Shown here piece after piece: positions 1 to 64,000 of a stretch of DNA of 64,000 bases (its first letter is position 1; each line of letters starts with the position of its first letter). Position numbers and translations under genes: made by a program. Under the pieces are notes generated by a model that was not told the DNA's origin, ran no database searches, and saw only the letters and a program-made list of their open reading frames with translations. Source of the DNA: Proteus terrae (lineage in GTDB: Bacteria > Pseudomonadota > Gammaproteobacteria > Enterobacterales > Enterobacteriaceae); assembly GCF_003144325.1 (NCBI RefSeq), contig NZ_PENS01000002.1:62001-126000 (forward strand), read 5' to 3'.

Positions 1-1
1 C

Positions 2-1135
2 GCAGGTCCACCAGTAACTTGGGGAGAAATGAGCGGCCCTGTTCGTGGTGCATGTATCGGTGCTTCTTTATTTGAAGGCTGGGCAGAAACTGAAGAGCAA
101 GCATTAGCCATGTTAGAAGCAGGCGAAATCGAGTTTATTCCTTGTCATAACGTAAATGCAGTAGGCCCAATGGGTGGTATTACTTCTGCTCATATGCCAA
201 TGCTGGTTATCAAAAACCACATTCATGGTAACTATGCTTACTGCAATATGAACGAAGGTATCGGTAAAGTGATGCGCTTTGGTGCTTACGGCCCAGATGT
301 GCAAGAACGTCTACATTGGATGCAAAAGAGTTTAGCGCCAGTATTAAAAGCAGCGATTGCAACGTTTGAAAACGGTATCGATCTAACTGCAATTATGGGG
401 CAGGCAATTACGATGGGTGATGAATTCCACCAACGTAACATCGCTGCATCTGCACTGTTACTGCGTCAGCTGGCACCTGTATTAAGTACATTAGATTTTG
501 AAGATGCTGAAATCACAAAAGTGACTAAATTCCTGAGCATTACAGATCAGTTCTTCCTGAACTTAGCAATGGCTTACTGTAAAGCGGCGATGGATGCAGG
601 TGCTCAAATCAAGCAAGGTACTATCGTCACTGTGATGACTCGTAATGGTAGCAACTTTGGTATCAAAATCAGCGGAATGGGTGACCAATGGTTTACCGCT
701 CCAGTCAATACACCGCAAGGTTTATTCTTCTCTGGCTTTAGCCAAGCAGATGCAAATCCAGATATTGGTGACAGTGCAATCACTGAAACTTTCGGTATTG
801 GTGGCGCAGCAATGGTTGCGGCTCCTGGTGTAACACGCTTTGTTGGTGCATCCGGTGGTATGGATGCAGCACGTGAAGTGACTGAAGAAATGGCTGAGAT
901 CTATCTTGCTCGTAACATGATGTTGCAAATTCCAACTTGGGATTTCCAAGGTGCATGTTTAGGCTTAGATGCGCGTCGTGTTGTTGAAACAGGGATCACT
1001 CCACTGATTAACACTGGTATTGCACATAAAGAGCCGGGTGTTGGTCAGATTGGTGCGGGTACTGTACGTGCACCTTTAGGTTGCTTTGAAAAAGCGATTG
1101 TTGCACTTGCTGAAGAGCTAGGTATCGACGCTTAA
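2..1135 (+). CDS. allG: AllG subunit of oxamate carbamoyltransferase (DUF1116), 5' end outside window
   Basis: The reading frame is open to the first base of the window, so the gene is cut at its 5' end; 377 residues are visible and about 40-90 are missing for the family. The visible start (AGPPVTWGEMSGPVRGA) and the repeated glycine-rich segments match DUF1116 proteins such as E. coli YlbE, renamed AllG, which with FdrA/AllF and AllH forms the enzyme splitting oxalurate into oxamate and carbamoyl phosphate in anaerobic allantoin use. It lies 42 bp before allH and is followed by carbamate kinase, the same order as in E. coli. The fdrA homologue is presumably just left of the window. The role is inferred from family and order. 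Confidence 0.85.
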   Translation, partial: AGPPVTWGEMSGPVRGACIGASLFEGWAETEEQALAMLEAGEIEFIPCHNVNAVGPMGGITSAHMPMLVIKNHIHGNYAYCNMNEGIGKVMRFGAYGPDVQERLHWMQKSLAPVLKAAIATFENGIDLTAIMGQAITMGDEFHQRNIAASALLLRQLAPVLSTLDFEDAEITKVTKFLSITDQFFLNLAMAYCKAAMDAGAQIKQGTIVTVMTRNGSNFGIKISGMGDQWFTAPVNTPQGLFFSGFSQADANPDIGDSAITETFGIGGAAMVAAPGVTRFVGASGGMDAAREVTEEMAEIYLARNMMLQIPTWDFQGACLGLDARRVVETGITPLINTGIAHKEPGVGQIGAGTVRAPLGCFEKAIVALAEELGIDA

Positions 1136-1177
1136 TCTCGTTTTCTAACGACAAAGCACAGCAATAAAGGGGGCATT

Positions 1178-2005
1178 ATGCAAATTCAAGCACTTCAAAC
1201 CAGCCAGCATATCACTGACTTTGAAGGTGAGATTAAATGTGTGGGCATTTATGATCATGCTTTGAATTTCATTTGCCCTCAGCAACGCTTAATGACTTTT
1301 CATCGTGAAGGAAGAGGATTAAGCCCGATGGGGTGGTTGCTGAAGCAAGATGATTTTGATTATTTTGCAAAACAGTGCTATCCCTCGATTGTGATGGATC
1401 TTAAAAATCATCAAGCAACACTAACAAATAAACTCACATTGATCGCAGGTCAAAGTGAGAATTTGCGCTTGCAAGATAAAGCGGATTTAGATTTACGTTG
1501 GTTAGAAAGTTTTTTTTCTCTGTTATCACCCTCGATTGCAACGGGGTTATATGGATCATTGAAAAATTACCGTCAAATCGCGCAACTAAGTGAAATTAAG
1601 TTATTAACTAAGCTGTTTCATAACCAACTATTAGGCAATGCAGTTAACTGGGCTATTTTTACAGGGAAAGGCCCCGGGTTAACGCCAAGTTCAGATGATA
1701 TGCTGGTGGGAATGTTATTTGCGCATTATTTAGCAGAGCCTGAAAAGAAACTTAATAATTTTTTTAATAACACACCACCTTTATCTGAATTGACCACTAT
1801 TGTCAGTAAGCATTATTTGGAATATGCCACACAGGGAATATTTTCTACCTATCTCATTCAACTAGGTAAAAAAATAAAGAATAAAGAGATTATTTTTAAG
1901 GATATGTTGGAAATACTCTCTATTGGTCATCATTCTGGAGCAGATACATTACTGGGATTATGGATTGGTTACCAAGCTAAAAAACAACAACAGCATATTG
2001 ATTAA
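1178..2005 (+). CDS. allH: AllH subunit of oxamate carbamoyltransferase (DUF2877)
   Basis: This 275-residue protein belongs to the DUF2877 (YlbF/AllH) family. The family signature GPGLTPSSDDMLVG is visible around residues 165-178, and a second conserved segment, SIGHHSGADTLLG, lies near the C-terminus. The ATG follows a strong ribosome site (AAAGGGGG) 42 bp after allG. In E. coli AllF, AllG and AllH are jointly needed for oxamate carbamoyltransferase activity. No signal peptide or membrane segment is seen, so a cytoplasmic location is expected. Codon use is rich in A/T, like its neighbours. The family call is firm; the activity is inferred from context. Confidence 0.85.
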   Translation: MQIQALQTSQHITDFEGEIKCVGIYDHALNFICPQQRLMTFHREGRGLSPMGWLLKQDDFDYFAKQCYPSIVMDLKNHQATLTNKLTLIAGQSENLRLQDKADLDLRWLESFFSLLSPSIATGLYGSLKNYRQIAQLSEIKLLTKLFHNQLLGNAVNWAIFTGKGPGLTPSSDDMLVGMLFAHYLAEPEKKLNNFFNNTPPLSELTTIVSKHYLEYATQGIFSTYLIQLGKKIKNKEIIFKDMLEILSIGHHSGADTLLGLWIGYQAKKQQQHID

Positions 2006-2052
2006 ATTTTTTTAATAAAAGAATTTATATAAACATTCGGATACGGATAATT

Positions 2053-2958
2053 ATGAAAACAATTGTTATTGCTTTAGGCGGAAATGCATTATTGCAACGC
2101 GGAGAAGTTTTGTCTGCTGAAAATCAATATAAAAATATTGAATTGATGTCAGAGACAATTAATAAATTAGCCAAAGAGTATCGTGTTGTATTAGTACACG
2201 GTAATGGGCCTCAAGTTGGATTGCTTGCACTGCAAAACCTTGCATATCAAGATGTTCCTGCATACCCGTTAGATATCTTGGTGGCAGAAAGCCAAGGTAT
2301 GATTGGTTATATGATGATGCAGAAAATTAATCAAAATCATCCTGAACAAGCTATTACAACGGTAATGACTCGAGTTTCAGTTGATATTAATGATGAAGCA
2401 TTTAACGATCCAAGTAAATTTATTGGCCCTATTTATGATGAAGCTGATAAAGAAAAATTAATTGCGAAGTATCAATGGACATTTAAACAAGACGGTAAAC
2501 ATTATCGCCGTGTTGTTCCATCTCCAACACCGAAAAAGATTATTGATATCGAGGCAGTAAGACTTTTATTAGATAAAGGTCATATTGTTATTTGTGGTGG
2601 TGGTGGTGGTATTCCAGTCAACAATTCAAATAATGAGTTTATTGGTAGTGAAGCGGTTATTGATAAAGATTTAACTGCGGCTTTAATTTCTCGTGAATTA
2701 AATGCTGAGCACTTTGTTATTTTAACAGAGGCAGATGCTATTTATAAAAATTGGGGTACACCAGAACAAGCTGCAATTCGTGAAGCAACACCAGAAGAAC
2801 TTGCACCAATGGCTGTCGCTGATGGCGCAATGGGACCAAAAATTATGGCAGTGAGTGATTTTGTTAATGAAACAGGGCAACAAGCTCATATTGGTGCATT
2901 ACAAAATATTCAACAAGTTATTGAAGGTCAGTCTGGCACTTTAATTTATAAGTCTTAA
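2053..2958 (+). CDS. allK: Carbamate kinase of the allantoin/oxamate pathway
   Basis: A full-length amino-acid-kinase-fold protein of 301 residues (family about 300-310). It starts with the nucleotide-binding segment MKTIVIALGGNALLQRG, has the HGNGPQVG motif near residue 50, a glycine run (CGGGGGIPV) near 180 and the VIDKDLTAAL segment near 210, all typical of carbamate kinases. It would convert carbamoyl phosphate plus ADP to ATP, carbon dioxide and ammonia, the energy-yielding last step of oxamate carbamoyltransferase metabolism. It lies 47 bp after allH and 25 bp before an MFS carrier, so the four genes probably form one operon. ArcC of the arginine deiminase pathway is the alternative; the neighbours favour AllK (YbcF). 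Confidence 0.88.
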   Translation: MKTIVIALGGNALLQRGEVLSAENQYKNIELMSETINKLAKEYRVVLVHGNGPQVGLLALQNLAYQDVPAYPLDILVAESQGMIGYMMMQKINQNHPEQAITTVMTRVSVDINDEAFNDPSKFIGPIYDEADKEKLIAKYQWTFKQDGKHYRRVVPSPTPKKIIDIEAVRLLLDKGHIVICGGGGGIPVNNSNNEFIGSEAVIDKDLTAALISRELNAEHFVILTEADAIYKNWGTPEQAAIREATPEELAPMAVADGAMGPKIMAVSDFVNETGQQAHIGALQNIQQVIEGQSGTLIYKS

Positions 2959-2983
2959 TAAAAATGCTTTCAGGAGCGTCATT

Positions 2984-4228
2984 ATGAACGATGCACAAGT
3001 GAATGAGAAAGGCAAAGTCCCTTATTGGGTCAAACTGACCATTATCTTCTTCTTTGGTTGGATTGCACTGTATGGTAGCCGCGCTATTGTCGGCCCTTTA
3101 ATGGTCAATATTGGTGCTGAGTTTGATCTTACTAAAGCTCAACTCGGTTCTATCATGAGTATTTTCTTTATCGGATATACTGCACTTAATATTCCATCAG
3201 GAATGATAGGTGACTATTTAGGTAAGAAAAAAGTATTAGTAACAGGGGTTGTTCTCTTTGGTGGATTTACCATTATTGCGGGGATGATGCCAACTTACGT
3301 GACCTTTATGTTTGCATGGGTCATGGTGGGGATATTCCAAGGCTTCTATTATGGCCCTCAGTATGGCTTATCTTCAGAAGCAATACCGAAGCATCGTATT
3401 ACATTAGGTAGTGCGATTATCAATAGTGGTATGGCATTTGGTCTGTCTATTGGTTACTACATTTCAAGTATTTCTGTCGGTGAGATGGGAATGAGCTGGC
3501 GTGCTCCGTTCTATATCATTGGTGTGCCAATTATTATTATTGGTTTGGTGATGTTATGGATCATCAAAGATAAGCCAAAAGCACAACCTGCGGCAGAAAG
3601 TGGCGCTCCAAAACAGAAAGTTAAACTGACATTTAAAGATCTATTTGGCAATCGCAATATCAACCTTGCATATGTCACTATCTTCTGTTCAATCTATGGC
3701 TTCTTTGTATTAGTCACTTGGTTACCGTACTACTTAGAAACTGAGCGTGGAATTACAGGAACTCAAATTTCAACTATCGCATCATTAATGCCATGGTTTG
3801 CTATTCCTGGTTCACTTATTTTTAGCTGGGTTTCAGATAAAATTGGTCGTCGTAAACCTGTATTACTGATCATGTTACCGCTGTCATTAGTCGCTATTCT
3901 TGCTGTACCAATGTCAGAATCAATGCCTGTGTTAATTGGTGCTCTGATCCTTTACGGTATTGTAGGTAAAATCAGTACAAACCCAGTCCTTGTTGCTGTA
4001 GTTGCTGATAACTCACCGCGACATGCACTAGGTACATCGTTTGGTGTTTATAACTGTATCGGTATGTTAGGTTCTGTTTTTGCTCCAACATTAACGGGTT
4101 TCTTATCAGACAAAACAGGTAGCATGGACTCAGGTTTCTACTTTGCAGCTATTCTGATTTGTATCGGTATTGTGGCAAGCCTCTTTATTAAAGAAAGCAA
4201 CAACAATAATGAAGAAGCAAAAGCGTAG
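2984..4228 (+). CDS. MFS transporter of the anion:cation symporter type, in the allantoin/oxamate operon
   Basis: A 414-residue membrane protein with about twelve hydrophobic segments. It has the MFS loop motif GDYLGKKKVLV after helix 2 and the related SDKIGRRKPVLL in the second half. Sequence style and length fit the anion:cation symporter (hexuronate/phthalate) branch. The ATG is preceded by CAGGAGCG and starts 25 bp after the carbamate kinase gene, so it is probably co-transcribed. From context the substrate may be a pathway compound such as allantoin, allantoate or oxalurate, or an exported product such as oxamate; the sequence does not decide. A hairpin terminator follows the stop codon. 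E. coli uses an unrelated permease family for allantoin. Confidence 0.8.
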   Translation: MNDAQVNEKGKVPYWVKLTIIFFFGWIALYGSRAIVGPLMVNIGAEFDLTKAQLGSIMSIFFIGYTALNIPSGMIGDYLGKKKVLVTGVVLFGGFTIIAGMMPTYVTFMFAWVMVGIFQGFYYGPQYGLSSEAIPKHRITLGSAIINSGMAFGLSIGYYISSISVGEMGMSWRAPFYIIGVPIIIIGLVMLWIIKDKPKAQPAAESGAPKQKVKLTFKDLFGNRNINLAYVTIFCSIYGFFVLVTWLPYYLETERGITGTQISTIASLMPWFAIPGSLIFSWVSDKIGRRKPVLLIMLPLSLVAILAVPMSESMPVLIGALILYGIVGKISTNPVLVAVVADNSPRHALGTSFGVYNCIGMLGSVFAPTLTGFLSDKTGSMDSGFYFAAILICIGIVASLFIKESNNNNEEAKA

Positions 4229-4261
4229 CACACTATTCAGATAGTCACTGAATAAACAGTT

Positions 4262-4288
4262 AAAGGGCAAACTTCGGTTTGCCTTTTT
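4262..4288. terminator. Terminator between the MFS gene and allS
   Basis: A 7-bp GC-containing stem (GGCAAAC/GTTTGCC) with a stable TTCG tetraloop is followed by five T on the plus strand and preceded by A residues, so it can end transcripts from both convergent genes. It sits 34 bp after the MFS stop codon and touches the allS stop codon. Confidence 0.85.
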
Positions 4289-5201
4289 AATTTAAAGGAT
4301 CGTAAAACGATTGCACACTAGGATGATTTTGCTTAAACAACTCCACTAAATAGCTCACTACAGCACCTTTTTTATCTTCACACCATGCTAATGAAAGAGG
4401 GGAGTTATGACGACGGTTTTTCACTTCTTTCGCAATTAACTGTCCGCTATCTATAAGTGGTTTGCATAAACTTAATGGCAAAAATCCTATTCCTACGCCT
4501 TTTAAGTGACAGGCTAATTTGGTATGTAAATCAGGCACACGGATCTCATGCTGACCCGATAAACGCCATGCTGTACGTTTAGAAAGATGGCGAGAGGTAT
4601 CTTCGACGTTTACAGCAGAATACATACGCATTTGGTCATCACTTAATACACCACTGATATTGGCTAAAGGATGATTAGGCGCGACAACAAATTGCCATTG
4701 AATTTCGCCCATTGCACAAATGTTAATATTATTCTTAAGAGATTCATTGCCAGTAACGCCGATAGCAAAATGATAATCTTCGTTAATAAGCGCATCCCAA
4801 ACACCCATATAGACTTGGCGAGTGATATGAAACTGGGTAGAAGGAAAGCGTTGATGAAGACAAGCCAACATACTGGCAACTGCGGTGCGATCATAAAGCA
4901 GATTATTGATGACAATGTTGACCTGATGTTCGACACCCGCGTTCATCTGCTGAAGTTCCACAGGCATTGACTCTAACCATACAATCCATTGACGACATTT
5001 TTCTAATAGATATTCGCCCGCAGGTGTCAGTGTAACGGTTCTTGTGGTGCGATTAAAAAGTTGGGTGCCGATATTTTCTTCTAATGTTTTGATACGGTAA
5101 CTAATTGCTGCTGATGTTTTATGAAGCACATCGGCTGCTTTGGTAAAACTTTGGCAATCGGCGACCTGTATAAAGGTTCGGATCATTTCTTGGTCTAACA
5201 T
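4287..5201 (-). CDS. allS: LysR-type activator AllS of allantoin genes
   Basis: A 304-residue LysR-family regulator. The N-terminal winged helix-turn-helix (about residues 5-65, with SFTKAADVLHKTSAAISYR) is followed by a substrate-binding domain. Stretches such as QVNIVINNLLY and YMGVWDALI match my memory of E. coli AllS, the activator of the allD operon, almost residue for residue. The ATG has AGGAC eight bases upstream. It converges with the allGHK-MFS operon, which supports a role in switching that operon on during anaerobic growth on allantoin. In E. coli allS lies at the far end of the all cluster, so the arrangement here is rearranged. Identity as AllS is likely; targets are inferred. 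Confidence 0.85.
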   Translation of the reverse strand: MLDQEMIRTFIQVADCQSFTKAADVLHKTSAAISYRIKTLEENIGTQLFNRTTRTVTLTPAGEYLLEKCRQWIVWLESMPVELQQMNAGVEHQVNIVINNLLYDRTAVASMLACLHQRFPSTQFHITRQVYMGVWDALINEDYHFAIGVTGNESLKNNINICAMGEIQWQFVVAPNHPLANISGVLSDDQMRMYSAVNVEDTSRHLSKRTAWRLSGQHEIRVPDLHTKLACHLKGVGIGFLPLSLCKPLIDSGQLIAKEVKNRRHNSPLSLAWCEDKKGAVVSYLVELFKQNHPSVQSFYDPLN

Positions 5202-5597
5202 ATTTTTTGTCCTGGTAATAAGAGAGGCAAAATATCAGCAGATAACGCTGAACTAAAAAAAGCAAAAAAAGTAAAAAAGCAAACAGAGCAAAGCTTACCT
5301 ATTTTTTCTGAGGTCTATACCGCAAAGTAAGACAACTTCTTATCGTGTTAATGGATGTTATTATTTTTGGCTTATTGTTGTTCGCCGTATGAAGTGTTGA
5401 TTATTTATAGATAAGCGATAAAGCATACTAACAAAAATTTCATCAGATGATGGGCGCAAATAAGAATATCTGTATTCTATTTGTGTGATTGCTTTCACGT
5501 TTCACTCATCCTTTTACTGATGAAGTTAAGATATCAGTAAAAGGCAGTGAAGATCAGAATAAAAATTAAACCAGTATTAAATGGTGATAAATAGAGA
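5202..5597. other. Intergenic region upstream of allS
   Basis: These 396 bp carry no convincing open reading frame. They must hold the allS promoter (minus strand), just left of an A-rich block at 5255-5285. A 12-bp perfect inverted repeat, listed separately, lies at 5510-5544. Nothing else recognisable was seen. Confidence 0.5.
5510..5544. repeat. 12-bp perfect inverted repeat
   Basis: CCTTTTACTGAT and ATCAGTAAAAGG flank an 11-base loop. It lies 54 bp beyond the stop codon of the CPBP protease gene (minus strand) but has no T run on either side, so it is either a weak terminator, an RNA-stabilising 3' hairpin or a protein-binding site. Confidence 0.55.
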
Positions 5598-6419
5598 TCA
5601 CGCGATTTTAAATGGGTAAGTAAAGAAGAGAAGGTGAGTCAGGTTAAGTGCAAAGTGAAATAGCGTTGAAACCCAAAGTCGACCACTCCACATCCACGCT
5701 AATCCATAAATAATACCTGCCAGTGAAGCAAATATGATCAACAGTAATCCGCCTGCAGAATGTGCTAAACCAAAGATAATGGCTGCTATTAATAGCGCGA
5801 CATAAGGGGGAAGGTAACGTGATAATGTTTGCTGAATAACACCTCTAAATAATGCTTCTTCAGCAAGTGATACAAAAAAGAGATTCGCGAGAATAAATGC
5901 AGGTAGCCACGATGGTAAGTGCAATTCAATTGCCAATCCTCCTAGCTTTACAGCGATCAATAATAATGCAGGAATGGCAATAATTAGCATTGCCCAATGT
6001 AATTTATTTGCTTTTTTTAATGGCGCGCAGACAAAAAGTGTAGGAATAAAAATCAGAAAAATAAAAGGTAATAATGCTTTATCGGCATTGAAATAAAAAG
6101 AAAAAGGGGCGCTTTTCATACCTATAATGGCATGTGAAAGGTAACGTAAATTGTTAAAACCAGGAATAAGGTGAAAAGTTAATCCACTGGCAATAATGAC
6201 AAGTGCGAGAATGATGATAGCTCTAAGTAGAGGCTGTTTTTTATAGCGAGAATAGGCGAATGCGAGTAAGAGAATACTAAAAATAACTGGCAAGGTTTGC
6301 CATGTAATAACACCCGTTATAAATGCGCTAAGTGCTGTAAATATCAATGTAATAAACGCAAGCTTACGATTGAAACCCAGAAATAACAAAGAAAAAGCAA
6401 GAAGTAGCCAAGTGATCAT
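5598..6419 (-). CDS. CPBP-family intramembrane metalloprotease (CAAX protease-like)
   Basis: A 273-residue, very hydrophobic protein with about eight membrane segments. The C-terminal part holds the three CPBP/Abi motifs: the paired glutamates in AEEALFRGV (about residue 186), FGLAHS (about 216) and the histidine segment STLFHFALN (about 252). These are the likely catalytic and metal-binding residues of glutamic-type intramembrane endopeptidases related to Rce1. Substrate and role are unknown; bacterial relatives act in peptide maturation, bacteriocin immunity or membrane signalling. It is flanked by long non-coding stretches on both sides and seems to be a single-gene unit. No neighbour suggests a peptide substrate. 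Confidence 0.8.
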   Translation of the reverse strand: MITWLLLAFSLLFLGFNRKLAFITLIFTALSAFITGVITWQTLPVIFSILLLAFAYSRYKKQPLLRAIIILALVIIASGLTFHLIPGFNNLRYLSHAIIGMKSAPFSFYFNADKALLPFIFLIFIPTLFVCAPLKKANKLHWAMLIIAIPALLLIAVKLGGLAIELHLPSWLPAFILANLFFVSLAEEALFRGVIQQTLSRYLPPYVALLIAAIIFGLAHSAGGLLLIIFASLAGIIYGLAWMWSGRLWVSTLFHFALNLTHLLFFTYPFKIA

Positions 6420-6738
6420 AATTGTAAAGGATCTAAAATAAAAAGGAGCGCTAGGGTAAAAGATAGCAGCCTTCTAAGCTATCATTATAAATAAAAATGG
6501 AGAGAAATCAGACCTCTTTATTCGTTATGTTTTTATTTAATTATTTGATTTATATGTAAAATGGTTCTTTTGTATTTTTAATCTAAAATTAAAACAAATG
6601 TTTAATTTATATAATGATAGTCAATTAGTGATATTAAATTAGCATGAGCGAAATAGGGCGTATAAAAATGCCGATGGTTTTAATATCGGCATTTGAGCCT
6701 ACATCGGGCTAGTTTACATTTGATTAAACAAAGTAAAA
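6420..6738. other. Intergenic region, promoter side of the CPBP gene and 3' end of the lipid operon
   Basis: These 319 bp are strongly AT-rich. They hold the upstream region of the CPBP gene (minus strand) and the terminator of the cdsA-like gene at 6666-6694. No open reading frame is supported. Confidence 0.5.
6666..6694 (-). terminator. Terminator of the phospholipid gene cluster
   Basis: A 10-bp perfect stem (AAATGCCGAT/ATCGGCATTT) with a 9-base loop. Read on the minus strand it is followed by further T residues. It lies 45 bp past the stop codon of the CDP-diglyceride synthase-like gene and closes that three-gene cluster. Confidence 0.8.
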
Positions 6739-7674
6739 CTAAACATAAAAATAGCGAATAACATGGAAGAAAATAGGCGCTGCAAAGCAGAGAGAATCCA
6801 TTCTATCCATCATGCCACCATGACCTTCGATCATCGTACCAAAATCTTTTACACCACTGTCTCTTTTGATTGCTGACATGCATAAACCACCAGCAAAACC
6901 GGCCAATGTAATTACTAAAGAGAGTAAAAATGCCGCCCACCATGAGAAAGGAGTTGCCCACCACAACATCATGCCAATCAGGCTGGCAGAGATAATTCCA
7001 CCAAAAAAACCTTCCACTGTTTTATTTGGGCTTAATTTAGGTACGATAGGATGTTTGCCAAATAATTTACCAAATACATATTGAAGTACGTCAGAAACTT
7101 GCACCACTATCATTAAAAAGAGCAGTAAATTGATATTACGACCTTCAAAACCTTCTATTGGTAACATTAAAAGTGCTGGTGCATAACTTAGGCAATAAAT
7201 TGCTATCATCACGCTCCACTGTACTTTTGCCATACGTTCTAAGAAGTGGCGAGTATCACCTGAAAGTGCCATACGTGTTGGTATTAATAAGAAGGCGTAA
7301 ACTGGGATAAATACCGCCATTAAGTTATACCATTGCACGCCAACAAGAATGTATTGGATAGGTAAGATAACGAAGAAGCACCAGAAGAGCGCTTCATGAT
7401 CGCCACGATGTGTGGGGGTTAAGGTGATCAGTTCGCGTAATGCAAGCCATGAGATAATGGTAAATAGGACGACAGATCCAATCGCCCCAATTCCTATGGC
7501 AACACCCGCGATAATACACATTACCCACCATGCGTTGATCCTTGAATTAAGATTCGTGATAGTGGAGGTTGGGCCTTTTATGGCTGCTAAAATAGCACCA
7601 ATAATGCTGGCAATAATTAAAAAAGAGAAGAGCCCGATAAAGATCCATAGGACTTCATTATTAATACGTTCCAT
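6739..7674 (-). CDS. CdsA-family phosphatidate cytidylyltransferase (second CDP-diglyceride synthase, YnbB-like)
   Basis: A 311-residue membrane protein with about eight hydrophobic segments. The C-terminal CdsA signature is nearly complete: KRDSGVKDF, then EGHGGMMDRMD, which carries the conserved acidic residues binding CTP and metal. It would make CDP-diacylglycerol from phosphatidate and CTP. The essential housekeeping cdsA normally sits with dxr-ispU, so this is probably a second, accessory copy like E. coli YnbB. Its start overlaps the end of the acyltransferase gene by 14 bp, and a CDP-alcohol transferase gene precedes that, so the three products probably act in sequence in one membrane-lipid route. 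The exact lipid is unknown. Confidence 0.85.
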   Translation of the reverse strand: MERINNEVLWIFIGLFSFLIIASIIGAILAAIKGPTSTITNLNSRINAWWVMCIIAGVAIGIGAIGSVVLFTIISWLALRELITLTPTHRGDHEALFWCFFVILPIQYILVGVQWYNLMAVFIPVYAFLLIPTRMALSGDTRHFLERMAKVQWSVMIAIYCLSYAPALLMLPIEGFEGRNINLLLFLMIVVQVSDVLQYVFGKLFGKHPIVPKLSPNKTVEGFFGGIISASLIGMMLWWATPFSWWAAFLLSLVITLAGFAGGLCMSAIKRDSGVKDFGTMIEGHGGMMDRMDSLCFAAPIFFHVIRYFYV

Positions 7675-8383
7675 TGTGTAGCTCCTCTAACGCACTTTTC
7701 GCTCTTACCAGAAACTCTTGTTTACTTTCATTTTCATGAGTGGAGCCAATAGGGGCACCAAAAATCGCACTGCAAATAACAGGAACAACTAAGCGAGAAC
7801 CTTTAGGAAGGACTCTATTTAAGTTTTCCAGATAAATAGGGACTAATTGCACATTTGGATTTTTACGAGAGAGATGCCAAAGACCCGCTTTAAAATCTTG
7901 AATAGATTCGCCGTTACCTCGAGTACCCTCAGGAAAAATAATTAAAGAATCACCTTGGTCTAAAATTTCTTGCATCAGAGCAAGTGCATTGACTTTATTG
8001 GGTGTCGATGATGCCGAGTCATTAGTGGGTTGTTCTACGATCTCTTCGCAAGAATTTTCTTCTTGTGGAAAATTCATTTTGGCAGCATGACGAGGGATAA
8101 GAATAGCTCTAAAGATACGACGAGATAAATAACGGCGTAAGCGGTTTTTATTCCAATAATCTTCAGCGGCAACCGGATGAACATAAGGGCGAATATTGGG
8201 TGAAAGACAAGACCAAATAACTAAGCCATCAAGATGACTAGAGTGGTTAGCGTAATAAATACAAGGCGTATCTTTCGCAATAGGAGAGGTTTGTTTCGCG
8301 CGAATACCTGTTAAGAATCGACAAATAGAGACTAAGACGGATGATACCACTTTTGCATCTAAAGCAAGTTTTCCATTTTTCAT
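7661..8383 (-). CDS. 1-acylglycerol-3-phosphate acyltransferase-like protein (PlsC family)
   Basis: A 240-residue protein of the lysophospholipid acyltransferase family. The catalytic HX4D motif is visible as NHSSHLD near residue 47, and the substrate-binding FPEGTRG motif near residue 153. PlsC-type enzymes transfer an acyl chain to lysophosphatidate on the inner membrane. A polar insert rich in E, S and N (about residues 110-135) separates the two motifs and is longer than in standard PlsC. The gene lies 3 bp after the CDP-alcohol phosphatidyltransferase gene and overlaps the cdsA-like gene, so translation is probably coupled. It is not the housekeeping plsC by position. The acceptor lipid is not known. 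Confidence 0.85.
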   Translation of the reverse strand: MKNGKLALDAKVVSSVLVSICRFLTGIRAKQTSPIAKDTPCIYYANHSSHLDGLVIWSCLSPNIRPYVHPVAAEDYWNKNRLRRYLSRRIFRAILIPRHAAKMNFPQEENSCEEIVEQPTNDSASSTPNKVNALALMQEILDQGDSLIIFPEGTRGNGESIQDFKAGLWHLSRKNPNVQLVPIYLENLNRVLPKGSRLVVPVICSAIFGAPIGSTHENESKQEFLVRAKSALEELHNGTY

Positions 8384-8386
8384 TAA

Positions 8387-9094
8387 TCAGACACCTTGTG
8401 CTAAATCCCGTAAAATTCGACGGGTTCTGAAAATTGTGGTCAGCGTTGAACCTAAAATAATAATCCATAATGAAATAAAAAAGAGCCATATTCCCCAAAG
8501 ACTAGGAATAAATGCAGCAATAACGGCAACAGAGGTTAATAATGCCATTCGGTGTTGTTTTGCCATTGGGCCTGTAAATTGTTGATCTAATCCACAAGCA
8601 CCGCCTAAGACACGAACATAAGCGGTCATTACCGCAAAAAAAGCGCCCACCCAACTTAATGTAATGGCCATAGAAAAGTCAGAAGAAAGCCCATAACCGA
8701 CACCCAAAATAATTAAAGTATCGGCAATTCTGTCAGGTAATTCATTATAGACAGCACCTACTGGGCTTTTCATGCCCCCTTCGACGGCAACCATACCATC
8801 TAATAAATTACAAATTAGGCGACCTTGGATCATGATAGCTCCAAGGATCAATAAAATTGAGCGTAATAATCCAGATGTGTAAAAGAGAGCACAAAAGAGT
8901 GATAAGCCTGCAAGTAATGCAAATACGACGCTAAACACAGAAATACCATTAGGGGTTGCCCCTTTTTGTTGTAAATAGCGACTGCACTTTGTGGCCCAGT
9001 TTGTTTGCCTTGCTTTTATAGGACGACGGTTTTTATCTTGAGCGTTCATTTTTCTTTGTAAAAGGCGAGTTAGGAGGGGATAGCATAAGGGCAT
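8387..9094 (-). CDS. CDP-alcohol phosphatidyltransferase-family membrane protein with altered motif
   Basis: A 235-residue protein with about six membrane segments and a CDP-alcohol transferase core near residues 96-125. The canonical signature is D-x2-DG-x2-AR-x8-G-x3-D-x3-D. Here it reads N96-LL-DG-MV-A-V104, then G113-AVY-N117-ELP-D121, so the first Asp, the Arg and the third Asp are replaced by Asn, Val and Asn. Surrounding residues remain well ordered, suggesting a specialised subfamily rather than decay. It is the first gene of the module with the acyltransferase and the CDP-diglyceride synthase. The start is uncertain: Met1 (9094) or Met16 (9049) are both possible, and neither has a good ribosome site. 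Confidence 0.75.
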   Translation of the reverse strand: MPLCYPLLTRLLQRKMNAQDKNRRPIKARQTNWATKCSRYLQQKGATPNGISVFSVVFALLAGLSLFCALFYTSGLLRSILLILGAIMIQGRLICNLLDGMVAVEGGMKSPVGAVYNELPDRIADTLIILGVGYGLSSDFSMAITLSWVGAFFAVMTAYVRVLGGACGLDQQFTGPMAKQHRMALLTSVAVIAAFIPSLWGIWLFFISLWIIILGSTLTTIFRTRRILRDLAQGV

Positions 9095-9993
9095 TTGTGC
9101 AAAGTGAGAATAAGAATAAACGTATAAATTTATCTTATATTTTTTTTATAACGATTGATTCCTTTTTTTTATGCTCATATTAAGACTATAAATCAATCAT
9201 TAATAATTATTTACTTTTCTAGGTGTTAATACTTATTCTTGGCTAGTGTATTTTACTTACATAAAAGGATCATTTTATGATGCTCTTTATTTGAGTGTTA
9301 TTAAGTAGAGATGTTAAATGATGTATTACATTAATTAAACTATAAAGAGAATAAATTTCTTAAGTAAAAGGGAGTATAAAGGGAAATACTTATTATTATT
9401 TCTTATTTTACTGTTTAAATAATCGCAATTAAAACACTTCGATTAGAATATTCTTATAAAGAATTTTTTGTTTAAATCAAAAATCAAAACGCATAAACAG
9501 TCTATAAATGGGCATAAAAAAAAGAGACAAGAATTTCTTTTGTATTATTTTTTAATCGCTAATAATTTTCTTCGTGAAATAAGAATAAAGAAAATGAGAA
9601 ATTAAAAATGAGAATATTCATCTTTATAATAAGTAAAAAATGATTTATATCAAATGAAGAGCTTCATCTTTTCTTATATTGCTATTGTTAATAAAAAATA
9701 ATCATAATAATTATTAATAATAGCGATTATGAAAATAATATATACAAGTGTTTTTGATTGAGATTAAACGAACACTAATGAAAGGGTGGCATCAAAATAA
9801 GTTGCCTCCCTTTCTATCGTAGAATGGTGTTTAACGTATTAATTATTCCCATATTAGGTGTAATTCATCCAAAATAGAATATTTTTAGAAGTACAGCTTT
9901 CTCTCATTAATAAAATATAATGAAATTAAACAGGTCATATCGTTATATCGTTAGATAATACAACCCATTGATAAATAGAAATCACGTTTTAAA
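9095..9993. other. 900-bp AT-rich spacer without a gene
   Basis: No reading frame with plausible composition was found on either strand. The stretch is extremely AT-rich with many runs of A and T, and serves as promoter region of the lipid module (minus strand, leaving from 9094). One clear hairpin at 9780-9814 is listed separately. Such long AT-rich DNA is a typical target of H-NS-like silencing, which is an inference. Confidence 0.5.
9780..9814. repeat. Interrupted 11-bp hairpin in the AT-rich spacer
   Basis: GAAAGGG-T-GGCA pairs with TGCC-T-CCCTTTC, giving 7 plus 4 base pairs around a single T-T mismatch with an 11-base loop. It is the only GC-containing structured element in 900 bp. There is no T run on either strand, so it is not a standard terminator. 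A small RNA or a protein site is possible. Confidence 0.45.
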
Positions 9994-10629
9994 TTAACTT
10001 GCTCTTAAGTCATATTTCTTAAAGAAATCATATTCTTGAACTAATTGTGGTAGTGATCTTATTTTCAATTTTGTATACATATTTGAACGATGTACTTCAA
10101 CAGTACGAGGCGATAGAGAAAGTTTTTCTGCTGCTTCTTTGCTCGTATTTCCCTCAAGGATCATCTCCATAACTTCTTTTTCTCTATTAGATAACTTACT
10201 AAATTTATCTTTTAGAGATATATATGTTCGGAATTGCTCAACTTCACTTTCATAATGTAAGAAAGATTCCGAGACAATATTAAGAAGTTCATTTACATTT
10301 AGAGGGCGAGTTAAATATTCAAAAGCCCCTGATTTAAATGCGTTACGGCAACTCTCAATGGAACTATCCCCTGAAATAATAATAACAGGGATGATGTTTT
10401 TCAATTTGTTGAGTTCTTTAATCAGTGCGATTGATGGCGCTGCACTGCTTTTTGTATTAATTATGATGCACTCTTTATGAGCTCCTTTTGTTGATGAAAA
10501 ATAGTATTTCAAGAAAGCCTGTTCATTTGAATAGGTTTTCACGTTAGCAGCTAAAGAAGAAAGAACTGCTTTAAGTTGAACTTTTGTACTGTCATCTTCA
10601 AAAGTGATTAAGTGGATTATTGATTCCAT
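9994..10629 (-). CDS. FixJ/NarL-type transcriptional regulator with degenerate receiver domain
   Basis: A 211-residue protein with an N-terminal receiver-like domain (about 1-120) and a C-terminal LuxR-type helix-turn-helix (about 147-200: LSNREKEVMEMILEGNTSKEAA, then SPRTVEVHRSNMYTKL). The acidic pair D12/D13 is kept. The usual phospho-acceptor Asp is Asn58 (CIIIN), and the conserved Lys before the final Pro is Arg108 (TRPL). Conventional phosphorylation therefore looks unlikely. No sensor kinase gene is nearby; the gene stands alone between long AT-rich spacers, with a ribosome site CAGGAG before the ATG. Target genes are unknown. The nearest family members with FixJ-like output are TtrR and FixJ. 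Confidence 0.8.
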   Translation of the reverse strand: MESIIHLITFEDDSTKVQLKAVLSSLAANVKTYSNEQAFLKYYFSSTKGAHKECIIINTKSSAAPSIALIKELNKLKNIIPVIIISGDSSIESCRNAFKSGAFEYLTRPLNVNELLNIVSESFLHYESEVEQFRTYISLKDKFSKLSNREKEVMEMILEGNTSKEAAEKLSLSPRTVEVHRSNMYTKLKIRSLPQLVQEYDFFKKYDLRAS

Positions 10630-11097
10630 ATGTTGCTCCTGGTTTTACTCTGCTCTTTCACTAAAAGTGAATGAGTAACGAAATTTGACTAATTTATAAG
10701 TTTTTTTGTGTAGGGTGACATTCACGCAACGGAGCCATATTCAGAATATATCAAATTAAAAATGATTAATACTTCTGTATTATATTATAGATAAAATATC
10801 AGAACTTTGTTTTGTTTCAATATTTGTATTTTATAGATAAGAATAATTTATTTCTATAATGAAGAAAGGAGATAACTATTATTAATTGTAACTAAGTTTT
10901 TTCTCGTAAGTGATTTTAACTATATTAAACTCATTTAATAAGTAAAAAAATAATATATTTAGGTGTCTTTTTATGAGGAAATTAATAGTCGTATTTAGTT
11001 ACAATACAATTCCCTTTGTGGCTTTTTGACTTTACTTCTTGTAAAATAGCACTTTATTTCTATTGATCCTTTTTAATAAACCAATCGAGCCAATGCT
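10630..11097. other. Divergent promoter region between the FixJ-like gene and scrR
   Basis: These 468 bp are AT-rich and contain no supported gene. They must carry the promoter of the FixJ-like regulator (minus strand) and of scrR (plus strand). No clear LacI-type palindrome like those upstream of scrK was seen here, so scrR autoregulation is not evident. Confidence 0.5.
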
Positions 11098-12093
11098 ATG
11101 GCGTCACTGAAAGATGTAGCTCGACTTGCATCCGTTTCTTTGATGACAGTCTCAAGAGCGATTAATAACCCTGAGTTATTAAAACCAGAAACACTGAAAC
11201 AAGTCCAAAATGCGATTGATCAACTTAACTATGTTCCAGATTATTCTGCACGAAAAATTCGTGGGCAAGGAACAAAAGTATCATCAATTGGTGTTCTGGC
11301 AATTGATACCGCTACGACACCATTTTCTGTGGAAATGATTTTATCGATAGAACAAACTGCAAGAGAATTTGGCTGGAGTTCATTTGTTGTCAATTTGACT
11401 GCACAAGATTGTTATGAAAATGCCATTTGGCAACTTTTGGCTCAACGTCCAGATGGTATTATTTATACCACGATGGGGTTGCGTGAAATCACTGTGCATG
11501 AAAAGTTGCTTGATAAGAATTTAGTGTTAGCAAACTGCTTGGATAAAACGTGCGCTTTTCCAACTTATATTCCTGATGATTATCATGGGCAGTATTTTGC
11601 GATGAAAAAAGTCATCGAAAAAGGGTATCGCCGCCCTTTATGCTTCTATATACCTGAAGAGTCTGTAGCAGGCCCTATTCGTCGTAAAGCTGTTGAAGAT
11701 GCTTGGCAAGAGGCTGGGCTACCATTGGCGGATCTACAACAATATACGATGATGTTAGGAGATGAACATTATCGTGATGTGATTGAAATATTGAAAAAGC
11801 ATTGTATTCAGCAAAAAGCAGATTTTGATATTCTCATTTGTGGTAATGACCGTATTGCATTTCTAGCGTATCAAGTTTTACTTTCTATGGGGTTACGCAT
11901 TCCAGAGCAAGTGGCTGTTTTGGGATACGACAATATGATTGGTACAGGAGAGTTGTTTTATCCACCATTAACAACGGTACAATTGCCTCATTATGAATTA
12001 GGTAAAGAAGCAACGTTGCATATCATTCAAGAACGGAAACATAGAGATACGATACACGTACCTTGCCAATTAGTTGAACGTGAGTCTATTTAA
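11098..12093 (+). CDS. scrR: LacI-family sucrose operon repressor
   Basis: A 331-residue LacI/GalR protein. The N-terminal DNA-binding domain (SLKDVARLASVSLMTVSRAI, residues 3-22, with the hinge helix near 50-58) is followed by a periplasmic-binding-protein-like sugar domain. Length and sequence fit ScrR, whose inducer is fructose or fructose 1-phosphate. It is convergent with scrB, 29 bp between stop codons, and scrB and scrK diverge from a region holding two GTTAACG-centred palindromes that suit a LacI-type repressor. The ATG directly follows GAGCCAATGCT without a strong ribosome site. Identity is likely from neighbours; a related fructoside repressor cannot be fully excluded. Confidence 0.85.
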   Translation: MASLKDVARLASVSLMTVSRAINNPELLKPETLKQVQNAIDQLNYVPDYSARKIRGQGTKVSSIGVLAIDTATTPFSVEMILSIEQTAREFGWSSFVVNLTAQDCYENAIWQLLAQRPDGIIYTTMGLREITVHEKLLDKNLVLANCLDKTCAFPTYIPDDYHGQYFAMKKVIEKGYRRPLCFYIPEESVAGPIRRKAVEDAWQEAGLPLADLQQYTMMLGDEHYRDVIEILKKHCIQQKADFDILICGNDRIAFLAYQVLLSMGLRIPEQVAVLGYDNMIGTGELFYPPLTTVQLPHYELGKEATLHIIQERKHRDTIHVPCQLVERESI

Positions 12094-12122
12094 AGACTCA
12101 CGTCTTACTTATCTTATCAATA

Positions 12123-13589
12123 TCAGTAAATACTATTTAACTGCCAATATTCACCATTAATCAGTGTTGCATCACCATTAATGGCGAAAAGACGTAAAGT
12201 TTGAATATCTTGTTGATCATAATATCGGCTGCTAAAGGTGAATTCACCTTTGTTTACAAAGATTTCAATTGATGAGCGATCAATGAAAATGCGTAAATTC
12301 AATTCACAACCTTCAGGTAATGGAATACTTCGAGCACCACTTATATTGTGCTGAGGATAATGACGATTAAGAACTAAACGGTGTGATTGATTATCAACAA
12401 AGAGCTCAAGCCCTTCACCTAGCCATAAGCCAAATTTTTCAGCGTGGCTGTCTAAAGATAATGTTAAGTCAAGTTCGATCGCAGGAGTATTATTGATTAG
12501 CTCTATGGATTGATTACTGAGTGTTAATGGCTGGATAGTCTGTTTTTCTTGGCGTAATGATTCGACTTCTTTAACGGGGATCATGCGTAAGCGATTTTTG
12601 GATTTATCAAAAGTGATTTCACGAGGGAGTGTAAAACAGCCAGACCAAAATTCAGATTTTGAAGGCATGGGCGAATTCCACATATCCATCCATCCCATAG
12701 AAACGCGACGGCCATCAGGTGTTATAAATGATTGTGGCGCATAATAGTCATGGCCATTATCAAGTTCAATAAAATGCCCTTGTGGTTTAAAGAGTTGGTT
12801 TGGCGCCCACTGGCCAATTAACGCACCTGATTGAAAGAGATTGCGATATTGATATCCTTCGGCTCGTTTTCCTTGTGGTGAGAAGACGATTGCAAATTCG
12901 TTTTCTTGGCTAATAGGGAAGAAATCAGGGCACTCCCACATATAGACATTTTTATCATCCGTTTTTCCTAAAACAGTGTAATCGTTGTTCCACTGCTGAC
13001 CTTCCACAAATAAGGTGTCACTAGAGAAGAGTAGAACTTGTCCTTGATCTTTTTCATCACGAGCACCGACAACCATCCACCATTTGCCTTCTTGATACCA
13101 AACTTTAGGATCACGAAAATGCATATAACCTTTAGGGGGTTCTAAAACGATCCCTTTTTTCTCAAAATGAATGCCATCTTCACTGATAGCAACACATTGC
13201 GCTTCATAGATTTGGCTATCATCACCTTCGTCTGCTAACCAGTTGTGTCCTGTATAGAAAAGATAGAGTTTGCCTTCATGACTAATTGCTGATCCTGAGA
13301 AACAACCACTTTTGTCGTAGTCATCTCCTGGGGCTAACGCAATAGGTTGGTGTTGCCAGTGGATCATATCTGTACTTGTAGCATGCCCCCAATGCATTGG
13401 CCCCCAATCTTGAGAATAAGGATGATGCTGATAAAAGGCATGATATAAACCATCATGATAAATAAGACCATTAGGATCATTCAACCAACCCGCAGGTGCA
13501 GCCAAATGAAACTGGGGATAAAATTTATTGCCTCGTTTTTCAATCAAAGTACTTAAGGCTTTTGTTGATTGTTCTAAGCGGTGTTTCAT
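12123..13589 (-). CDS. scrB: Sucrose-6-phosphate hydrolase (GH32 invertase)
   Basis: A glycoside hydrolase family 32 enzyme of 488 residues that would split sucrose 6-phosphate into glucose 6-phosphate and fructose. The nucleophile motif WLNDPNG is near residue 35, the RDP motif (FRDPKV) in the middle and the acid/base segment WECPDFF after it; a beta-sandwich domain follows. The frame is open 78 bp further upstream, but the start at 13589 is chosen because AAGGA lies nine bases before this ATG and the extension looks non-coding. The gene diverges from scrK across two operator-like palindromes. No sucrose transporter is present nearby. Confidence 0.9.
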   Translation of the reverse strand: MKHRLEQSTKALSTLIEKRGNKFYPQFHLAAPAGWLNDPNGLIYHDGLYHAFYQHHPYSQDWGPMHWGHATSTDMIHWQHQPIALAPGDDYDKSGCFSGSAISHEGKLYLFYTGHNWLADEGDDSQIYEAQCVAISEDGIHFEKKGIVLEPPKGYMHFRDPKVWYQEGKWWMVVGARDEKDQGQVLLFSSDTLFVEGQQWNNDYTVLGKTDDKNVYMWECPDFFPISQENEFAIVFSPQGKRAEGYQYRNLFQSGALIGQWAPNQLFKPQGHFIELDNGHDYYAPQSFITPDGRRVSMGWMDMWNSPMPSKSEFWSGCFTLPREITFDKSKNRLRMIPVKEVESLRQEKQTIQPLTLSNQSIELINNTPAIELDLTLSLDSHAEKFGLWLGEGLELFVDNQSHRLVLNRHYPQHNISGARSIPLPEGCELNLRIFIDRSSIEIFVNKGEFTFSSRYYDQQDIQTLRLFAINGDATLINGEYWQLNSIY

Positions 13590-13682
13590 ATCATTATCCT
13601 TATTATATATCAGAGTTATTAGTGTGTTTTTAAGAGCATAGAAAGGGTAAAGAACAGATGTAATCACACTATTACTCTTATT

Positions 13683-13694
13683 GTTAACGATAAC
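13683..13694. promoter_or_regulatory. LacI-type operator, probable ScrR site 1
   Basis: The palindrome GTTAACGATAAC has the central CG typical of LacI/GalR operators. It lies 94 bp upstream of the scrB start, 68 bp centre-to-centre from a second copy closer to scrK. Assignment to ScrR is by position. Confidence 0.7.
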
Positions 13695-13750
13695 ATTCTG
13701 AGTGAAAAAATACGATGTATGAGATTGACTTTATCATATTACCTAGTTAT

Positions 13751-13762
13751 GTTAACGTTATC
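13751..13762. promoter_or_regulatory. LacI-type operator, probable ScrR site 2
   Basis: GTTAACGTTATC differs by two bases from site 1 and lies about 100 bp before the scrK start codon. Two sites in the divergent scrB-scrK region could let one repressor control both directions, possibly by looping. Confidence 0.7.
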
Positions 13763-13861
13763 AGTGTGGATTTACGAGCAATATCTTTATTTATTCGTTA
13801 TGAATAACCATAAAAACAGAATATAGTTAAGAAAAATAATTGCTTATCTTCAGGAGAGATT

Positions 13862-14809
13862 ATGAAAGTCTGGTCTTTAGGTGACGCTGTTGTTGACTTG
13901 ATCCCATTGCAAAACATGCAATATGAAGCATGTGCTGGTGGTGCGCCAGTCAATGTTGCTGCTGGCGTTGCCAGGCTTGGTCAACAAAGTGGTTTTATTG
14001 GGCGTGTAGGTGAAGATGCGTTTGGCCATTTTATGCAAAAAACACTGTTTGATCTGGGTGTCGATACTCATGCAATGGAATTTGATGAGTTTCACCGTAC
14101 CAGTACTGTTCTTGTCTCTTTACAAGAAAATGGTGAGCGTGATTTTACTTTCTTAGTTGCTGAGTCTGCTGATCAATTTTTAACAGAAAAATCTTTACCT
14201 GCATTCGAAAAAGATATTTTGCATTTTTGCTCTTTAGCATTGGTGAATCCTATTTGTCGCTCGACCTTAGATTGTGCAATCAAAAGCATTAAAGAAAGTG
14301 GTTCACTATTGAGTTTTGATATTAATTTACGACCCCAAATGTGGCGTGATCATGAAGAAATGCGTGAAATTATCGATAATTATGCGCATAAAGCAGACAT
14401 ATTAAAATTATCAGAAGATGAGCTCACGTGGATGACACAAGAAGTGACATTGAATAATGCACTTAAAAAATTAGAAAATTATCCCGCTCGTTTAAAAGTG
14501 ATCACTCAAGGCTCTAAAGGCTGTTTAGTTTTAACACCAAATACTCAAGTTGCATTTAGTGCCTTTACTGTTGAATGCATTGATACAACAGGTGCTGGTG
14601 ATGCCTTTATGTCCGGTTTGTTAGCCGCGCTTGCTGAATATGGTTTTGCTGAAGATGAACAATACCTATCAAAAATAGTGACGCAAGCAGCTGCTTGTGG
14701 TGCTTTAGCTACCACTCAAAAAGGGGCGATAGCTGCAGCACCAAGTCGTAAAAAATTACATGATTTTGTTCAGCAACAGCCACCTTTGCATGTTAGGGAG
14801 ATTTTCTAA
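13862..14809 (+). CDS. scrK: Fructokinase (PfkB family)
   Basis: A 315-residue PfkB-family sugar kinase. It has the N-terminal substrate segment GGAPVNVAAGVARLG (about residues 26-40) and the C-terminal catalytic motif DTTGAGDAFMSG (about 240-251), where the Asp is the base. It would phosphorylate the fructose released by ScrB to fructose 6-phosphate. The ATG follows CAGGAGAGATT, a strong ribosome site. It diverges from scrB across two LacI-type operators, supporting ScrR control. Aminoimidazole riboside kinases are close relatives, but the neighbours favour fructokinase. A short GTGGT/ACCAC hairpin at 14832-14845 follows the stop codon. Confidence 0.88.
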   Translation: MKVWSLGDAVVDLIPLQNMQYEACAGGAPVNVAAGVARLGQQSGFIGRVGEDAFGHFMQKTLFDLGVDTHAMEFDEFHRTSTVLVSLQENGERDFTFLVAESADQFLTEKSLPAFEKDILHFCSLALVNPICRSTLDCAIKSIKESGSLLSFDINLRPQMWRDHEEMREIIDNYAHKADILKLSEDELTWMTQEVTLNNALKKLENYPARLKVITQGSKGCLVLTPNTQVAFSAFTVECIDTTGAGDAFMSGLLAALAEYGFAEDEQYLSKIVTQAAACGALATTQKGAIAAAPSRKKLHDFVQQQPPLHVREIF

Positions 14810-15043
14810 CAACTCATCTATTTTTCTGGTTGTGGTTTTTACCACGGTTTTCCCTTAATGGTATTTTCCTATTCTCCATTTATAACTACTTTTCTCGGAG
14901 TGGTTATTTATGGAGATTTTTTTATCTCGTCTATTCGGCTATATTGGTGTTTGATCAATCAATCAGCGATGCTGATCATATTGTTCTATCTGTTTTAAGC
15001 GTATGATATTAAATCTTATTGACTTTTATTGATGGAACATTAA

Positions 15044-15955
15044 ATGTGGGCTCAATCGGGCGCGGTATTAGCCATTTTTTCTTATATTCTTTGGGGAATA
15101 ACCCCTCTGTTTTATCGGCTGTTACCAGGAGCACAACCATTAGAGATGTTGGCTCAGCGTTTGATCTGGTCTATCCCTCTTTTATTACTCGTACGACTTT
15201 TTATTAAAAATAGAACACGATGGCGCGTGGTTTTACAAGATAAGCGCTCTGTTTTTATGTGCCTGTTTAGTTCAATGGCTATGGCTGTTTCTTGGTGTAC
15301 GTTTACTTATGCGTTAACACATCAACAAGTATTAGAAGCGAGCTTGGGGTATTTTATTAATCCGCTTTTCTCTATTTTATTAGGTGTGATATTTCTTAAA
15401 GAAAAGCTTAATTCAGCAGAAAAATGGGCTGTTGCCTTAATTTGTGCGGGTGTGGGCTATCAATTGTGGATGTACGGTGAATTACCTGTATTGGCTATCA
15501 TGATGGGGGGCGCATTTGCTGTATATGGCTTAATCCGTAAGTTTATTCGTTTTGATGTGATCACCTCTTTATTTATGGAAACACTTTGGTTAATGCCATT
15601 AGCCATTGGCGCCACTATTTGGTTGTTTTTAACAGAGAAAAGCGCACTACCTTCTGCGGATAATCTGACTCGTTTTTATTATATTCTCACTGCACCAGTC
15701 ACTATACTGCCGTTGTTGTTTTTTACCGCAGCCGTCAAACGAACCACATTAACTGTAATTGGATTAGCACAATATATTGAGCCTACTATTCAATTTTTAC
15801 TGGCTGTTTTCTTATTCCATGAAGTTTTTGATGAAGTAAAAGGCGTGAGTTTCTCTCTAATTTGGTTAGGGCTTTTATGCTGTATCTTAGCTCTTATCCG
15901 AAAACGCCTGAATTATCTAAAAATTCAAAAAGGAAAACGCAGCCAAACGGTGTAA
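15044..15955 (+). CDS. rarD: RarD, EamA-family permease
   Basis: A 303-residue integral membrane protein with about ten hydrophobic segments in two repeated halves, typical of the drug/metabolite transporter superfamily. The start MWAQSGAVLAIFSYILWG and the segment EASLGYFINPLFSILLG match RarD, annotated historically as a chloramphenicol-sensitivity protein; its physiological substrate is not known. The ATG has only a weak upstream ribosome site (GGAAC). The C-terminus is lysine/arginine-rich (KRLNYLKIQKGKR) and should be cytoplasmic. It stands alone on the plus strand between scrK and purT. Related genes confer amino-acid or metabolite export, so other functions are possible. Confidence 0.85.
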   Translation: MWAQSGAVLAIFSYILWGITPLFYRLLPGAQPLEMLAQRLIWSIPLLLLVRLFIKNRTRWRVVLQDKRSVFMCLFSSMAMAVSWCTFTYALTHQQVLEASLGYFINPLFSILLGVIFLKEKLNSAEKWAVALICAGVGYQLWMYGELPVLAIMMGGAFAVYGLIRKFIRFDVITSLFMETLWLMPLAIGATIWLFLTEKSALPSADNLTRFYYILTAPVTILPLLFFTAAVKRTTLTVIGLAQYIEPTIQFLLAVFLFHEVFDEVKGVSFSLIWLGLLCCILALIRKRLNYLKIQKGKRSQTV

Positions 15956-16031
15956 TTGTATTATTTCCCTGTTTGATTATTTTTTTGTCTGGCTATTTTT
16001 CTATCAAGCTAAATCCGTTATGCTATATGAA

Positions 16032-16047
16032 AAGCAATCGTTTGCGT
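16032..16047. promoter_or_regulatory. PurR box upstream of purT
   Basis: The minus-strand reading ACGCAAACGATTGCTT fits the PurR consensus ACGCAAACGNTTNCNT. It lies 34 bp before the purT start, the place expected for purine repression. Confidence 0.8.
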
Positions 16048-16080
16048 GATTGTGGTTTTTATTAATGGTGAGGATAAAAA

Positions 16081-17268
16081 ATGACTGTGCTGGGTACGGC
16101 TCTTACGGCAAATGCAACAAAAGTGATGTTATTAGGTGCTGGTGAATTAGGCAAAGAAGTCGCAATTGAATGCCAACGCTTAGGCATTGAAGTGATTGCT
16201 GTTGATCGCTATCTGAATGCTCCTGCTATGCATGTTGCTCATCGCCATCATGTTGTAAATATGCTTGATAGTGATGCATTAAAGCAAGTTATTGAACAAG
16301 AGCGACCTGATTTTATCGTTCCAGAAATTGAAGCTATTGCAACAACATTACTGGTTGAATTAGAGCAGACGGGGCAAAACATTGTTCCTTGCGCCCGTGC
16401 GGTAAAGCTGACTATGGATAGAGAAGGGATCCGTCGATTAGCCTCAGAAACATTACATTTACCTACGTCAAACTATCAATTTGTTGATGATGAAGTGAGT
16501 TTTAAAAAAGCCGCTTTAGAAATAGGCTTCCCTTGTATTGTAAAACCCGTCATGAGTTCATCCGGAAAAGGGCAAAGTGTTATTCGTAATGAAAATGATT
16601 TGGCTCAGGCTTGGACTTACTCGCAAGAGGGAGGGAGAGCAGGAAAAGGACGCGTTATTGTTGAAAAAATGATCCCGTTTGATTTTGAGATCACTTTGCT
16701 GACTATTCATGCTGTTGATGGTATCCATTTTTGTGCCCCTATTGGTCATCGACAAGAAAAAGGGGATTACCGAAGTTCGTGGCAGCCTCAAAAAATGAGT
16801 GATATCGCACTTGCTAAAGCAGAACATATTGCGAGTAAAGTGGTTGAGAACTTAGGGGGCTATGGCTTATTTGGTGTTGAGTTATTTGTTCAAGGTGATG
16901 AGGTATTCTTTAATGAAGTCTCTCCTCGTCCTCATGATACAGGGCTCGTAACATTAATCTCTCAAGACTTATCAGAGTTCGCGCTTCATGTCCGTGCTTT
17001 TTTAGGTTATCCCATTGGTGGTATTCGCCAATTAGGCCCTTGTGCATCAGCTGTTATTTTACCTGAGCTTTATAGTACAAATATCGTTTATTCTGGTATT
17101 GAAAAAGCGTTGAAGGCGGATCGCCAAATTCGCCTTTTTGCTAAACCTGAAATTGCTGGCACTCGCCGTTTAGGTGTTGTACTTGCTCATGCTGATACAA
17201 TAAAACATGCATTAGATGAAGCAAACGCAGGTGCTAACGCTATCATTGTAAATGATGCCAGAAAATAG
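16081..17268 (+). CDS. purT: Formate-dependent phosphoribosylglycinamide formyltransferase
   Basis: A full-length 395-residue ATP-grasp enzyme that formylates GAR using formate and ATP, the folate-independent third step of purine synthesis. The dinucleotide-like start ([16 protein letters not shown]), the ATP-grasp lid ([14 protein letters not shown]) near residue 155 and the metal-binding segment [13 protein letters not shown] near 280 are visible and match E. coli PurT. The ATG follows TGGTGAGGATAAAAA. A PurR box lies 34 bp upstream, so purine repression is likely. It converges with the ModA-like gene, with a hairpin in between. Confidence 0.95.
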
Positions 17269-17284
17269 CCGATATAACATAAGG

Positions 17285-18022
17285 TTACTTACCGCTAAGA
17301 TGGGAACTTAGCGGTAAAAATCCAGATTTAATAAAATACGTCTTAGCATAAGGAGATAATATCTCCTGATATAAACTATAAGCCTGAGAATGAATAAGCG
17401 TCGCACAATAGTGCGCGATAACATTAAAGGGTTTTGGAATATCGAAGATCTTTAATTCAGGAAATTTGCTTAATTGTGTTTGGTAATGCTGGTAACCAAT
17501 AAACGCGTCTGCTTGGTGTGTGGCAATTAAATAATGTGCTGCCATTCTACCTTGAGGAATAGTAAGTGAATGCTCACCCCCAACCAAAGAAAGTGCTCGT
17601 ATTTTTAATGCCTGACTTAACTTTGGGTCAATCTGCGCGATATTATCAAATAGTTGCCAACTATAATCCCCTGAGGGATCTGTTTTTGGTGTGGATATCC
17701 CTAATTTTAATGCAGTATTTGATAATACGCTAAGCCAGTTATCTTCTTCATTTACATCATTACGACGAGCTGTAATACAAAGCTGATTGGCAATAAAAGG
17801 AGCATATTGTAGTGCAAAACCTTTATCAATTAATTGCTTTGCATTATTTTCATCAGCAGAAAGAAACAAATGACAGGTTTCCCCTTGTTCAATACGTTGG
17901 CGCAAAAGCCCGGCAGGTCCAAATGTAAGTGTCCACTTCTCGCCTGTTTTTTGCTGATGATGCTCAATAAAAGCAGGTAGTGTAGTTTTTAAACTACCTG
18001 CTGCAAAAAGGGAAAATGTCAT
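17285..18022 (-). CDS. ModA-like substrate-binding protein without signal peptide
   Basis: A 245-residue protein related to the molybdate-binding ModA family: FAAGSLKTTLPAF at the N-terminus, FGPAGLLRQRIEQGE near residue 33-47 and LFLSADENNAKQL match the usual AASL, FGSSG and DVFLSA segments. It begins directly with the mature fold and has no export signal, unlike true ModA. It starts 11 bp after the stop of a periplasmic metal/oxyanion-binding protein and is probably co-transcribed. It may act as a cytoplasmic oxyanion-binding or sensing protein; this is inference. Its last codons encode an 11-bp hairpin. Confidence 0.7.
   Translation of the reverse strand: MTFSLFAAGSLKTTLPAFIEHHQQKTGEKWTLTFGPAGLLRQRIEQGETCHLFLSADENNAKQLIDKGFALQYAPFIANQLCITARRNDVNEEDNWLSVLSNTALKLGISTPKTDPSGDYSWQLFDNIAQIDPKLSQALKIRALSLVGGEHSLTIPQGRMAAHYLIATHQADAFIGYQHYQTQLSKFPELKIFDIPKPFNVIAHYCATLIHSQAYSLYQEILSPYAKTYFIKSGFLPLSSHLSGK
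17289..17317. terminator. 11-bp hairpin between purT and the ModA-like gene
   Basis: TTACCGCTAAG and CTTAGCGGTAA form a perfect 11-bp stem with a 7-base loop, 20 bp after the purT stop. It lies inside the last codons of the convergent ModA-like gene. No long T run follows, so it may act as a weak or factor-assisted terminator. Confidence 0.55.
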
Positions 18023-18033
18023 GGTGTTATATC

Positions 18034-19092
18034 CTACTCTTTTCCTTGATACTGAGTACGATAGAATTTTTTATACCAATCATTAGCTGCTTTTTGCATA
18101 TCGATATCGCTAAATTTTTCAGGATATATTTTTTTTGCCATCCACAATTCACCTATTGCCATAGCTTCAGGCATTGGGTATCCCCATGCTTTCGCATACT
18201 CAGGCATTAAGTAAATTCGGTTATTTTTAACAGCGCTAATGACTTGCCAACGTGCATCTTGTTTGATTTCATCGACAACTTGAGGATATCTGTCTTGAAT
18301 AAAAATGACTTCTGGATCCCATGCAATAACTTGTTCTAGCGAGACTTGCTTATAACCTTTAACGGTTGATGCGGCGACATTAAATGCACCTGCATGTTCC
18401 ATCATTAACCCAGTATATTTTCCTGAGCCATATGTTGTTAAGTCTGGATTCGCCATATAAGCCCGCACTCGTTGCTCTTTAGGAACATTTTGTAAGCGCT
18501 GACTAACTTGTTCACGTTGTTTAAAGGTATCGTTAACTAATGCTTGTGCATTTTCTGATTTATTGACGATATCACCAATCAGCAAAATACCTTCTTTTAA
18601 CCCTTCGTTATAGGCTTGCTCTTCATTTTGTAATGTTGGATTCAGTGTTGATTTATCATCATTAACTTCTTTACGTAATGAAATCGCCACAACAGGAATA
18701 CCAAGAGCAGAGATCTTATCAATCATCTCTTTAGGGGCATAATTAGTAACAAAAACGACTTGAGGTTGCAGCTTGACTAAGCTTTCAGCATCAAAACTGG
18801 TGAGATCGCCGACTTTAGGTGTTTTTTCTAGAGATGGTGCTAGTTGTGCATATCCATCGCCAAGTTGTTGCTTCCAATTGGACATCACACCAACAATTTT
18901 ATCTGTGGCATCTAGTTGAACTAATAAGTTCAAAGTTTGGTGTTGTAAAACCACCGTTCTTTCTACTTTGTCTGGAATGGTAACAGTGCGACCAATTTGG
19001 TCTACGATTTGTCTATCTGCATAAGAGAAAGAAGAGAGGGAGAGTAAGCCAATACCTAGTAAACAGTGTTGTAATAAAGCTTTCATAGTCAT
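18034..19092 (-). CDS. Periplasmic ABC-type substrate-binding protein, class III (BtuF/MolA-like)
   Basis: A 352-residue protein with a clear signal peptide (MTMKALLQHC to SYA, cleaved about residue 25) and a helical-backbone metal-receptor fold: DQIGRTVTIPDKVERTVVLQ at the start, LVKLQPQVVFVTN near 120, and WDPEVIFIQ near 260. The class binds iron chelates, cobalamin, haem or, for Haemophilus MolA, molybdate and tungstate. The second gene of the pair is ModA-like, and a ModE-like inverted repeat lies just upstream, so molybdate or tungstate is the favoured ligand. No permease or ATPase gene is in the window. A siderophore ligand remains possible. Confidence 0.75.
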   Translation of the reverse strand: MTMKALLQHCLLGIGLLSLSSFSYADRQIVDQIGRTVTIPDKVERTVVLQHQTLNLLVQLDATDKIVGVMSNWKQQLGDGYAQLAPSLEKTPKVGDLTSFDAESLVKLQPQVVFVTNYAPKEMIDKISALGIPVVAISLRKEVNDDKSTLNPTLQNEEQAYNEGLKEGILLIGDIVNKSENAQALVNDTFKQREQVSQRLQNVPKEQRVRAYMANPDLTTYGSGKYTGLMMEHAGAFNVAASTVKGYKQVSLEQVIAWDPEVIFIQDRYPQVVDEIKQDARWQVISAVKNNRIYLMPEYAKAWGYPMPEAMAIGELWMAKKIYPEKFSDIDMQKAANDWYKKFYRTQYQGKE

Positions 19093-19107
19093 AAACCCAA
19101 GTTAATA

Positions 19108-19133
19108 TCGCTGTATAATAAAATATACAACTA
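19108..19133. promoter_or_regulatory. ModE-like inverted repeat
   Basis: TGTATA and TATACA are separated by six bases at 19112-19129, inside half-sites CGCTGTATA and AGTTGTATA that resemble the ModE half-site CGTTATATA. It lies 20 bp before the start of the MolA-like gene, where a bound molybdate sensor would block transcription. A third TATACA follows at 19137. Confidence 0.5.
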
Positions 19134-19219
19134 AAATATACAGCAAGTATTATTTTGGCTCAAACTTTAATCATATAAGGAGCTTAATCACTTTTATTCG
19201 CTTAATTTTTTACTCGACC

Positions 19220-19247
19220 CTTGAAACTTGCTTAACTATCCCCACTT
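19220..19247 (+). promoter_or_regulatory. Sigma-32 heat-shock promoter of htpG
   Basis: CTTGAAA (-35, preceded by CC) and CCCCACTT (-10) are separated by 13 bp, a close match to the RpoH consensus CTTGAAA-N11-16-CCCCATNT. It lies 50 bp before the htpG start codon. Confidence 0.88.
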
Positions 19248-19296
19248 TTTACTCATATTGATTTTTTTCGCCAAATTAGGATTAATTGAGGTAAAA

Positions 19297-21180
19297 ATGA
19301 GTATGAAAGGTCAGGAAACAAGAGGATTTCAGTCAGAAGTTAAACAACTTCTCCAATTAATGATCCATTCTCTTTACTCCAATAAAGAAATTTTCCTTCG
19401 CGAATTGATTTCGAACGCATCAGATGCGGCTGATAAATTGCGTTTCCGTGCATTATCAGATGCAGCACTTTATGAAAATAATGGTGAGTTGCATGTGCGC
19501 ATTTCCACTGATAAAGAAGCTCGTACTCTGACTATCAGTGATAATGGTATTGGTATGACTCGCGATGAAGTCATTGATAATCTGGGTACTATTGCAAAAT
19601 CAGGCACTAAATCATTCTTAGAATCTATCGGACAAGATCAAGCTAAAGATAGCCAATTAATTGGTCAGTTTGGTGTCGGATTCTATTCTGCGTTTATCGT
19701 TGCAGATAAAGTGACAGTACGCACTCGTGCAGCTGGCGAAAGTGCAGATAAAGGTGTTTTTTGGGAGTCTGAAGGCGAGGGTGATTACACCGTTGCTGAT
19801 ATTGAAAAAGCAGATCGCGGGACTGAAATTACGCTTCATTTACGTGAAGGTGAAGATGAGTATCTAGACGATTGGCGTCTGCGTAGCATTATTAGTAAAT
19901 ATTCTGACCATATTTCTCTGCCTGTTGAAATTGAAACAAAAAATGAAGAAGATGGCACAGTAACATGGGAAAAAATTAATAAAGCACAAGCCCTTTGGAC
20001 TCGTAACAAATCTGAAGTAAGTGATGAAGAGTATAAAGAGTTTTATAAGCATATCTCACATGACTTTGCCGACCCATTAAGCTGGGTACATAACCGTGTA
20101 GAAGGTAAGCAAGAGTATACAAGCTTATTATATGTGCCTTCAAAAGCGCCTTGGGATTTATGGAATCGTGAACAACGTCACGGTTTAAAACTGTATGTCC
20201 AGCGCGTCTTTATTATGGATGAAGCTGAGCAGTTTATGCCTAATTACCTGCGTTTTATTCGTGGGTTAGTGGATTCTAATGATTTACCGCTAAACGTTTC
20301 ACGTGAAATTTTACAAGACAGCTCAGTTACACGTAACTTACGTAGTGCATTAACTAAACGTGCATTACAGATGTTACAAAAACTGGCAGAAAACAAGCCG
20401 GAAGAGTATCAAGCATTCTGGAAAGAGTTTGGTTTAGTCTTAAAAGAAGGCCCTGCAGAAGACTCATCTAACATTGAAACAATTGCTAAATTACTACGTT
20501 TTGCATCAACGCATAACGATAGTGATGCTCAAACAGTTTCTCTGGAAGATTATGTTGGCCGTATGGTCGATGGTCAGGAAAAAATCTACTACATCACCGC
20601 AGATAGCTATGCCGCGGCAAAAAACAGTCCTCATTTAGAGCTGTTCCGCAAAAAAGGTATCGAGGTACTGCTGTTATCTGATCGTATAGATGAGTGGATG
20701 ATGAATTACCTGACTGAGTTTGATGGCAAATCATTCCAGTCTGTCAGTAAAGCGGATGAATCTCTTGATAAACTTGCAGATGAAGAGAAGCAGGCTGAGC
20801 AAGAAGAAACAGATAAACAATTAGCACCGTTCGTCGAACGTATTAAAACCTTGCTAGGAGATAAAGTTAAAGATGTAAAATTAACGCATCGTTTAACAGA
20901 TACTCCAGCAATCGTGACAACCAGTGCTGATGAAATGACAACACAAATGGCTAAATTGTTTGCAGCAGCAGGACAAGAAGTGCCAGAAGTGAAATACAAC
21001 TTTGAGCTGAATCCAAATCACCCATTAGTGAAGCAAACAGCCGAGCTAACGGATGAAGCATTATTTGCGGATTGGGTAAATTTATTACTCGATCAGGCAT
21101 TATTTGCTGAAAGAGGCTCTTTAGAAGATCCAAACCAGTTTATTCGCTTAGTGAATCAACTTTTAGTTCAAAAAGCGTAA
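19297..21180 (+). CDS. htpG: Molecular chaperone HtpG (Hsp90)
   Basis: A 627-residue Hsp90. The GHKL ATPase domain is clear ([36 protein letters not shown]), followed by the middle and C-terminal dimerisation domains; it lacks the charged eukaryotic linker. It is an ATP-driven cytoplasmic chaperone for late folding. The open frame extends 69 bp further upstream, but the start at 19297 is chosen because GAGG lies five bases before it and E. coli HtpG begins with the same [13 protein letters not shown] two codons later. A sigma-32 promoter precedes it and a terminator follows, so it is a single heat-shock gene. Confidence 0.96.
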
Positions 21181-21202
21181 CTGTTTTCGTTTTCAAATAT
21201 TT

Positions 21203-21240
21203 AAACCACGTTTATCTGAAAAGAGAGCGTGGTTTTTTCT
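21203..21240 (+). terminator. htpG terminator
   Basis: An 8-bp stem (AAACCACG/CGTGGTTT) with a 17-base loop is followed by TTTTCTTTTT, starting 22 bp after the htpG stop codon. Confidence 0.85.
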
Positions 21241-21335
21241 TTTTCGATAAAAAATAAAATGCAATCGCTACTGTGATTTCTTGAGCGATGACCTCACAAA
21301 ATGGTATGGTAATGCGTTTTCGAGTTTAAATATAA

Positions 21336-22007
<672 letters not shown>

Positions 22008-22026
22008 TTTCGTCATTGTGATGACT

Positions 22027-22053
22027 AATCCCGGTTGAGCCGGGATTTTTTTT
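22027..22053 (+). terminator. adk terminator
   Basis: AATCCCGG and CCGGGATT form an 8-bp stem with a 5-base loop, followed by at least seven T, 20 bp after the adk stop codon. Confidence 0.9.
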
Positions 22054-22170
22054 ATCTAAATAAAATAGGGGAAAAGAACAATCCAATAAATTGACAAGCA
22101 CAATCTATTATTTTCCTTTATGCTTCTACTCTTTGGTTATCCTAATAAAATAACTCTAAGGAGTCATAGT

Positions 22171-23151
22171 ATGAATGATGCTAAGTATGGTGTTCTTTTG
22201 GTTAATCTTGGCACACCTGATGAGCCGACAACGGGTGCTGTTCGACGTTATTTAGCACAATTTCTTAGCGATCCTCGTGTTGTTGATGTTTCTCCTTTGA
22301 TTTGGAAACCAATATTACAAGGGGCGATATTACCGTTTCGCTCACCTAAAGTGGCTAAGTTATACCAACAGATTTGGATGGATGAAGGATCACCACTTTT
22401 AGTTTACAGCCGAGCGCAACAACGTGCTGTCGCTGAGCGATTACCTAATATCCCCGTAGAGTTAGGGATGTGTTATGGCAATCCATCGCTAAATGAAGGG
22501 GTTGAAAAGTTATTACAACAAGGTGTTGAAAAGATTATTTTGTTACCGCTGTATCCTCAATACTCTTGCTCCACTTCTGCTGCGGTATTTGATGGTGTTA
22601 GTCGCATTTTTAAAGATATGCGCACAATACCTTCTCTTCACTTTATTCGCAGTTATCCTACTCATCCGCTTTATATCAAAGCGCTTGTCACCTCTATTGA
22701 GAAAAGTTTTCAGCAATATGGCAAACCCGATCGTTTAATTCTCTCTTTTCATGGTATTCCTGAGCGCTTTATCAAAACGGGCGATATTTATTATGATGAG
22801 TGTTGCCTCACAACAGAAAAACTAAAACAGCAATTAGAAGAACAGTTAGGTTATCCTAAAGAGCAAGTCATGCTGACATTCCAGTCACGCTTTGGTCGTG
22901 AACCTTGGTTATCGCCTTATACGGATAAAACGATGGAAAAGCTGGGAAGTGAGGGGGTTGAACATGTGCAGGTTGTATGCCCAGGATTTTCATCTGATTG
23001 CTTGGAAACATTAGAAGAAATTAATGAACAGAACCGAGAATTCTTTATTCATGGTGGTGGCAAACAGTACGAATATATTCCGGCATTAAATGATGATCCA
23101 GAGCATATTGACTTGCTAGAAGCGATGATCCGTGAGGTATGCGAAAAATAA
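22171..23151 (+). CDS. hemH: Ferrochelatase
   Basis: A 326-residue ferrochelatase that inserts ferrous iron into protoporphyrin IX, the last step of protohaem synthesis, at the inner membrane face. The start [19 protein letters not shown], the catalytic-histidine segment [10 protein letters not shown] near residue 194 and the C-terminal [12 protein letters not shown], with the conserved glutamate, are typical. The frame is open 51 bp further upstream; 22171 is chosen because AAGGAG precedes it and the family begins here. In E. coli aes follows hemH; here a Wzz-like gene does. Confidence 0.95.
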
Positions 23152-23314
23152 TTACTGAATTCTATAAATAAAATTATCGGATTTGATGATATATTAATTT
23201 GAACATATTTCAGTTATATATAAACTTATCTTTTCTCATTTTTTAAGTCTTTTAGTGGAAATCACTAAAAGTGCTGATAAACGGACACTGCATTACATAA
23301 ATTTAGGCAGGAAA

Positions 23315-24433
23315 ATGAATAGTAAGCTTTCAAAACCACAATCTTCAGAAGTTGATAAAGGGAATTTTGATGACTTTTATCTAAAACAGAACGATGAAAT
23401 CGATCTTTTTGAATTATTTTCTGTTATTTATAAATCAAAATTTGTCATTATTGGTATCACGTTATTATTTGCTATCGTTGGCTTTACTGTTGCAAGCTTT
23501 TTACCACAAAAATGGACGAGTCAAGCTGCAATTACCAAGCCAATGCTTGATGAAATGAAGCAATTAAGAGCGACATTGACTGAACTTAGCTTAGTGGATG
23601 TTGATACGGGTGTTAATGGTTCTTCCGTTTATCAAAAATTTATCAATAACTATAACTCTCGTGTTTTGCGTGAAGAGTATTTGATCAGTACGGATTATTA
23701 CAAAAATTTGCTGGCTAAAATGGAAGATCCAACACCACTGGATAAACGTAAATTAATTGAAGAAATCGTAACGAAAGATATTAATTTAAAAGCTTCAGAT
23801 GACAAAAAGAATGAAGAAGAGTTTAGTGGTGAAATTAATTTAAGCTTTACAGCGCCAACCCCTGAAGAAGCTTACGATTTACTTTCTGGTTATATTCGCT
23901 TTATCTCTACCAAAGTACGTGTAGAAGTAAAAGACGAAATTGATGATCAAATTGAGCGTAAATTAAGTTTCGCGCAAAAAGCCTATGAAATGGATTTAGA
24001 GCGTATCGCTAATGCGCGTAATGTTAATGTGCAACGCTTAAAATATGCGTTGGAGATTGCTAATGCGGCAGGAGTAAAAAAACCAATTTCCAGTGAAGGC
24101 GCACAAATTAAAGATGATCCTGATTACTCTATTGCCATGGGTTCTGATGCGTTAAGTAGTAAATTGGCTATTACAGAAGCTATTGTTGATCCAACAACAG
24201 TAAGTACTGATCTGAAAAACCGTTTATACAATATGAAGCAACTAGAAAAAGTAAAATTAGATGATCTTCAATTTGTGCCGTTCAAATATATGTTGAAACC
24301 TTACGAACCGACTAAAAAAGATGCACCTAAACGCGCTCTGATTTTAGTTGGCACCGCTTTTGTTGGTTTCATTCTTTCTGTTATGGGCGTCTTACTGAGC
24401 TACATGGCAAGAAGTCGTCGTAAAACTGCATAA
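23315..24433 (+). CDS. Wzz/FepE-type polysaccharide chain-length determinant
   Basis: A 372-residue inner-membrane protein with the Wzz layout: a cytoplasmic N-terminus (IDLFELFSVIYKSK), a first membrane segment (about residues 43-64), a long periplasmic region with coiled-coil character, and a last membrane segment near 345-365 followed by a basic tail. Wzz proteins set the modal length of O-antigen or enterobacterial common antigen chains by working with Wzy. The start at 23315 has AGGA close upstream; an upstream GTG is less likely. No polysaccharide genes surround it. It occupies the place between hemH and gsk where E. coli has aes. Confidence 0.82.
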   Translation: MNSKLSKPQSSEVDKGNFDDFYLKQNDEIDLFELFSVIYKSKFVIIGITLLFAIVGFTVASFLPQKWTSQAAITKPMLDEMKQLRATLTELSLVDVDTGVNGSSVYQKFINNYNSRVLREEYLISTDYYKNLLAKMEDPTPLDKRKLIEEIVTKDINLKASDDKKNEEEFSGEINLSFTAPTPEEAYDLLSGYIRFISTKVRVEVKDEIDDQIERKLSFAQKAYEMDLERIANARNVNVQRLKYALEIANAAGVKKPISSEGAQIKDDPDYSIAMGSDALSSKLAITEAIVDPTTVSTDLKNRLYNMKQLEKVKLDDLQFVPFKYMLKPYEPTKKDAPKRALILVGTAFVGFILSVMGVLLSYMARSRRKTA

Positions 24434-24536
24434 AAATATCTTTAAATAAGTAGGTGTACTGACGTACACCTACTGTCTCTCCTATAATATTGTGTTAACA
24501 TTGCGCATCTTTTTTAGCTGTGTAGCATCGTTCACA

Positions 24537-25847
24537 ATGAAATTCCCTGGCAAACGAAAATCCAAACACTATTTTCCCGTTAGTTTACGAGATCCTCTAT
24601 TACAACCCATCATCAATATGACGGAGAGCGAATCCTCTCGCGCTTATATCGTGGGTATTGACCAAACATTGGTTGATATTGAAGCGAAAGTTGATGAGGA
24701 GTTTATTAACCGTTATAACTTGAGTCAGGGACACTCTCTTGTTATTGAAGATGATGTCGCAGAGGCACTTTATCGTGAATTAACAGACAATAATCTGATA
24801 ACACACGAATTTGCTGGTGGCACCATTGGCAATACGCTACATAACTACTCTGTATTGGCTGACGACCGCTCTGTGTTATTAGGTACTATGTGTAATAACA
24901 TTCAGATTGGTAGCTATGCTTATCGTTATTTATGTAATACCTCTAGCCGTACTGACCTTAATTACCTCCAGGGTGTTGATGGCGCCATTGGGCGCTGTTT
25001 TACGCTGATCACGGAAAATGGTGAACGCACATTTGCTATTAGCCCCGGTCAAATGAATCAGCTTAAACCTGAAAGTATTCCGGAAGAGGTGATCGCTGAA
25101 GCTTCTGCATTGGTATTAACAGCTTATTTAGTTCGCTGTAAACCCGGTGAACCGATGCCGTTGGCAACCATGAAAGCAATTGAATACGCGAAAAAATATG
25201 ATGTGCCAGTTGTTCTCACCCTTGGTACAAAATACGTTATTGCAGATGATCCACAATGGTGGCGTGATTTCCTAAAAGAGCATGTGTCTGTTGTGGCAAT
25301 GAATGAAGATGAAGCGTTTGAGTTAACAGGGCATTCTGATCCTCTGTTAGCCTCTGATGTTGCTTTAGAGTGGGTAGATTTAGTGCTTTGTACCGCTGGG
25401 CCTGCAGGGCTTTATATGGGCGGTTATACAGAACATAGCTTTAAGCGCCAAACCACACATCCTTTATTACCGGGAGCGATTGCTGAATTTAATCGCTATG
25501 AATTTAGTCGTGCTATGCGCCGTAAAGATTGTGATGAGCCAGAAAAAGTCTATTCTCATATTGAGCCTTATATGGGTGGCCCAGAAAAAATCATGAATAC
25601 AAATGGTGCGGGTGACGCAGCATTGTCAGCATTACTACATGATATTACAGCGAATAGCTATCATCGTATTAATGTGCCAAATTCAAGTAAGCATCCTCGG
25701 ACTTATTTAACTTATTCATCGTTAGCGCAAGTGTGTAAATATGCTAACCGAGTGAGTTATCAAGTGCTAAGCCAGCATTCTCCACGCTTGACGCGCGGTT
25801 TACCTGAAAAAGAAGACAGCTTGGAAGAAGCTTATTGGGAACGTTGA
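24537..25847 (+). CDS. gsk: Inosine-guanosine kinase
   Basis: A 436-residue PfkB-family nucleoside kinase that phosphorylates inosine and guanosine for purine salvage. MKFPGKRKSKHYFP at the start, FAGGTIGNTLHNYSVLADD near 85-103 and the catalytic TNGAGDAALSALLHD near 360 match E. coli Gsk closely. The frame is open 45 bp upstream, but 24537 corresponds to the E. coli start; its ribosome site is weak. It stands between the Wzz-like gene and ybaL and shares a bidirectional terminator with ybaL. Confidence 0.95.
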   Translation: MKFPGKRKSKHYFPVSLRDPLLQPIINMTESESSRAYIVGIDQTLVDIEAKVDEEFINRYNLSQGHSLVIEDDVAEALYRELTDNNLITHEFAGGTIGNTLHNYSVLADDRSVLLGTMCNNIQIGSYAYRYLCNTSSRTDLNYLQGVDGAIGRCFTLITENGERTFAISPGQMNQLKPESIPEEVIAEASALVLTAYLVRCKPGEPMPLATMKAIEYAKKYDVPVVLTLGTKYVIADDPQWWRDFLKEHVSVVAMNEDEAFELTGHSDPLLASDVALEWVDLVLCTAGPAGLYMGGYTEHSFKRQTTHPLLPGAIAEFNRYEFSRAMRRKDCDEPEKVYSHIEPYMGGPEKIMNTNGAGDAALSALLHDITANSYHRINVPNSSKHPRTYLTYSSLAQVCKYANRVSYQVLSQHSPRLTRGLPEKEDSLEEAYWER

Positions 25848-25892
25848 GTTTATATTGTTTCTAAGTCTTGTTTTATCCGAGTGAAATAAAAA

Positions 25893-25925
25893 AAACCTAT
25901 CAACATTTATTGATAGGTTTTTTTA
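25893..25925. terminator. Bidirectional terminator between gsk and ybaL
   Basis: An 11-bp perfect stem (AAACCTATCAA/TTGATAGGTTT) with a 6-base loop has T runs on both strands, fitting the convergent genes on each side. Confidence 0.92.
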
Positions 25926-25967
25926 TTGACTTAAATTTTATGGGGCTAAGTGGTTATTTGTGTTTGA

Positions 25968-27728
25968 TTATTGCGCTGCACTAGGTGCAATGATTTGTTG
26001 GCCATTTTCAGGTGTATCATCAATAGCACAACCAAACTCAACTTCTTTAATTAGCATATCTGCCATTGCAGTTGCAGTTTGATCTTCATCGATAATGACG
26101 TGATTTGCCCCTTTCTCAAGGATAAAAGAAGCTTCTTCATCGTAGTTAGCGCGCACGATAATATCGTCAAAATGAGCACGAACAATGATATTTAAATCAG
26201 GGTTCATACTTCTTGCTGTTTCCGCGATATCGGCTGCTTCATAACCATTAGGTATCGTCAGTAATAAAGATTTAGCACAATCAATTCGGGCTAAAGCAAG
26301 AGACTCTTTAGTTGATGCATTACCCAGTACTGTGTTTAAGCTTTTCTCTTTTAATTCAGCGAATTTATTACGGCTATTTTCGATAATAACTAATGGAATA
26401 GATTGAGCTAATAATTTCTCCGAAAGCATGCTTCCTGCACGTCCATAACCGACGATAATGGCGTGGCCACAAATATCAACAGGGACTGGCATCTCTTCTT
26501 CAAGCTCTTCTTGTTGTAGTTGCTCCACTTCTTCTTTGGTCTCTGTTTTTGCCAGATAACGGTCTAATAAAGAGAACAATACAGGGTTTAGCATAATAGA
26601 GACTAAAGCACCGGCTAAAACAAGGTTGCGCGCATCGGGTTCTAAAACGTTCAGTGCCACACCAAGACCAGCAAGAATAAAGGCAAACTCACCAATTTGA
26701 GCAAGGCTGGCTGAAATGGTTAAGGCAGTGCGTCTGGAATGTCCAAACATTCGCACAAGGACCAATGCCGCGGCTGATTTACCAATAATAATGATAGCCA
26801 GTGTCGCTAAGATACCTAGTGGATGCTCAATTAATACCATTGGATCAAATAGCATACCGACAGAAACAAAGAACAGTACAGCAAAAGCATCACGCAGCGG
26901 TAAAGTATCTTGAGCCGCTCTGTGGCTTAACTCAGACTCATTAAGAACCATACCGGCAAAGAATGCGCCTAATGCGAAGGAAGCATCAAATAAGGTTACA
27001 GCGCCATAAGCGATACCTAAAGCAAGAGCGAGTACACTCAGTGTAAATAGCTCACGAGAGCCCGTTGCCGCGGTTTTAGCTAAAATCCAAGGAATAAGTT
27101 TACGACCAACAACCATCATGATTAAGATAAAGGCAACAACTTTACCGATTGTAATACCTAAATTGATCATGAGTTCAGAAATACTGGTTTGATCGCTACT
27201 TTCCAGCATATTGGCAACAGCGGGAAGTAGTACAAGGGCTAACACCATGGCTAAGTCTTCAACAATCAACCAACCAATAGCAATTTGACCTCGTTGGCTA
27301 TCAATCAAGCCTCTTTCTTCAAGTGCTCGTAAAAGCACAACGGTACTTGCTGTTGATAGACACAAGCCGAATACTATGCCACTAAATAAACCCCAGCCAA
27401 AAAATGCCGATAATCCCAGTCCTAATAATGTTGCGACTGCAATTTGAGCAATAGCACCTGGAATAGCGATGGCTTTTACCGCCATCAGATCTTTTAACGA
27501 AAAGTGTAAACCCACGCCAAACATTAGCAGAATAACGCCAATTTCAGCGAGTTCAGGAGCGAGAGAGGTATCAGCAACAAAGCCGGGAGTAAATGGACCA
27601 GCGAGTACACCCGCAGCAAGATATCCTACTAAAGGTGAGATTTTTAGCCGTTGAGCGATCATGCCTAAAATATAAGCAAGTGCTAATCCACCAACAATGG
27701 TGGTAATGAGGGGTGTTGAATGCGGCAT
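25968..27728 (-). CDS. ybaL: YbaL-type monovalent cation:proton antiporter (CPA2) with RCK domain
   Basis: A 586-residue protein. The N-terminal two thirds form a CPA2/KefBC-type antiporter with about twelve membrane segments (GYLAAGVLAGPFTPGF, GQIAIGWLIVEDLAMV, FALGAFFAGMVLNESE). After an acidic linker a TrkA-N/RCK nucleotide-binding domain follows (HAIIVGYGRAGSMLSEKLL near residue 423). It probably exchanges potassium or sodium for protons under control of NAD(H) or another ligand. The start at 27728 (ATG) is preferred over the TTG one codon earlier; AAGGAG lies five to eight bases upstream. Order with gsk and fsr is as in E. coli. Confidence 0.92.
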   Translation of the reverse strand: MPHSTPLITTIVGGLALAYILGMIAQRLKISPLVGYLAAGVLAGPFTPGFVADTSLAPELAEIGVILLMFGVGLHFSLKDLMAVKAIAIPGAIAQIAVATLLGLGLSAFFGWGLFSGIVFGLCLSTASTVVLLRALEERGLIDSQRGQIAIGWLIVEDLAMVLALVLLPAVANMLESSDQTSISELMINLGITIGKVVAFILIMMVVGRKLIPWILAKTAATGSRELFTLSVLALALGIAYGAVTLFDASFALGAFFAGMVLNESELSHRAAQDTLPLRDAFAVLFFVSVGMLFDPMVLIEHPLGILATLAIIIIGKSAAALVLVRMFGHSRRTALTISASLAQIGEFAFILAGLGVALNVLEPDARNLVLAGALVSIMLNPVLFSLLDRYLAKTETKEEVEQLQQEELEEEMPVPVDICGHAIIVGYGRAGSMLSEKLLAQSIPLVIIENSRNKFAELKEKSLNTVLGNASTKESLALARIDCAKSLLLTIPNGYEAADIAETARSMNPDLNIIVRAHFDDIIVRANYDEEASFILEKGANHVIIDEDQTATAMADMLIKEVEFGCAIDDTPENGQQIIAPSAAQ

Positions 27729-27965
27729 CAATTCTCCTTCTTTTTATAAAACTACATGTATCGGGGGGCGAGTATATAGCAGGCTGATAGTTTAACGTAT
27801 TCATGCAATAAATTCGCTAAAAATTATTGATTATTTATAAAAATAGCAAGTTGATTGAGTTTTTTGATGCAAATGCATTTTTTTATGTTATTTTAATCAA
27901 TCTTACCTTTTAAAGTAAGAATTACCCTGTTACTGGTTCATTTAGATAACAGGGATAATTACAAG

Positions 27966-29204
27966 TTACTCGGTTTTATCTACCCCAATGTTAGGGAGAA
28001 GAATGGTGAAAATGCCTAATAGTGGTAAATAAGCACAAATATGATAAACATATTCAATACTCTTCTGATCTGCAATATAGCCTAAGACAGCGGCACCAAT
28101 ACCTCCCATCCCAAAAGCAAGCCCGAAGAAAAGCCCTGAAACCATGCCTGTTTTACCCGGTATTAACTCTTGAGCATAAACTAAGATAGCAGAAAATGCT
28201 GAAGCTAAAATCACACCAATGAATACAGTAAGTACGCCAGTCCAGTACAAGCTGGCATAAGGGAGTATCAGTGTAAAAGGTGCAACTCCTAGAATAGATC
28301 CCCAAATAACGTATTTTCTGCCAATTTTATCGCCTACAGGGCCACCAATCATGGTGCCAGCAGCAACAGCAAAGAGAAAAACAAATAGGTGAATTTGTGC
28401 ATTTTGTACTGAAACGCCAAATTTATGTATTAAATAGAAAGTATAGTAGCTACTGATGCTTGCAAGATAAAAATACTTAGAAAAAATCAGAATAAGTAAA
28501 ATGGCTAAAGAGCCCAAAAGGGTTTTACGTGGCAATACGGCTTTGTTATTTAGTGCTTTAGGTTTTTTTTTCTGAGCTTCTTGTTGAATTTTATACCAAC
28601 GGCTAACTTGTAATAGCACTACAATAGCCAATAAAGCAGCAAGGGAGAACCAACCGACATTTCCTTTGCCATAAGGCGCAATCAATAAAGCCGCCAAAAG
28701 AGGGCCTAAAGAGCTACCTAAATTACCCCCGACTTGAAAGAGTGATTGTGCAAGTCCGTGTCTTCCTCCTGATGCCATTCTAGCAACACGAGATGATTCA
28801 GGATGGAAAACAGACGAGCCAGTACCAACTAATCCCGCAGCAAGTAATAACATTGGGAATGTATCTGCAAAGGCGAGGAGAATAAGCCCTGTCAGCGTAA
28901 AACCCATACCAATAGGTAATGAGTAAGGCTTAGGATATTTATCAGTATAGAGGCCAATAAAAGGCTGTAATAAAGATGCTGTAATTTGATAGGTCAACGT
29001 TATCATCCCTATTTGCACAAAACTGAGTGAAAACTCTGATTGCAACATAGGGTAAATAGCTAATATCAATGATTGGATCATATCATTGAGAAGATGCGAA
29101 AAACTGATAGCAGTTAAAATACTAAAAACGGTATTACGCTTATTGGCTTTTCGTTGTAAAACATCGGTTTCTTCTATGGGAAGCGTTGGATCGGCATTGC
29201 TCAT
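27966..29204 (-). CDS. fsr: Fosmidomycin-resistance-type MFS efflux protein
   Basis: A 412-residue MFS transporter with about twelve membrane segments. The N-terminal half carries SFSHLLNDMIQSLILAIYP and GSSVFHPESSRVARMASGG, characteristic of the Fsr family, and the second half has GGPVGDKIGRKYVI. E. coli Fsr exports fosmidomycin when overexpressed; the natural substrate is not known. AGGGA precedes the ATG by about six bases. It lies between ybaL and ushA, as in E. coli, and diverges from ushA across 261 bp that hold both promoters. Confidence 0.92.
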   Translation of the reverse strand: MSNADPTLPIEETDVLQRKANKRNTVFSILTAISFSHLLNDMIQSLILAIYPMLQSEFSLSFVQIGMITLTYQITASLLQPFIGLYTDKYPKPYSLPIGMGFTLTGLILLAFADTFPMLLLAAGLVGTGSSVFHPESSRVARMASGGRHGLAQSLFQVGGNLGSSLGPLLAALLIAPYGKGNVGWFSLAALLAIVVLLQVSRWYKIQQEAQKKKPKALNNKAVLPRKTLLGSLAILLILIFSKYFYLASISSYYTFYLIHKFGVSVQNAQIHLFVFLFAVAAGTMIGGPVGDKIGRKYVIWGSILGVAPFTLILPYASLYWTGVLTVFIGVILASAFSAILVYAQELIPGKTGMVSGLFFGLAFGMGGIGAAVLGYIADQKSIEYVYHICAYLPLLGIFTILLPNIGVDKTE

Positions 29205-29465
29205 TTTAGTTCCCTGTCACATTATTTTGTTAATAAATTGTTTCTATTTTTATTGGTCTAGTTTACATCTATTTAGAGTTGAGTGCTTTTGTGAGAAATA
29301 GAGTTTGATTCATGTCTCAAAAAAACTATCGGATCAATGAAATAATAAAAAAATTATATAACCTACGTCATAAAATACAGCAAAAGTATTTAACTTCTGT
29401 CTTCTTTTTCTACAGTAGAACCATGGCAGAACCTTCTCAATAAATAATATACATGGGGATATACC

Positions 29466-31130
29466 ATGAGCTTATCTTTTAAATTATCAGCATGCGCATT
29501 AACAGTTTCTTTAGCGATGGCGCCTGCGATGTCTCAGGCATGGGAAAAGGATAAAACCTACGAAATTACTATTTTGCATACCAATGATCACCATGGCCAT
29601 TTCTGGCATAACGATCGTGGCGAATATGGTTTAGCGGCACAAAAAACGGTTGTTGATGACATTCGTAATGAAGTGGCTAAAAAAGGCGGTAGCGTACTGC
29701 TGTTATCTGGCGGCGATATTAATACTGGTGTACCAGAATCTGATTTACAAGATGCAGAGCCTGATTTTAAAGGTATGAATCTTGTAGGTTACGATGCAAT
29801 GGCACTGGGTAACCATGAATTCGACAATCCATTAGATGTTTTACGCCAACAAGAGAAATGGGCAACATTCCCATTCTTATCTGCAAATATTTATCAAAAA
29901 AGTACGGGTGAGCGTTTATTCAAGCCTTACACCATTTTTGATAAGCAAGGTGTCAAAATTGCAGTATTAGGTTTAACAACGGATGATACCGTACGTATTG
30001 GTAACCCAGCGAACTTTCCTGATACCGAATTCCGCAAACCTTCTGATGAAGCTAAAAAAGTGGTAGAAGAGCTGCGTACAACGGAAAAGCCAGACATTAT
30101 TATTGCAGCAACTCATATGGGTCACTACGATGATGGTAATCACGGTTCTAACGCACCTGGCGATGTAGAAATGGCGCGAGCCTTACCAAAAGGCTACCTT
30201 GATATGATTGTGGGTGGTCACTCACAAGATCCAGTTTGTATGTCTCAAGAGAACAAAAACTACAAACAAGCTGATTATGTGCCAGGAACACCTTGTGCAC
30301 CAGATAACCAAAATGGTACATGGATTGTTCAGGCTCATGAATGGGGTAAATATGTTGGTCGTGCAGACTTCGAATTCCGTAATGGTGAATTCACGTTAAA
30401 ACATTACCAATTAATCCCAATCAACTTAAATCAAAAAGTGAAGAAAGACGACGGTACAACTGAGCTTGTTTACTATACAAAAGAAATTCCTCATAACCCT
30501 GAAATGATGAAACTGCTGACGCCTTACCAAGAAAAAGGTGGCGAGCAATTGAATGTTAAAGTGGGTGAGGTTGTTGGTAAATTAGAGGGTGATCGTAGTA
30601 AAGTTCGCTTTGTTCAAACCAATATGGCACGCCTATTATTATCAGCTCAAGCTGAACGTGCAAATGCAGACTTTGCCATTATGAGTGGTGGTGGTGTCCG
30701 TGATTCTATTGAATCTGGTGATATTACTTATAAAGATGTACTGAAAGTACAACCATTTGCGAACGAACTGGTTTATGTTGATTTTAAAGGTGAAGAAGTC
30801 GAGCCTTATCTGTCAGCTGTCGCATGTATGAAAGTAGACTCTGGTGCTTACGCACAATTCTACAATGTTAGCTTAACTGTAGATGCAGACTGCAAAGTTA
30901 GCGATGTTAAAATTGCTGGTAAACCATTAGATAAAACTAAGACTTACCGCATGGCGACATTAAACTTTAACGGTATTGGTGGTGATGGTTATCCTAAGAT
31001 TGATGTTCATCCTGCATATGTAAATACTGGTTTTGTTGATGCTGAAGTATTAAAAGGTTATATCGAAGCACACTCTCCATTGAAAGCTGCTGATTTCGAA
31101 CCTAAAGGTGAGATCGTTTATAAAAAATAA
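29466..31130 (+). CDS. ushA: Periplasmic UDP-sugar hydrolase/5'-nucleotidase
   Basis: A 554-residue periplasmic enzyme with a signal peptide cleaved near residue 25 (MSQA/WEKD). The metallophosphoesterase domain shows HTNDHHGHFW, SGGDINTG, ALGNHEFDNP and the later VGGHSQD, giving the two-metal site; the C-terminal substrate-binding domain has the NFNGIGGDGYP segment. It removes phosphate from nucleotides and splits UDP-sugars outside the inner membrane. The ATG follows ATGGGGATATACC. Position beside fsr and ybaK matches E. coli. A perfect hairpin terminator follows. Confidence 0.96.
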   Translation: MSLSFKLSACALTVSLAMAPAMSQAWEKDKTYEITILHTNDHHGHFWHNDRGEYGLAAQKTVVDDIRNEVAKKGGSVLLLSGGDINTGVPESDLQDAEPDFKGMNLVGYDAMALGNHEFDNPLDVLRQQEKWATFPFLSANIYQKSTGERLFKPYTIFDKQGVKIAVLGLTTDDTVRIGNPANFPDTEFRKPSDEAKKVVEELRTTEKPDIIIAATHMGHYDDGNHGSNAPGDVEMARALPKGYLDMIVGGHSQDPVCMSQENKNYKQADYVPGTPCAPDNQNGTWIVQAHEWGKYVGRADFEFRNGEFTLKHYQLIPINLNQKVKKDDGTTELVYYTKEIPHNPEMMKLLTPYQEKGGEQLNVKVGEVVGKLEGDRSKVRFVQTNMARLLLSAQAERANADFAIMSGGGVRDSIESGDITYKDVLKVQPFANELVYVDFKGEEVEPYLSAVACMKVDSGAYAQFYNVSLTVDADCKVSDVKIAGKPLDKTKTYRMATLNFNGIGGDGYPKIDVHPAYVNTGFVDAEVLKGYIEAHSPLKAADFEPKGEIVYKK

Positions 31131-31156
31131 GCTCAGCAAATCATGATGATATAGAT

Positions 31157-31182
31157 AAAAGGCGACATTAATGTCGCCTTTT
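31157..31182. terminator. ushA terminator
   Basis: A 12-bp perfect stem (AAAAGGCGACAT/ATGTCGCCTTTT) with a 2-base centre, followed by ATTTT, 26 bp after the ushA stop. Its symmetry lets it serve ybaK on the other strand too. Confidence 0.9.
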
Positions 31183-31250
31183 ATTTTAGGTCTAAATTAC
31201 GTTAATTTCTTATTTTGAGGATGCGCCTTAAAATAAAAAATCATTAATGA

Positions 31251-31730
31251 TTATGACGCTTTACGAATAAGTGCAAATTGAGCACCTAATACAGAACCTA
31301 AATCTTTTGCTGATAATTCAATATCTAAACCACGTTTGCCACCAGAAACAAAGATAGTGTCAAATTCAAGGGCTTGTTCATCAATTACTGTCGGTAGGCG
31401 TTTTTTCTGACCCAATGGGCTTATTCCACCCACTAAATAACCCGTTACCTTTTGTGCAATCTGTGGATCTGCCATATCTGCTTTTTTTGCCTTAAAGCAC
31501 TTAGCAACGAGTTTTAAATCTAACTGACCAGAAACAGGTGTTACTGCAACAGCAAGATTCTTAGCATCACCATTTAAAGAAACTAACAGTGTTTTGAATA
31601 CTTGGCGATTATCCAAACCTAATTTTTCAACGGCTTCATCACCAAAATTATGGACATTCGCATCATGCTCATAAGGATGAAGGATAAATTTGATTTTTTG
31701 TTTTTCCAGCAAATTTACAGCGGGAGTCAT
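31251..31730 (-). CDS. ybaK: Cys-tRNA(Pro)/Cys-tRNA(Cys) deacylase
   Basis: A 159-residue YbaK-type trans-editing protein that hydrolyses cysteine wrongly attached to tRNA-Pro. The conserved Lys46 in [10 protein letters not shown], the [11 protein letters not shown] segment near residue 63 and [13 protein letters not shown] near 100 are the family hallmarks. Length matches the E. coli protein (159). Cytoplasmic. It lies 34 bp before ybaP on the same strand (ybaP is upstream), so the two may be co-transcribed. Confidence 0.94.
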
Positions 31731-31764
31731 AGCTATTCCTACTTATAAGATTAGAACTATATTT

Positions 31765-32574
31765 TTATTCTTGGTGCGTTAATAAATCGATCAAATTCTC
31801 TTCACCAAATAAATGAAGGGCACCTACAGTCACTACATAACGACCAGCCGGTAATTTTGATAATATACTTACCCATTTTTGGTTACGGCTTTCCATTAAA
31901 ATATCAAATACAGCTTTACTAAAAGTATTCGGTAAAGGTGGCTGTTTCTCTCTACTATTATAATTTAACCACCAATTGATCATGATTTGCAATGTACGCG
32001 CGTTCTCGTGCCAATTTTTTAATGTGTCTTCGAGCAATTGCTGACCATCCTCAGGAAAATTCAATAATAGTGCGACTTGATCCTCAATGCCTTCGAGTTC
32101 AATAATCCTTTTTTTGTATTCATTAGCATGTTGGATAACTTGATAATCAATGCCGTATTGCGGTTGTAATCCAAGTTGGATCGCTTGGGTAGATTGTAAA
32201 ATCAACGCAATTTGCCAAAGAGGCTTATTCTCAAGTTGATAAAGCGAGAGGGAGAGATCTTCACAATGACGTGTCACTTGAGAAAAAAGAGGTGTATTTA
32301 AGCGCGTTTCTAGTGACTCTCTAAAAAGAGATGCTTGCTTAAAAGGTTGAACGTCAGTTGAAATATCAGCTTCAACAATAATAGCATCTGAATTTTTTAT
32401 TTCATTGATAAGCACGTTGGAGAGTGGTGACATTGTAGGAACACCCATATGGATACTACCCACAAGGTGTAAAGAGACATTATTAGGCAACGTAATATCA
32501 ACAGCGGGATAAGGGTAATGGACCGTATTTTTTATTCCTACCCAATGTTTGATTTTCTGAAAAATACCCGTCAT
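31765..32574 (-). CDS. ybaP: TraB/GumN-family protein YbaP
   Basis: A 269-residue protein of the TraB/GumN family, by position and length the counterpart of E. coli YbaP. It shows the family's N-terminal HLVGSIHMG, the middle ESRNQKWVSIL (matching the RN..W motif) and the C-terminal TVGALHLFGEENLI. Relatives are thought to be metal-dependent proteases of the Tiki/EreA-like fold, with the paired GxxH motifs as metal ligands; the cellular role is unknown. The frame is open 30 bp upstream, but 32574 has AGGAG seven bases before it. In E. coli the ChiX RNA lies next to this gene; here it is 1.8 kb away, past an adhesin. Confidence 0.85.
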   Translation of the reverse strand: MTGIFQKIKHWVGIKNTVHYPYPAVDITLPNNVSLHLVGSIHMGVPTMSPLSNVLINEIKNSDAIIVEADISTDVQPFKQASLFRESLETRLNTPLFSQVTRHCEDLSLSLYQLENKPLWQIALILQSTQAIQLGLQPQYGIDYQVIQHANEYKKRIIELEGIEDQVALLLNFPEDGQQLLEDTLKNWHENARTLQIMINWWLNYNSREKQPPLPNTFSKAVFDILMESRNQKWVSILSKLPAGRYVVTVGALHLFGEENLIDLLTHQE

Positions 32575-32683
32575 TGATATGCTCCTTTGAGTATAGAATC
32601 GCAAAGTTTTAGCATAACGGATTTGAACTGGAATGAAACAACGAAAACTAAGCTTTACTTAGCTTTCGCTGTTTTTACGTTAT

Positions 32684-33841
32684 TTACCAGCTTATGCCAA
32701 CACCACCTGCTGAGACCCAATTTGATTCATTCCATGCGGTAGAGGCTCTCACTTTAATATTTTCGTTAATACGGTATTGCATACCCCAAGCAAGCGCTGT
32801 TGCATTACGATAATTACCAATGCCAATAGCAGTACTAAATGTGGCAGAATCAGTAAAAGGTAAATTACTCATTGCGGCTACAGAAGCAATACCTTGATTG
32901 GCACGTTTCTCAACTTTATAAAAGCGGTTTTGAGTATCTGATTTAAAATGTTCAAAATTAGTTTTTAGATCTTTAAATTCATTTCTTGCTACTGATTGCT
33001 CAATATAAAGAGTAGAAAAATGATTTTTTAATGAAAGATTACTCCCATTAATATTTAGATTATCAATATATTTTTCTTTAATATTATCAATACCTTTTTT
33101 GTTGGTTTCGATATTTTCTTTATTAGCTTTGATATCGCTCGAGTTGGTGTTTATTTTGTTTCTATTGCTGGTAATATTATCTTTGTTAATGTCAATGTCA
33201 GTTTTGTTGGTAATAATGTCATTTTTATTAGTGGCAATATTGTTTTTATTGATGCTGATATTGCTTTTGTTAGTGTCGATTTGGGTTTTATTGTTTTCAA
33301 TATTACTTTGAATAGTATTATTTTTAGTCTCTATTCTATTTTTGTTATCATTGATTTCATTTGCATGTTGATCTAGTTTAGCTATTGTATGATGTATTTT
33401 TTCATTTAATTCATTATCAGTTTTTTGTCTTTCTCGATTGTCTTCGGTTCTTTTTTTCTCAACATTTGCAAACTTTTCTATGACACTCTCTTCTAGTTTG
33501 AAAATTATTTCTTTTGAATGAGGTGGAACTTTCATTCCTCTTTCTATATTTGCATTTAGCTCACTAAGTTTCGAGCTTGGTTGGTAATGTCTTTGGATTT
33601 CAATAGGTTTTTTAATGATGTCATCTATTTTATTTTTATTAAAAGAAATCGTTTCTTTTAATCCGGAATATATATTTTCTTTTTGTTCTGAAAAGTTAGA
33701 AAGATAATTCAATATCGCTGTTTTAAAATCAGGTGGTATACTATCTAACTTTAGTGAGTTATTACCTCTTTGGTTATCTGTGATGAGAACTTTCTCTATA
33801 TTTATATTTGTATTTTCTTGAGATACGTTTTTTTTATTTCT
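32684..33841 (-). CDS. Stalk and membrane anchor of trimeric autotransporter adhesin (YadA type)
   Basis: The open frame encodes about 385 residues, without an ATG at its beginning; the first possible initiator, TTG at 33712, lacks a ribosome site. From that TTG, residues 120-210 are a strict seven-residue coiled-coil repeat (IxxNKxD/N), and residues 268-342 are a YadA-type C-terminal anchor (GIASVAAMSNLPF to VSAGGVGISW), ending in Trp as outer-membrane beta-barrels do. Three chains would form one 12-strand pore that displays the stalk. Proteus trimeric adhesins AipA and TaaP are plausible relatives, not verified. Secretion requires the signal peptide in the other frame. Confidence 0.75.
   Translation of the reverse strand, partial: RNKKNVSQENTNINIEKVLITDNQRGNNSLKLDSIPPDFKTAILNYLSNFSEQKENIYSGLKETISFNKNKIDDIIKKPIEIQRHYQPSSKLSELNANIERGMKVPPHSKEIIFKLEESVIEKFANVEKKRTEDNRERQKTDNELNEKIHHTIAKLDQHANEINDNKNRIETKNNTIQSNIENNKTQIDTNKSNISINKNNIATNKNDIITNKTDIDINKDNITSNRNKINTNSSDIKANKENIETNKKGIDNIKEKYIDNLNINGSNLSLKNHFSTLYIEQSVARNEFKDLKTNFEHFKSDTQNRFYKVEKRANQGIASVAAMSNLPFTDSATFSTAIGIGNYRNATALAWGMQYRINENIKVRASTAWNESNWVSAGGVGISW
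33083..33355 (-). repeat. Imperfect 21-bp repeats encoding the adhesin coiled coil
   Basis: About twelve tandem units of 21 bp encode seven-residue repeats with Asn-Lys at fixed places (NKxxIxxNKxxI). The near-identical DNA units should allow the stalk to gain or lose repeats by recombination. The AT-rich pattern also produces an open but meaningless frame on the opposite strand. Confidence 0.75.
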
Positions 33842-34152
33842 TCATTCATCATCTTTATTATTTCATCTGTGATTTTGATGACTTCAATATGTTTTTTTGA
33901 AGATGCTTCGACATCATGATAGATATATATATCACTTACAAATTCATCAAAAATAGGTCTGGTAATGTCATTTTTCATGGGATGTGAGTTTAGATATGTA
34001 GAATTAGAATCGGTGTTGTTAGGGTGACTATTTGCAAGATGGCTGTTTTCAAGTAAAATAATGTTTTTATCGGTTGTTGTTTCTGAAACAGAAAAAGCAT
34101 TTATAGAATAAATTAAAGATAAGCAAAATAGGGTGGTGTTTTTTAATTTCAT
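33802..34152 (-). CDS. N-terminal part of trimeric autotransporter adhesin, with signal peptide
   Basis: A 116-residue product starting MKLKNTTLFCLSLIYSINAFS, a Sec signal peptide cleaved about residue 19-21. The exported part is rich in Asn, Ser and His (SHLANSHPNNTDSNS) and ends in a helical stretch, ITDEIIKMMNEEIKK. The ATG follows AAAAGGAATTAATC, a ribosome site AAGGA eight bases away. The stop comes eight codons after an A8 tract; shifting by one base there continues into the stalk-anchor frame. On its own it would be a small secreted or periplasmic peptide of unknown use. I read it as the head of the adhesin. Confidence 0.7.
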   Translation of the reverse strand: MKLKNTTLFCLSLIYSINAFSVSETTTDKNIILLENSHLANSHPNNTDSNSTYLNSHPMKNDITRPIFDEFVSDIYIYHDVEASSKKHIEVIKITDEIIKMMNEEIKKTYLKKIQI

Positions 34153-34321
34153 GATTAATTCCTTTTGATATATATTCCTTTGTTACTTTTTAATTTTAAA
34201 TTCAGAAAAACACACTGGCAATAATAATATCTTTTAAAATATTTTTATGGCTATTTTATATAAATATTTAATTTTATATATGAATAATAAAGTTAATGAA
34301 AAAATTATAATATATTGCTAT

Positions 34322-34408
34322 TCTAGCGCTAAGAGGGCGGAGTGATGACTCTCTTGTATAATGAGAAATTCCTCTTTGACTGGCCGATAGTAATATCGGC
34401 TTTTTTTT
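34322..34408 (+). ncRNA. chiX: ChiX (MicM/SroB) small RNA
   Basis: The segment GAAATTCCTCTTTGAC at 34365-34380 is identical to the antisense core of E. coli ChiX as I remember it, followed as there by a short GC stem (GCCGATA/TATCGGC, loop GTAA) and nine T forming the Rho-independent end. A TATAAT box at 34306-34311 fits a start near 34320; the 5' end is approximate. ChiX binds Hfq and represses chitoporin (chiP) and related mRNAs until decoyed by chitobiose-operon RNA. E. coli chiX also lies beside ybaP. Confidence 0.85.
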
Positions 34409-34465
34409 TAACCTTTTGATAAAGTTAAAAATCATTAAATAAGAAGTCAAAAATAAGATAATAAA

Positions 34466-34497
34466 AAACCTCTTTAACTAATAAGCAAAAGAGGTTT
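34466..34497 (-). terminator. copA terminator
   Basis: A 10-bp perfect stem (AAACCTCTTT/AAAGAGGTTT) with a 12-base loop; on the minus strand it is followed by TTT and lies 30 bp after the copA stop codon. It separates copA from the convergent chiX. Confidence 0.85.
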
Positions 34498-34526
34498 CAG
34501 GGAAATGCTTAATATATTATTAAGTA

Positions 34527-37469
34527 TTATTGCTTGGGTTTGAATCGTAACAAGCGATTCGCATTACTCACAACGGTAATTGAAGACAATGCCATTGCTG
34601 CACCTGCAACAACTGGATTTAACAGTGTGCCGGTGAAGGGATAGAGAACGCCCGCTGCAATAGGAATACCTAAGCTATTATAGACAAAGGCACCAAAAAG
34701 GTTTTGTTTCATATTACGTAGTGTACCTTTTGAAATTTCAACAGCATCAGCAACACCATGTAAACTGTGACGCATCAACGTGATTGCTGCTGTTTCAATG
34801 GCAATATCACTACCACCTCCCATTGCAATACCGACATCCGCTTTGGCTAATGCTGGGGCATCGTTAATACCATCTCCAACCATTGCAACACGACGTCCTT
34901 CAGCTTGAAGCTCAGTAATCGCTTGAGCTTTACCTTCTGGCATCACTCCCGCAATAACCTGATCAATACCCGCTTCTTTTGCAATTGCATTGGCAGTAAT
35001 TGGATTATCTCCCGTTAACATCACGAGTCGATAACCTTGATTATGTAAACGCTGTAATGCACTTACGGTATCATCTCTAAGAGGATCACGAATAGAAAGT
35101 AATGCCGCAATTTTGCCATCTAGTGCTAATAAAACCGGTGTAACACCTTTAGCTGCTTGTGTATCAATCAGAGAATTAACTTCATTAATATTAACACCTG
35201 ATTCGAGCATCAATTTAGGGTTACCTAAAAGTACTGTTTTACCCTTGATTTCACCACTTAATCCCATACCAGCTAATGTACGGAAATTATTTACTTCTGG
35301 TAAATCAATACCTTCAGCGCGCGTTAAAATGGCTTTAGCTAATGGGTGATTAGAACCATTTTCCAGTGATGCCGCCAATGCAAGTGCTTGAGTGTCATCT
35401 ACTTGATTGAAAGTATGAATTTCAGTGACCTGAGGCATACCTTCTGTCAGTGTTCCTGTTTTATCAAAGACTAAAGTATCTAGATTACTGGCTTGTTGTA
35501 GTGCATCTGCATCACGAACTAACACACCATATTCAGCAGCACGACCGACACCCGAAATAATGGACATAGGCGTCGCTAGACCTAAAGCACAAGGGCAAGC
35601 GATGATAAGAACAGTTGTGATAATCACAAGTGCATAGGTAATTTGTGGAGAAGGGCCAAAGAAATACCAAATAGCTCCTGCAACAAGCGCAATAGCGACA
35701 ACGACAGGTACAAATACACCCGAGATTTTATCCGCTAATTGACCTATTTCAGGTTTACTGCTTTGCGCTTGACGAACTAATTTAATAATACGAGCCAGTG
35801 TTGTTTTACTTCCCACTGCTGCAGCTTTAAAAAGAACAGAGCCATCTTGGACGGTTGTTCCGGCATGAATAGTGTCACCTACTGTTTTTTGCTGTGGAAT
35901 TGGCTCGCCTGTTAGCATAGCCTCATCCATCCACACTTCACCTTGGATAATTTCACCATCAACGGGTACTTTATCACCTGTTGCTAAACGTAAAGTCATT
36001 CCTTGTTTAACATCAGCCAATGGCATTTCGACTTCACCGTTTTCAGTTATCACTCTTGCTGTTGGTGGAGTTAAATCTAATAGTCGTTCTAGCGCTTTAG
36101 ATGAACGCTGGCGCGCTCTTTGCTCAAGCATATGTCCCAGATTGATTAACCCGATAATCATCGCACTAGCTTCATAATAGAGATGTCGAGCTTGAGCCGG
36201 GAACACTTCTGGCCATAGGTTTACGGTAATGGAATAGAGCCAGGCTGTTCCTGTTCCTAATGCAACGAGAGTATCCATTGTTGCACTGCGGTTTTTTAAA
36301 CTCTGCCATGCGCTACGATAGAAATGACCACCAGCAACAACCATAACAAACAGTGTCGCAATACCAATACCTAACCAGATGCTGTGATTGGCCTCTGTTA
36401 GCATCATATTATCGCCGATCATTCCCCAAATCATGACAGGAATACCAACCGCTAAGGCCAACGCAGCTTGCCAGCGAAAACGCTTCATATTAGCAACAGC
36501 AACTTCTTGCTGACGTTCTCTGCGTTTTACATCGTCTTGAATAATTTCAGCGCCATAACCTGCTTTTTCAATGGCAGTCACAAGTGCATCATGGTCGATG
36601 TCACCCGTTACTAATGCACTACGTTCAGCTAGATTCACTCGCACATTTTCAACGCCATCAACGGATTGTAATGCTTTATGAACCTTGTTTACGCAACTCG
36701 CACAAGTCATACCATCAATTAAAAGCTGAACACTGTCGTCATCGTTAGTATCGATTTCAACGTTATTATCAATATCAGCATTCTCAACTGGAATATCACA
36801 AACAGCCGCTGACGATGCTTCCAGTTGTGCATGCGTTTGCGTCAGCGGCTCAGTTTTTGGGAAATCAGTACCAGCTAGTTGAGCTTCAAAACCCGCTTCT
36901 GTAATAGCGGTAATTAAGGTTTCAGCGGTTGCAGAACCAGTCACTTTAGCATGTGTTAATTCAACTTCAGCTGTTTCAACACCCGCAGTATTTTCTAGTG
37001 CTTTTTTAACTGAACCGACACAGTGACCACAATTTAAGCCCGATAGAGTTAAGTGAATTATGTTATCAGCAGGCGCTAAACTTGCTTGAAAACCTTCAGC
37101 CGTAATCGCTGAAATTAAAGTATCCGCATCTGCGTCACCAAAGATTTCAGCTGACTCTTTTGTTACATTAACGGCTGCAACACCTTCAACAGCTAATAAT
37201 GCTTTTTCAGTTTTACCAACACACTTCATGCAGTTAAGTCCGCTTAGGCTTAATTTTACATCAGGTTGTGTTGCAACACTTGCTTCATATCCTGCATCTT
37301 CAATTGTTTTGATTAAGCTTTCAGCAGTTGCATCGCTGTCAATTTTAGCGTATTGAATAGTCACAATTGCCTGCTCTATGTCATTGCGAGCATCAAGTGC
37401 TTTTTTTACACTGTTGACACAGTGAGAGCATGAAAGTCCTTTCAATGAGAGTATTATAGTTTTTGCCAT
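34527..37469 (-). CDS. copA: Copper(I)-exporting P1B-type ATPase with four N-terminal metal-binding domains
   Basis: A 980-residue P1B ATPase exporting Cu(I) (and Ag(I)) from cytoplasm to periplasm. Catalytic features are complete: the CPC metal motif in [13 protein letters not shown], phosphorylation site [15 protein letters not shown], the SNHPLA motif and [14 protein letters not shown]. coli CopA has two N-terminal HMA domains (834 residues); this one has four, with CxxC pairs at C14/C17, C80/C83, C147/C150 and C256/C259, explaining the extra length. The frame is open 123 bp upstream but would run through the promoter; 37469 follows GGAG by nine bases. It diverges from cueR with a CueR operator between. 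Confidence 0.95.
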
Positions 37470-37561
37470 GTTAATTATCTCCGTCATAAAAGCGTTACCT
37501 CTATTATTGCGCAATATTCGGTAACTTGCTTTCTTTAAAGGTTTTTTCTTATCAGAGATAA

Positions 37562-37592
37562 AGGCTAAACCTTTCCGCAAGGGGAAGGTCAA
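37562..37592 (-). promoter_or_regulatory. CueR-controlled copA promoter
   Basis: Read on the minus strand: -35 TTGACC (37592-37587), a 19-bp spacer and -10 TAGCCT (37567-37562). The stretched spacer is diagnostic for MerR-family activation. The palindrome ACCTTTCCGC/AAGGGGAAGGT at 37569-37589 is the CueR site and is nearly the same as the E. coli copA operator. Confidence 0.92.
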
Positions 37593-37601
37593 GGGGGAAT
37601 T

Positions 37602-38015
37602 TTGAATATTAGTGAAATCGCAAGTAAAACAGGATTAACGGCTAAAGCTATTCGGTTTTATGAAGAAAAAGACTTGATAACACCACCAGAAAGAGGTGAA
37701 AACGGCTATCGTTATTATCAGGCTCAACATATTGAAGAATTAACTTTATTGCGCCAAGCAAGAGAAGTTGGCTTTAGTTTAGAAGAGTGCCGAGCTTTAT
37801 TAATGTTGCTAAGAAATCCTTCTCGTCATAGTTCAGACGTGAAAGAAGCCACCTTAAAAAAAGTGGCTGAAATTGAGAAAACAATTAATGAGCTTAATGC
37901 CATTCGCCAGCGATTACTTTTGTTGGCCAGCGAATGTCCCGGTGATGACGGAGCAGATTGCCCGATCATCAATCATTTGTCGGGGGGATGTCATCACCAG
38001 AAACAGCCGGTTTAA
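37602..38015 (+). CDS. cueR: Copper-responsive MerR-family activator CueR
   Basis: A 137-residue MerR-family regulator: N-terminal helix-turn-helix [26 protein letters not shown], a dimerisation helix, and the Cu(I)-binding loop with C112 and C120 ([10 protein letters not shown]), plus a C-terminal GGCHHQ tail. The start codon is TTG, ten bases after the copA -35 element, preceded by AGGGGG at optimal distance; alignment with E. coli CueR begins at exactly this residue. It activates copA by untwisting the 19-bp spacer promoter. Its 3' end overlaps the convergent nfeD-like gene by 47 bp. Confidence 0.95.
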
Positions 38016-38457
38016 GTGCAATCACTCGTAAGGTAATACCATCAATCTCGGTTACTGTTACCTTATCGCCTGCAAGTAATGGCGTGTCTGAATAAACACG
38101 CCAACTACCATCAGCTAATTTAACGCGACTAAAACCGTTTTCCGTATCTGATAATAAAACAGCATGAACACCAATTAGTTGATGACTTTTCTGATTTAAG
38201 TTCTCGGCTTCTTTTGATTGTTTTCTGCGTTTAAGCCAAAGGTGCCAAAAAATAGCACTAATAACTGTTAATATCGCAAATAAAACACCTTGAATAGGCC
38301 AGCTAATAGGCAATATCCATGTGATCAACGATACACATAGAGCAGCCATTCCTGACCATAAAAGGTATCCTGCTGTTCCTAACATTTCTGTAATTAACAG
38401 CAAACCACCAAGACAAAGCCAGAAAAGTGCAGGTTGAGCACTAATCCATTCAATCAT
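37969..38457 (-). CDS. ybbJ: NfeD-like membrane protein (YbbJ)
   Basis: A 162-residue protein with two to three N-terminal membrane segments ([15 protein letters not shown], then a hydrophobic stretch to about residue 70) and a C-terminal OB-fold of the NfeD family (about 95-150). NfeD proteins partner SPFH/stomatin-like membrane proteins and probably adjust microdomain assembly or proteolysis. It starts 2 bp after the qmcA stop, and the same pair is adjacent in E. coli. The last 47 bp overlap the end of cueR on the other strand. Confidence 0.9.
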
Positions 38458-38459
38458 AA

Positions 38460-39383
38460 TTAATTGCTCTTGTTGCCTGAGTCACTTTTTTTGGTATTGA
38501 GTAATTCAGAAATACCGCCAATAGCACCCATAAGATTACTTGCTTCTAGTGGCATCATAATAACTTTACTGTTATTAGCTGAACCAATTTGAGACAGCGC
38601 ATCAGTATATTTTTGAGCAACAAAGTAGTTAATTGCTTGCATATCACCTTTTGCGATGGCCTCAGATACCATTTGTGTTGCCTTAGCTTCAGCTTCTGCT
38701 GCACGTTCACGGGCTTCTGCTTGTAAGAATGCAGATTGACGCTCACCTTCAGCCTTCAGAATTTGCCCTTGTTTCTCACCTTCAGCTTTCAAGATAGCAG
38801 CTTGACGAATACCTTCAGCTTCAAGAATGTCGGCACGTTTAGTTCGCTCAGCTTTCATCTGCGCATTCATTGCAGAAATCAATTCTTTTGGTGGGCGGAC
38901 ATCACGAATTTCGATACGGGTAATTTTGATACCCCAAGGGTTTGTTGCATCATCGACAATCAGTAACAGGCGACTATTGATTTGGTCACGCTGAGAAAGA
39001 ATTTCATCAAGCTCCATTGAACCTAACACTGTACGAATATTAGTGAGTGTTAAATTAATAATGGCAAGCTCAAGATTATTGACTTCATAAGCAGCTTTTA
39101 CAGGGTCGATCACTTGAATAAAGCAGACGGCATCGATGCTGACGTTGGCGTTATCACGAGAAATGACTTCTTGAGAAGGAATATCAAGCACTTGCTCCAT
39201 CATGTTGATACGGCGCCCAATACGATCGACAAAAGGTATAAGGATTTGAAGACCAGGGGCTAGAGTACGAGTGTAACGACCAAAACGTTCGACAGTCCAC
39301 TGATAACCCTGTGGAACGGTTTTAACACCACATAAAACTAAAATAATAGCGAATAAGATGATAATACCAATGCCTATTTCCAT
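38460..39383 (-). CDS. qmcA: SPFH/stomatin-like membrane protein QmcA
   Basis: A 307-residue protein with one N-terminal membrane anchor ([16 protein letters not shown]), an SPFH/PHB domain (about 25-190; [19 protein letters not shown]) and a long helical region with [20 protein letters not shown]-type repeats around residues 200-245 that forms a coiled-coil oligomer. QmcA is an inner-membrane microdomain protein linked to quality control with FtsH/HflKC. It is followed after 2 bp by its NfeD-type partner gene. The ATG is preceded by GGACAGGTAT. Confidence 0.93.
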
Positions 39384-39420
39384 ATACCTGTCCTAAATCT
39401 GCTCTAATAAGAAAATAAAA

Positions 39421-40278
39421 TTAATAAAGTAAAGAATACACCATGCGACGATATTTAGACGCCAAATTATCATTAGTACCTAATGCTGATAAAATATCCA
39501 TCAGGGTTTTCTTAACTTGTCCGTCACCTGCATTTAGATCTTTTTTGATAAAGCTAAATAGCAATTCTAACGCTTCTTCATTACGAGCAACTTCATGTAA
39601 TTTTAGTGCAAGCTGAATAGCAAGATCGGTATTTTCAGGCTGTTGATTAAAATCGTTTTGTAACTGTTGAATTTCAGGCGTATCAGCAGCCTGTTTTTGT
39701 AATTCAATTTGCGCTAACAAACTGTGGTAGTAACTATCTTGATCTTGTAATGGGATAGTCATTAACAAGGTTTGAGCTTCTTCATTTTTATTTAAAGAAA
39801 TTAAAGCACCTGCTAGCGCAAGCGTAATTTCACTATTTTTAGGTGCGAGTTGATGCGCTTCTTTTAGCAGAGGTAAAGCATCTTCTGCTTTTCCTTCAGA
39901 AAGTAATTGTGCGGCTTGTGCCGCTTTCAACTCTTCTGGTTTAGGTAATACATTGGCTAAAACTTGGCGAATTGCTTCTTCAGGTTGAGGGCCTTGGAAA
40001 CCATCAACTGGGCGACCTTCTTGCAATATATAAACTGTTGGAATAGCACGTAGACCAAACTGTGAGGCAATCATTTGTTCAACATCACAATCCAATTTTG
40101 CCAAAATAAATTGATCAGCAAATTCGGCTGCCAGTTTATCTAATGTTGCGCCAAGCTCTGCACAATGAGGGCTACGTTCTGAATAGAAGTACATCATGAC
40201 CGGTTTCGTCATGGATTGTTCTATAATTTGTTGAATATTTGATTCATTTACATCAACAATATGTGCAGTTGCTAACAT
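39421..40278 (-). CDS. cnoX: Chaperedoxin CnoX (YbbN)
   Basis: A 285-residue protein with an N-terminal thioredoxin fold (about 1-110) and C-terminal TPR-like helices (about 115-285). The thioredoxin active site reads SERSPHC: only the second cysteine of CxxC remains, as in E. coli YbbN (SQHC). CnoX is a holdase that protects substrates from oxidation during hypochlorite stress and hands them to GroEL or DnaK. It lies between qmcA and ybbO as in E. coli, without the fetAB genes. Cytoplasmic. Confidence 0.92.
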
Positions 40279-40362
40279 TAGCTTGTCCCTTTTTGAGAGT
40301 TTTAAATATAGATGCGATTTATAAAGCTATTTTATTAATAAGTAAGGGTGGATACTGAAAAA

Positions 40363-41148
40363 TCAAGCCTTGCCACTTTGGCGACTGAGAATTGTATCCA
40401 TTAAAATATCAGGTAGAAAGCGCTTTAGTATTCTGACAGCGTAAGTTAATAAGGTTACGGGATAACGTATCTTAGGTTTTGGGCTTTCTAAAGCATGAAT
40501 GAGCTTTTTCACGACATCTTCAGGCGTTAATGTGAAACGACTGGCAATCCCCGGATTTTTTACAGGTTTATCTTTTTCAGCTTGAGCGACATTCTCAGTG
40601 AAACAAGTTCGTATTGGGCCTGGCTCTATTAAACTCACCTTAACTCCAGTATGCGCTATTTCCATTCTTAGCGCATCAGACCATGCTTCTACAGCATATT
40701 TACTGGCTGCATAAGCACCTCGACCTGGCGTTGAGATAATCCCCATTACAGAACTCGTTTGAATAATACGTCCTTCTCCATGAGGTAACATTGCAGGTAG
40801 AAGTAATGTAGTAAGCTGATGTAAACCAAAAAAGTTAGTCGAAAACTGTTTTTCCATTTGTTGGCGAGTAATGGCATCTAATGGGCCATAAACACCAAAT
40901 CCGCCATTATTAAATAATCCATATAAACGACCGTTTGTCAGGCGAATAACTTCTAGTGCTGCATTTTTAACACTTTTTGGATCATCAAGGTCAAGATGAA
41001 TAGGTTCTAATCCCAGTGTTTCCATGCGTTCAAGGTCTTCACCTTTACGGCAAGCAGCAAGAACTCGATAGCCTCTTTTCTGTAGTGCTTTTGCTGCACA
41101 GAGTCCTATTCCACTGGAACTTCCTGTAATCAATACCGTTTTTTGCAT
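40363..41148 (-). CDS. ybbO: Short-chain dehydrogenase YbbO
   Basis: A 261-residue classical SDR: the cofactor motif TGSSSGIGLCAAKAL near residues 7-21, NNGGFG near 80 in place of NNAG, a catalytic Ser in QTSSVMG near 130 and YAASK near 145. It would be an NADP(H)-dependent oxidoreductase; E. coli YbbO acts on aldehydes and some ketosteroid-like compounds in vitro, but its role is not settled. It lies 50 bp downstream of tesA on the same strand, so co-transcription with the thioesterase is likely, hinting at lipid or fatty-aldehyde metabolism. Confidence 0.9.
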   Translation of the reverse strand: MQKTVLITGSSSGIGLCAAKALQKRGYRVLAACRKGEDLERMETLGLEPIHLDLDDPKSVKNAALEVIRLTNGRLYGLFNNGGFGVYGPLDAITRQQMEKQFSTNFFGLHQLTTLLLPAMLPHGEGRIIQTSSVMGIISTPGRGAYAASKYAVEAWSDALRMEIAHTGVKVSLIEPGPIRTCFTENVAQAEKDKPVKNPGIASRFTLTPEDVVKKLIHALESPKPKIRYPVTLLTYAVRILKRFLPDILMDTILSRQSGKA

Positions 41149-41198
41149 AATTTTACAATTAATCTCGTTTAATCTACGTCAACTACTGTCAGAATAGT

Positions 41199-41828
41199 CT
41201 AACGTGTTAGGTAAGGGGATAATGTTTCATCCATCCACTGCGTAATAAAAGGCTGAGCATCTTCATTGGGGTGTATGCTGTCATTTTGCATCCACTCAGG
41301 CTTATCAGCGATTTTCTCCATATAAAAAGGAAGCAGAGGAAGCGCATTATCTTCAGCGAGTTTTGGATAGATAGCTGAAAATGATTGTGTATAACGTTTA
41401 CCGTAATTAGGTGAAATCATTATTTGCATAAAAAGTGGCGTTGCACCGGCATCTTTCACTTGTGTAATGATGTTTTGTAATGCCTCTTTTGTTTGTGCAA
41501 CAGGGTATCCCTGTAAACCATCATTTGCACCTAATTCAATTAAAACCCAGCGTGGTTGATGCTGTTTTAATAAATCAGGAAGCCTATTTTGTCCCTGAAA
41601 GGCTGTTTCACCACTAATGCTTGCATTAACAACATTAATTTCAGGGTAGGTTGTTTTCCATTTATCAGCAAGGCGTTGTGGCCATGCGTTTTCAATCGGA
41701 AGACGGTATCCTGCACTCAAGCTGTCACCAAAGATCAAAAAGGTATCAGCAGCAATTGCCTTAAAGCTAAACATCATCATAACGATAAGGAAAAATGTAT
41801 GTCGACGGAAAAGGTTCTTGAAGTTCAT
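41199..41828 (-). CDS. tesA: Acyl-CoA thioesterase I/lysophospholipase L1 TesA
   Basis: A 209-residue periplasmic SGNH hydrolase. The signal peptide ends about residue 26 (KAIA/ADTF). The four blocks are visible: GDSLSAGY (nucleophile Ser36, Ser10 of the mature form), ASISGET, LGANDGLQG and DSIHPN with the catalytic Asp/His. It hydrolyses acyl-CoA, lysophospholipids and esters. Its start lies 30 bp inside the divergent ybbA coding region, so the two genes overlap head to head and share regulatory DNA; its ribosome site is weak. The arrangement is the same type as in E. coli. Confidence 0.94.
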   Translation of the reverse strand: MNFKNLFRRHTFFLIVMMMFSFKAIAADTFLIFGDSLSAGYRLPIENAWPQRLADKWKTTYPEINVVNASISGETAFQGQNRLPDLLKQHQPRWVLIELGANDGLQGYPVAQTKEALQNIITQVKDAGATPLFMQIMISPNYGKRYTQSFSAIYPKLAEDNALPLLPFYMEKIADKPEWMQNDSIHPNEDAQPFITQWMDETLSPYLTR

Positions 41829-42485
41829 CAGTTAACCAAACAAGTAGGACAAGGTGATAGTCAGATCTCTATATTGCAGGGTGTTGAGTTAGTTGTCGAG
41901 CCTGCACAAACAATTGCGTTAATTGGTGAGTCAGGATCGGGTAAATCGACCCTGTTAGGGATCATTGCTGGATTAGATGATGGCACCTCTGGCAGTGTAC
42001 ATTTGATGGGGGAAGATCTCACAAAAATGAATGAAGAAGAGCGTGCCAAGTTGCGTGCTGAACATGTTGGTTTTGTTTTTCAATCATTTATGTTGATCCC
42101 AACATTGAATGCACTTGAAAATGTGCAGTTGCCCGCATTATTAAAAGGTGAGTCAGAAAAGCACAGCCATGCGCGTGCAGTTGATTTACTTAAGCTGTTA
42201 GGGTTAGGTGAACGTTTATACCATATGCCAGCACAGCTTTCTGGCGGTGAGCAACAGCGCGTTGCATTAGCAAGAGCATTTTGCACTCAACCTGCCATTC
42301 TTTTTGCGGATGAACCAACAGGGAACCTTGATCGTAAAACTGGCGATAAAATTGCTGACTTGTTGTTCTCTCTTAACCGAGATTATGCAACAACCTTGAT
42401 TTTAGTGACTCATGACAATGAGCTAGCTGCTCGTTGTCAAAGACGATTACGATTAGTTGATGGACAACTTAAGGAGGAGTCATGA
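41799..42485 (+). CDS. ybbA: ABC transporter ATP-binding protein YbbA
   Basis: A 228-residue ABC ATPase of the LolD/MacB type. Walker A GESGSGKST is near residue 43, the Q-loop FVFQSFMLIPTLNA, signature LSGGEQQRVALARAF near 145 and Walker B ILFADEPTGNLD follow. It pairs with the YbbP permease, whose start codon overlaps its stop codon (ATGA). The system has a MacB/LolCDE-like mechanotransmission type of permease and may move lipids or modified proteins; the substrate is unknown. The start at 41799 has AAGG eight bases upstream; a longer frame to 41589 runs antisense through tesA and is rejected. Confidence 0.93.
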   Translation: MSTEKVLEVHQLTKQVGQGDSQISILQGVELVVEPAQTIALIGESGSGKSTLLGIIAGLDDGTSGSVHLMGEDLTKMNEEERAKLRAEHVGFVFQSFMLIPTLNALENVQLPALLKGESEKHSHARAVDLLKLLGLGERLYHMPAQLSGGEQQRVALARAFCTQPAILFADEPTGNLDRKTGDKIADLLFSLNRDYATTLILVTHDNELAARCQRRLRLVDGQLKEES

Positions 42486-44923
42486 TTTGGCGTTGGTTTT
42501 GGCGTGAATGGCGTTCTCCTGCATTATTAATTGTTTGGCTTTCTTTAGCGCTGGCAGTTGCTTGTGTGCTCGCTTTAGGGCGGATAGGTGATCGCATCGA
42601 TAAAAGCATTTATGCTCAAAGCCGCGATTTGATCGCTGGTGATTTAGTCTTACGTGCATCTTATCCTGTTGATGAAAACTGGCTTGCTGAGGCGAAGAAG
42701 GAAGGGTTAACCCTCAGCCGTCAAATGCAATTTACTACCATGTCTTATGCGCCTGAAGGTGATACACCTCAGCTTGCGTTGGTGAAAGGCGCAGATAATT
42801 TATATCCATTGTATGGTGAGTTAGAAACAGAGCCAGCAGGCTTAAAGCCTGAAAAAGGGACGGCCCTTGTTGGTGCTAGATTACTTGAATTACTTGATAT
42901 AAAAGTCGGCGATAATATTGATGTAGGCGATGCTTCATTTACTATCAGTGGTGTATTAATTCAAGAGCCAGACAGTGGGTTTAATCCTTTTCAAATCGCC
43001 CCCCGTATTTTAATTAATCTTGATGATGTGGAAGCAACTGGAGCTGTGCAACCCGGAAGCCGCCTGACTTATCGCTATATGTTTGCGGGCGATGAAGCGG
43101 TGATTGATAGTTATCAGCAACGCTTCGACCCACTATTAAAGCCAGATCAGCGTTGGAATAGTTTAAAACAAGATAGCGGGGCACTTTCACAATCAATGGA
43201 GCGTGCAAAAAACTTTCTTTTGCTATCAGCTCTATTGACATTATTGCTTGCTATATCAGCGGTTGCTGTTTCAATGGCTCATTATTGCCGGACTCGTCAT
43301 ACCTTAATCGCGGTATTAAAAACACTAGGTGCAGATAAACGGGCATTGAGAAAGTGGATCGTTGGGCAGTGGGGGGTGATCTTAATTGGTGCTATTGTTG
43401 TAGGCTCATTAGTCGGGCTTGTTTTTGAGGCAATATTGCTACAAATTTTAGCACCAGTGTTACCTAAAAGTTTACCTGAAGCGAGTTTCTTACCATGGGT
43501 ATGGTCAGTGGGTTCCTTGTTGTTAATAGCTTTATTAACAGGATTAAGACCTTATTATCAACTAATGGCGACACAACCTTCTCGTGTATTAAGAAGTGAT
43601 ACCACGGCACCTATCTGGCCTCTTAGTTACTATTTACCGATTGTAGGCTTAATTATTGTTGGTGCTTTGACGCTTTTTGCGGGAACGGGCGTTTTACTCT
43701 GGTCAATTCTATTTGGTGTTGTTGTTATTGCTTTTTTATTGGGGGGGATTGGTTGGCTTGGATTGTGGGTGTTAAAGCAGTTTAAATTTCGCCAACTCAG
43801 TGCGCGCTTAGCAGTAACTCGCTTGTTGCGACAGCCTTTTCAGACCATGACTCAATTGGCTGCTTTTGCACTTTCATTTATGTTGTTAACACTATTGGTG
43901 CTGATCCAAGGTGATTTATTAGATAAATGGCAAAAACAGTTACCCGAAGATAGCCCTAATTACTTTCTGATCAATATGTCTGCACCTCAAGTTCAAGAAG
44001 TTAATACCTTGTTGGCAAAGTATAACGTTGAACCAACGGATGCATTTCCTGTGGTATTAGCGCGCTTAACGCAGATTAATGAGAATAATGCTAAAGAGTG
44101 GGCAGATAAACGTGATGCTGGTAATAACACTGTTCGTCGAGAGCTTAACTTAACGTGGCATAGCGAGTTGCCAAAAGATAACGTGATTGTTGAGGGAACA
44201 TGGCCTCCAGTGGGAAATGGTGTTTCTCTTGATCAAGGTGTTGCTGAACAACTCGAAATTAAATTGGGTGATGAATTAACATTTGTTGGTGATACTCGTG
44301 AATTTAAGTCGATTGTTACTAGCATTCGCCATGTTGATTGGGAAAATATGCGTCCTAACTTCTTCTTTATCTTCTCTGAAGAAGGGTTAAGTAATCAGCC
44401 AGAAAAATGGATGAGTAGTTTTTATTACAATGGTGAAGGGACGTTAATTACGGCACTTAATCGGCAATTTCCAACTGTAAGCGTATTAGATACAGGCGCA
44501 TTAATTCAGCAAGTTCAACAAATCTTACAGCAAGTCAGTCGAGCATTGGAGATTATGGTTGGATTGGTAATGATCTGTGGTGCGTTATTGTTAGTTGCCC
44601 AAATTCAGGTAGGAATGACACAGCGACGTATTGAGCTAGTGGTATATCGAACATTAGGCGCAGGTAAGTCATTATTAAGACAGACTCTTTGGGCTGAATT
44701 TGCATTATTAGGTTTAATGGCGGGATTAGCTGCGGCGATTGGTGCGGAGGTTGCATTAAGTTTATTACAAATATCGGTGTTTAATTTCCCTTGGCAACCG
44801 CAATGGGGAATGTGGATCATTGTACCTATTGTTGCTGCACTATTACTTTCATTATGTGGCAGTATCTTAGGGATCAGATTGTTGCAAGATAAAGGGCAGT
44901 ATCGACGAATTCAAGGCGAATAG
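42482..44923 (+). CDS. ybbP: FtsX-family ABC transporter permease YbbP
   Basis: An 813-residue inner-membrane protein with one membrane segment near the N-terminus (LLIVWLSLALAVACVLALG), a large periplasmic domain, then two clusters of FtsX-type helices around residues 255-365 and 725-800, with several extra segments in the middle. It is the permease partner of YbbA, overlapping its stop codon by four bases. The topology with two large extracytoplasmic domains fits the duplicated LolC/YbbP branch. It is thought to act in envelope lipid or lipoprotein handling, but this is not proven. A strong hairpin terminator follows. Confidence 0.93.
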   Translation: MIWRWFWREWRSPALLIVWLSLALAVACVLALGRIGDRIDKSIYAQSRDLIAGDLVLRASYPVDENWLAEAKKEGLTLSRQMQFTTMSYAPEGDTPQLALVKGADNLYPLYGELETEPAGLKPEKGTALVGARLLELLDIKVGDNIDVGDASFTISGVLIQEPDSGFNPFQIAPRILINLDDVEATGAVQPGSRLTYRYMFAGDEAVIDSYQQRFDPLLKPDQRWNSLKQDSGALSQSMERAKNFLLLSALLTLLLAISAVAVSMAHYCRTRHTLIAVLKTLGADKRALRKWIVGQWGVILIGAIVVGSLVGLVFEAILLQILAPVLPKSLPEASFLPWVWSVGSLLLIALLTGLRPYYQLMATQPSRVLRSDTTAPIWPLSYYLPIVGLIIVGALTLFAGTGVLLWSILFGVVVIAFLLGGIGWLGLWVLKQFKFRQLSARLAVTRLLRQPFQTMTQLAAFALSFMLLTLLVLIQGDLLDKWQKQLPEDSPNYFLINMSAPQVQEVNTLLAKYNVEPTDAFPVVLARLTQINENNAKEWADKRDAGNNTVRRELNLTWHSELPKDNVIVEGTWPPVGNGVSLDQGVAEQLEIKLGDELTFVGDTREFKSIVTSIRHVDWENMRPNFFFIFSEEGLSNQPEKWMSSFYYNGEGTLITALNRQFPTVSVLDTGALIQQVQQILQQVSRALEIMVGLVMICGALLLVAQIQVGMTQRRIELVVYRTLGAGKSLLRQTLWAEFALLGLMAGLAAAIGAEVALSLLQISVFNFPWQPQWGMWIIVPIVAALLLSLCGSILGIRLLQDKGQYRRIQGE

Positions 44924-44958
44924 TTGAAATAAGTTGGGCTTATAAATAGAGTTAAATA

Positions 44959-44992
44959 AAAATGCTGATGTTATTAAATATCAGCATTTTTT
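44959..44992. terminator. Terminator between ybbP and speF
   Basis: An 11-bp stem (AAAATGCTGAT/ATCAGCATTTT) with a 10-base loop and flanking T runs, 35 bp after the ybbP stop and 20 bp from the convergent speF stop; it can serve both. Confidence 0.9.
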
Positions 44993-45011
44993 ATGGGAAA
45001 AGATAAGATAA

Positions 45012-47174
45012 TTATTCTTTTATAACATAAGCATAAATGCGCTTACTGCCATCATCTTCATCATAAATATAAACTCCTTGAAGCTCAGTTGAAAAACCCG
45101 GTAGCTGATTAATTGTGACTTCAAGTGCCTGAAAATAGCGTAAAACAGCACCATCCCAAATTTCACCAGGCACAGCACATAAAACACCAGGTGGATAAGG
45201 TAAAGCACCTTCTGCGGCAATTCTGCCTGCTAATTTATTTAAAGGTAAAAACTCAACATTACCACGAACGAACTCAATATTAGCTTGTTGCGGGCTTAGT
45301 GCTCGCTTAGGAAAATGATTTTTTCTAAACATCTGTTTTTGCAGTAACTTGATATTATATTTGACACAAATATCATGCATTTCCTGACAGAGTTGACGCA
45401 ATGTATAACCCTGATAACGAGATTGATAGCGACGACAAACAGAAGGTAAGATTTGTTCTAATGGCACATCTTCAATTAAGTACTTTTCAAATTGAACAAT
45501 CAAAGAGATTAAGCGATCAAACTTAGCTTGATGCTCGGCAGGAGTCAGTAAAAATAAGATTGAATTAAGGTCGCTTTTTTCAGGAATAACACCGTGCTCA
45601 CGTAGATAATTTGCCAAAATAGATGCTGGCACACCAAAGGATTCATATTCCCCTGTATGAGGTTCGATACCCGGCGTTGTAAGCATTAATTTGCAAGGAT
45701 CAACAAAGTATTGATTGGTGGCGTAACCTTCAAATGAGTGCCAATTATCATTAGGAATAAAATTAAAGAAACGCTGATCGTGAGCGATTTCATCTGTATC
45801 GTGATCTTGCCAAGCAAGTCCATCAACCACTTCAGGAATAAATGGCTTAATAAACTGACACTGTTTTAGTAATGATTTACGAGCTTCGATGCCTTGTTTT
45901 ACGCAATTCATCCACATGGCTTCACCACTCTTACCCGAATGCATTTTTGCATTGACATCAAGAGCCGCAAAAAGGGGATAAAATGGGCTGGTGGACGCAT
46001 GCATCATAAATGCATTATTCATGCGCTTATGGTTAACATAACGTGATTGCCCTTTAAGGTGCGCATCTTTTTTATGTATCTGCGAGGTTTGTGAAAAGCC
46101 TGCTAATTGTTTATGAACTGACTGAGTAACTAGAATACCGGGATCGTCTTTATTAAGTGTGAGTAACAAAGGGGAACACTGTTTCATCATCGGAATGAAT
46201 TGCTCATAACCAACCCACGCAGAATCAAATAAAATGTAATCACAAAGATGACCAATTTTATCGACAACTTGTCTTGCGTTGTAAATCGTACCGTCATAAG
46301 TACCCAGTTGAATAACGGCTAAGCGAAAAGGGCGCTTATCAAATTGGCGTTCTGGCGTAATTTCTGCGATTTGTTGGCGTAAATAGCCCTCTTCAAAGCA
46401 ATGTGCATCTATACCCCCGATAAATCCAAAGGGATTACGAGCAGTTTCTAAATAAATAGGTGTCGCTCCGGCTTGAATTAACGCGCCATGATGATTGGAT
46501 TTATGGTTATTTCTATCAAATAGCACTAAATCATTTGGTGCCAATAAGGCATTTAAGGCAACTTTATTAGAAGAGGATGTTCCATTTAAAACAAAATAGG
46601 TTTTATCGGCATTAAACACTTGCGCTGCGAAAGTTTGGGCATCATAAGGCGCACCTTCATGAATAAGTAAATCACCCATTTCCACATCAGCATTGCAGAG
46701 ATCAGAGCGAAATAGATTCTCACCAAAATATTGATAAAACTGTTCGCCTGCAGGATGACGACGGAAAAATTCTCCGCCTTGATGGCCGGGACAATCAAAC
46801 GCGACGTTCTTTTCGGCAACATAATTCACTAAGCGTGAAAAAAATGGTGTTGTCAGACTCTTTTCATATTGCTGCGCAGCTTCATTAATTAACGTACTAT
46901 TTTTTTGATGCGCACTTTTATCTGTAATTACAATCCCTGAAACTTGATTAAGTAATTCAGCACTGACTGTATCATTAAGATTAACTGCAATAAATACGGG
47001 GAGTTGAAAGCCTGTTTGATGAATGCGATATAGTTCGCCAGACTCAATATCTGACAATGACAAAACTACTGCTGACACTTGCGTTAAATTTGCATCAACA
47101 ATATCAACAATCGGACGTTCACAATAAAAATAGTGTGAAAGAGTAGGGTGACACGCCAACTTCATTTTTTTCAT
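45012..47174 (-). CDS. speF: Ornithine decarboxylase, inducible SpeF type
   Basis: A 720-residue PLP-dependent decarboxylase of the bacterial wing-domain type. DCPGHQGGEFFRRHPAG, FVLNGTSSSNKV, the PLP-lysine segment SVHKQLAGFSQTS and YPPGVLCAVPGE are visible and match E. coli SpeF more closely than SpeC. It turns ornithine into putrescine and consumes a proton, supporting acid tolerance and swarming in Proteus. The start at 47174 corresponds to the E. coli start; the frame stays open for 37 more codons to an ATG at 47285. The potE antiporter gene that follows speF in E. coli is absent here. Confidence 0.93.
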   Translation of the reverse strand: MKKMKLACHPTLSHYFYCERPIVDIVDANLTQVSAVVLSLSDIESGELYRIHQTGFQLPVFIAVNLNDTVSAELLNQVSGIVITDKSAHQKNSTLINEAAQQYEKSLTTPFFSRLVNYVAEKNVAFDCPGHQGGEFFRRHPAGEQFYQYFGENLFRSDLCNADVEMGDLLIHEGAPYDAQTFAAQVFNADKTYFVLNGTSSSNKVALNALLAPNDLVLFDRNNHKSNHHGALIQAGATPIYLETARNPFGFIGGIDAHCFEEGYLRQQIAEITPERQFDKRPFRLAVIQLGTYDGTIYNARQVVDKIGHLCDYILFDSAWVGYEQFIPMMKQCSPLLLTLNKDDPGILVTQSVHKQLAGFSQTSQIHKKDAHLKGQSRYVNHKRMNNAFMMHASTSPFYPLFAALDVNAKMHSGKSGEAMWMNCVKQGIEARKSLLKQCQFIKPFIPEVVDGLAWQDHDTDEIAHDQRFFNFIPNDNWHSFEGYATNQYFVDPCKLMLTTPGIEPHTGEYESFGVPASILANYLREHGVIPEKSDLNSILFLLTPAEHQAKFDRLISLIVQFEKYLIEDVPLEQILPSVCRRYQSRYQGYTLRQLCQEMHDICVKYNIKLLQKQMFRKNHFPKRALSPQQANIEFVRGNVEFLPLNKLAGRIAAEGALPYPPGVLCAVPGEIWDGAVLRYFQALEVTINQLPGFSTELQGVYIYDEDDGSKRIYAYVIKE

Positions 47175-47343
47175 TATACTCGCGTTTTTATCAATAGAAG
47201 AATTGGCGAACAATATACTTGGTTGTGAATGTGATTGAAATAAATTAAAAGATAAATTAGGTGGTTTTATGCATTTGAAACGCATAATTCACCACTTTGG
47301 CAAGTGGGTGAATGGATAAGTTTATGAGAAAATAAACTTATCC
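47175..47343 (-). promoter_or_regulatory. speF leader with two hairpins and an in-frame upstream ATG
   Basis: Reading toward speF, a 13-bp perfect hairpin (47312-47343) is followed by a second, bulged one (CACCCACTT/AAGTGGTG, about 47290-47310), then an ATG at 47285 in frame with speF for 37 codons. E. coli speF is controlled by a leader peptide (speFL) that senses ornithine. No sequence similarity to speFL was recognised here, so a leader role is only suggested by the structure. Confidence 0.45.
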
Positions 47344-47351
47344 ATTTTGTA

Positions 47352-48377
47352 TTATTGGGTAATTGGAGAAGGTTTTTCGATATAGACCGTTTGAGATGGA
47401 AAAGCAAAATCAGCGCCATGTTTATGCACAATCTCAATTATCTTTAAATAGACTTCTTGCTGAGCTTCAAGCCACTGCGCCCATACTGTTGTTTTAGTAA
47501 AACAATACACCATGATATTGAGTGAAGAGTCTGCAAATTGATTAAAATAGACTAACAAAGTTTGTTGTGTATCGATTTTGTCATTTTGCATCAGCATGGT
47601 GCGAATATCTTCAACGATCACGCCAATTTTATCTGAATCTTCGTAACGTAAACCGAGTTCAGTTTCAATACGTCGATTAGTCATTCTTCCCGGGTTTTCC
47701 ACACTAATAGAGGAAAAAATTGAGTTAGGAATATAAAGTGGTCGATGATCAAACGTGATAATTTTGGTAATACGCCATCCAATTTCAACTACTGTTCCTT
47801 CAATATTACGATCAGGAGATCGAACCCAATCACCAATATTAAAAGGACGATCGAAATAGAGCATGACCCCTGAGAAAAGATTACTTAATACATCTTTACT
47901 TGCCATGCCAATGGCGATACCACCTAATCCGCCAAATGTCATTAAGCCGGATAAGCTCATACCAAAATGCTCACCGAACAATAAAATGATAATGACAAAT
48001 AGAGTGATTTTAAATATGCGAGAAATAATACGAGCAGAAGTAGGGTCACTACCTTTTTTAATTTGAACTTTTTCTAATCGATTAATTAGTAAGAAAAACT
48101 TTCTCATTAAAATTAATGCAATGCCGACATAGGTGAAAAAATTAATCATCCTAAAGGAGATAAAGTGGAGATTAAAATCGACCACGGCCATTTCACAATA
48201 TTGGCTTAAGATAAGCACTAAACTACAAAGCAAGATAGCTTGGCTGATATGAATAATAATATTTCTGCGGCGTTTTTTCTTTTTGTCATGAAAAAAAGAT
48301 ACGGCGACAAAACCAACAAAACAGGCTAAAGCTATGCCAACACCTATTGAGTATTTTATTATTAATGCATCATTCAT
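47352..48377 (-). CDS. ynaI: Small-conductance mechanosensitive channel YnaI (MscS family)
   Basis: A 341-residue MscS-family protein with five membrane segments, the last (about 140-165) being the glycine-rich pore helix [19 protein letters not shown], then the conserved beta domain ([20 protein letters not shown]) and a C-terminal alpha-beta domain. The sequence matches E. coli YnaI along its length (343 residues). It opens under membrane tension to release solutes in osmotic downshock. It lies upstream of speF on the same strand with 177 bp between, including a hairpin that may separate the transcripts. Confidence 0.93.
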
Positions 48378-48444
48378 CAGCTTAATGTCTCCTTAGAAAA
48401 TGCGTTCTTATAATACGAAACTCACTATCTTGCTTATTTAATGG

Positions 48445-49704
48445 TTACTTTTCTTGTTCACTTGCATGCTGAAATTTAGGATAGACTGGTGGTTTCATAA
48501 ACAGTGTTATCGCTAAAATCAGTAAAACAGGGATGGTTAAAATCAAGAATGCAGGTGTAAAACTACCTGAAATATCTTTGATTGCTCCAGCAAAGAAAGG
48601 TGCTAAACAAGCCAGTGTTGAAATTAAATTCATCACTGAAAATAGCTCAAGGTAAGGAGAGCGGCCAAAATAATTAGCAAGTAAAATACTTGATGCTAAG
48701 AATGTCATGCCATAACCGATACCGACACAAACCGTAAATAAGATCAGGTAAACCCAAGAATTAGCCATGCTTAGTGCGAGCAACCCAATGATAATAATAC
48801 TTAAGCTTGCGATAAGTAATTTTTTAGGTTCTAACCATTCACCAATAGCTCCACCAGCTAGGCGCGAGAAAGCGTTAATAAATGCCATACTACTCAATAG
48901 TGTTGCGGCAATGGTTTCACCAAAACCATTTTCAATAATATGTGCAACAGCAAAACTATTGACCGTGATCCCACACCATAAAAAGGCTGTATAAGTCGCA
49001 GCAATAACATAAAATTGCCATGTTCTTAAAGCATGACGAGCCGTCCAAATCTCTTTAGTTTGATAGATACGTTTTGTGGTTTGAAGTTGGCTAATTTTTT
49101 TTGCGTGCTCTTGCTCTTTAGTGCCTTCGCGTAAAAATAAAATAGTGAGAAGAGTAACGACAGTAAGTGTGATCGCTGAAATAAGCCAGTGCATTCGCCA
49201 TGTATGCCATAAATGGGTTGCTAAAAAGTAGATCCAAGGCCCAGCAACACCACCTAATCCACCAATGGTAAAATAAACACCAAAGGCAAAGGACTGTTTT
49301 TCAAATAAGCGGGAAATAACATAAGTACCGGGTACGGTAGCCAGTAGCGTAAAACCAATACCTAGCAGTGCAGTACCGAGAAAATAACGTGCAATAGTGT
49401 ATGTTTCATAAAGAAAATAGAAACCGCTGACAAAAATGATTAATCCGATAAGAAGTGTAAGACGAACACTTAATTTACGGATCAGCAATGTAGGTAAAAA
49501 ACTTGCAAGACCGCAGGTTAATCCTAATAACGTAAAGCCAAGGCCTGCTTGAGTCCAGTTCCACTCTAGCTCGTTTATCATACTAGGAAGAACAACGCCT
49601 AAAGAAGTAAATGTGGTTGCGGTAGCTAAAAAATACACAAAGCCCAATAATATCAGCATACTCCACTGATAAACGGGCCCAAAAATCTGTTGCGTGGCTT
49701 GCAT
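48445..49704 (-). CDS. MFS transporter, monocarboxylate/oxalate-type branch
   Basis: A 419-residue transporter with about twelve membrane segments in two halves joined by a charged loop (residues 195-225, REGTKEQEHAKKISQLQ). The N-terminal half has VLPSMINELEWNWTQAGLG and GTYVISRLFEKQSFAFGVYF; the second half has GGAIGEWLEPKKLLIA in the MFS loop position. Sequence style fits the oxalate:formate antiporter/monocarboxylate porter group, with no recognised substrate. It sits between ynaI and purK as a single gene, 67 bp upstream of ynaI. The ATG lacks a strong ribosome site. Confidence 0.75.
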   Translation of the reverse strand: MQATQQIFGPVYQWSMLILLGFVYFLATATTFTSLGVVLPSMINELEWNWTQAGLGFTLLGLTCGLASFLPTLLIRKLSVRLTLLIGLIIFVSGFYFLYETYTIARYFLGTALLGIGFTLLATVPGTYVISRLFEKQSFAFGVYFTIGGLGGVAGPWIYFLATHLWHTWRMHWLISAITLTVVTLLTILFLREGTKEQEHAKKISQLQTTKRIYQTKEIWTARHALRTWQFYVIAATYTAFLWCGITVNSFAVAHIIENGFGETIAATLLSSMAFINAFSRLAGGAIGEWLEPKKLLIASLSIIIIGLLALSMANSWVYLILFTVCVGIGYGMTFLASSILLANYFGRSPYLELFSVMNLISTLACLAPFFAGAIKDISGSFTPAFLILTIPVLLILAITLFMKPPVYPKFQHASEQEK

Positions 49705-49827
49705 CCTGACTCCATCAAATGGGTGCAGTAACCTGAATAATCAGGAGAAAATAGCGAATAACAGACCTCATTATTTAAGGTCTGTTCGTTTAAAGGCTAT
49801 TATTCTCTAACTTTATGAGTCGGACTG

Positions 49828-50895
49828 CTAGCTTAATTTTTCTAAAGCCCATTTGATAGGGTATTGATAAGCATCATCAAGCATCAAGCTTAAGGATTTG
49901 AGCGTCTCTTTCAGTGGTTGATTATCGCGATGTACAAGATTGAGATGACCCACTTTGCGGACAGGGCGAACTTCTTTTTCATACCAATGTAAATGAACTA
50001 ATGGTAATGAAAGCCATTGAGGGTTGACATCAGTACCAATCAAATTAACCATTACAGCCGGTTGGCAAACTTCAGGTTTTGGCATAGGTAAATCTAAAAT
50101 TGCACGTAGATGTAACTCAAACTGGCTAATTGAGGCCCCATTTTGTGTCCAATGACCACTGTTATGAACTCGAGGGGCTAATTCGTTAATAAGTAATTTA
50201 TCACCAACGATAAAGCACTCCATCGCCATTACACCTACATAATTGAGCTTATTAAGGATGGCGGTCAGCATTTTTTCAGCTGATTGTTGTAGTTTTGACG
50301 CAGGTGTTGGTAAGGCGACACTCATGCGTAAAATGCCATCTTGATGCAGGTTGTGAGTCAAAGGGTAGAAAACACAATTTCCGTTACTATCTCTTGCACC
50401 TACTAATGACACTTCACCTGAAAAAGGAATACCTTGCTCAACAATACACTCACCATAAATTTCAGCAGGTAATTGTTGTTCTTCACCGGGATGAATTCGC
50501 CATTGACCACGACCGTCATACCCACCAACACGGCGCTTCACAATAATAAAATCACCCAATTGAGCGAAGATATCAGGCCATTGTGTTGGTGATGTTAATG
50601 GTTGCCAAGGTGCTGTTGCTAAACCTAGCTCATCAAGGAGTTGTTTTTGAGGTAATCTATCGGCAAGCAATGGGAAAATGTCACGGTTTACAAAATTAGT
50701 ATGACGTTCTAATTCTTTGGTGAGTGCAGTTTCAGGCCAGCGTTCAATTTCAGCTGTGATGATGCTTTTTTGATAAGGAACTGCTTCAGGTTCTGCATCT
50801 AATCCCACTGGATAAACTGCAATTCCTAAAGGTTCACCGGCTTGTCTTAGCATTCGCCCTAGTTGGCCATTTCCAAGAACACAAACTGGCTTCAT
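49828..50895 (-). CDS. purK: N5-carboxyaminoimidazole ribonucleotide synthase
   Basis: A 355-residue ATP-grasp enzyme converting AIR, bicarbonate and ATP to N5-CAIR in purine synthesis. The start [25 protein letters not shown], the lid [13 protein letters not shown] near residue 125 and [16 protein letters not shown] near 220 are typical. Its start codon overlaps the end of purE (ATGA type, 4 bp), so the two are translationally coupled in the usual purEK operon under the PurR box upstream of purE. Confidence 0.96.
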
Positions 50896-51413
50896 AGTGC
50901 CTCCCTTGGATCAGGGTTATTTAAGACATCATCAGTTTGTGCAGTACGCCATGCTGTTAGTGCTTCAAAAATAGTAGGGGAGTGTAATGCTAAAATTTGA
51001 GCGGCTAATAAAGCGGCATTGGCGGCACCAGCTTTACCAATCGCTAAGGTTCCCACAGGAATTCCTTTCGGCATTTGTACAATAGAGTAAAGGCTATCAA
51101 CACCGCTTAATGCTGCACTTTGAACAGGAACACCTAATACAGGGACGAGTGTTTTTGCTGCGAGCATACCCGGTAAATGGGCAGCACCGCCTGCTCCGGC
51201 AATAATGACATCAAAGCCATTACTTTTGGCTTGTTCTGCAAAGCTAAATAGCTTATCAGGGGTACGGTGTGCAGAGACAATCTCAACATGATAAGGAAGT
51301 TGTAGTGCGTCTAGTACATCAGTGGCATGAGACATTGTTGCCCAGTCACTTTTAGAGCCCATTACAATAGCGATACGAGCGGAAGAGGTATTTAGACCAA
51401 CTTGAGAAGACAT
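50892..51413 (-). CDS. purE: N5-carboxyaminoimidazole ribonucleotide mutase
   Basis: A 173-residue class I PurE that shifts the carboxyl group of N5-CAIR to give CAIR. The motif GSKSDWATM near residue 19, SAHRTPD near 50 and [11 protein letters not shown] near 78 form the active site. First gene of purEK; a perfect PurR box lies 76 bp upstream of its start. Confidence 0.96.
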
Positions 51414-51488
51414 TACTTAACTGCTCCTGTAAGCATAAACGGATATAGCCTAATAAACTGAGCATGATAGTATCACGCTAATACGCAT

Positions 51489-51504
51489 AGGAAAACGTTT
51501 GCGT
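51489..51504. promoter_or_regulatory. PurR box upstream of purE
   Basis: On the minus strand the sequence is ACGCAAACGTTTTCCT, a full match to the PurR consensus. It lies 76 bp before the purE start codon. Confidence 0.92.
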
Positions 51505-51547
51505 AAAGAAAAAATAGCCTTTTTATGTAGAAAATAAGCAAAACAAC

Positions 51548-52270
51548 TTAGAAGGGAAAATGAATAAGTTCTATTTTTTCAGCCGTTACTTTAAACATAG
51601 AACCTTCAGTATGCCAAGCACCTAATACACCACGATAATGTATTTTATCATCAATATTAACAGTATGAATTGCTGGACGATGAGTATGACCATGGATCAT
51701 CCATTCTGTATTGAAATGCTTAAAAGTATCAATCACTGCCTGCGGATTAACATCCATAATAGCATCAGACTTATACTGATTTTCGTGCTGGCTACGTGAA
51801 CGCATTTTGTCAGCGATACGCAGTCGAATAAATAGAGGCAGTTGTAAGAATAAGCGCTGAATAAATTTATTATGCACTTTTTTACGGTAACGTTGATACG
51901 CTTCATCATCTGTACAAAGTGTATCACCATGCAAAATTAGGATGCGATGCTTCTCAATTTCGAGTACTTTTTCTTGTGGAAGTAAGGTGATACCACTCTC
52001 TTTTGCAAAACGAGAGCCAATTAAAAAATCACGATTTCCATGAATAAAATAACAAGGTACTCCTGCATTTTTTAGCGTCATCAGAGCTTGAGCAATTTGT
52101 TGATGCAAAGGATTAGGATCATCGTCACCTATCCAAAAATCAAAAAAATCACCTAGGATATAAAGAGCTTTTGCATGAATAGCTTGTTCTTTTAAAAAGC
52201 GAAGAAAACCGGCAGTGGTTGCCGGTTCATGTTCACTTAAATGCAGGTCTGCAATAAAAAGCGTACACAT
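51548..52270 (-). CDS. lpxH: UDP-2,3-diacylglucosamine diphosphatase
   Basis: A 240-residue calcineurin-like phosphoesterase that makes lipid X from UDP-2,3-diacylglucosamine in lipid A synthesis at the inner membrane. Metal-binding motifs DLHL (residues 8-11), [11 protein letters not shown] near 41, GNRD near 79, HGDTL near 114 and HGHTHRP near 195 are present in the expected order. It starts 12 bp after the ppiB stop codon on the same strand, as in E. coli. Confidence 0.96.
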
Positions 52271-52282
52271 AAAAAGTGAGGC

Positions 52283-52777
52283 TTATTCGCTAACCGTTAC
52301 ACTTTTAATGACGATATCTTCACGAGGAACATCTTGGTGGAAACCGCTACGACCTGTGGAAACAGCTTTAATTTTATCAACAACGTCCATGCCTTCAACA
52401 ACTTCAGCAAAGACACAATATCCCCAACCATTTGCGTTTTCAGCACGGAAGTTTAAGAAATCGTTGTCTGCAACGTTGATAAAGAATTGAGCAGTAGCAG
52501 AATGTGGATCGTTCGTACGAGCCATTGCTAATGTACCGCGGTTGTTTGCTAGGCCATTGTTTGCTTCGTTTCTTACAGGCGCTTTGGTCGCTTTTTGGTT
52601 CATACCTGGTTCAAAGCCACCACCTTGGATCATAAAACCATTGATGACACGGTGGAAAATAGTGTTATCGTAGAATCCTTCTTTACAGTAGTCTAAAAAA
52701 TTTTCTACGGTTGCAGGTGCTTTGTCTGCAAATGTATTAATCACGATATCGCCGTAATTGGTATGAAAAGTAACCAT
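52283..52777 (-). CDS. ppiB: Cytoplasmic peptidyl-prolyl cis-trans isomerase B (cyclophilin)
   Basis: A 164-residue cyclophilin. The catalytic segment [13 protein letters not shown] near residues 40-52 and the [13 protein letters not shown] segment near 98-110 are intact. There is no signal peptide, so it is the cytoplasmic PpiB rather than PpiA. It is first in the ppiB-lpxH pair and diverges from cysS across 375 bp. Confidence 0.95.
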
Positions 52778-53152
52778 ATTCAGATCCTAATATAATTTTA
52801 GCTTTACCCAGATTTGGGCATAAACAACAGTCCCGTTTTTATATCACAGTTGCCTAATTTAGTCAGTATGCATCTTTTTCTCGTTCTGATTTTTCTTGCT
52901 AAATAAATCAGTAATAGAGAAAAAAACACTTTTCGCTAAAATTTAGCCACATAACAGAAGTTTGATTGTTCACTATCAACGATTGAACAGTGAAAATAAG
53001 TGTTAAGCGGAGTAAGATAAAGGTACTAATCTTGAGTTTGCTTTGTCTTCAAGATCCAATATCCTAATAAACATTCATGTTATAGTAATTGTTATTTTCT
53101 TTTATATAAAAACGTAATAAACACGTACAGTTGAAAACGGGAACGTCCACTG
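52778..53152. other. Divergent promoter region of ppiB and cysS
   Basis: These 375 bp hold no supported gene. They must carry the divergent promoters of ppiB and cysS. No clear operator or riboswitch-like structure was recognised; the last 100 bp before cysS are AT-rich. Confidence 0.5.
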
Positions 53153-54544
53153 ATGCTAAAGATTTTTAATACTCTCACTCGCCAAAAAGAAGAATTTAAA
53201 CCTATCCATGCAGGAAAAATAGGTATGTACGTGTGTGGCATCACTATTTATGACTTATGCCATATTGGTCATGGACGTACATTTGTGGCTTTTGACGCCA
53301 TAACCCGTTATCTGCGTTACTTAGGATACGATGTTAACTATGTTCGTAACGTAACGGATGTGGATGATAAAATCATCAAACGTGCGATTGAAAATAATGA
53401 AACATGTGAGCAATTAACGACTCGTATGTTAGCTGAAATGCATAAAGATTTTGATGCATTAAATATTGCTCGCCCTGATTCAGAGCCGCGTGCAACACAC
53501 CATATTGCTGAAATTATAGAATTAACAGAAGCGTTAATTAAACGTGGACATGCTTACGTTGCCGACAATGGCGATGTGATGTTTGCGATTGATACTGATC
53601 CTGATTATGGTTTACTTTCTCGCCAAGATTTAGAGAAACTACAAGCCGGTGCTCGTGTTGAAGTGGCTAACGTAAAACGCAATCCAATGGATTTCGTCTT
53701 ATGGAAAATGTCTAAACCGGGTGAACCAAGCTGGGAGTCTCCATGGGGAGAAGGCCGCCCGGGTTGGCATATCGAATGTTCTGCGATGAATGGTAAAGAA
53801 TTAGGACATCATTTTGATATTCATGGTGGTGGTTCAGACTTAATGTTCCCTCATCACGAAAATGAGATAGCACAATCAACTTGTGCCCATGATGGCCCTT
53901 ACGTTAATTACTGGATGCATTCTGGTATGGTGATGGTAGACAAAGAAAAAATGTCTAAATCACTTAATAACTTTTTTACTATTCGTGATGTATTGGCTTA
54001 TTACGATGCTGAAACAGTGCGTTATTTCTTATTATCAGGCCATTATCGTAGTCAACTTAACTACACTGAAGAAAACTTAAAACAGGCTCGTACTGCATTA
54101 GAACGCCTCTATACTTCATTACGTGGCACTGATGCAGATGCACAACCTGTGGGTGGTGAAACGTTTGAAGCACAATTTATTGACGCAATGAACGATGATT
54201 TTAATACACCAGAAGCTTATTCAGTTTTGTTTGATTTAGCTCGTGAAGTGAATCGCCTAAAATCAGTTGATATGAATGCAGCGAATGGCTTAGCCGCGGT
54301 ATTACGTAAACTTGCTAAGGTATTAGGTTTATTAGAGCAAGAGCCTGAATTCTTCTTACAAAGTGGCGCTAAAGCAGATGATGCTGGTGAAGTTGAAAAA
54401 ATTGAATCGTTAATTCAACAGCGTAATGATGCTCGTAAAAATAAAGATTGGGCTGCTGCTGATGTTGCTCGTGACGCATTAACAGCGATGGGGATTGTTT
54501 TAGAAGATGGTCCTCAAGGAACAGTTTGGCGTCGTAATAATTAA
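53153..54544 (+). CDS. cysS: Cysteinyl-tRNA synthetase
   Basis: A 463-residue class I tRNA synthetase, close to the E. coli length of 461. The zinc-ligand Cys28 in [10 protein letters not shown], the HIGH motif (HIGHGRTF, residue 37), [19 protein letters not shown] near 208 and the KMSKS motif (about 267-271) are intact. It charges tRNA-Cys in the cytoplasm and is essential. The ATG follows a moderate site (GGGAACG). A palindromic terminator follows. Confidence 0.97.
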
Positions 54545-54585
54545 TACAATGATTGAGTAGTTACACTTAATACATGTTTAATATA

Positions 54586-54617
54586 AAAATATCGGATATT
54601 TAATATCCGATATTTTT
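54586..54617. terminator. cysS terminator
   Basis: A long perfect palindrome (AAATATCGGATATT/AATATCCGATATTT) followed by TTT, about 45 bp after the cysS stop codon; it can also serve the convergent small membrane protein gene. Confidence 0.88.
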
Positions 54618-54632
54618 TGTCTGATGATTAAT

Positions 54633-55076
54633 TTATTGACTAATAATACTAGTTTTTCTTTCGTTATCTTTTTGTTTATCTTCAAAATAAGAAATCACAT
54701 TTTCAGAGAAAAAAAGCCGATGTGTTAAGATAACGATAATAGAAAAAACAACAAAGCCAATCTCTGACATATTTGTTAATGACATCGAAATACTAAGCAT
54801 AAAAAAGAGCGAAATAGATAAACATACCCATGAAATTTTCAAAAAAGAGTAAGCATTTCTACTATTTCTAGCTAGTTTTATCCATGCTGTAACTTGCATT
54901 ATCATTGTTATAATTAGACACAGCATGATGAAAAAACCCACTAGCATTGTTTGGCCGCCACCCATTGCCATTGCTAATAAATAAATTGGTGCCCCGGCAA
55001 CTAATATAAATAAACTTACACCTAAAAATAATACCGAAATAACTTGGATCCATAAAAGTACTATGGGCCTTTCCAT
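54633..55076 (-). CDS. Small membrane protein of unknown function
   Basis: A 147-residue protein with four predicted membrane segments (about residues 7-27, 30-65 with a glycine-rich GGGQTMLVGFF part, 80-100 and 104-122) and a charged C-terminal tail (EDKQKDNERKTS) that should face the cytoplasm. No family was recognised. The ATG follows AGGAGAAGTT, a good ribosome site, which supports translation. It converges with cysS and lies 236 bp downstream of fruK in the place where E. coli has ybcI, to which it shows no similarity that I can see. Confidence 0.65.
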   Translation of the reverse strand: MERPIVLLWIQVISVLFLGVSLFILVAGAPIYLLAMAMGGGQTMLVGFFIMLCLIITMIMQVTAWIKLARNSRNAYSFLKISWVCLSISLFFMLSISMSLTNMSEIGFVVFSIIVILTHRLFFSENVISYFEDKQKDNERKTSIISQ

Positions 55077-55312
55077 AACTTCTCCTAAAAACAGAAATAA
55101 GTTTTTATTGGCTTTAGAATATCTTTATCAAATTTTATTAAAGTGAAGTTTATCGAATAAATAGAAAAAATAAAGTTTGATTTAATAATAAATAAATATT
55201 AATCAATTTAAGAGATTCTATTTTAGAGCTTTATAACATAGCGTTAATATATTTAATGAAGGCAGTGGTAATTCTACTTAATATTATTCAACTTACCACC
55301 GAATGTTATTAC

Positions 55313-56254
55313 TTATAATTTTAGAGGAGTTAATTCTACTTCTGCCATCATTTTTGCTAATTGTTCACGATCGTGAATACCAACATTGGTTTGGCTTACA
55401 GCAAGCGCAGAAACAGCAGTAGCTAGACGTAAGGTGTGCTCACTGGTTTGTCGCATCATTAAACCATAAATTAAACCACCCACCATTGAATCTCCAGCAC
55501 CAACTGTACTTACAACATCACATTTAGGTGGTTTTGCCATCCATGCACCTGATGCATTTACCCACATAGCACCTTGTTCACCTAATGAAATAACAACATG
55601 GGCAATACCTTGCTGACGTAATGTTTGTGCCGCTTGTACAACATCAGAAAGTTCAGGTAAAGGTCTGCCTGCCCAAATCTCTAATTCATGATGATTAGGT
55701 TTAACTAACCAAGGAGAGGCTTTTAATCCTGCGACAAAAGCATCTCTGCTACTGTCGAAGATCAAGCACATACATTCGCGACGTAAGCGTGTCATCCACG
55801 CAGTGAAATCATTGAGATCAACACTCGGGGGAACACTACCGCTGACACAAATCATATCAAATTGACCCGCCCAACTTAGCGTGTCGTTAACAAAGCGAGT
55901 CCAGTCTTGTTTTGTGATTTCAAAACCTGAAAAATTGAAGTCAGTCACTTTGCCATTAGGCTCTGTGAGTTTGACATTAATACGAGTACGGCCTTCAACC
56001 ATTTGAAAACGGTTAGCGATACCGGAGTCACTGAACTCTTTTTGGAATCCATCTTGGTTTTCTTTGCCTAAAAAACCGCCAACAGTAACATCAACGCCAA
56101 GGCTTTTTAAAACCTTAGCCACATTGATGCCTTTACCAGCAGCATGGAAGCCAGCCGTTTTAACACGATTAACTTCACCAAGTTCAATGGGATTACTTAA
56201 ACCAACAAGATCATATGCAGGGTTAAGTGTGATGGTTGCTACTCTGCGTTTCAT
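55313..56254 (-). CDS. fruK: 1-phosphofructokinase
   Basis: A 313-residue PfkB-family kinase that converts fructose 1-phosphate to fructose 1,6-bisphosphate. MKRRVATITLNPAYDLVG, HAAGKGINVAKVL near residue 37, the long identical stretch VTDFNFSGFE and the catalytic STVGAGDSMVGG near 245-256 match E. coli FruK closely. In E. coli it is the middle gene of fruB-fruK-fruA; here neither the fructose PTS protein fruB nor fruA is adjacent. A 29-codon open frame with a strong ribosome site ends 1 bp upstream, and a Cra operator lies 164 bp before the start. Confidence 0.94.
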   Translation of the reverse strand: MKRRVATITLNPAYDLVGLSNPIELGEVNRVKTAGFHAAGKGINVAKVLKSLGVDVTVGGFLGKENQDGFQKEFSDSGIANRFQMVEGRTRINVKLTEPNGKVTDFNFSGFEITKQDWTRFVNDTLSWAGQFDMICVSGSVPPSVDLNDFTAWMTRLRRECMCLIFDSSRDAFVAGLKASPWLVKPNHHELEIWAGRPLPELSDVVQAAQTLRQQGIAHVVISLGEQGAMWVNASGAWMAKPPKCDVVSTVGAGDSMVGGLIYGLMMRQTSEHTLRLATAVSALAVSQTNVGIHDREQLAKMMAEVELTPLKL

Positions 56255-56255
56255 G

Positions 56256-56345
56256 CTAGTTCCTTACCTTAAATAAAAGAACAGGCATCGGTTTTTGCTG
56301 TAATTTAGCAAAGACAGAGATACCTTGAGTGGGTAAGTCGAGCAT
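56256..56345 (-). CDS. 29-residue open frame directly upstream of fruK (possible leader peptide)
   Basis: ATG to TAG encodes MLDLPTQGISVF followed by KLQQK and a hydrophobic, basic end (PVLLFKVRN). Its ribosome site AACAGGAG is stronger than that of fruK, and its stop codon is one base from the fruK ATG, so translation of fruK may be coupled to it. It shows no recognisable similarity to FruB, so it is either a leader peptide or the rebuilt junction left after fruB loss. Expression is inferred only. Confidence 0.5.
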   Translation of the reverse strand: MLDLPTQGISVFAKLQQKPMPVLLFKVRN

Positions 56346-56417
56346 AAAATCTCCTGTTAGATAAAGGGCAAGAAAGACTTAAATATCACAAAATAACAAC
56401 TAAAATAGTGCTGTTAG

Positions 56418-56431
56418 GCTGAATCGTTTCA
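56418..56431. promoter_or_regulatory. Cra (FruR) operator upstream of fruK
   Basis: GCTGAATCGTTTCA matches the Cra consensus TGAAWCGNTTCA-type palindrome in full. It lies 164 bp before fruK and 73 bp before the small upstream frame; Cra released by fructose 1-phosphate would derepress the unit. Confidence 0.85.
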
Positions 56432-56905
56432 AATTATAACCTGTAATTTAGTACAAACAATGTTCTTTTGCCTAATGAAAGTAGAAATAAATTAGATCTA
56501 AATCACATTTAAGGGCATTTAAACATGAATAAACGGATAAAAATATCAATAAAAAGGGTTGTTGCTGAAGTTTTACAGTAATGGTTAAAAAGTGTTATCC
56601 ATATATAAAATAATAACTTATAGCATTTCTTTTTATCTGTTTTTTTATAAAATGTACAATTTGCTGAACTGCGAAAGGAGATTATAACCATAGATCGGCT
56701 TAAAAATGATGATCTAAATTTAAATAAATTAAATTAAATTTTATTATTTTATTTTAATTCAATTGGTTATATTGATTTTTCTTTTTGGAATATGACTAAA
56801 TAAGAAAAAAGAGGGAGAAAATGCGAATTAAAGGCAAAAAAGGATTAAAAAGAAAAAAGCGAGGCTAAGATAGCGACGCTTTTTCAATATTAATTAATTT
56901 GCTGA
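56432..56905. other. AT-rich spacer between fruK and ybcJ
   Basis: No gene is supported in these 474 bp. A GAAAGGAG ribosome-site-like sequence at about 56673 is followed by no reading frame. The AAAAAGCG/CGCTTTTT stem near 56853-56884, with a T run on the minus strand, is the probable ybcJ-folD terminator. A 15-codon basic frame at 56821-56868 overlaps that stem and is discounted. Confidence 0.55.
56853..56884 (-). terminator. Terminator of the folD-ybcJ unit
   Basis: AAAAAGCG and CGCTTTTT form an 8-bp stem around a 16-base loop; on the minus strand it continues into TTTCTTTTT, 22 bp past the ybcJ stop codon. Confidence 0.7.
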
Positions 56906-57118
56906 TTATTTGCTGACGCTAACGGAAAACTCACCAAAGGTGACCACTTTTCCTGCAACAATTTTACAGCGTTTACGGGTTTCAACTTCGCCGTCAACAC
57001 TCACTAAACCTTCAGCAATGACACTTTTAGCAGAAGCTCCGCTTTCAGTCCAACCTTGAAGTTTTAATAAATCACAAAGCTCGACATAGTCATGCCCATC
57101 TAATTGAAATGTTTCCAT
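56906..57118 (-). CDS. ybcJ: S4-like RNA-binding protein YbcJ
   Basis: A 70-residue protein consisting of a single S4-like RNA-binding domain (LCDLLKLQGWTESGASAK, then VDGEVETRKRCKIVAGKVV). Length and sequence match E. coli YbcJ, whose partner RNA is not known; related small S4 proteins act on ribosomes or tRNA. It starts 3 bp after the folD stop codon on the same strand, the same order as in E. coli, so it is translated from the folD message. Confidence 0.92.
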   Translation of the reverse strand: METFQLDGHDYVELCDLLKLQGWTESGASAKSVIAEGLVSVDGEVETRKRCKIVAGKVVTFGEFSVSVSK

Positions 57119-57121
57119 CGA

Positions 57122-57994
57122 TTAATTATTTCCTGTTTCAGGGTCGTGATACTCTTCGCATGCTTGCAAAGTATTTTGAATAAGTGTGGCTACTGTCATT
57201 GGACCTACACCACCAGGGACAGGAGAAATCCAGCCCGCACGTTGAGATGCTGCCTCAAAATCAACATCCCCGACAACTTTACCACTTTCAAGACGGTTTA
57301 TACCGACATCAATCACGATTGCACCCGGTTTAATCCACTCACCAGGAATAAAGTTAGGCTTACCTACCGCCACAACAACTAAATCCGCGTGCTCAACATG
57401 AAAGCGCAGATCTTTAGTAAAACGGTGAGTAACCGTTGTTGTACAACCCGCAAGTAATAGTTCTAAGCTCATCGGGCGACCAACAATATTTGATGCACCA
57501 ATAATAACGGCATTTAAGCCATTCATAGGAATATTACAACGCTCTAGTAGTGTGACAATACCACGAGGTGTGCAAGGGCGTAATTTAGGTGCTCGCTGGC
57601 ATAGGCGACCGATATTGTAAGGGTGAAAGCCATCCACATCCTTATCAGGATGAATGCGTTCTAAAACCTTAACATTATCAATTCCGGCAGGTAAAGGGAG
57701 CTGAACGAGGATACCATCGATGGTGTTGTCTGCATTAAGCTGGTCGATAAGATTTAATAAATCAGCTTCACTGGTAGTATCTGGTAAATCATAGGAGTGA
57801 GAAATAAAGCCTACTTCTTCACAAGCGCGACGTTTACTTCCAACATAAATCTGTGATGCTGGGTTATCACCCACTAAAATAACAGCTAAACCAGGCGCTC
57901 GTTTTCCTGTATTAATACGTTGTTTTACTTTTTCTGCAACTTCACTTCTGATGGTCTGCGCAATCGATTTCCCATCTATAATTCTTGCTGACAT
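57122..57994 (-). CDS. folD: Bifunctional methylenetetrahydrofolate dehydrogenase/cyclohydrolase
   Basis: A 290-residue FolD that interconverts 5,10-methylene-THF and 10-formyl-THF using NADP. The Tyr/Lys active-site segment [13 protein letters not shown] near residues 50-62, QLPLPAGID near 98, the nucleotide motif [17 protein letters not shown] near 163 and [14 protein letters not shown] near 262 are intact. It heads the folD-ybcJ unit and lies 190 bp from argU. Its neighbour relation to argU and a prophage is the same as in E. coli K-12. Confidence 0.96.
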
Positions 57995-58110
57995 CTATAC
58001 ATCCAAATTATTCAATTACGGTATTGGTCTATTTTGTCAGATCAAGAGCAATCTGTCAGTCGAATACTTGCCATATTTTGACCATATAGTTTGATATCGT
58101 TGAAAAAGCG

Positions 58111-58138
58111 TTGACTCTCAGAATGTTGAACGTATAAT
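58111..58138 (+). promoter_or_regulatory. Promoter of argU
   Basis: TTGACT and a perfect TATAAT are separated by 16 bp, with a C-rich segment (CACACCC) just after the -10 box where the start would fall, about 40 bp before the mature tRNA. Confidence 0.75.
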
Positions 58139-58184
58139 TCACACCCGTTATCAGCAGTGATTGCTGACGTCTAAGTTCCTCTAG

Positions 58185-58261
58185 GCGCCCTTAGCTCAGT
58201 TGGATAGAGCAACGGCCTTCTAAGCCGTAGGTCACAGGTTCGAATCCTGTAGGGCGTACCA
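58185..58261 (+). tRNA. argU: tRNA-Arg (anticodon UCU)
   Basis: A 77-nt cloverleaf with encoded CCA end. The acceptor stem pairs GCGCCCT with AGGGCGT (one G-U pair), the D arm has AGCTCAGTTGGATAGAGC, the anticodon loop is CTTCTAA with TCT at the centre, and the T arm contains GGTTCGAATCC. It is nearly identical to E. coli argU and reads AGA codons. The prophage integrase gene begins its 3' end 21 bp after it, so the 3' half of the tRNA is the probable attachment core. Confidence 0.97.
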
Positions 58262-58282
58262 TTTAAAATCAAACGCTTACAT

Positions 58283-59440
58283 TCATTTTAGATTCTCTAC
58301 TTTTCTCAAGTGGGACGGATTTGGGACGCAAGTGCCAAAAATACTGTCTATTTGCTTTGCATGTTCAGTTAAATGATTGGGAGCTAGGTGTGCATACCTT
58401 CTAACCATATCAACTGATTCCCATCCGCCCATTTCTTGCAATACTGAAAGCGGAACTCCGGACTGAATTAACCAACTCGCCCACGTGTGGCGCAGATCAT
58501 GAAAGCGGAAGTTTTCTATTCCTGCTCTTTTTAACGCTGCCCTCCATGCCGTGTTAGAATCAACTCGCATTTTCCTAACGCTTGGCGTTAATGTTCCGTC
58601 TTGTCTCTTCTTTGATTCAGTATGAACAAATACCCATTTGTGATGGTTTCCTATTTGCTCCTTAAGAACCTGACAAGCAGTGTCATTTAAAGCAACACCA
58701 ATTGCTTGGCCTGATTTGCTATCCTCTGGGTTTATCCATGCAACTTTCCTTTGCATATCAATTTGACTCCACTCTAAATTGATAATATTTGATCGCCTTA
58801 ATCCAGTGGCTAATGCAAATGTAACTACGGATTTCAGTGGTTCAGGGCATTCTTGAATCAGTCTTTTAGCTTCATGATGCTCTAACCACCGAACCCGCTT
58901 TTCTCTGATTGTTGGAACTTTGATAACTGGAGATTTTTCTAACCATTTCCAGTCACGTTCAGCAGCTCTTAACAGAGATTTCATGATGGCGAGATGCTTT
59001 GCCTTGGTGGCATTGCTGACAGGAATATCAGTAAATGCAGGAATTTCCTTTCCCTTTCTTTTTGCTGATCCAACTTGTTTTTCCCATCGCTCCCTTGCTT
59101 TTCTGTTTACCATCTTATTGATAACGGAATATATTTTTGCTTCTGTAATATCCTTAAGTCGGTATCCTTCAAAGTGATCTAACCAAAAAGAAAGCCGACC
59201 TTTATCGTCATCCAGTGATTTTTTGTCCGCTTTCTCTTCAATCCATCGAACTATAGCCTCTTCGAAAGTAACATCAGGGAAGTCACCAAGACGTTCTATG
59301 CGCCATAACTCGACCTTTCTTGTGTCGTGCAACTCCTGCGCGAGCTTCTTGTCCTCTGTGCCAAGAGATTCCTTGATTCTTTTACCGCTTGGCGTCGTGT
59401 AGTTTCCGTACCATATTTTACCTCTTCTGAATAAAGACAT
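58283..59440 (-). CDS. int: Prophage tyrosine-recombinase integrase
   Basis: A 385-residue tyrosine recombinase close to the DLP12 integrase. An arm-type DNA-binding N-terminus ([20 protein letters not shown]) is followed by a core-binding SAM-like domain and a catalytic domain. The catalytic residues are visible: Arg in [14 protein letters not shown] near 210, [15 protein letters not shown] near 317 and the nucleophile Tyr in [12 protein letters not shown] near 352. It catalyses integration and excision at argU. The gene points toward the tRNA, and its start lies inside the preceding AlpA-like gene. Confidence 0.95.
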
Positions 59441-59664
59441 GACTTTCCCTCTCGTGTCTCACCAGCGTTCACTGGTATATTGTGAATTGATTTATTAGCT
59501 GCCGCAATACACGCAGCTCTCGTAAATAGATATGGTGAGTTTTTCTTTGATGGATCCTTTCTTGTGTATGCAATCAATCCTAGCTTGCACCAACGAGAAA
59601 GGGTATCTTCTGATATACCAATAAATTCCGCAGCTTCTTTTCTAGGTATGGTTATTCCTTCCAT
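59296..59664 (-). CDS. AlpA/MerR-like helix-turn-helix protein, possible excisionase, overlapping int
   Basis: A 122-residue protein. Residues 1-30 ([22 protein letters not shown]) form a winged-helix type DNA-binding motif as in AlpA and phage excisionases. The start at 59664 is chosen because AAGGAAGAGAAG precedes it; the frame is open 45 bp more. The last 48 codons overlap the integrase start in another frame and are rich in Arg and Ser, so this tail may be a by-product. Position next to int suggests a role in excision control. Confidence 0.65.
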
Positions 59665-59872
59665 TCTTCTCTTCCTTTTGCAGATTTCTGATGTATTGGC
59701 ACATAACATCTTTGGTATTGTACTTTGTGTGATTTAATGGTTTAAACTTCGGTGTGTATTTATCGAGGATCTGAGTGGTTAGTTTGTCGTTTGGTATTCC
59801 ATGGCTTCTTAGTTCGATTAAGCATTCCTTTGCTATTTGTCGTCGCGCGTTTTCCATTGCTTGTGCATTCAT
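59642..59872 (-). CDS. Hypothetical prophage protein, 76 residues
   Basis: A small charged protein (ENARRQIAKECLIELRSHGI, then KYTPKFKPLNHTKYNTKDV) without membrane segments or a recognised family. Its start overlaps the stop of the preceding gene by four bases (ATGA), and its end overlaps the AlpA-like gene start, which supports coupled translation. No function is proposed. Confidence 0.55.
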   Translation of the reverse strand: MNAQAMENARRQIAKECLIELRSHGIPNDKLTTQILDKYTPKFKPLNHTKYNTKDVMCQYIRNLQKEEKNGRNNHT

Positions 59873-60075
59873 AGCCTTTGCCTTTTATTACGCAAAGTGA
59901 CCATATATGATTTACGACAGTTTTCTATTTCGACTGGGTAGATATTCTTTCCTATCTTTATTTTGTGGCTAACGATTATTCCTGTTCTATTATATTTCTT
60001 TTTATGGGCTTTCAGTGCCTCATTAATAGCAATCCTTTCTATGGGTGTGACTTCACCGAGAATTATTAATCTCAT
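59869..60075 (-). CDS. Hypothetical prophage protein, 68 residues
   Basis: A basic small protein (13 Lys/Arg in the second half; HKKKYNRTGIIVSHKIKIG) beginning MRLIILGEVTPIERIAINEAL. No family was recognised. The stop codon overlaps the next gene by four bases. A nucleic-acid contact would fit the charge, but this is only suggestive. Confidence 0.5.
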   Translation of the reverse strand: MRLIILGEVTPIERIAINEALKAHKKKYNRTGIIVSHKIKIGKNIYPVEIENCRKSYMVTLRNKRQRL

Positions 60076-60129
60076 AATTCACCTATGCTATTTTCCATTC
60101 ATTTAATATTCTATTGCCGATATTAATTA

Positions 60130-60321
60130 TTAAACCCTATATCCTTTAACCGATATATTCCCGTTTTTCTTTCTAACTATCCATACTTGCATATCATTAA
60201 GAGAATAAGCACATTCTTTATATTTAAGGTCAATGAAATTAGATAAGCACCAATGTGAGTATGCAATTAATTCAACATCATCTTTATTTTTAACTGTTGT
60301 TGTTATTCTCATTCTCCGCAT
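60130..60321 (-). CDS. Hypothetical prophage protein, 63 residues
   Basis: A small protein (DDVELIAYSHWCLSNFIDLKY, then AYSLNDMQVWIVRKKNGN) without a recognised family. Its start overlaps the DUF2591-like gene by 32 bp; Met4 (60312) is an alternative start, with GGAG very close. It belongs to the tightly packed minus-strand cluster. No function is proposed. Confidence 0.5.
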   Translation of the reverse strand: MRRMRITTTVKNKDDVELIAYSHWCLSNFIDLKYKECAYSLNDMQVWIVRKKNGNISVKGYRV

Positions 60322-60664
60322 CCTTGATTAATAGAAATAATTCCATAGCCTTGCGATAAAAATTATCATTGTAATTTTCCAATCCATTCCACACGCTTAA
60401 CTCTGGGTATTTAGCGCAACTAACATCCCACGCTATTCCATCATGAGTTATAGATATGAGGTTATCTTTAATAATCGGCATTGCGTCAGATGGGTTATTG
60501 CAGGGGTCGAATGTGCCATACACATTGTACTCATCGGTATCACCTAAAAATCCAATTAACTCTACCGTTTTTGCATGTTCGTTGAGATTGTAATCACATG
60601 GCAAATAATGACTAGCAACCTTTTTATTAATCTCGAAGTCAGATAGTTCGGTGTATTTATTCAT
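60290..60664 (-). CDS. Phage DUF2591/NinX-like protein
   Basis: A 124-residue acidic protein with the features of the DUF2591 (NinX-like) phage family: the start MNKYTELSDFEINKKVA, a central FDPCNNPSDAMPIIKDNLISI and a C-terminal FYRKAMELFLLIKDAE helix. Its function in phages is unknown. It starts inside the end of the upstream gene (8-bp overlap) and overlaps the next by 32 bp. Confidence 0.7.
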   Translation of the reverse strand: MNKYTELSDFEINKKVASHYLPCDYNLNEHAKTVELIGFLGDTDEYNVYGTFDPCNNPSDAMPIIKDNLISITHDGIAWDVSCAKYPELSVWNGLENYNDNFYRKAMELFLLIKDAENENNNNS

Positions 60665-60833
60665 TATCAGCCTCTAATATTTCATTAATAGTATTTCTGA
60701 TATCAATTAAGTCTTGTTTTGTAACGTCCATATTCCAAGATGGAGTATTTAAAATAAAACAATCCTTTGTTGTAGGTTCAATTTCAATGCAATCTTTGTA
60801 ATTTTCTAGTCCAGCATAATATTTATCTTTCAT
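60657..60833 (-). CDS. Hypothetical prophage protein, 58 residues
   Basis: A small acidic protein (MKDKYYAGLENYKDCIEIEP, then WNMDVTKQDLIDIRNTINEI). The start at 60833 is chosen because GAGG lies six bases upstream and it overlaps the end of the preceding small gene; the frame is open 27 bp further. No family was recognised. Confidence 0.5.
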   Translation of the reverse strand: MKDKYYAGLENYKDCIEIEPTTKDCFILNTPSWNMDVTKQDLIDIRNTINEILEADNE

Positions 60834-60984
60834 TCCATACCTCTCCACAAACAACCTCAATATTCTTCACTGACATTAAATATTCAGCACGTTTATTGCA
60901 TTCCGATTGCGTGTATATATCTTCCGTTACAGGTACAGCAGAACCCTGTATTAGCATGAGTAATACATATCCGATTATTTGCAT
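60823..60984 (-). CDS. Small prophage protein with N-terminal hydrophobic segment, 53 residues
   Basis: Too short for the usual cut-offs but well supported by packing: its ATG follows the stop of the previous gene by two bases, and its end overlaps the next start. The product begins MQIIGYVLLMLIQGSAVPVT, a signal- or anchor-like segment, then a Cys-containing polar part (YTQSECNKRAEYL, IEVVCGEVWNE) that resembles DUF1482-type phage proteins. The two cysteines could form a disulfide if exported. Confidence 0.6.
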   Translation of the reverse strand: MQIIGYVLLMLIQGSAVPVTEDIYTQSECNKRAEYLMSVKNIEVVCGEVWNER

Positions 60985-60986
60985 GG

Positions 60987-61148
60987 TTATTTAGTTTTAT
61001 ATGTGTGGGCTACTTTGAATTTAGAGTTTAAGCTATTAGCTCTTTTTTCCGCATCTACAATTGAAATAAATCCTTTTTCAATCATATTTCCATTTAATAA
61101 AATAACTGGTTTGCCGTTAATTATTTCTGCCTTATATTTATCATTCAT
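60987..61148 (-). CDS. Small prophage protein, 53 residues
   Basis: A short gene starting ATGAATGATAAA that overlaps the stop codon of the preceding gene by eight bases and ends two bases before the next ATG. The product starts MNDKYKAEIINGKPVILLNG and contains GFISIVDAEKRANSLNSKF; it is basic and soluble. No family was recognised. It has no clear ribosome site, so translational coupling is likely. Confidence 0.55.
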   Translation of the reverse strand: MNDKYKAEIINGKPVILLNGNMIEKGFISIVDAEKRANSLNSKFKVAHTYKTK

Positions 61149-61365
61149 TTTTTATTTTCACTCCATTGCTGATTAATATATCCGCGCATACGTCAAAGCC
61201 TGTATTTACCCCATCTTCATATGAGTAAAAGCTTGGTTGGAATTTATATGGTAGCTCGACCTCCAAACTCTCGCGTGATGCTTGCCATATATCAAACGGA
61301 GAAATATCGTATAAATCCTTTCCGTCAGACCATTCTTCAAACTGCTGTCTTGATTTATCCATCAC
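61141..61365 (-). CDS. Hypothetical prophage protein, 74 residues
   Basis: An acidic small protein with the pattern FEEWSDGKDLYDISPFDIWQASRESLE, familiar from many enterobacterial prophage proteins of unknown function. Four-base overlap (ATGA) with the upstream ASCH-like gene and eight-base overlap with the following small gene support its reality. Confidence 0.6.
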   Translation of the reverse strand: MMDKSRQQFEEWSDGKDLYDISPFDIWQASRESLEVELPYKFQPSFYSYEDGVNTGFDVCADILISNGVKIKNE

Positions 61366-61934
61366 TCCACCTTTCTAAACTCAATAACCCACGCCCACGG
61401 ATTAGATGACCAACTGTCAAAACCATAAATTGATTCCCACAACTTTGAAAAAATATACTTGGACAATACCGAAATATTGGTGATACCTTCAGCAATAGCA
61501 TCTTGTTCACTTATATCCTGCAGTCGCTCTACGCGAACATTAGTAATTTCTAACGTAATGCGCGAATATCTACGAGGCATGTGTATAGATGGAGTCCACT
61601 TAATTTCTTCATACCATCCTTCCTCTAAATCAGATGGTTTATGTGTAGCTTTATATGCAATTGTTGATTCCGTGCATACCCCTGTTTTAAATGTTTCACG
61701 AACCCAAAGGCGATCACCAACCTTGCCAAGAGGACAAGGAAACCAACCGCTGGTATCGTTATGTAAATCGCCAGCCCATCTGAAATTAAAATCATCCTGT
61801 TGTACGGAAATAGTTTCTCCTGATAGTGTGCAAGGCTGGTTGTTCATTACTCTACGAGTTTGAGTTTTACGCCCATCGAGAATGGCACGAACCATTTCAG
61901 CATTAAAAATAATTCCACGCTCTTTCATATTCAT
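61362..61934 (-). CDS. ASCH-domain-like prophage protein
   Basis: A 190-residue protein that begins MNMKERGIIFNAEMVRAILDGRKTQTRRV, the start of a family of phage proteins with an ASCH (PUA-like) fold; GKVGDRLWVRETF near residue 70-82 and PRRYSRITLEITNVRVERLQDI near 119-140 are the core of the fold. ASCH proteins are thought to bind RNA. Its role in the phage is unknown. It overlaps the following gene by four bases. Confidence 0.7.
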   Translation of the reverse strand: MNMKERGIIFNAEMVRAILDGRKTQTRRVMNNQPCTLSGETISVQQDDFNFRWAGDLHNDTSGWFPCPLGKVGDRLWVRETFKTGVCTESTIAYKATHKPSDLEEGWYEEIKWTPSIHMPRRYSRITLEITNVRVERLQDISEQDAIAEGITNISVLSKYIFSKLWESIYGFDSWSSNPWAWVIEFRKVE

Positions 61935-61963
61935 TCCTCTTCATTGCATCCCTGCGAGTTAAA

Positions 61964-62311
61964 TTAAGCTGTCCGTAGCTTTTCGATTTCAGGGTAACGC
62001 GAACGAATTAATTTAAATGCCTCATCTAAACTAATTTCGCCCTCCATTCGCTTATCGAACTTATCGAACCAAGCTTGAATATCTTCTGAATTCCCGTCAC
62101 TATCATCTAGGTCATCAAAGATGTTTACATCAGTTCCCCACTCTAACGCGCCAAGTAGCCAGTCCTTAGCTTCAATTGTTTTTCCTTTCTCGATTAAAAA
62201 GGATGCAATTTGAATAGTTAAGGAGAGCCTTACCATGATGCATACATCAATATTTGCCATTGCAGCTCTGCCTTGAAGTGCGTTAATTTCTTCTTTGAGT
62301 TTATCTGTCAT
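61964..62311 (-). CDS. Hypothetical prophage protein, 115 residues
   Basis: A soluble, acidic protein with a TPR-like helical region (LTIQIASFLIEKGKTIEAKDWLLGAL) and an Asp-rich stretch (FDDLDDSDGNSEDIQ). The start at 62311 is preceded by AGGAGATAGAT; a start 27 bp upstream is less likely. No family or function was recognised. Confidence 0.55.
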   Translation of the reverse strand: MTDKLKEEINALQGRAAMANIDVCIMVRLSLTIQIASFLIEKGKTIEAKDWLLGALEWGTDVNIFDDLDDSDGNSEDIQAWFDKFDKRMEGEISLDEAFKLIRSRYPEIEKLRTA

Positions 62312-62349
62312 ATCTATCTCCTGTTTGCATCCTTGCACTGAGTCCGTGG

Positions 62350-62589
62350 TTAATTGATGTTTTTCTTTATTAGGTAGGAAAGAAAACGCAATGCTCGTTG
62401 ATAGAATTCAGGTCTATCATCCCAAATGTTGTAGCCAGCATATCCAGTGTCGGATTCTGGTTTTTCAGATGGGTATTTCTTGAATATTCTCGCTTTGGCT
62501 TCAGCTTTAATCGCAGCTTCCTTGCTGAAATATCGCCTATTCCTAGCTGGCGAGTAATAGACTTTCACCACCTTAGTAGTTACAGGCAT
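62350..62589 (-). CDS. Hypothetical prophage protein, 79 residues
   Basis: A basic protein starting MPVTTKVVKVYYSPARNRRYF, with many Lys, Arg and Tyr residues. The KEAAIKAEAKARIFKKYP part looks like a helix that could contact nucleic acid. The ATG is preceded by AAAGGATATAACC. No family was recognised. It follows recT by 27 bp on the same strand. Confidence 0.55.
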   Translation of the reverse strand: MPVTTKVVKVYYSPARNRRYFSKEAAIKAEAKARIFKKYPSEKPESDTGYAGYNIWDDRPEFYQRALRFLSYLIKKNIN

Positions 62590-62616
62590 GGTTATATCCT
62601 TTGGTTAAACGGGCGG

Positions 62617-63435
62617 TTAGGCACCTTGACCTACTTCTTCAAACTCACCTTCAAATACAGATGAGTTTTCCTGATCGACATTAGCCTCTGCTTTTTCATC
62701 AAGAATGACTGCTTTTTGCATTTCAATAGAAACAGGTAGGTATTTAAAAAGACGGCGAATAACTGTTTTCTTCGCCATTTCTTCCCAATGAGAAACCCAA
62801 GGACCATTTTGTCCTGCCTTGCTTGACGTCCTTACTTTCTCAATTTGGTTATGCGTCATGACCTCAAACTGAACACCGCCATCTTTCAACCTTGCGACAG
62901 CGTAAACGTGAGTAATTGGTGAGTCCTCATTTTCACCCGGTACGTGCGTTAAGTTTTCATTCAACCCGTACTCAAAGTGGAAACTATCACCTTGTCTTAC
63001 TGTTCTTGCCGAAATACTTACTATCTGACCTGAGCGACGAGCAAGATCAATCATTCCTCGGTAGCCGATAATTAACTGCGCATCAGTCCTGACAGTTACC
63101 CACTGATTACCTTGTTTTCTTTTTTTCTCGAAAGGTAGTATGTATGCATGCCCCAGTGCGTTACCAGGCTCTAATCCTAACTGCGAGCATTGAACCACAG
63201 CACCAACAAAACTTTGCATATCACAATTGGCTAATTCTGGCGTTTTTCTAATTTCCGTTGTCACAATGCGGATCATTCTATCCGGTGCCATGTGACGAGG
63301 AAGTGCAGCTGCTAATTGTGCTTTCATATTTGGCTTGTTAATAAACTCAACCAGCATTTGATCTTTGGTTTTTTCCCTTACCTCTGTACCTTGTGTTTTT
63401 TGTAAGTCAGCTTGAGCTAATGGTGGGTTACTCAT
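62617..63435 (-). CDS. recT: RecT single-strand annealing protein
   Basis: A 272-residue homologue of Rac RecT, matching it along most of its length: AQADLQKTQG, QLAAALPRHMAPDRMIRI, VQCSQLGLEPGNALGHAY, LIIGYRGMIDLARRSGQI and HWEEMAKKTVIRRLFKYLPVS. It anneals complementary single strands and works with the RecE exonuclease in recombination of phage DNA. Its start overlaps the recE stop by eight bases. The C-terminus is acidic, as in SSB-like interaction tails. Confidence 0.95.
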   Translation of the reverse strand: MSNPPLAQADLQKTQGTEVREKTKDQMLVEFINKPNMKAQLAAALPRHMAPDRMIRIVTTEIRKTPELANCDMQSFVGAVVQCSQLGLEPGNALGHAYILPFEKKRKQGNQWVTVRTDAQLIIGYRGMIDLARRSGQIVSISARTVRQGDSFHFEYGLNENLTHVPGENEDSPITHVYAVARLKDGGVQFEVMTHNQIEKVRTSSKAGQNGPWVSHWEEMAKKTVIRRLFKYLPVSIEMQKAVILDEKAEANVDQENSSVFEGEFEEVGQGA

Positions 63436-64000
63436 TCCTTAATTCCTTAGCCCAGTAGGGCAGTGATAATGTGCGTATGCCTGCCCATTCGTCCGTTTTT
63501 AGGCATTCTGCATACGTTCTTAAATTTTGTTTGTAGGTTGTTCGACCAATATCTTTCGCTTGTTGGTCTAAATTGAAAACTCTAACGGGGTATCTACCAC
63601 AGTCGATAGTCGTGCTTACAACGAGGAAGACAAAGACAGGGGATTCGCCTGTTAATGATTTATATCCATCAGAATAAAAAGAGTCCTGTACGTGGTAACG
63701 ATATTCGTACATAGAGCGGTCAAATCGTTGAATGTCAGCGGAACTTTTTACATCAACAATCCAATGGTGATCTTGAATGAGCTTATCTGGTCTACAACGA
63801 CAAAGAATATCCGTATCTTCATCATTCCAATAAATGCTACTTTCAGCTACTCCATTAGCTTCTAAGCACCATCTTGCGATAGGGTGTGCTATTGCACTAT
63901 CTCTCATGAGCATCAACTTCCTGTTATCGTCATGAGTAATTGGTGTGATACCTTCTTTTTCACACATTTCGAGAAATTCCTTTTCCTCTTGCTTCCCTGC
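63428..64000 (-). CDS. recE: RecE exonuclease VIII C-terminal part, 5' end outside window
   Basis: The frame is open to the window edge, so only the last 190 residues are seen. They match the nuclease domain of Rac RecE: YWNDEDTDILCRCRPDKLI, then DVKSSADIQRF with the PD-(D/E)xK metal site, YRYHVQDSFYSDGYKS and LPYWAKELRNE. RecE is a 5'-3' double-strand exonuclease that makes overhangs for RecT. Full RecE is 866 residues in Rac, shorter in many phages; length here cannot be known. An internal ATG at 63967 is not the real start. Confidence 0.92.
   Translation of the reverse strand, partial: AGKQEEKEFLEMCEKEGITPITHDDNRKLMLMRDSAIAHPIARWCLEANGVAESSIYWNDEDTDILCRCRPDKLIQDHHWIVDVKSSADIQRFDRSMYEYRYHVQDSFYSDGYKSLTGESPVFVFLVVSTTIDCGRYPVRVFNLDQQAKDIGRTTYKQNLRTYAECLKTDEWAGIRTLSLPYWAKELRNE

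What the first reader, a model, noticed from the sequence alone, without database searches (positions are those of the whole stretch)
32684..34152. Trimeric autotransporter adhesin split exactly at an A8 tract: likely phase-variable or slippage-expressed
The frame carrying the signal peptide (34152-33802) and the frame carrying stalk and YadA anchor (open from 33841) overlap around eight coding-strand adenines at 33828-33835. One added adenine, or one -1 slip on the heptamer A-AAA-AAA, joins them into about 489 residues. Directly seen: the 39 codons between the tract and the TTG at 33712 are stop-free in the second frame and have no ATG or ribosome site, so that frame makes sense only as a continuation of the first. 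Homopolymer switching of surface adhesins is well known in host-associated bacteria; this locus would be an A-tract example with both halves intact.
Basis: partly seen in the sequence, partly recalled or inferred. Interest (0 to 1): 0.82.

Follow-up and report, generated by a model that had tools for sequence, protein, structure and literature searches.

The report
Adhesin gene split at adenine tract
A surface-adhesin gene that is intact in the related Proteus genomes examined is broken in this genome at a run of eight adenines, most likely by an ordinary copying slip; it could be a reversible on/off switch, but nothing here shows that.

Summary
Two overlapping minus-strand frames (34152-33802, signal peptide; 33712-32684, stalk and YadA anchor) meet at eight adenines, 33835-33828. 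They are parts of one gene: the search matched 18 of 19 other genomes of the genus, and 18 of those 18 carry an uninterrupted trimeric autotransporter adhesin (TAA, 396-516 aa) at the same place. The split is private to this genome and derived.

The switch reading is only partly supported. The tract is not found beyond the sister genome, and long A runs in the 18 intact alleles match codon-shuffle expectation (18 seen, 15.5 expected). In favour, coding A runs of 8 or more are depleted to 0.34 of expectation in the two contigs surveyed but not here, and another TAA in genome G017 is also split at an A8 tract. A general homopolymer fault is unlikely: 1 of 137 coding A/T runs of 7 or more breaks a gene in this assembly. 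A one-off error is not excluded.

Best reading: a recent slippage mutation at an incidental tract, giving a leaky null; precedent, badE of Bartonella.

The parts
33802..34152 (-). 5' half: signal peptide and start of passenger, 116 aa, last residues out of the ancestral frame
   Evidence: 95% identical over residues 1-110 to G003 and 57% over 1-111 to G007, whose frames are open for 499 and 492 codons
33828..33835 (-). run of eight coding-strand adenines where the frame is broken
   Evidence: alignment with G003 and G007; a coding length difference from G003
32684..33827 (-). 3' half in the other frame: stalk (Asn/Lys/Ile-rich repeats) and YadA anchor; first ATG/GTG/TTG is TTG 33712
   Evidence: PF03895 E 8.1e-11 for the ORF from 33712; no stop in the 379 codons examined
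34193..34221 (-). promoter-like site (10 of 12) upstream of the gene
   Evidence: consensus match only, 18 sites found in the region against a mean of 12.2 in shuffles
34527..37592 (-). upstream neighbour, copper-type P-ATPase; marks the locus
   Evidence: name recalled from the sequence, no family search run
31765..32604 (-). downstream neighbour, TraB/GumN-like protein; marks the locus
   Evidence: name recalled, no family search run

Best explanation
A TAA gene kept across the genus was broken recently in this lineage by replication slippage at a poly-A tract. The tract arises from adjacent lysine codons in an AT-rich coiled-coil gene. In this state the cell makes a short exported fragment without an anchor. 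The 3' half has no plausible start and no signal peptide, so adhesin display should be off apart from a small leak by RNA polymerase or ribosome slippage on the same tract. Shown: one ancestral gene, private split, tract at the break, no further decay. Inferred: slippage as the cause, loss of display, the leak.
For: 18 of 18 other alleles found (of 19 other genomes searched) are single-frame at the same place. G003 is 99% identical across the gene and the pieces compared carry no further stops. Noncoding A/T runs of 7 or more differ in length between the two genomes in 31 of 136 cases, so such tracts slip at this divergence. A gene in the other genome is broken in the same manner: G003 has a split AAA-domain gene at a T tract. 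At least four split TAA genes were seen among 66 anchor hits in 20 genomes, two of them at A8 tracts. mutS and mutL have full open frames, so no mutator needs to be invoked.
Against: No reads were available, so a single assembly error is not excluded. Long A runs are less depleted in this gene than in the ORFs surveyed, which is also what a tolerated switch would show. Only one other genome shares the tract, so strain-level on/off variation could not be sampled.
Confidence: 0.6

Rival explanations
1. A contingency locus: the tract changes length often and reversibly, so that part of the population displays the adhesin and part does not.
For: Coding A runs of 8 or more are depleted to 0.34 (G000) and 0.36 (G003) of codon-shuffle expectation in the ORFs surveyed, but stand at 18 against 15.5 here and, summed by me over three TAA loci, at 43 against 41.9. 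A TAA of G017 is split at another A8 tract. Bartonella badE is a precedent, and the same paper's table lists an A8-9 tract (virB9) with on and off states, so A8 is not too short (PMC11466379).
Against: The tract is absent from the aligned position of 17 of 18 intact alleles. All 18 are in frame although 14 carry at least one A run of 8 or more. At the third TAA locus an A8 tract at the same gene position in 9 of 16 alleles is never off. Against other AT-rich ORFs the excess is weak (P 0.012, or 0.072 counting aligned tracts once).
Confidence: 0.2
2. A one-off sequencing or assembly error at the homopolymer; the gene is really intact.
For: The genome is a draft of 38 contigs. In the longest coding class only 2 runs exist and this is the one that differs.
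Against: Over about 545 kb aligned to G003, 3 of 137 coding A/T runs of 7 or more differ, and of these three only this one breaks a gene in the window's genome; the 95% interval for 1 of 137 is 0.02-4%. This does not clear a single site.
Confidence: 0.16
3. Expression by design through slippage: the split is kept and a set ratio of short and full-length protein is made, as for tssM of Citrobacter rodentium.
For: An A-AAA-AAA heptamer in phase. Indels in an 8A repeat of M.HaeIII were bypassed at basal expression (PMC3812077).
Against: None of 18 relatives has the split. No fold near the tract beyond chance (z -0.8, -1.2, -0.2). E. coli RNA polymerase showed no detectable slippage on fewer than eight As and barely any rescue on poly(A) (PMC6260861). 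tssM uses 11 As (PMC4256274).
Confidence: 0.04

Closest known systems
badE trimeric autotransporter of Bartonella krasnovii (PMC11466379; passages and one section read)
   Same: A TAA gene whose frame is lost by length change in a 5' mononucleotide tract, one of them a nine-A tract encoding lysines.
   Different: There the A tract is present in all 18 genomes of the species sequenced in that study and the tract changes rose repeatedly in one host. Here the tract is shared by one relative only and no selection is shown.
tssM1 of Citrobacter rodentium (PMC4256274; passages read)
   Same: A gene interrupted just after a poly-A tract.
   Different: An 11-A tract with 20-25% measured frameshifting and both products needed. 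Here eight As, no conservation of the split, nothing measured.
8A indel bypass in M.HaeIII (PMC3812077; abstract and three sections read)
   Same: Frame-breaking indels in an 8A repeat, the kind that may leak full-length protein.
   Different: A laboratory drift on a plasmid gene in E. coli.
AipA and TaaP, TAAs of Proteus mirabilis (PMC10469602; passages read)
   Same: Same genus and protein class, described there as core in P. mirabilis.
   Different: Orthology of this locus to either was not tested; 'phase variation' and 'homopolymer' have 0 hits in that paper's text.

Membership tests
Trimeric autotransporter adhesin (type Vc) | C-terminal YadA-like anchor | tested here: met
   PF03895 42.3 bits against cut-off 22.7 in the window's 3' ORF; 41.6 bits in the G003 protein
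Trimeric autotransporter adhesin (type Vc) | Signal peptide, passenger and anchor in one frame | tested here: not met
   Split in the window; single frame in 18 of 18 other alleles at the locus. No signal-peptide predictor was run; judged by eye
Trimeric autotransporter adhesin (type Vc) | Trimerises and binds a surface | not testable with these tools
   Needs an experiment
Simple-sequence contingency locus | Repeats commoner than protein and codon use predict | tested here: not met
   A runs of 7, 8, 9 or more: 54, 18, 4 seen; 55.2, 15.7, 5.7 expected
Simple-sequence contingency locus | Repeats commoner than the genome's depleted baseline | tested here: inconclusive
   18 against 5.3 by the baseline of all ORFs surveyed (two contigs), 9.8 by the AT-rich baseline; alleles are related, so P is not strict
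[quoted passage not shown]
   Longest A run at the aligned place is at most 7 in the 17 alleles other than G003; strains of the same species were not available
Simple-sequence contingency locus | On and off states found in a population | not testable with these tools
   No reads or strain sets held
Programmed slippage gene (tssM type) | Split kept in relatives | tested here: not met
   0 of 18 relatives with the locus have the split
Programmed slippage gene (tssM type) | Slippage measured in RNA or protein | not testable with these tools
   Needs an experiment

The most novel reading that the evidence does not exclude
Proteus TAAs form a diffuse contingency system. Slippery A tracts are depleted in most genes but kept at neutral frequency in all three TAA loci examined, at shifting positions, so that frame loss recurs at different tracts in different species. 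The window's gene and the third-locus TAA of G017 would be two independent off states.
Probability: 0.15. Interest if true: 0.55.

Novelty: new member of a known kind. Interest (0 to 1): 0.3.

Why it matters
If switching were real, it would add a simple-repeat switch to the Proteus adhesins. I found none described, within limits: the search pairing Proteus with simple sequence repeats, phase variation and contingency loci returned one paper, on Helicobacter; the one pairing Proteus with TAA, frameshift and pseudogene returned two, on Xanthomonas and E. coli; the 51 papers naming Proteus mirabilis and TAAs (20 listed) were not read through. If it is an ordinary mutation, it still shows that a locus intact across the genus can be lost by one slip and should be annotated as a split TAA, not as two genes.

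Tried and rejected
Plasmid collection: 2 records, both P. mirabilis, matching only the 3' part (18% of the query), no features annotated in the one stretch opened. RNA folding near the tract: three stretches, none beyond shuffles. Mutator hypothesis: mutS and mutL have full open frames. Downstream reinitiation: no start before TTG 33712 and no ribosome site seen by eye. The NPR1_like_C match is below its cut-off and not believed. Structure prediction was not used: the fold class is clear and a monomer model of a trimer would add little.

Papers. Searches with listings only. PMC5574713: passages and one section, not used for a number. PMC6149199: outline and abstract. PMC6260861: outline, abstract and one section.

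Rows dropped or not followed. Searches dropped alignment pieces under 2000 bases. One search lists 41 coding indels on C22 whose length is not a multiple of three; most are clustered or at ORF ends, and they were not each followed. Three of 1514 coding runs of five also differ, at or beside ORF ends. In one search, 3 of 20 third-locus rows (G013, G018, G019) failed my end pattern and were dropped (one search lists each with a 249-codon open frame), and G017 was left out of the intact count. Of the shorter frames I opened three (G013, G011, G017); others, such as the 337-codon one in G016, were not opened, so four split TAAs is a minimum. One search was a wrong call (one-base partner) and gave nothing.

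Full report
What is there. On the minus strand a frame with ATG 34152 behind an AAGGA ribosome site runs to 33802 (116 aa). A second frame is stop-free through to the YadA anchor and ends at 32684; its first ATG/GTG/TTG is TTG 33712. The ORF from 33712 matches PF03895 at 42.3 bits, cut-off 22.7; the 5' half matches no Pfam family at E 1 or better.

The halves are one gene. A DNA search of 20 genomes of the genus (own included) matched 19; one (G010) gave no match. In 18 of 18 other genomes with a match the place holds one uninterrupted TAA, 396 to 516 aa. A copper-type P-ATPase gene lies upstream (in G011 its ORF is truncated) and a TraB-like gene downstream in 17 of 18 (not seen in G012); these two names are recalled. 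G003 is 99% identical over the gene and has a 489-aa protein; G007 has 488 aa. Named loci from the genome collection are Proteus, nine of nine. The split is thus private to the window's genome and derived. In the 484 codons compared in two separate pieces with G003 there are 5 synonymous and 8 nonsynonymous codon differences and no further stop, so the split looks recent.

Is it an error? I aligned about 545 kb (contigs C22 and C34) with G003, at 96.4 and 96.8% identity. Coding A/T runs of 7 or more differ in length in 3 of 137 cases. One is this tract. One breaks a gene in G003, not in the window's genome, an AAA-domain protein. One lies beside a hairpin-like repeat between two ORFs, inside only a mechanically extended ORF start. 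Runs of six differ in 0 of 547 and runs of five in 3 of 1514. Noncoding runs of 7 or more differ in 31 of 136. Errors do not know which bases are coding, so most of the noncoding differences must be real, and these contigs show no general homopolymer fault. At runs of 8 or more the coding sample is only 18, so a single error at this site remains possible.

Is it a switch? I used the two criteria applied to badE of Bartonella (PMC11466379, section read). First, frequency: in the 18 intact alleles A runs of 7, 8 and 9 or more number 54, 18 and 4, against 55.2, 15.7 and 5.7 expected after shuffling synonymous codons (15.5 for 8 or more in the repeat). That is no excess. But in the ORFs of the contigs surveyed (525 kb in G000, 555 kb in G003; not the whole genomes) coding A runs of 8 or more are depleted, 24 against 70.9 and 27 against 75.2; in ORFs under 34% GC, 11 against 17.5 and 12 against 19.4. 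Against those baselines the locus is in excess: P 1.1e-5 with all G000 ORFs, 0.012 with AT-rich ORFs, and 0.072 with AT-rich ORFs when aligned tracts are counted once (15 columns). The alleles are related, so these P values are guides. The second and third TAA loci behave alike: 10 against 8.9 in 20 alleles and 15 against 17.5 in 16 alleles. Many of the third-locus tracts are one shared A8 tract (same gene position in 9 of 16 alleles), in frame in each, so the count there is not independent. Second, conservation: at the aligned place, 17 of 18 alleles have no A run longer than 7, so the tract is confined to this lineage and G003 as far as sampled. No allele of the 18 is off, although 14 carry at least one A run of 8 or more. 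In favour of a switch, the Bartonella paper lists an A8-9 tract with on and off states (virB9, passage), so the length alone does not exclude one.

Recurrence. A genus-wide anchor search listed 66 hits in 20 genomes. I opened three of the short frames there: besides the window's gene, TAAs are split in G013 near six adenines, in G011 with no run over four in the 161 bases viewed, and in G017 within an A8 tract. So TAA frame loss recurs in the genus, with two of the four known cases at A8 tracts; four is a minimum. This fits ordinary hotspot mutation in genes that can be lost and also leaves room for the diffuse-contingency reading. Intact copies of the window's gene and of the G017 gene exist in other genomes.

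Expression. Without slippage the 5' half lacks an anchor and the 3' half lacks a start and signal peptide. The heptamer is in phase, yet no RNA structure beyond chance lies near it. In E. coli, the host RNA polymerase showed no detectable slippage on fewer than eight As (PMC6260861, section read), while indels in an 8A repeat were bypassed in another gene (PMC3812077, section read). A low leak is likely and a set ratio, as in tssM1 with 11 As (PMC4256274, passages), is unlikely.

Verdict. Observation confirmed; split gene real as assembled; switch possible but not shown. Best reading: a recent slippage mutation in an incidental tract. The nearest known case I found is badE. Interest is modest, and would rise if reads showed mixed tract lengths.

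Noticed in passing
L132:2899-3649 (G017, third TAA locus): Another TAA gene is split at a run of eight adenines in a single-contig genome; the other genomes have open frames of 247-286 codons at what looks like the same locus.
   Followed up: partly
L130:2181-3867 (G013) and L131:2119-3133 (G011): Two more TAA genes split into two frames, one near six adenines, one without a long run in the stretch viewed.
   Followed up: partly
L088:3262-6244, minus strand (G005): Two ORFs of the Clostridium_P47 family (PF06597) sit between the P-ATPase gene and the TAA in this genome only, of the 19 with the locus.
   Followed up: partly
L083, L090, L093 (G016, G017, G011): The P-ATPase ORF upstream of the TAA appears split or truncated in 3 of the 16 relatives fetched.
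   Followed up: no
window 32500-42000: Identity to G003 is 98-100% in each 500-base step here and 92-99% at 27500-32500, suggesting a recently exchanged or shared segment that includes the TAA.
   Followed up: no
TAA alleles at the locus in 18 relatives: The anchor region is nearly invariant in the 8 rows aligned, two of them the same gene, while passengers differ strongly; only 4 of 153 allele pairs exceed 70% passenger identity.
   Followed up: partly
L106:15565-16461, minus strand, and its G003 counterpart: An AAA-domain gene whole in the window's genome is split at a T tract (plus strand) in G003.
   Followed up: no
third TAA locus, L139-L156 and L003: An A8 tract at gene position 521 recurs in 9 of 16 intact alleles, in frame in each: a conserved tract that would be the better place to look for switching.
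   Followed up: no
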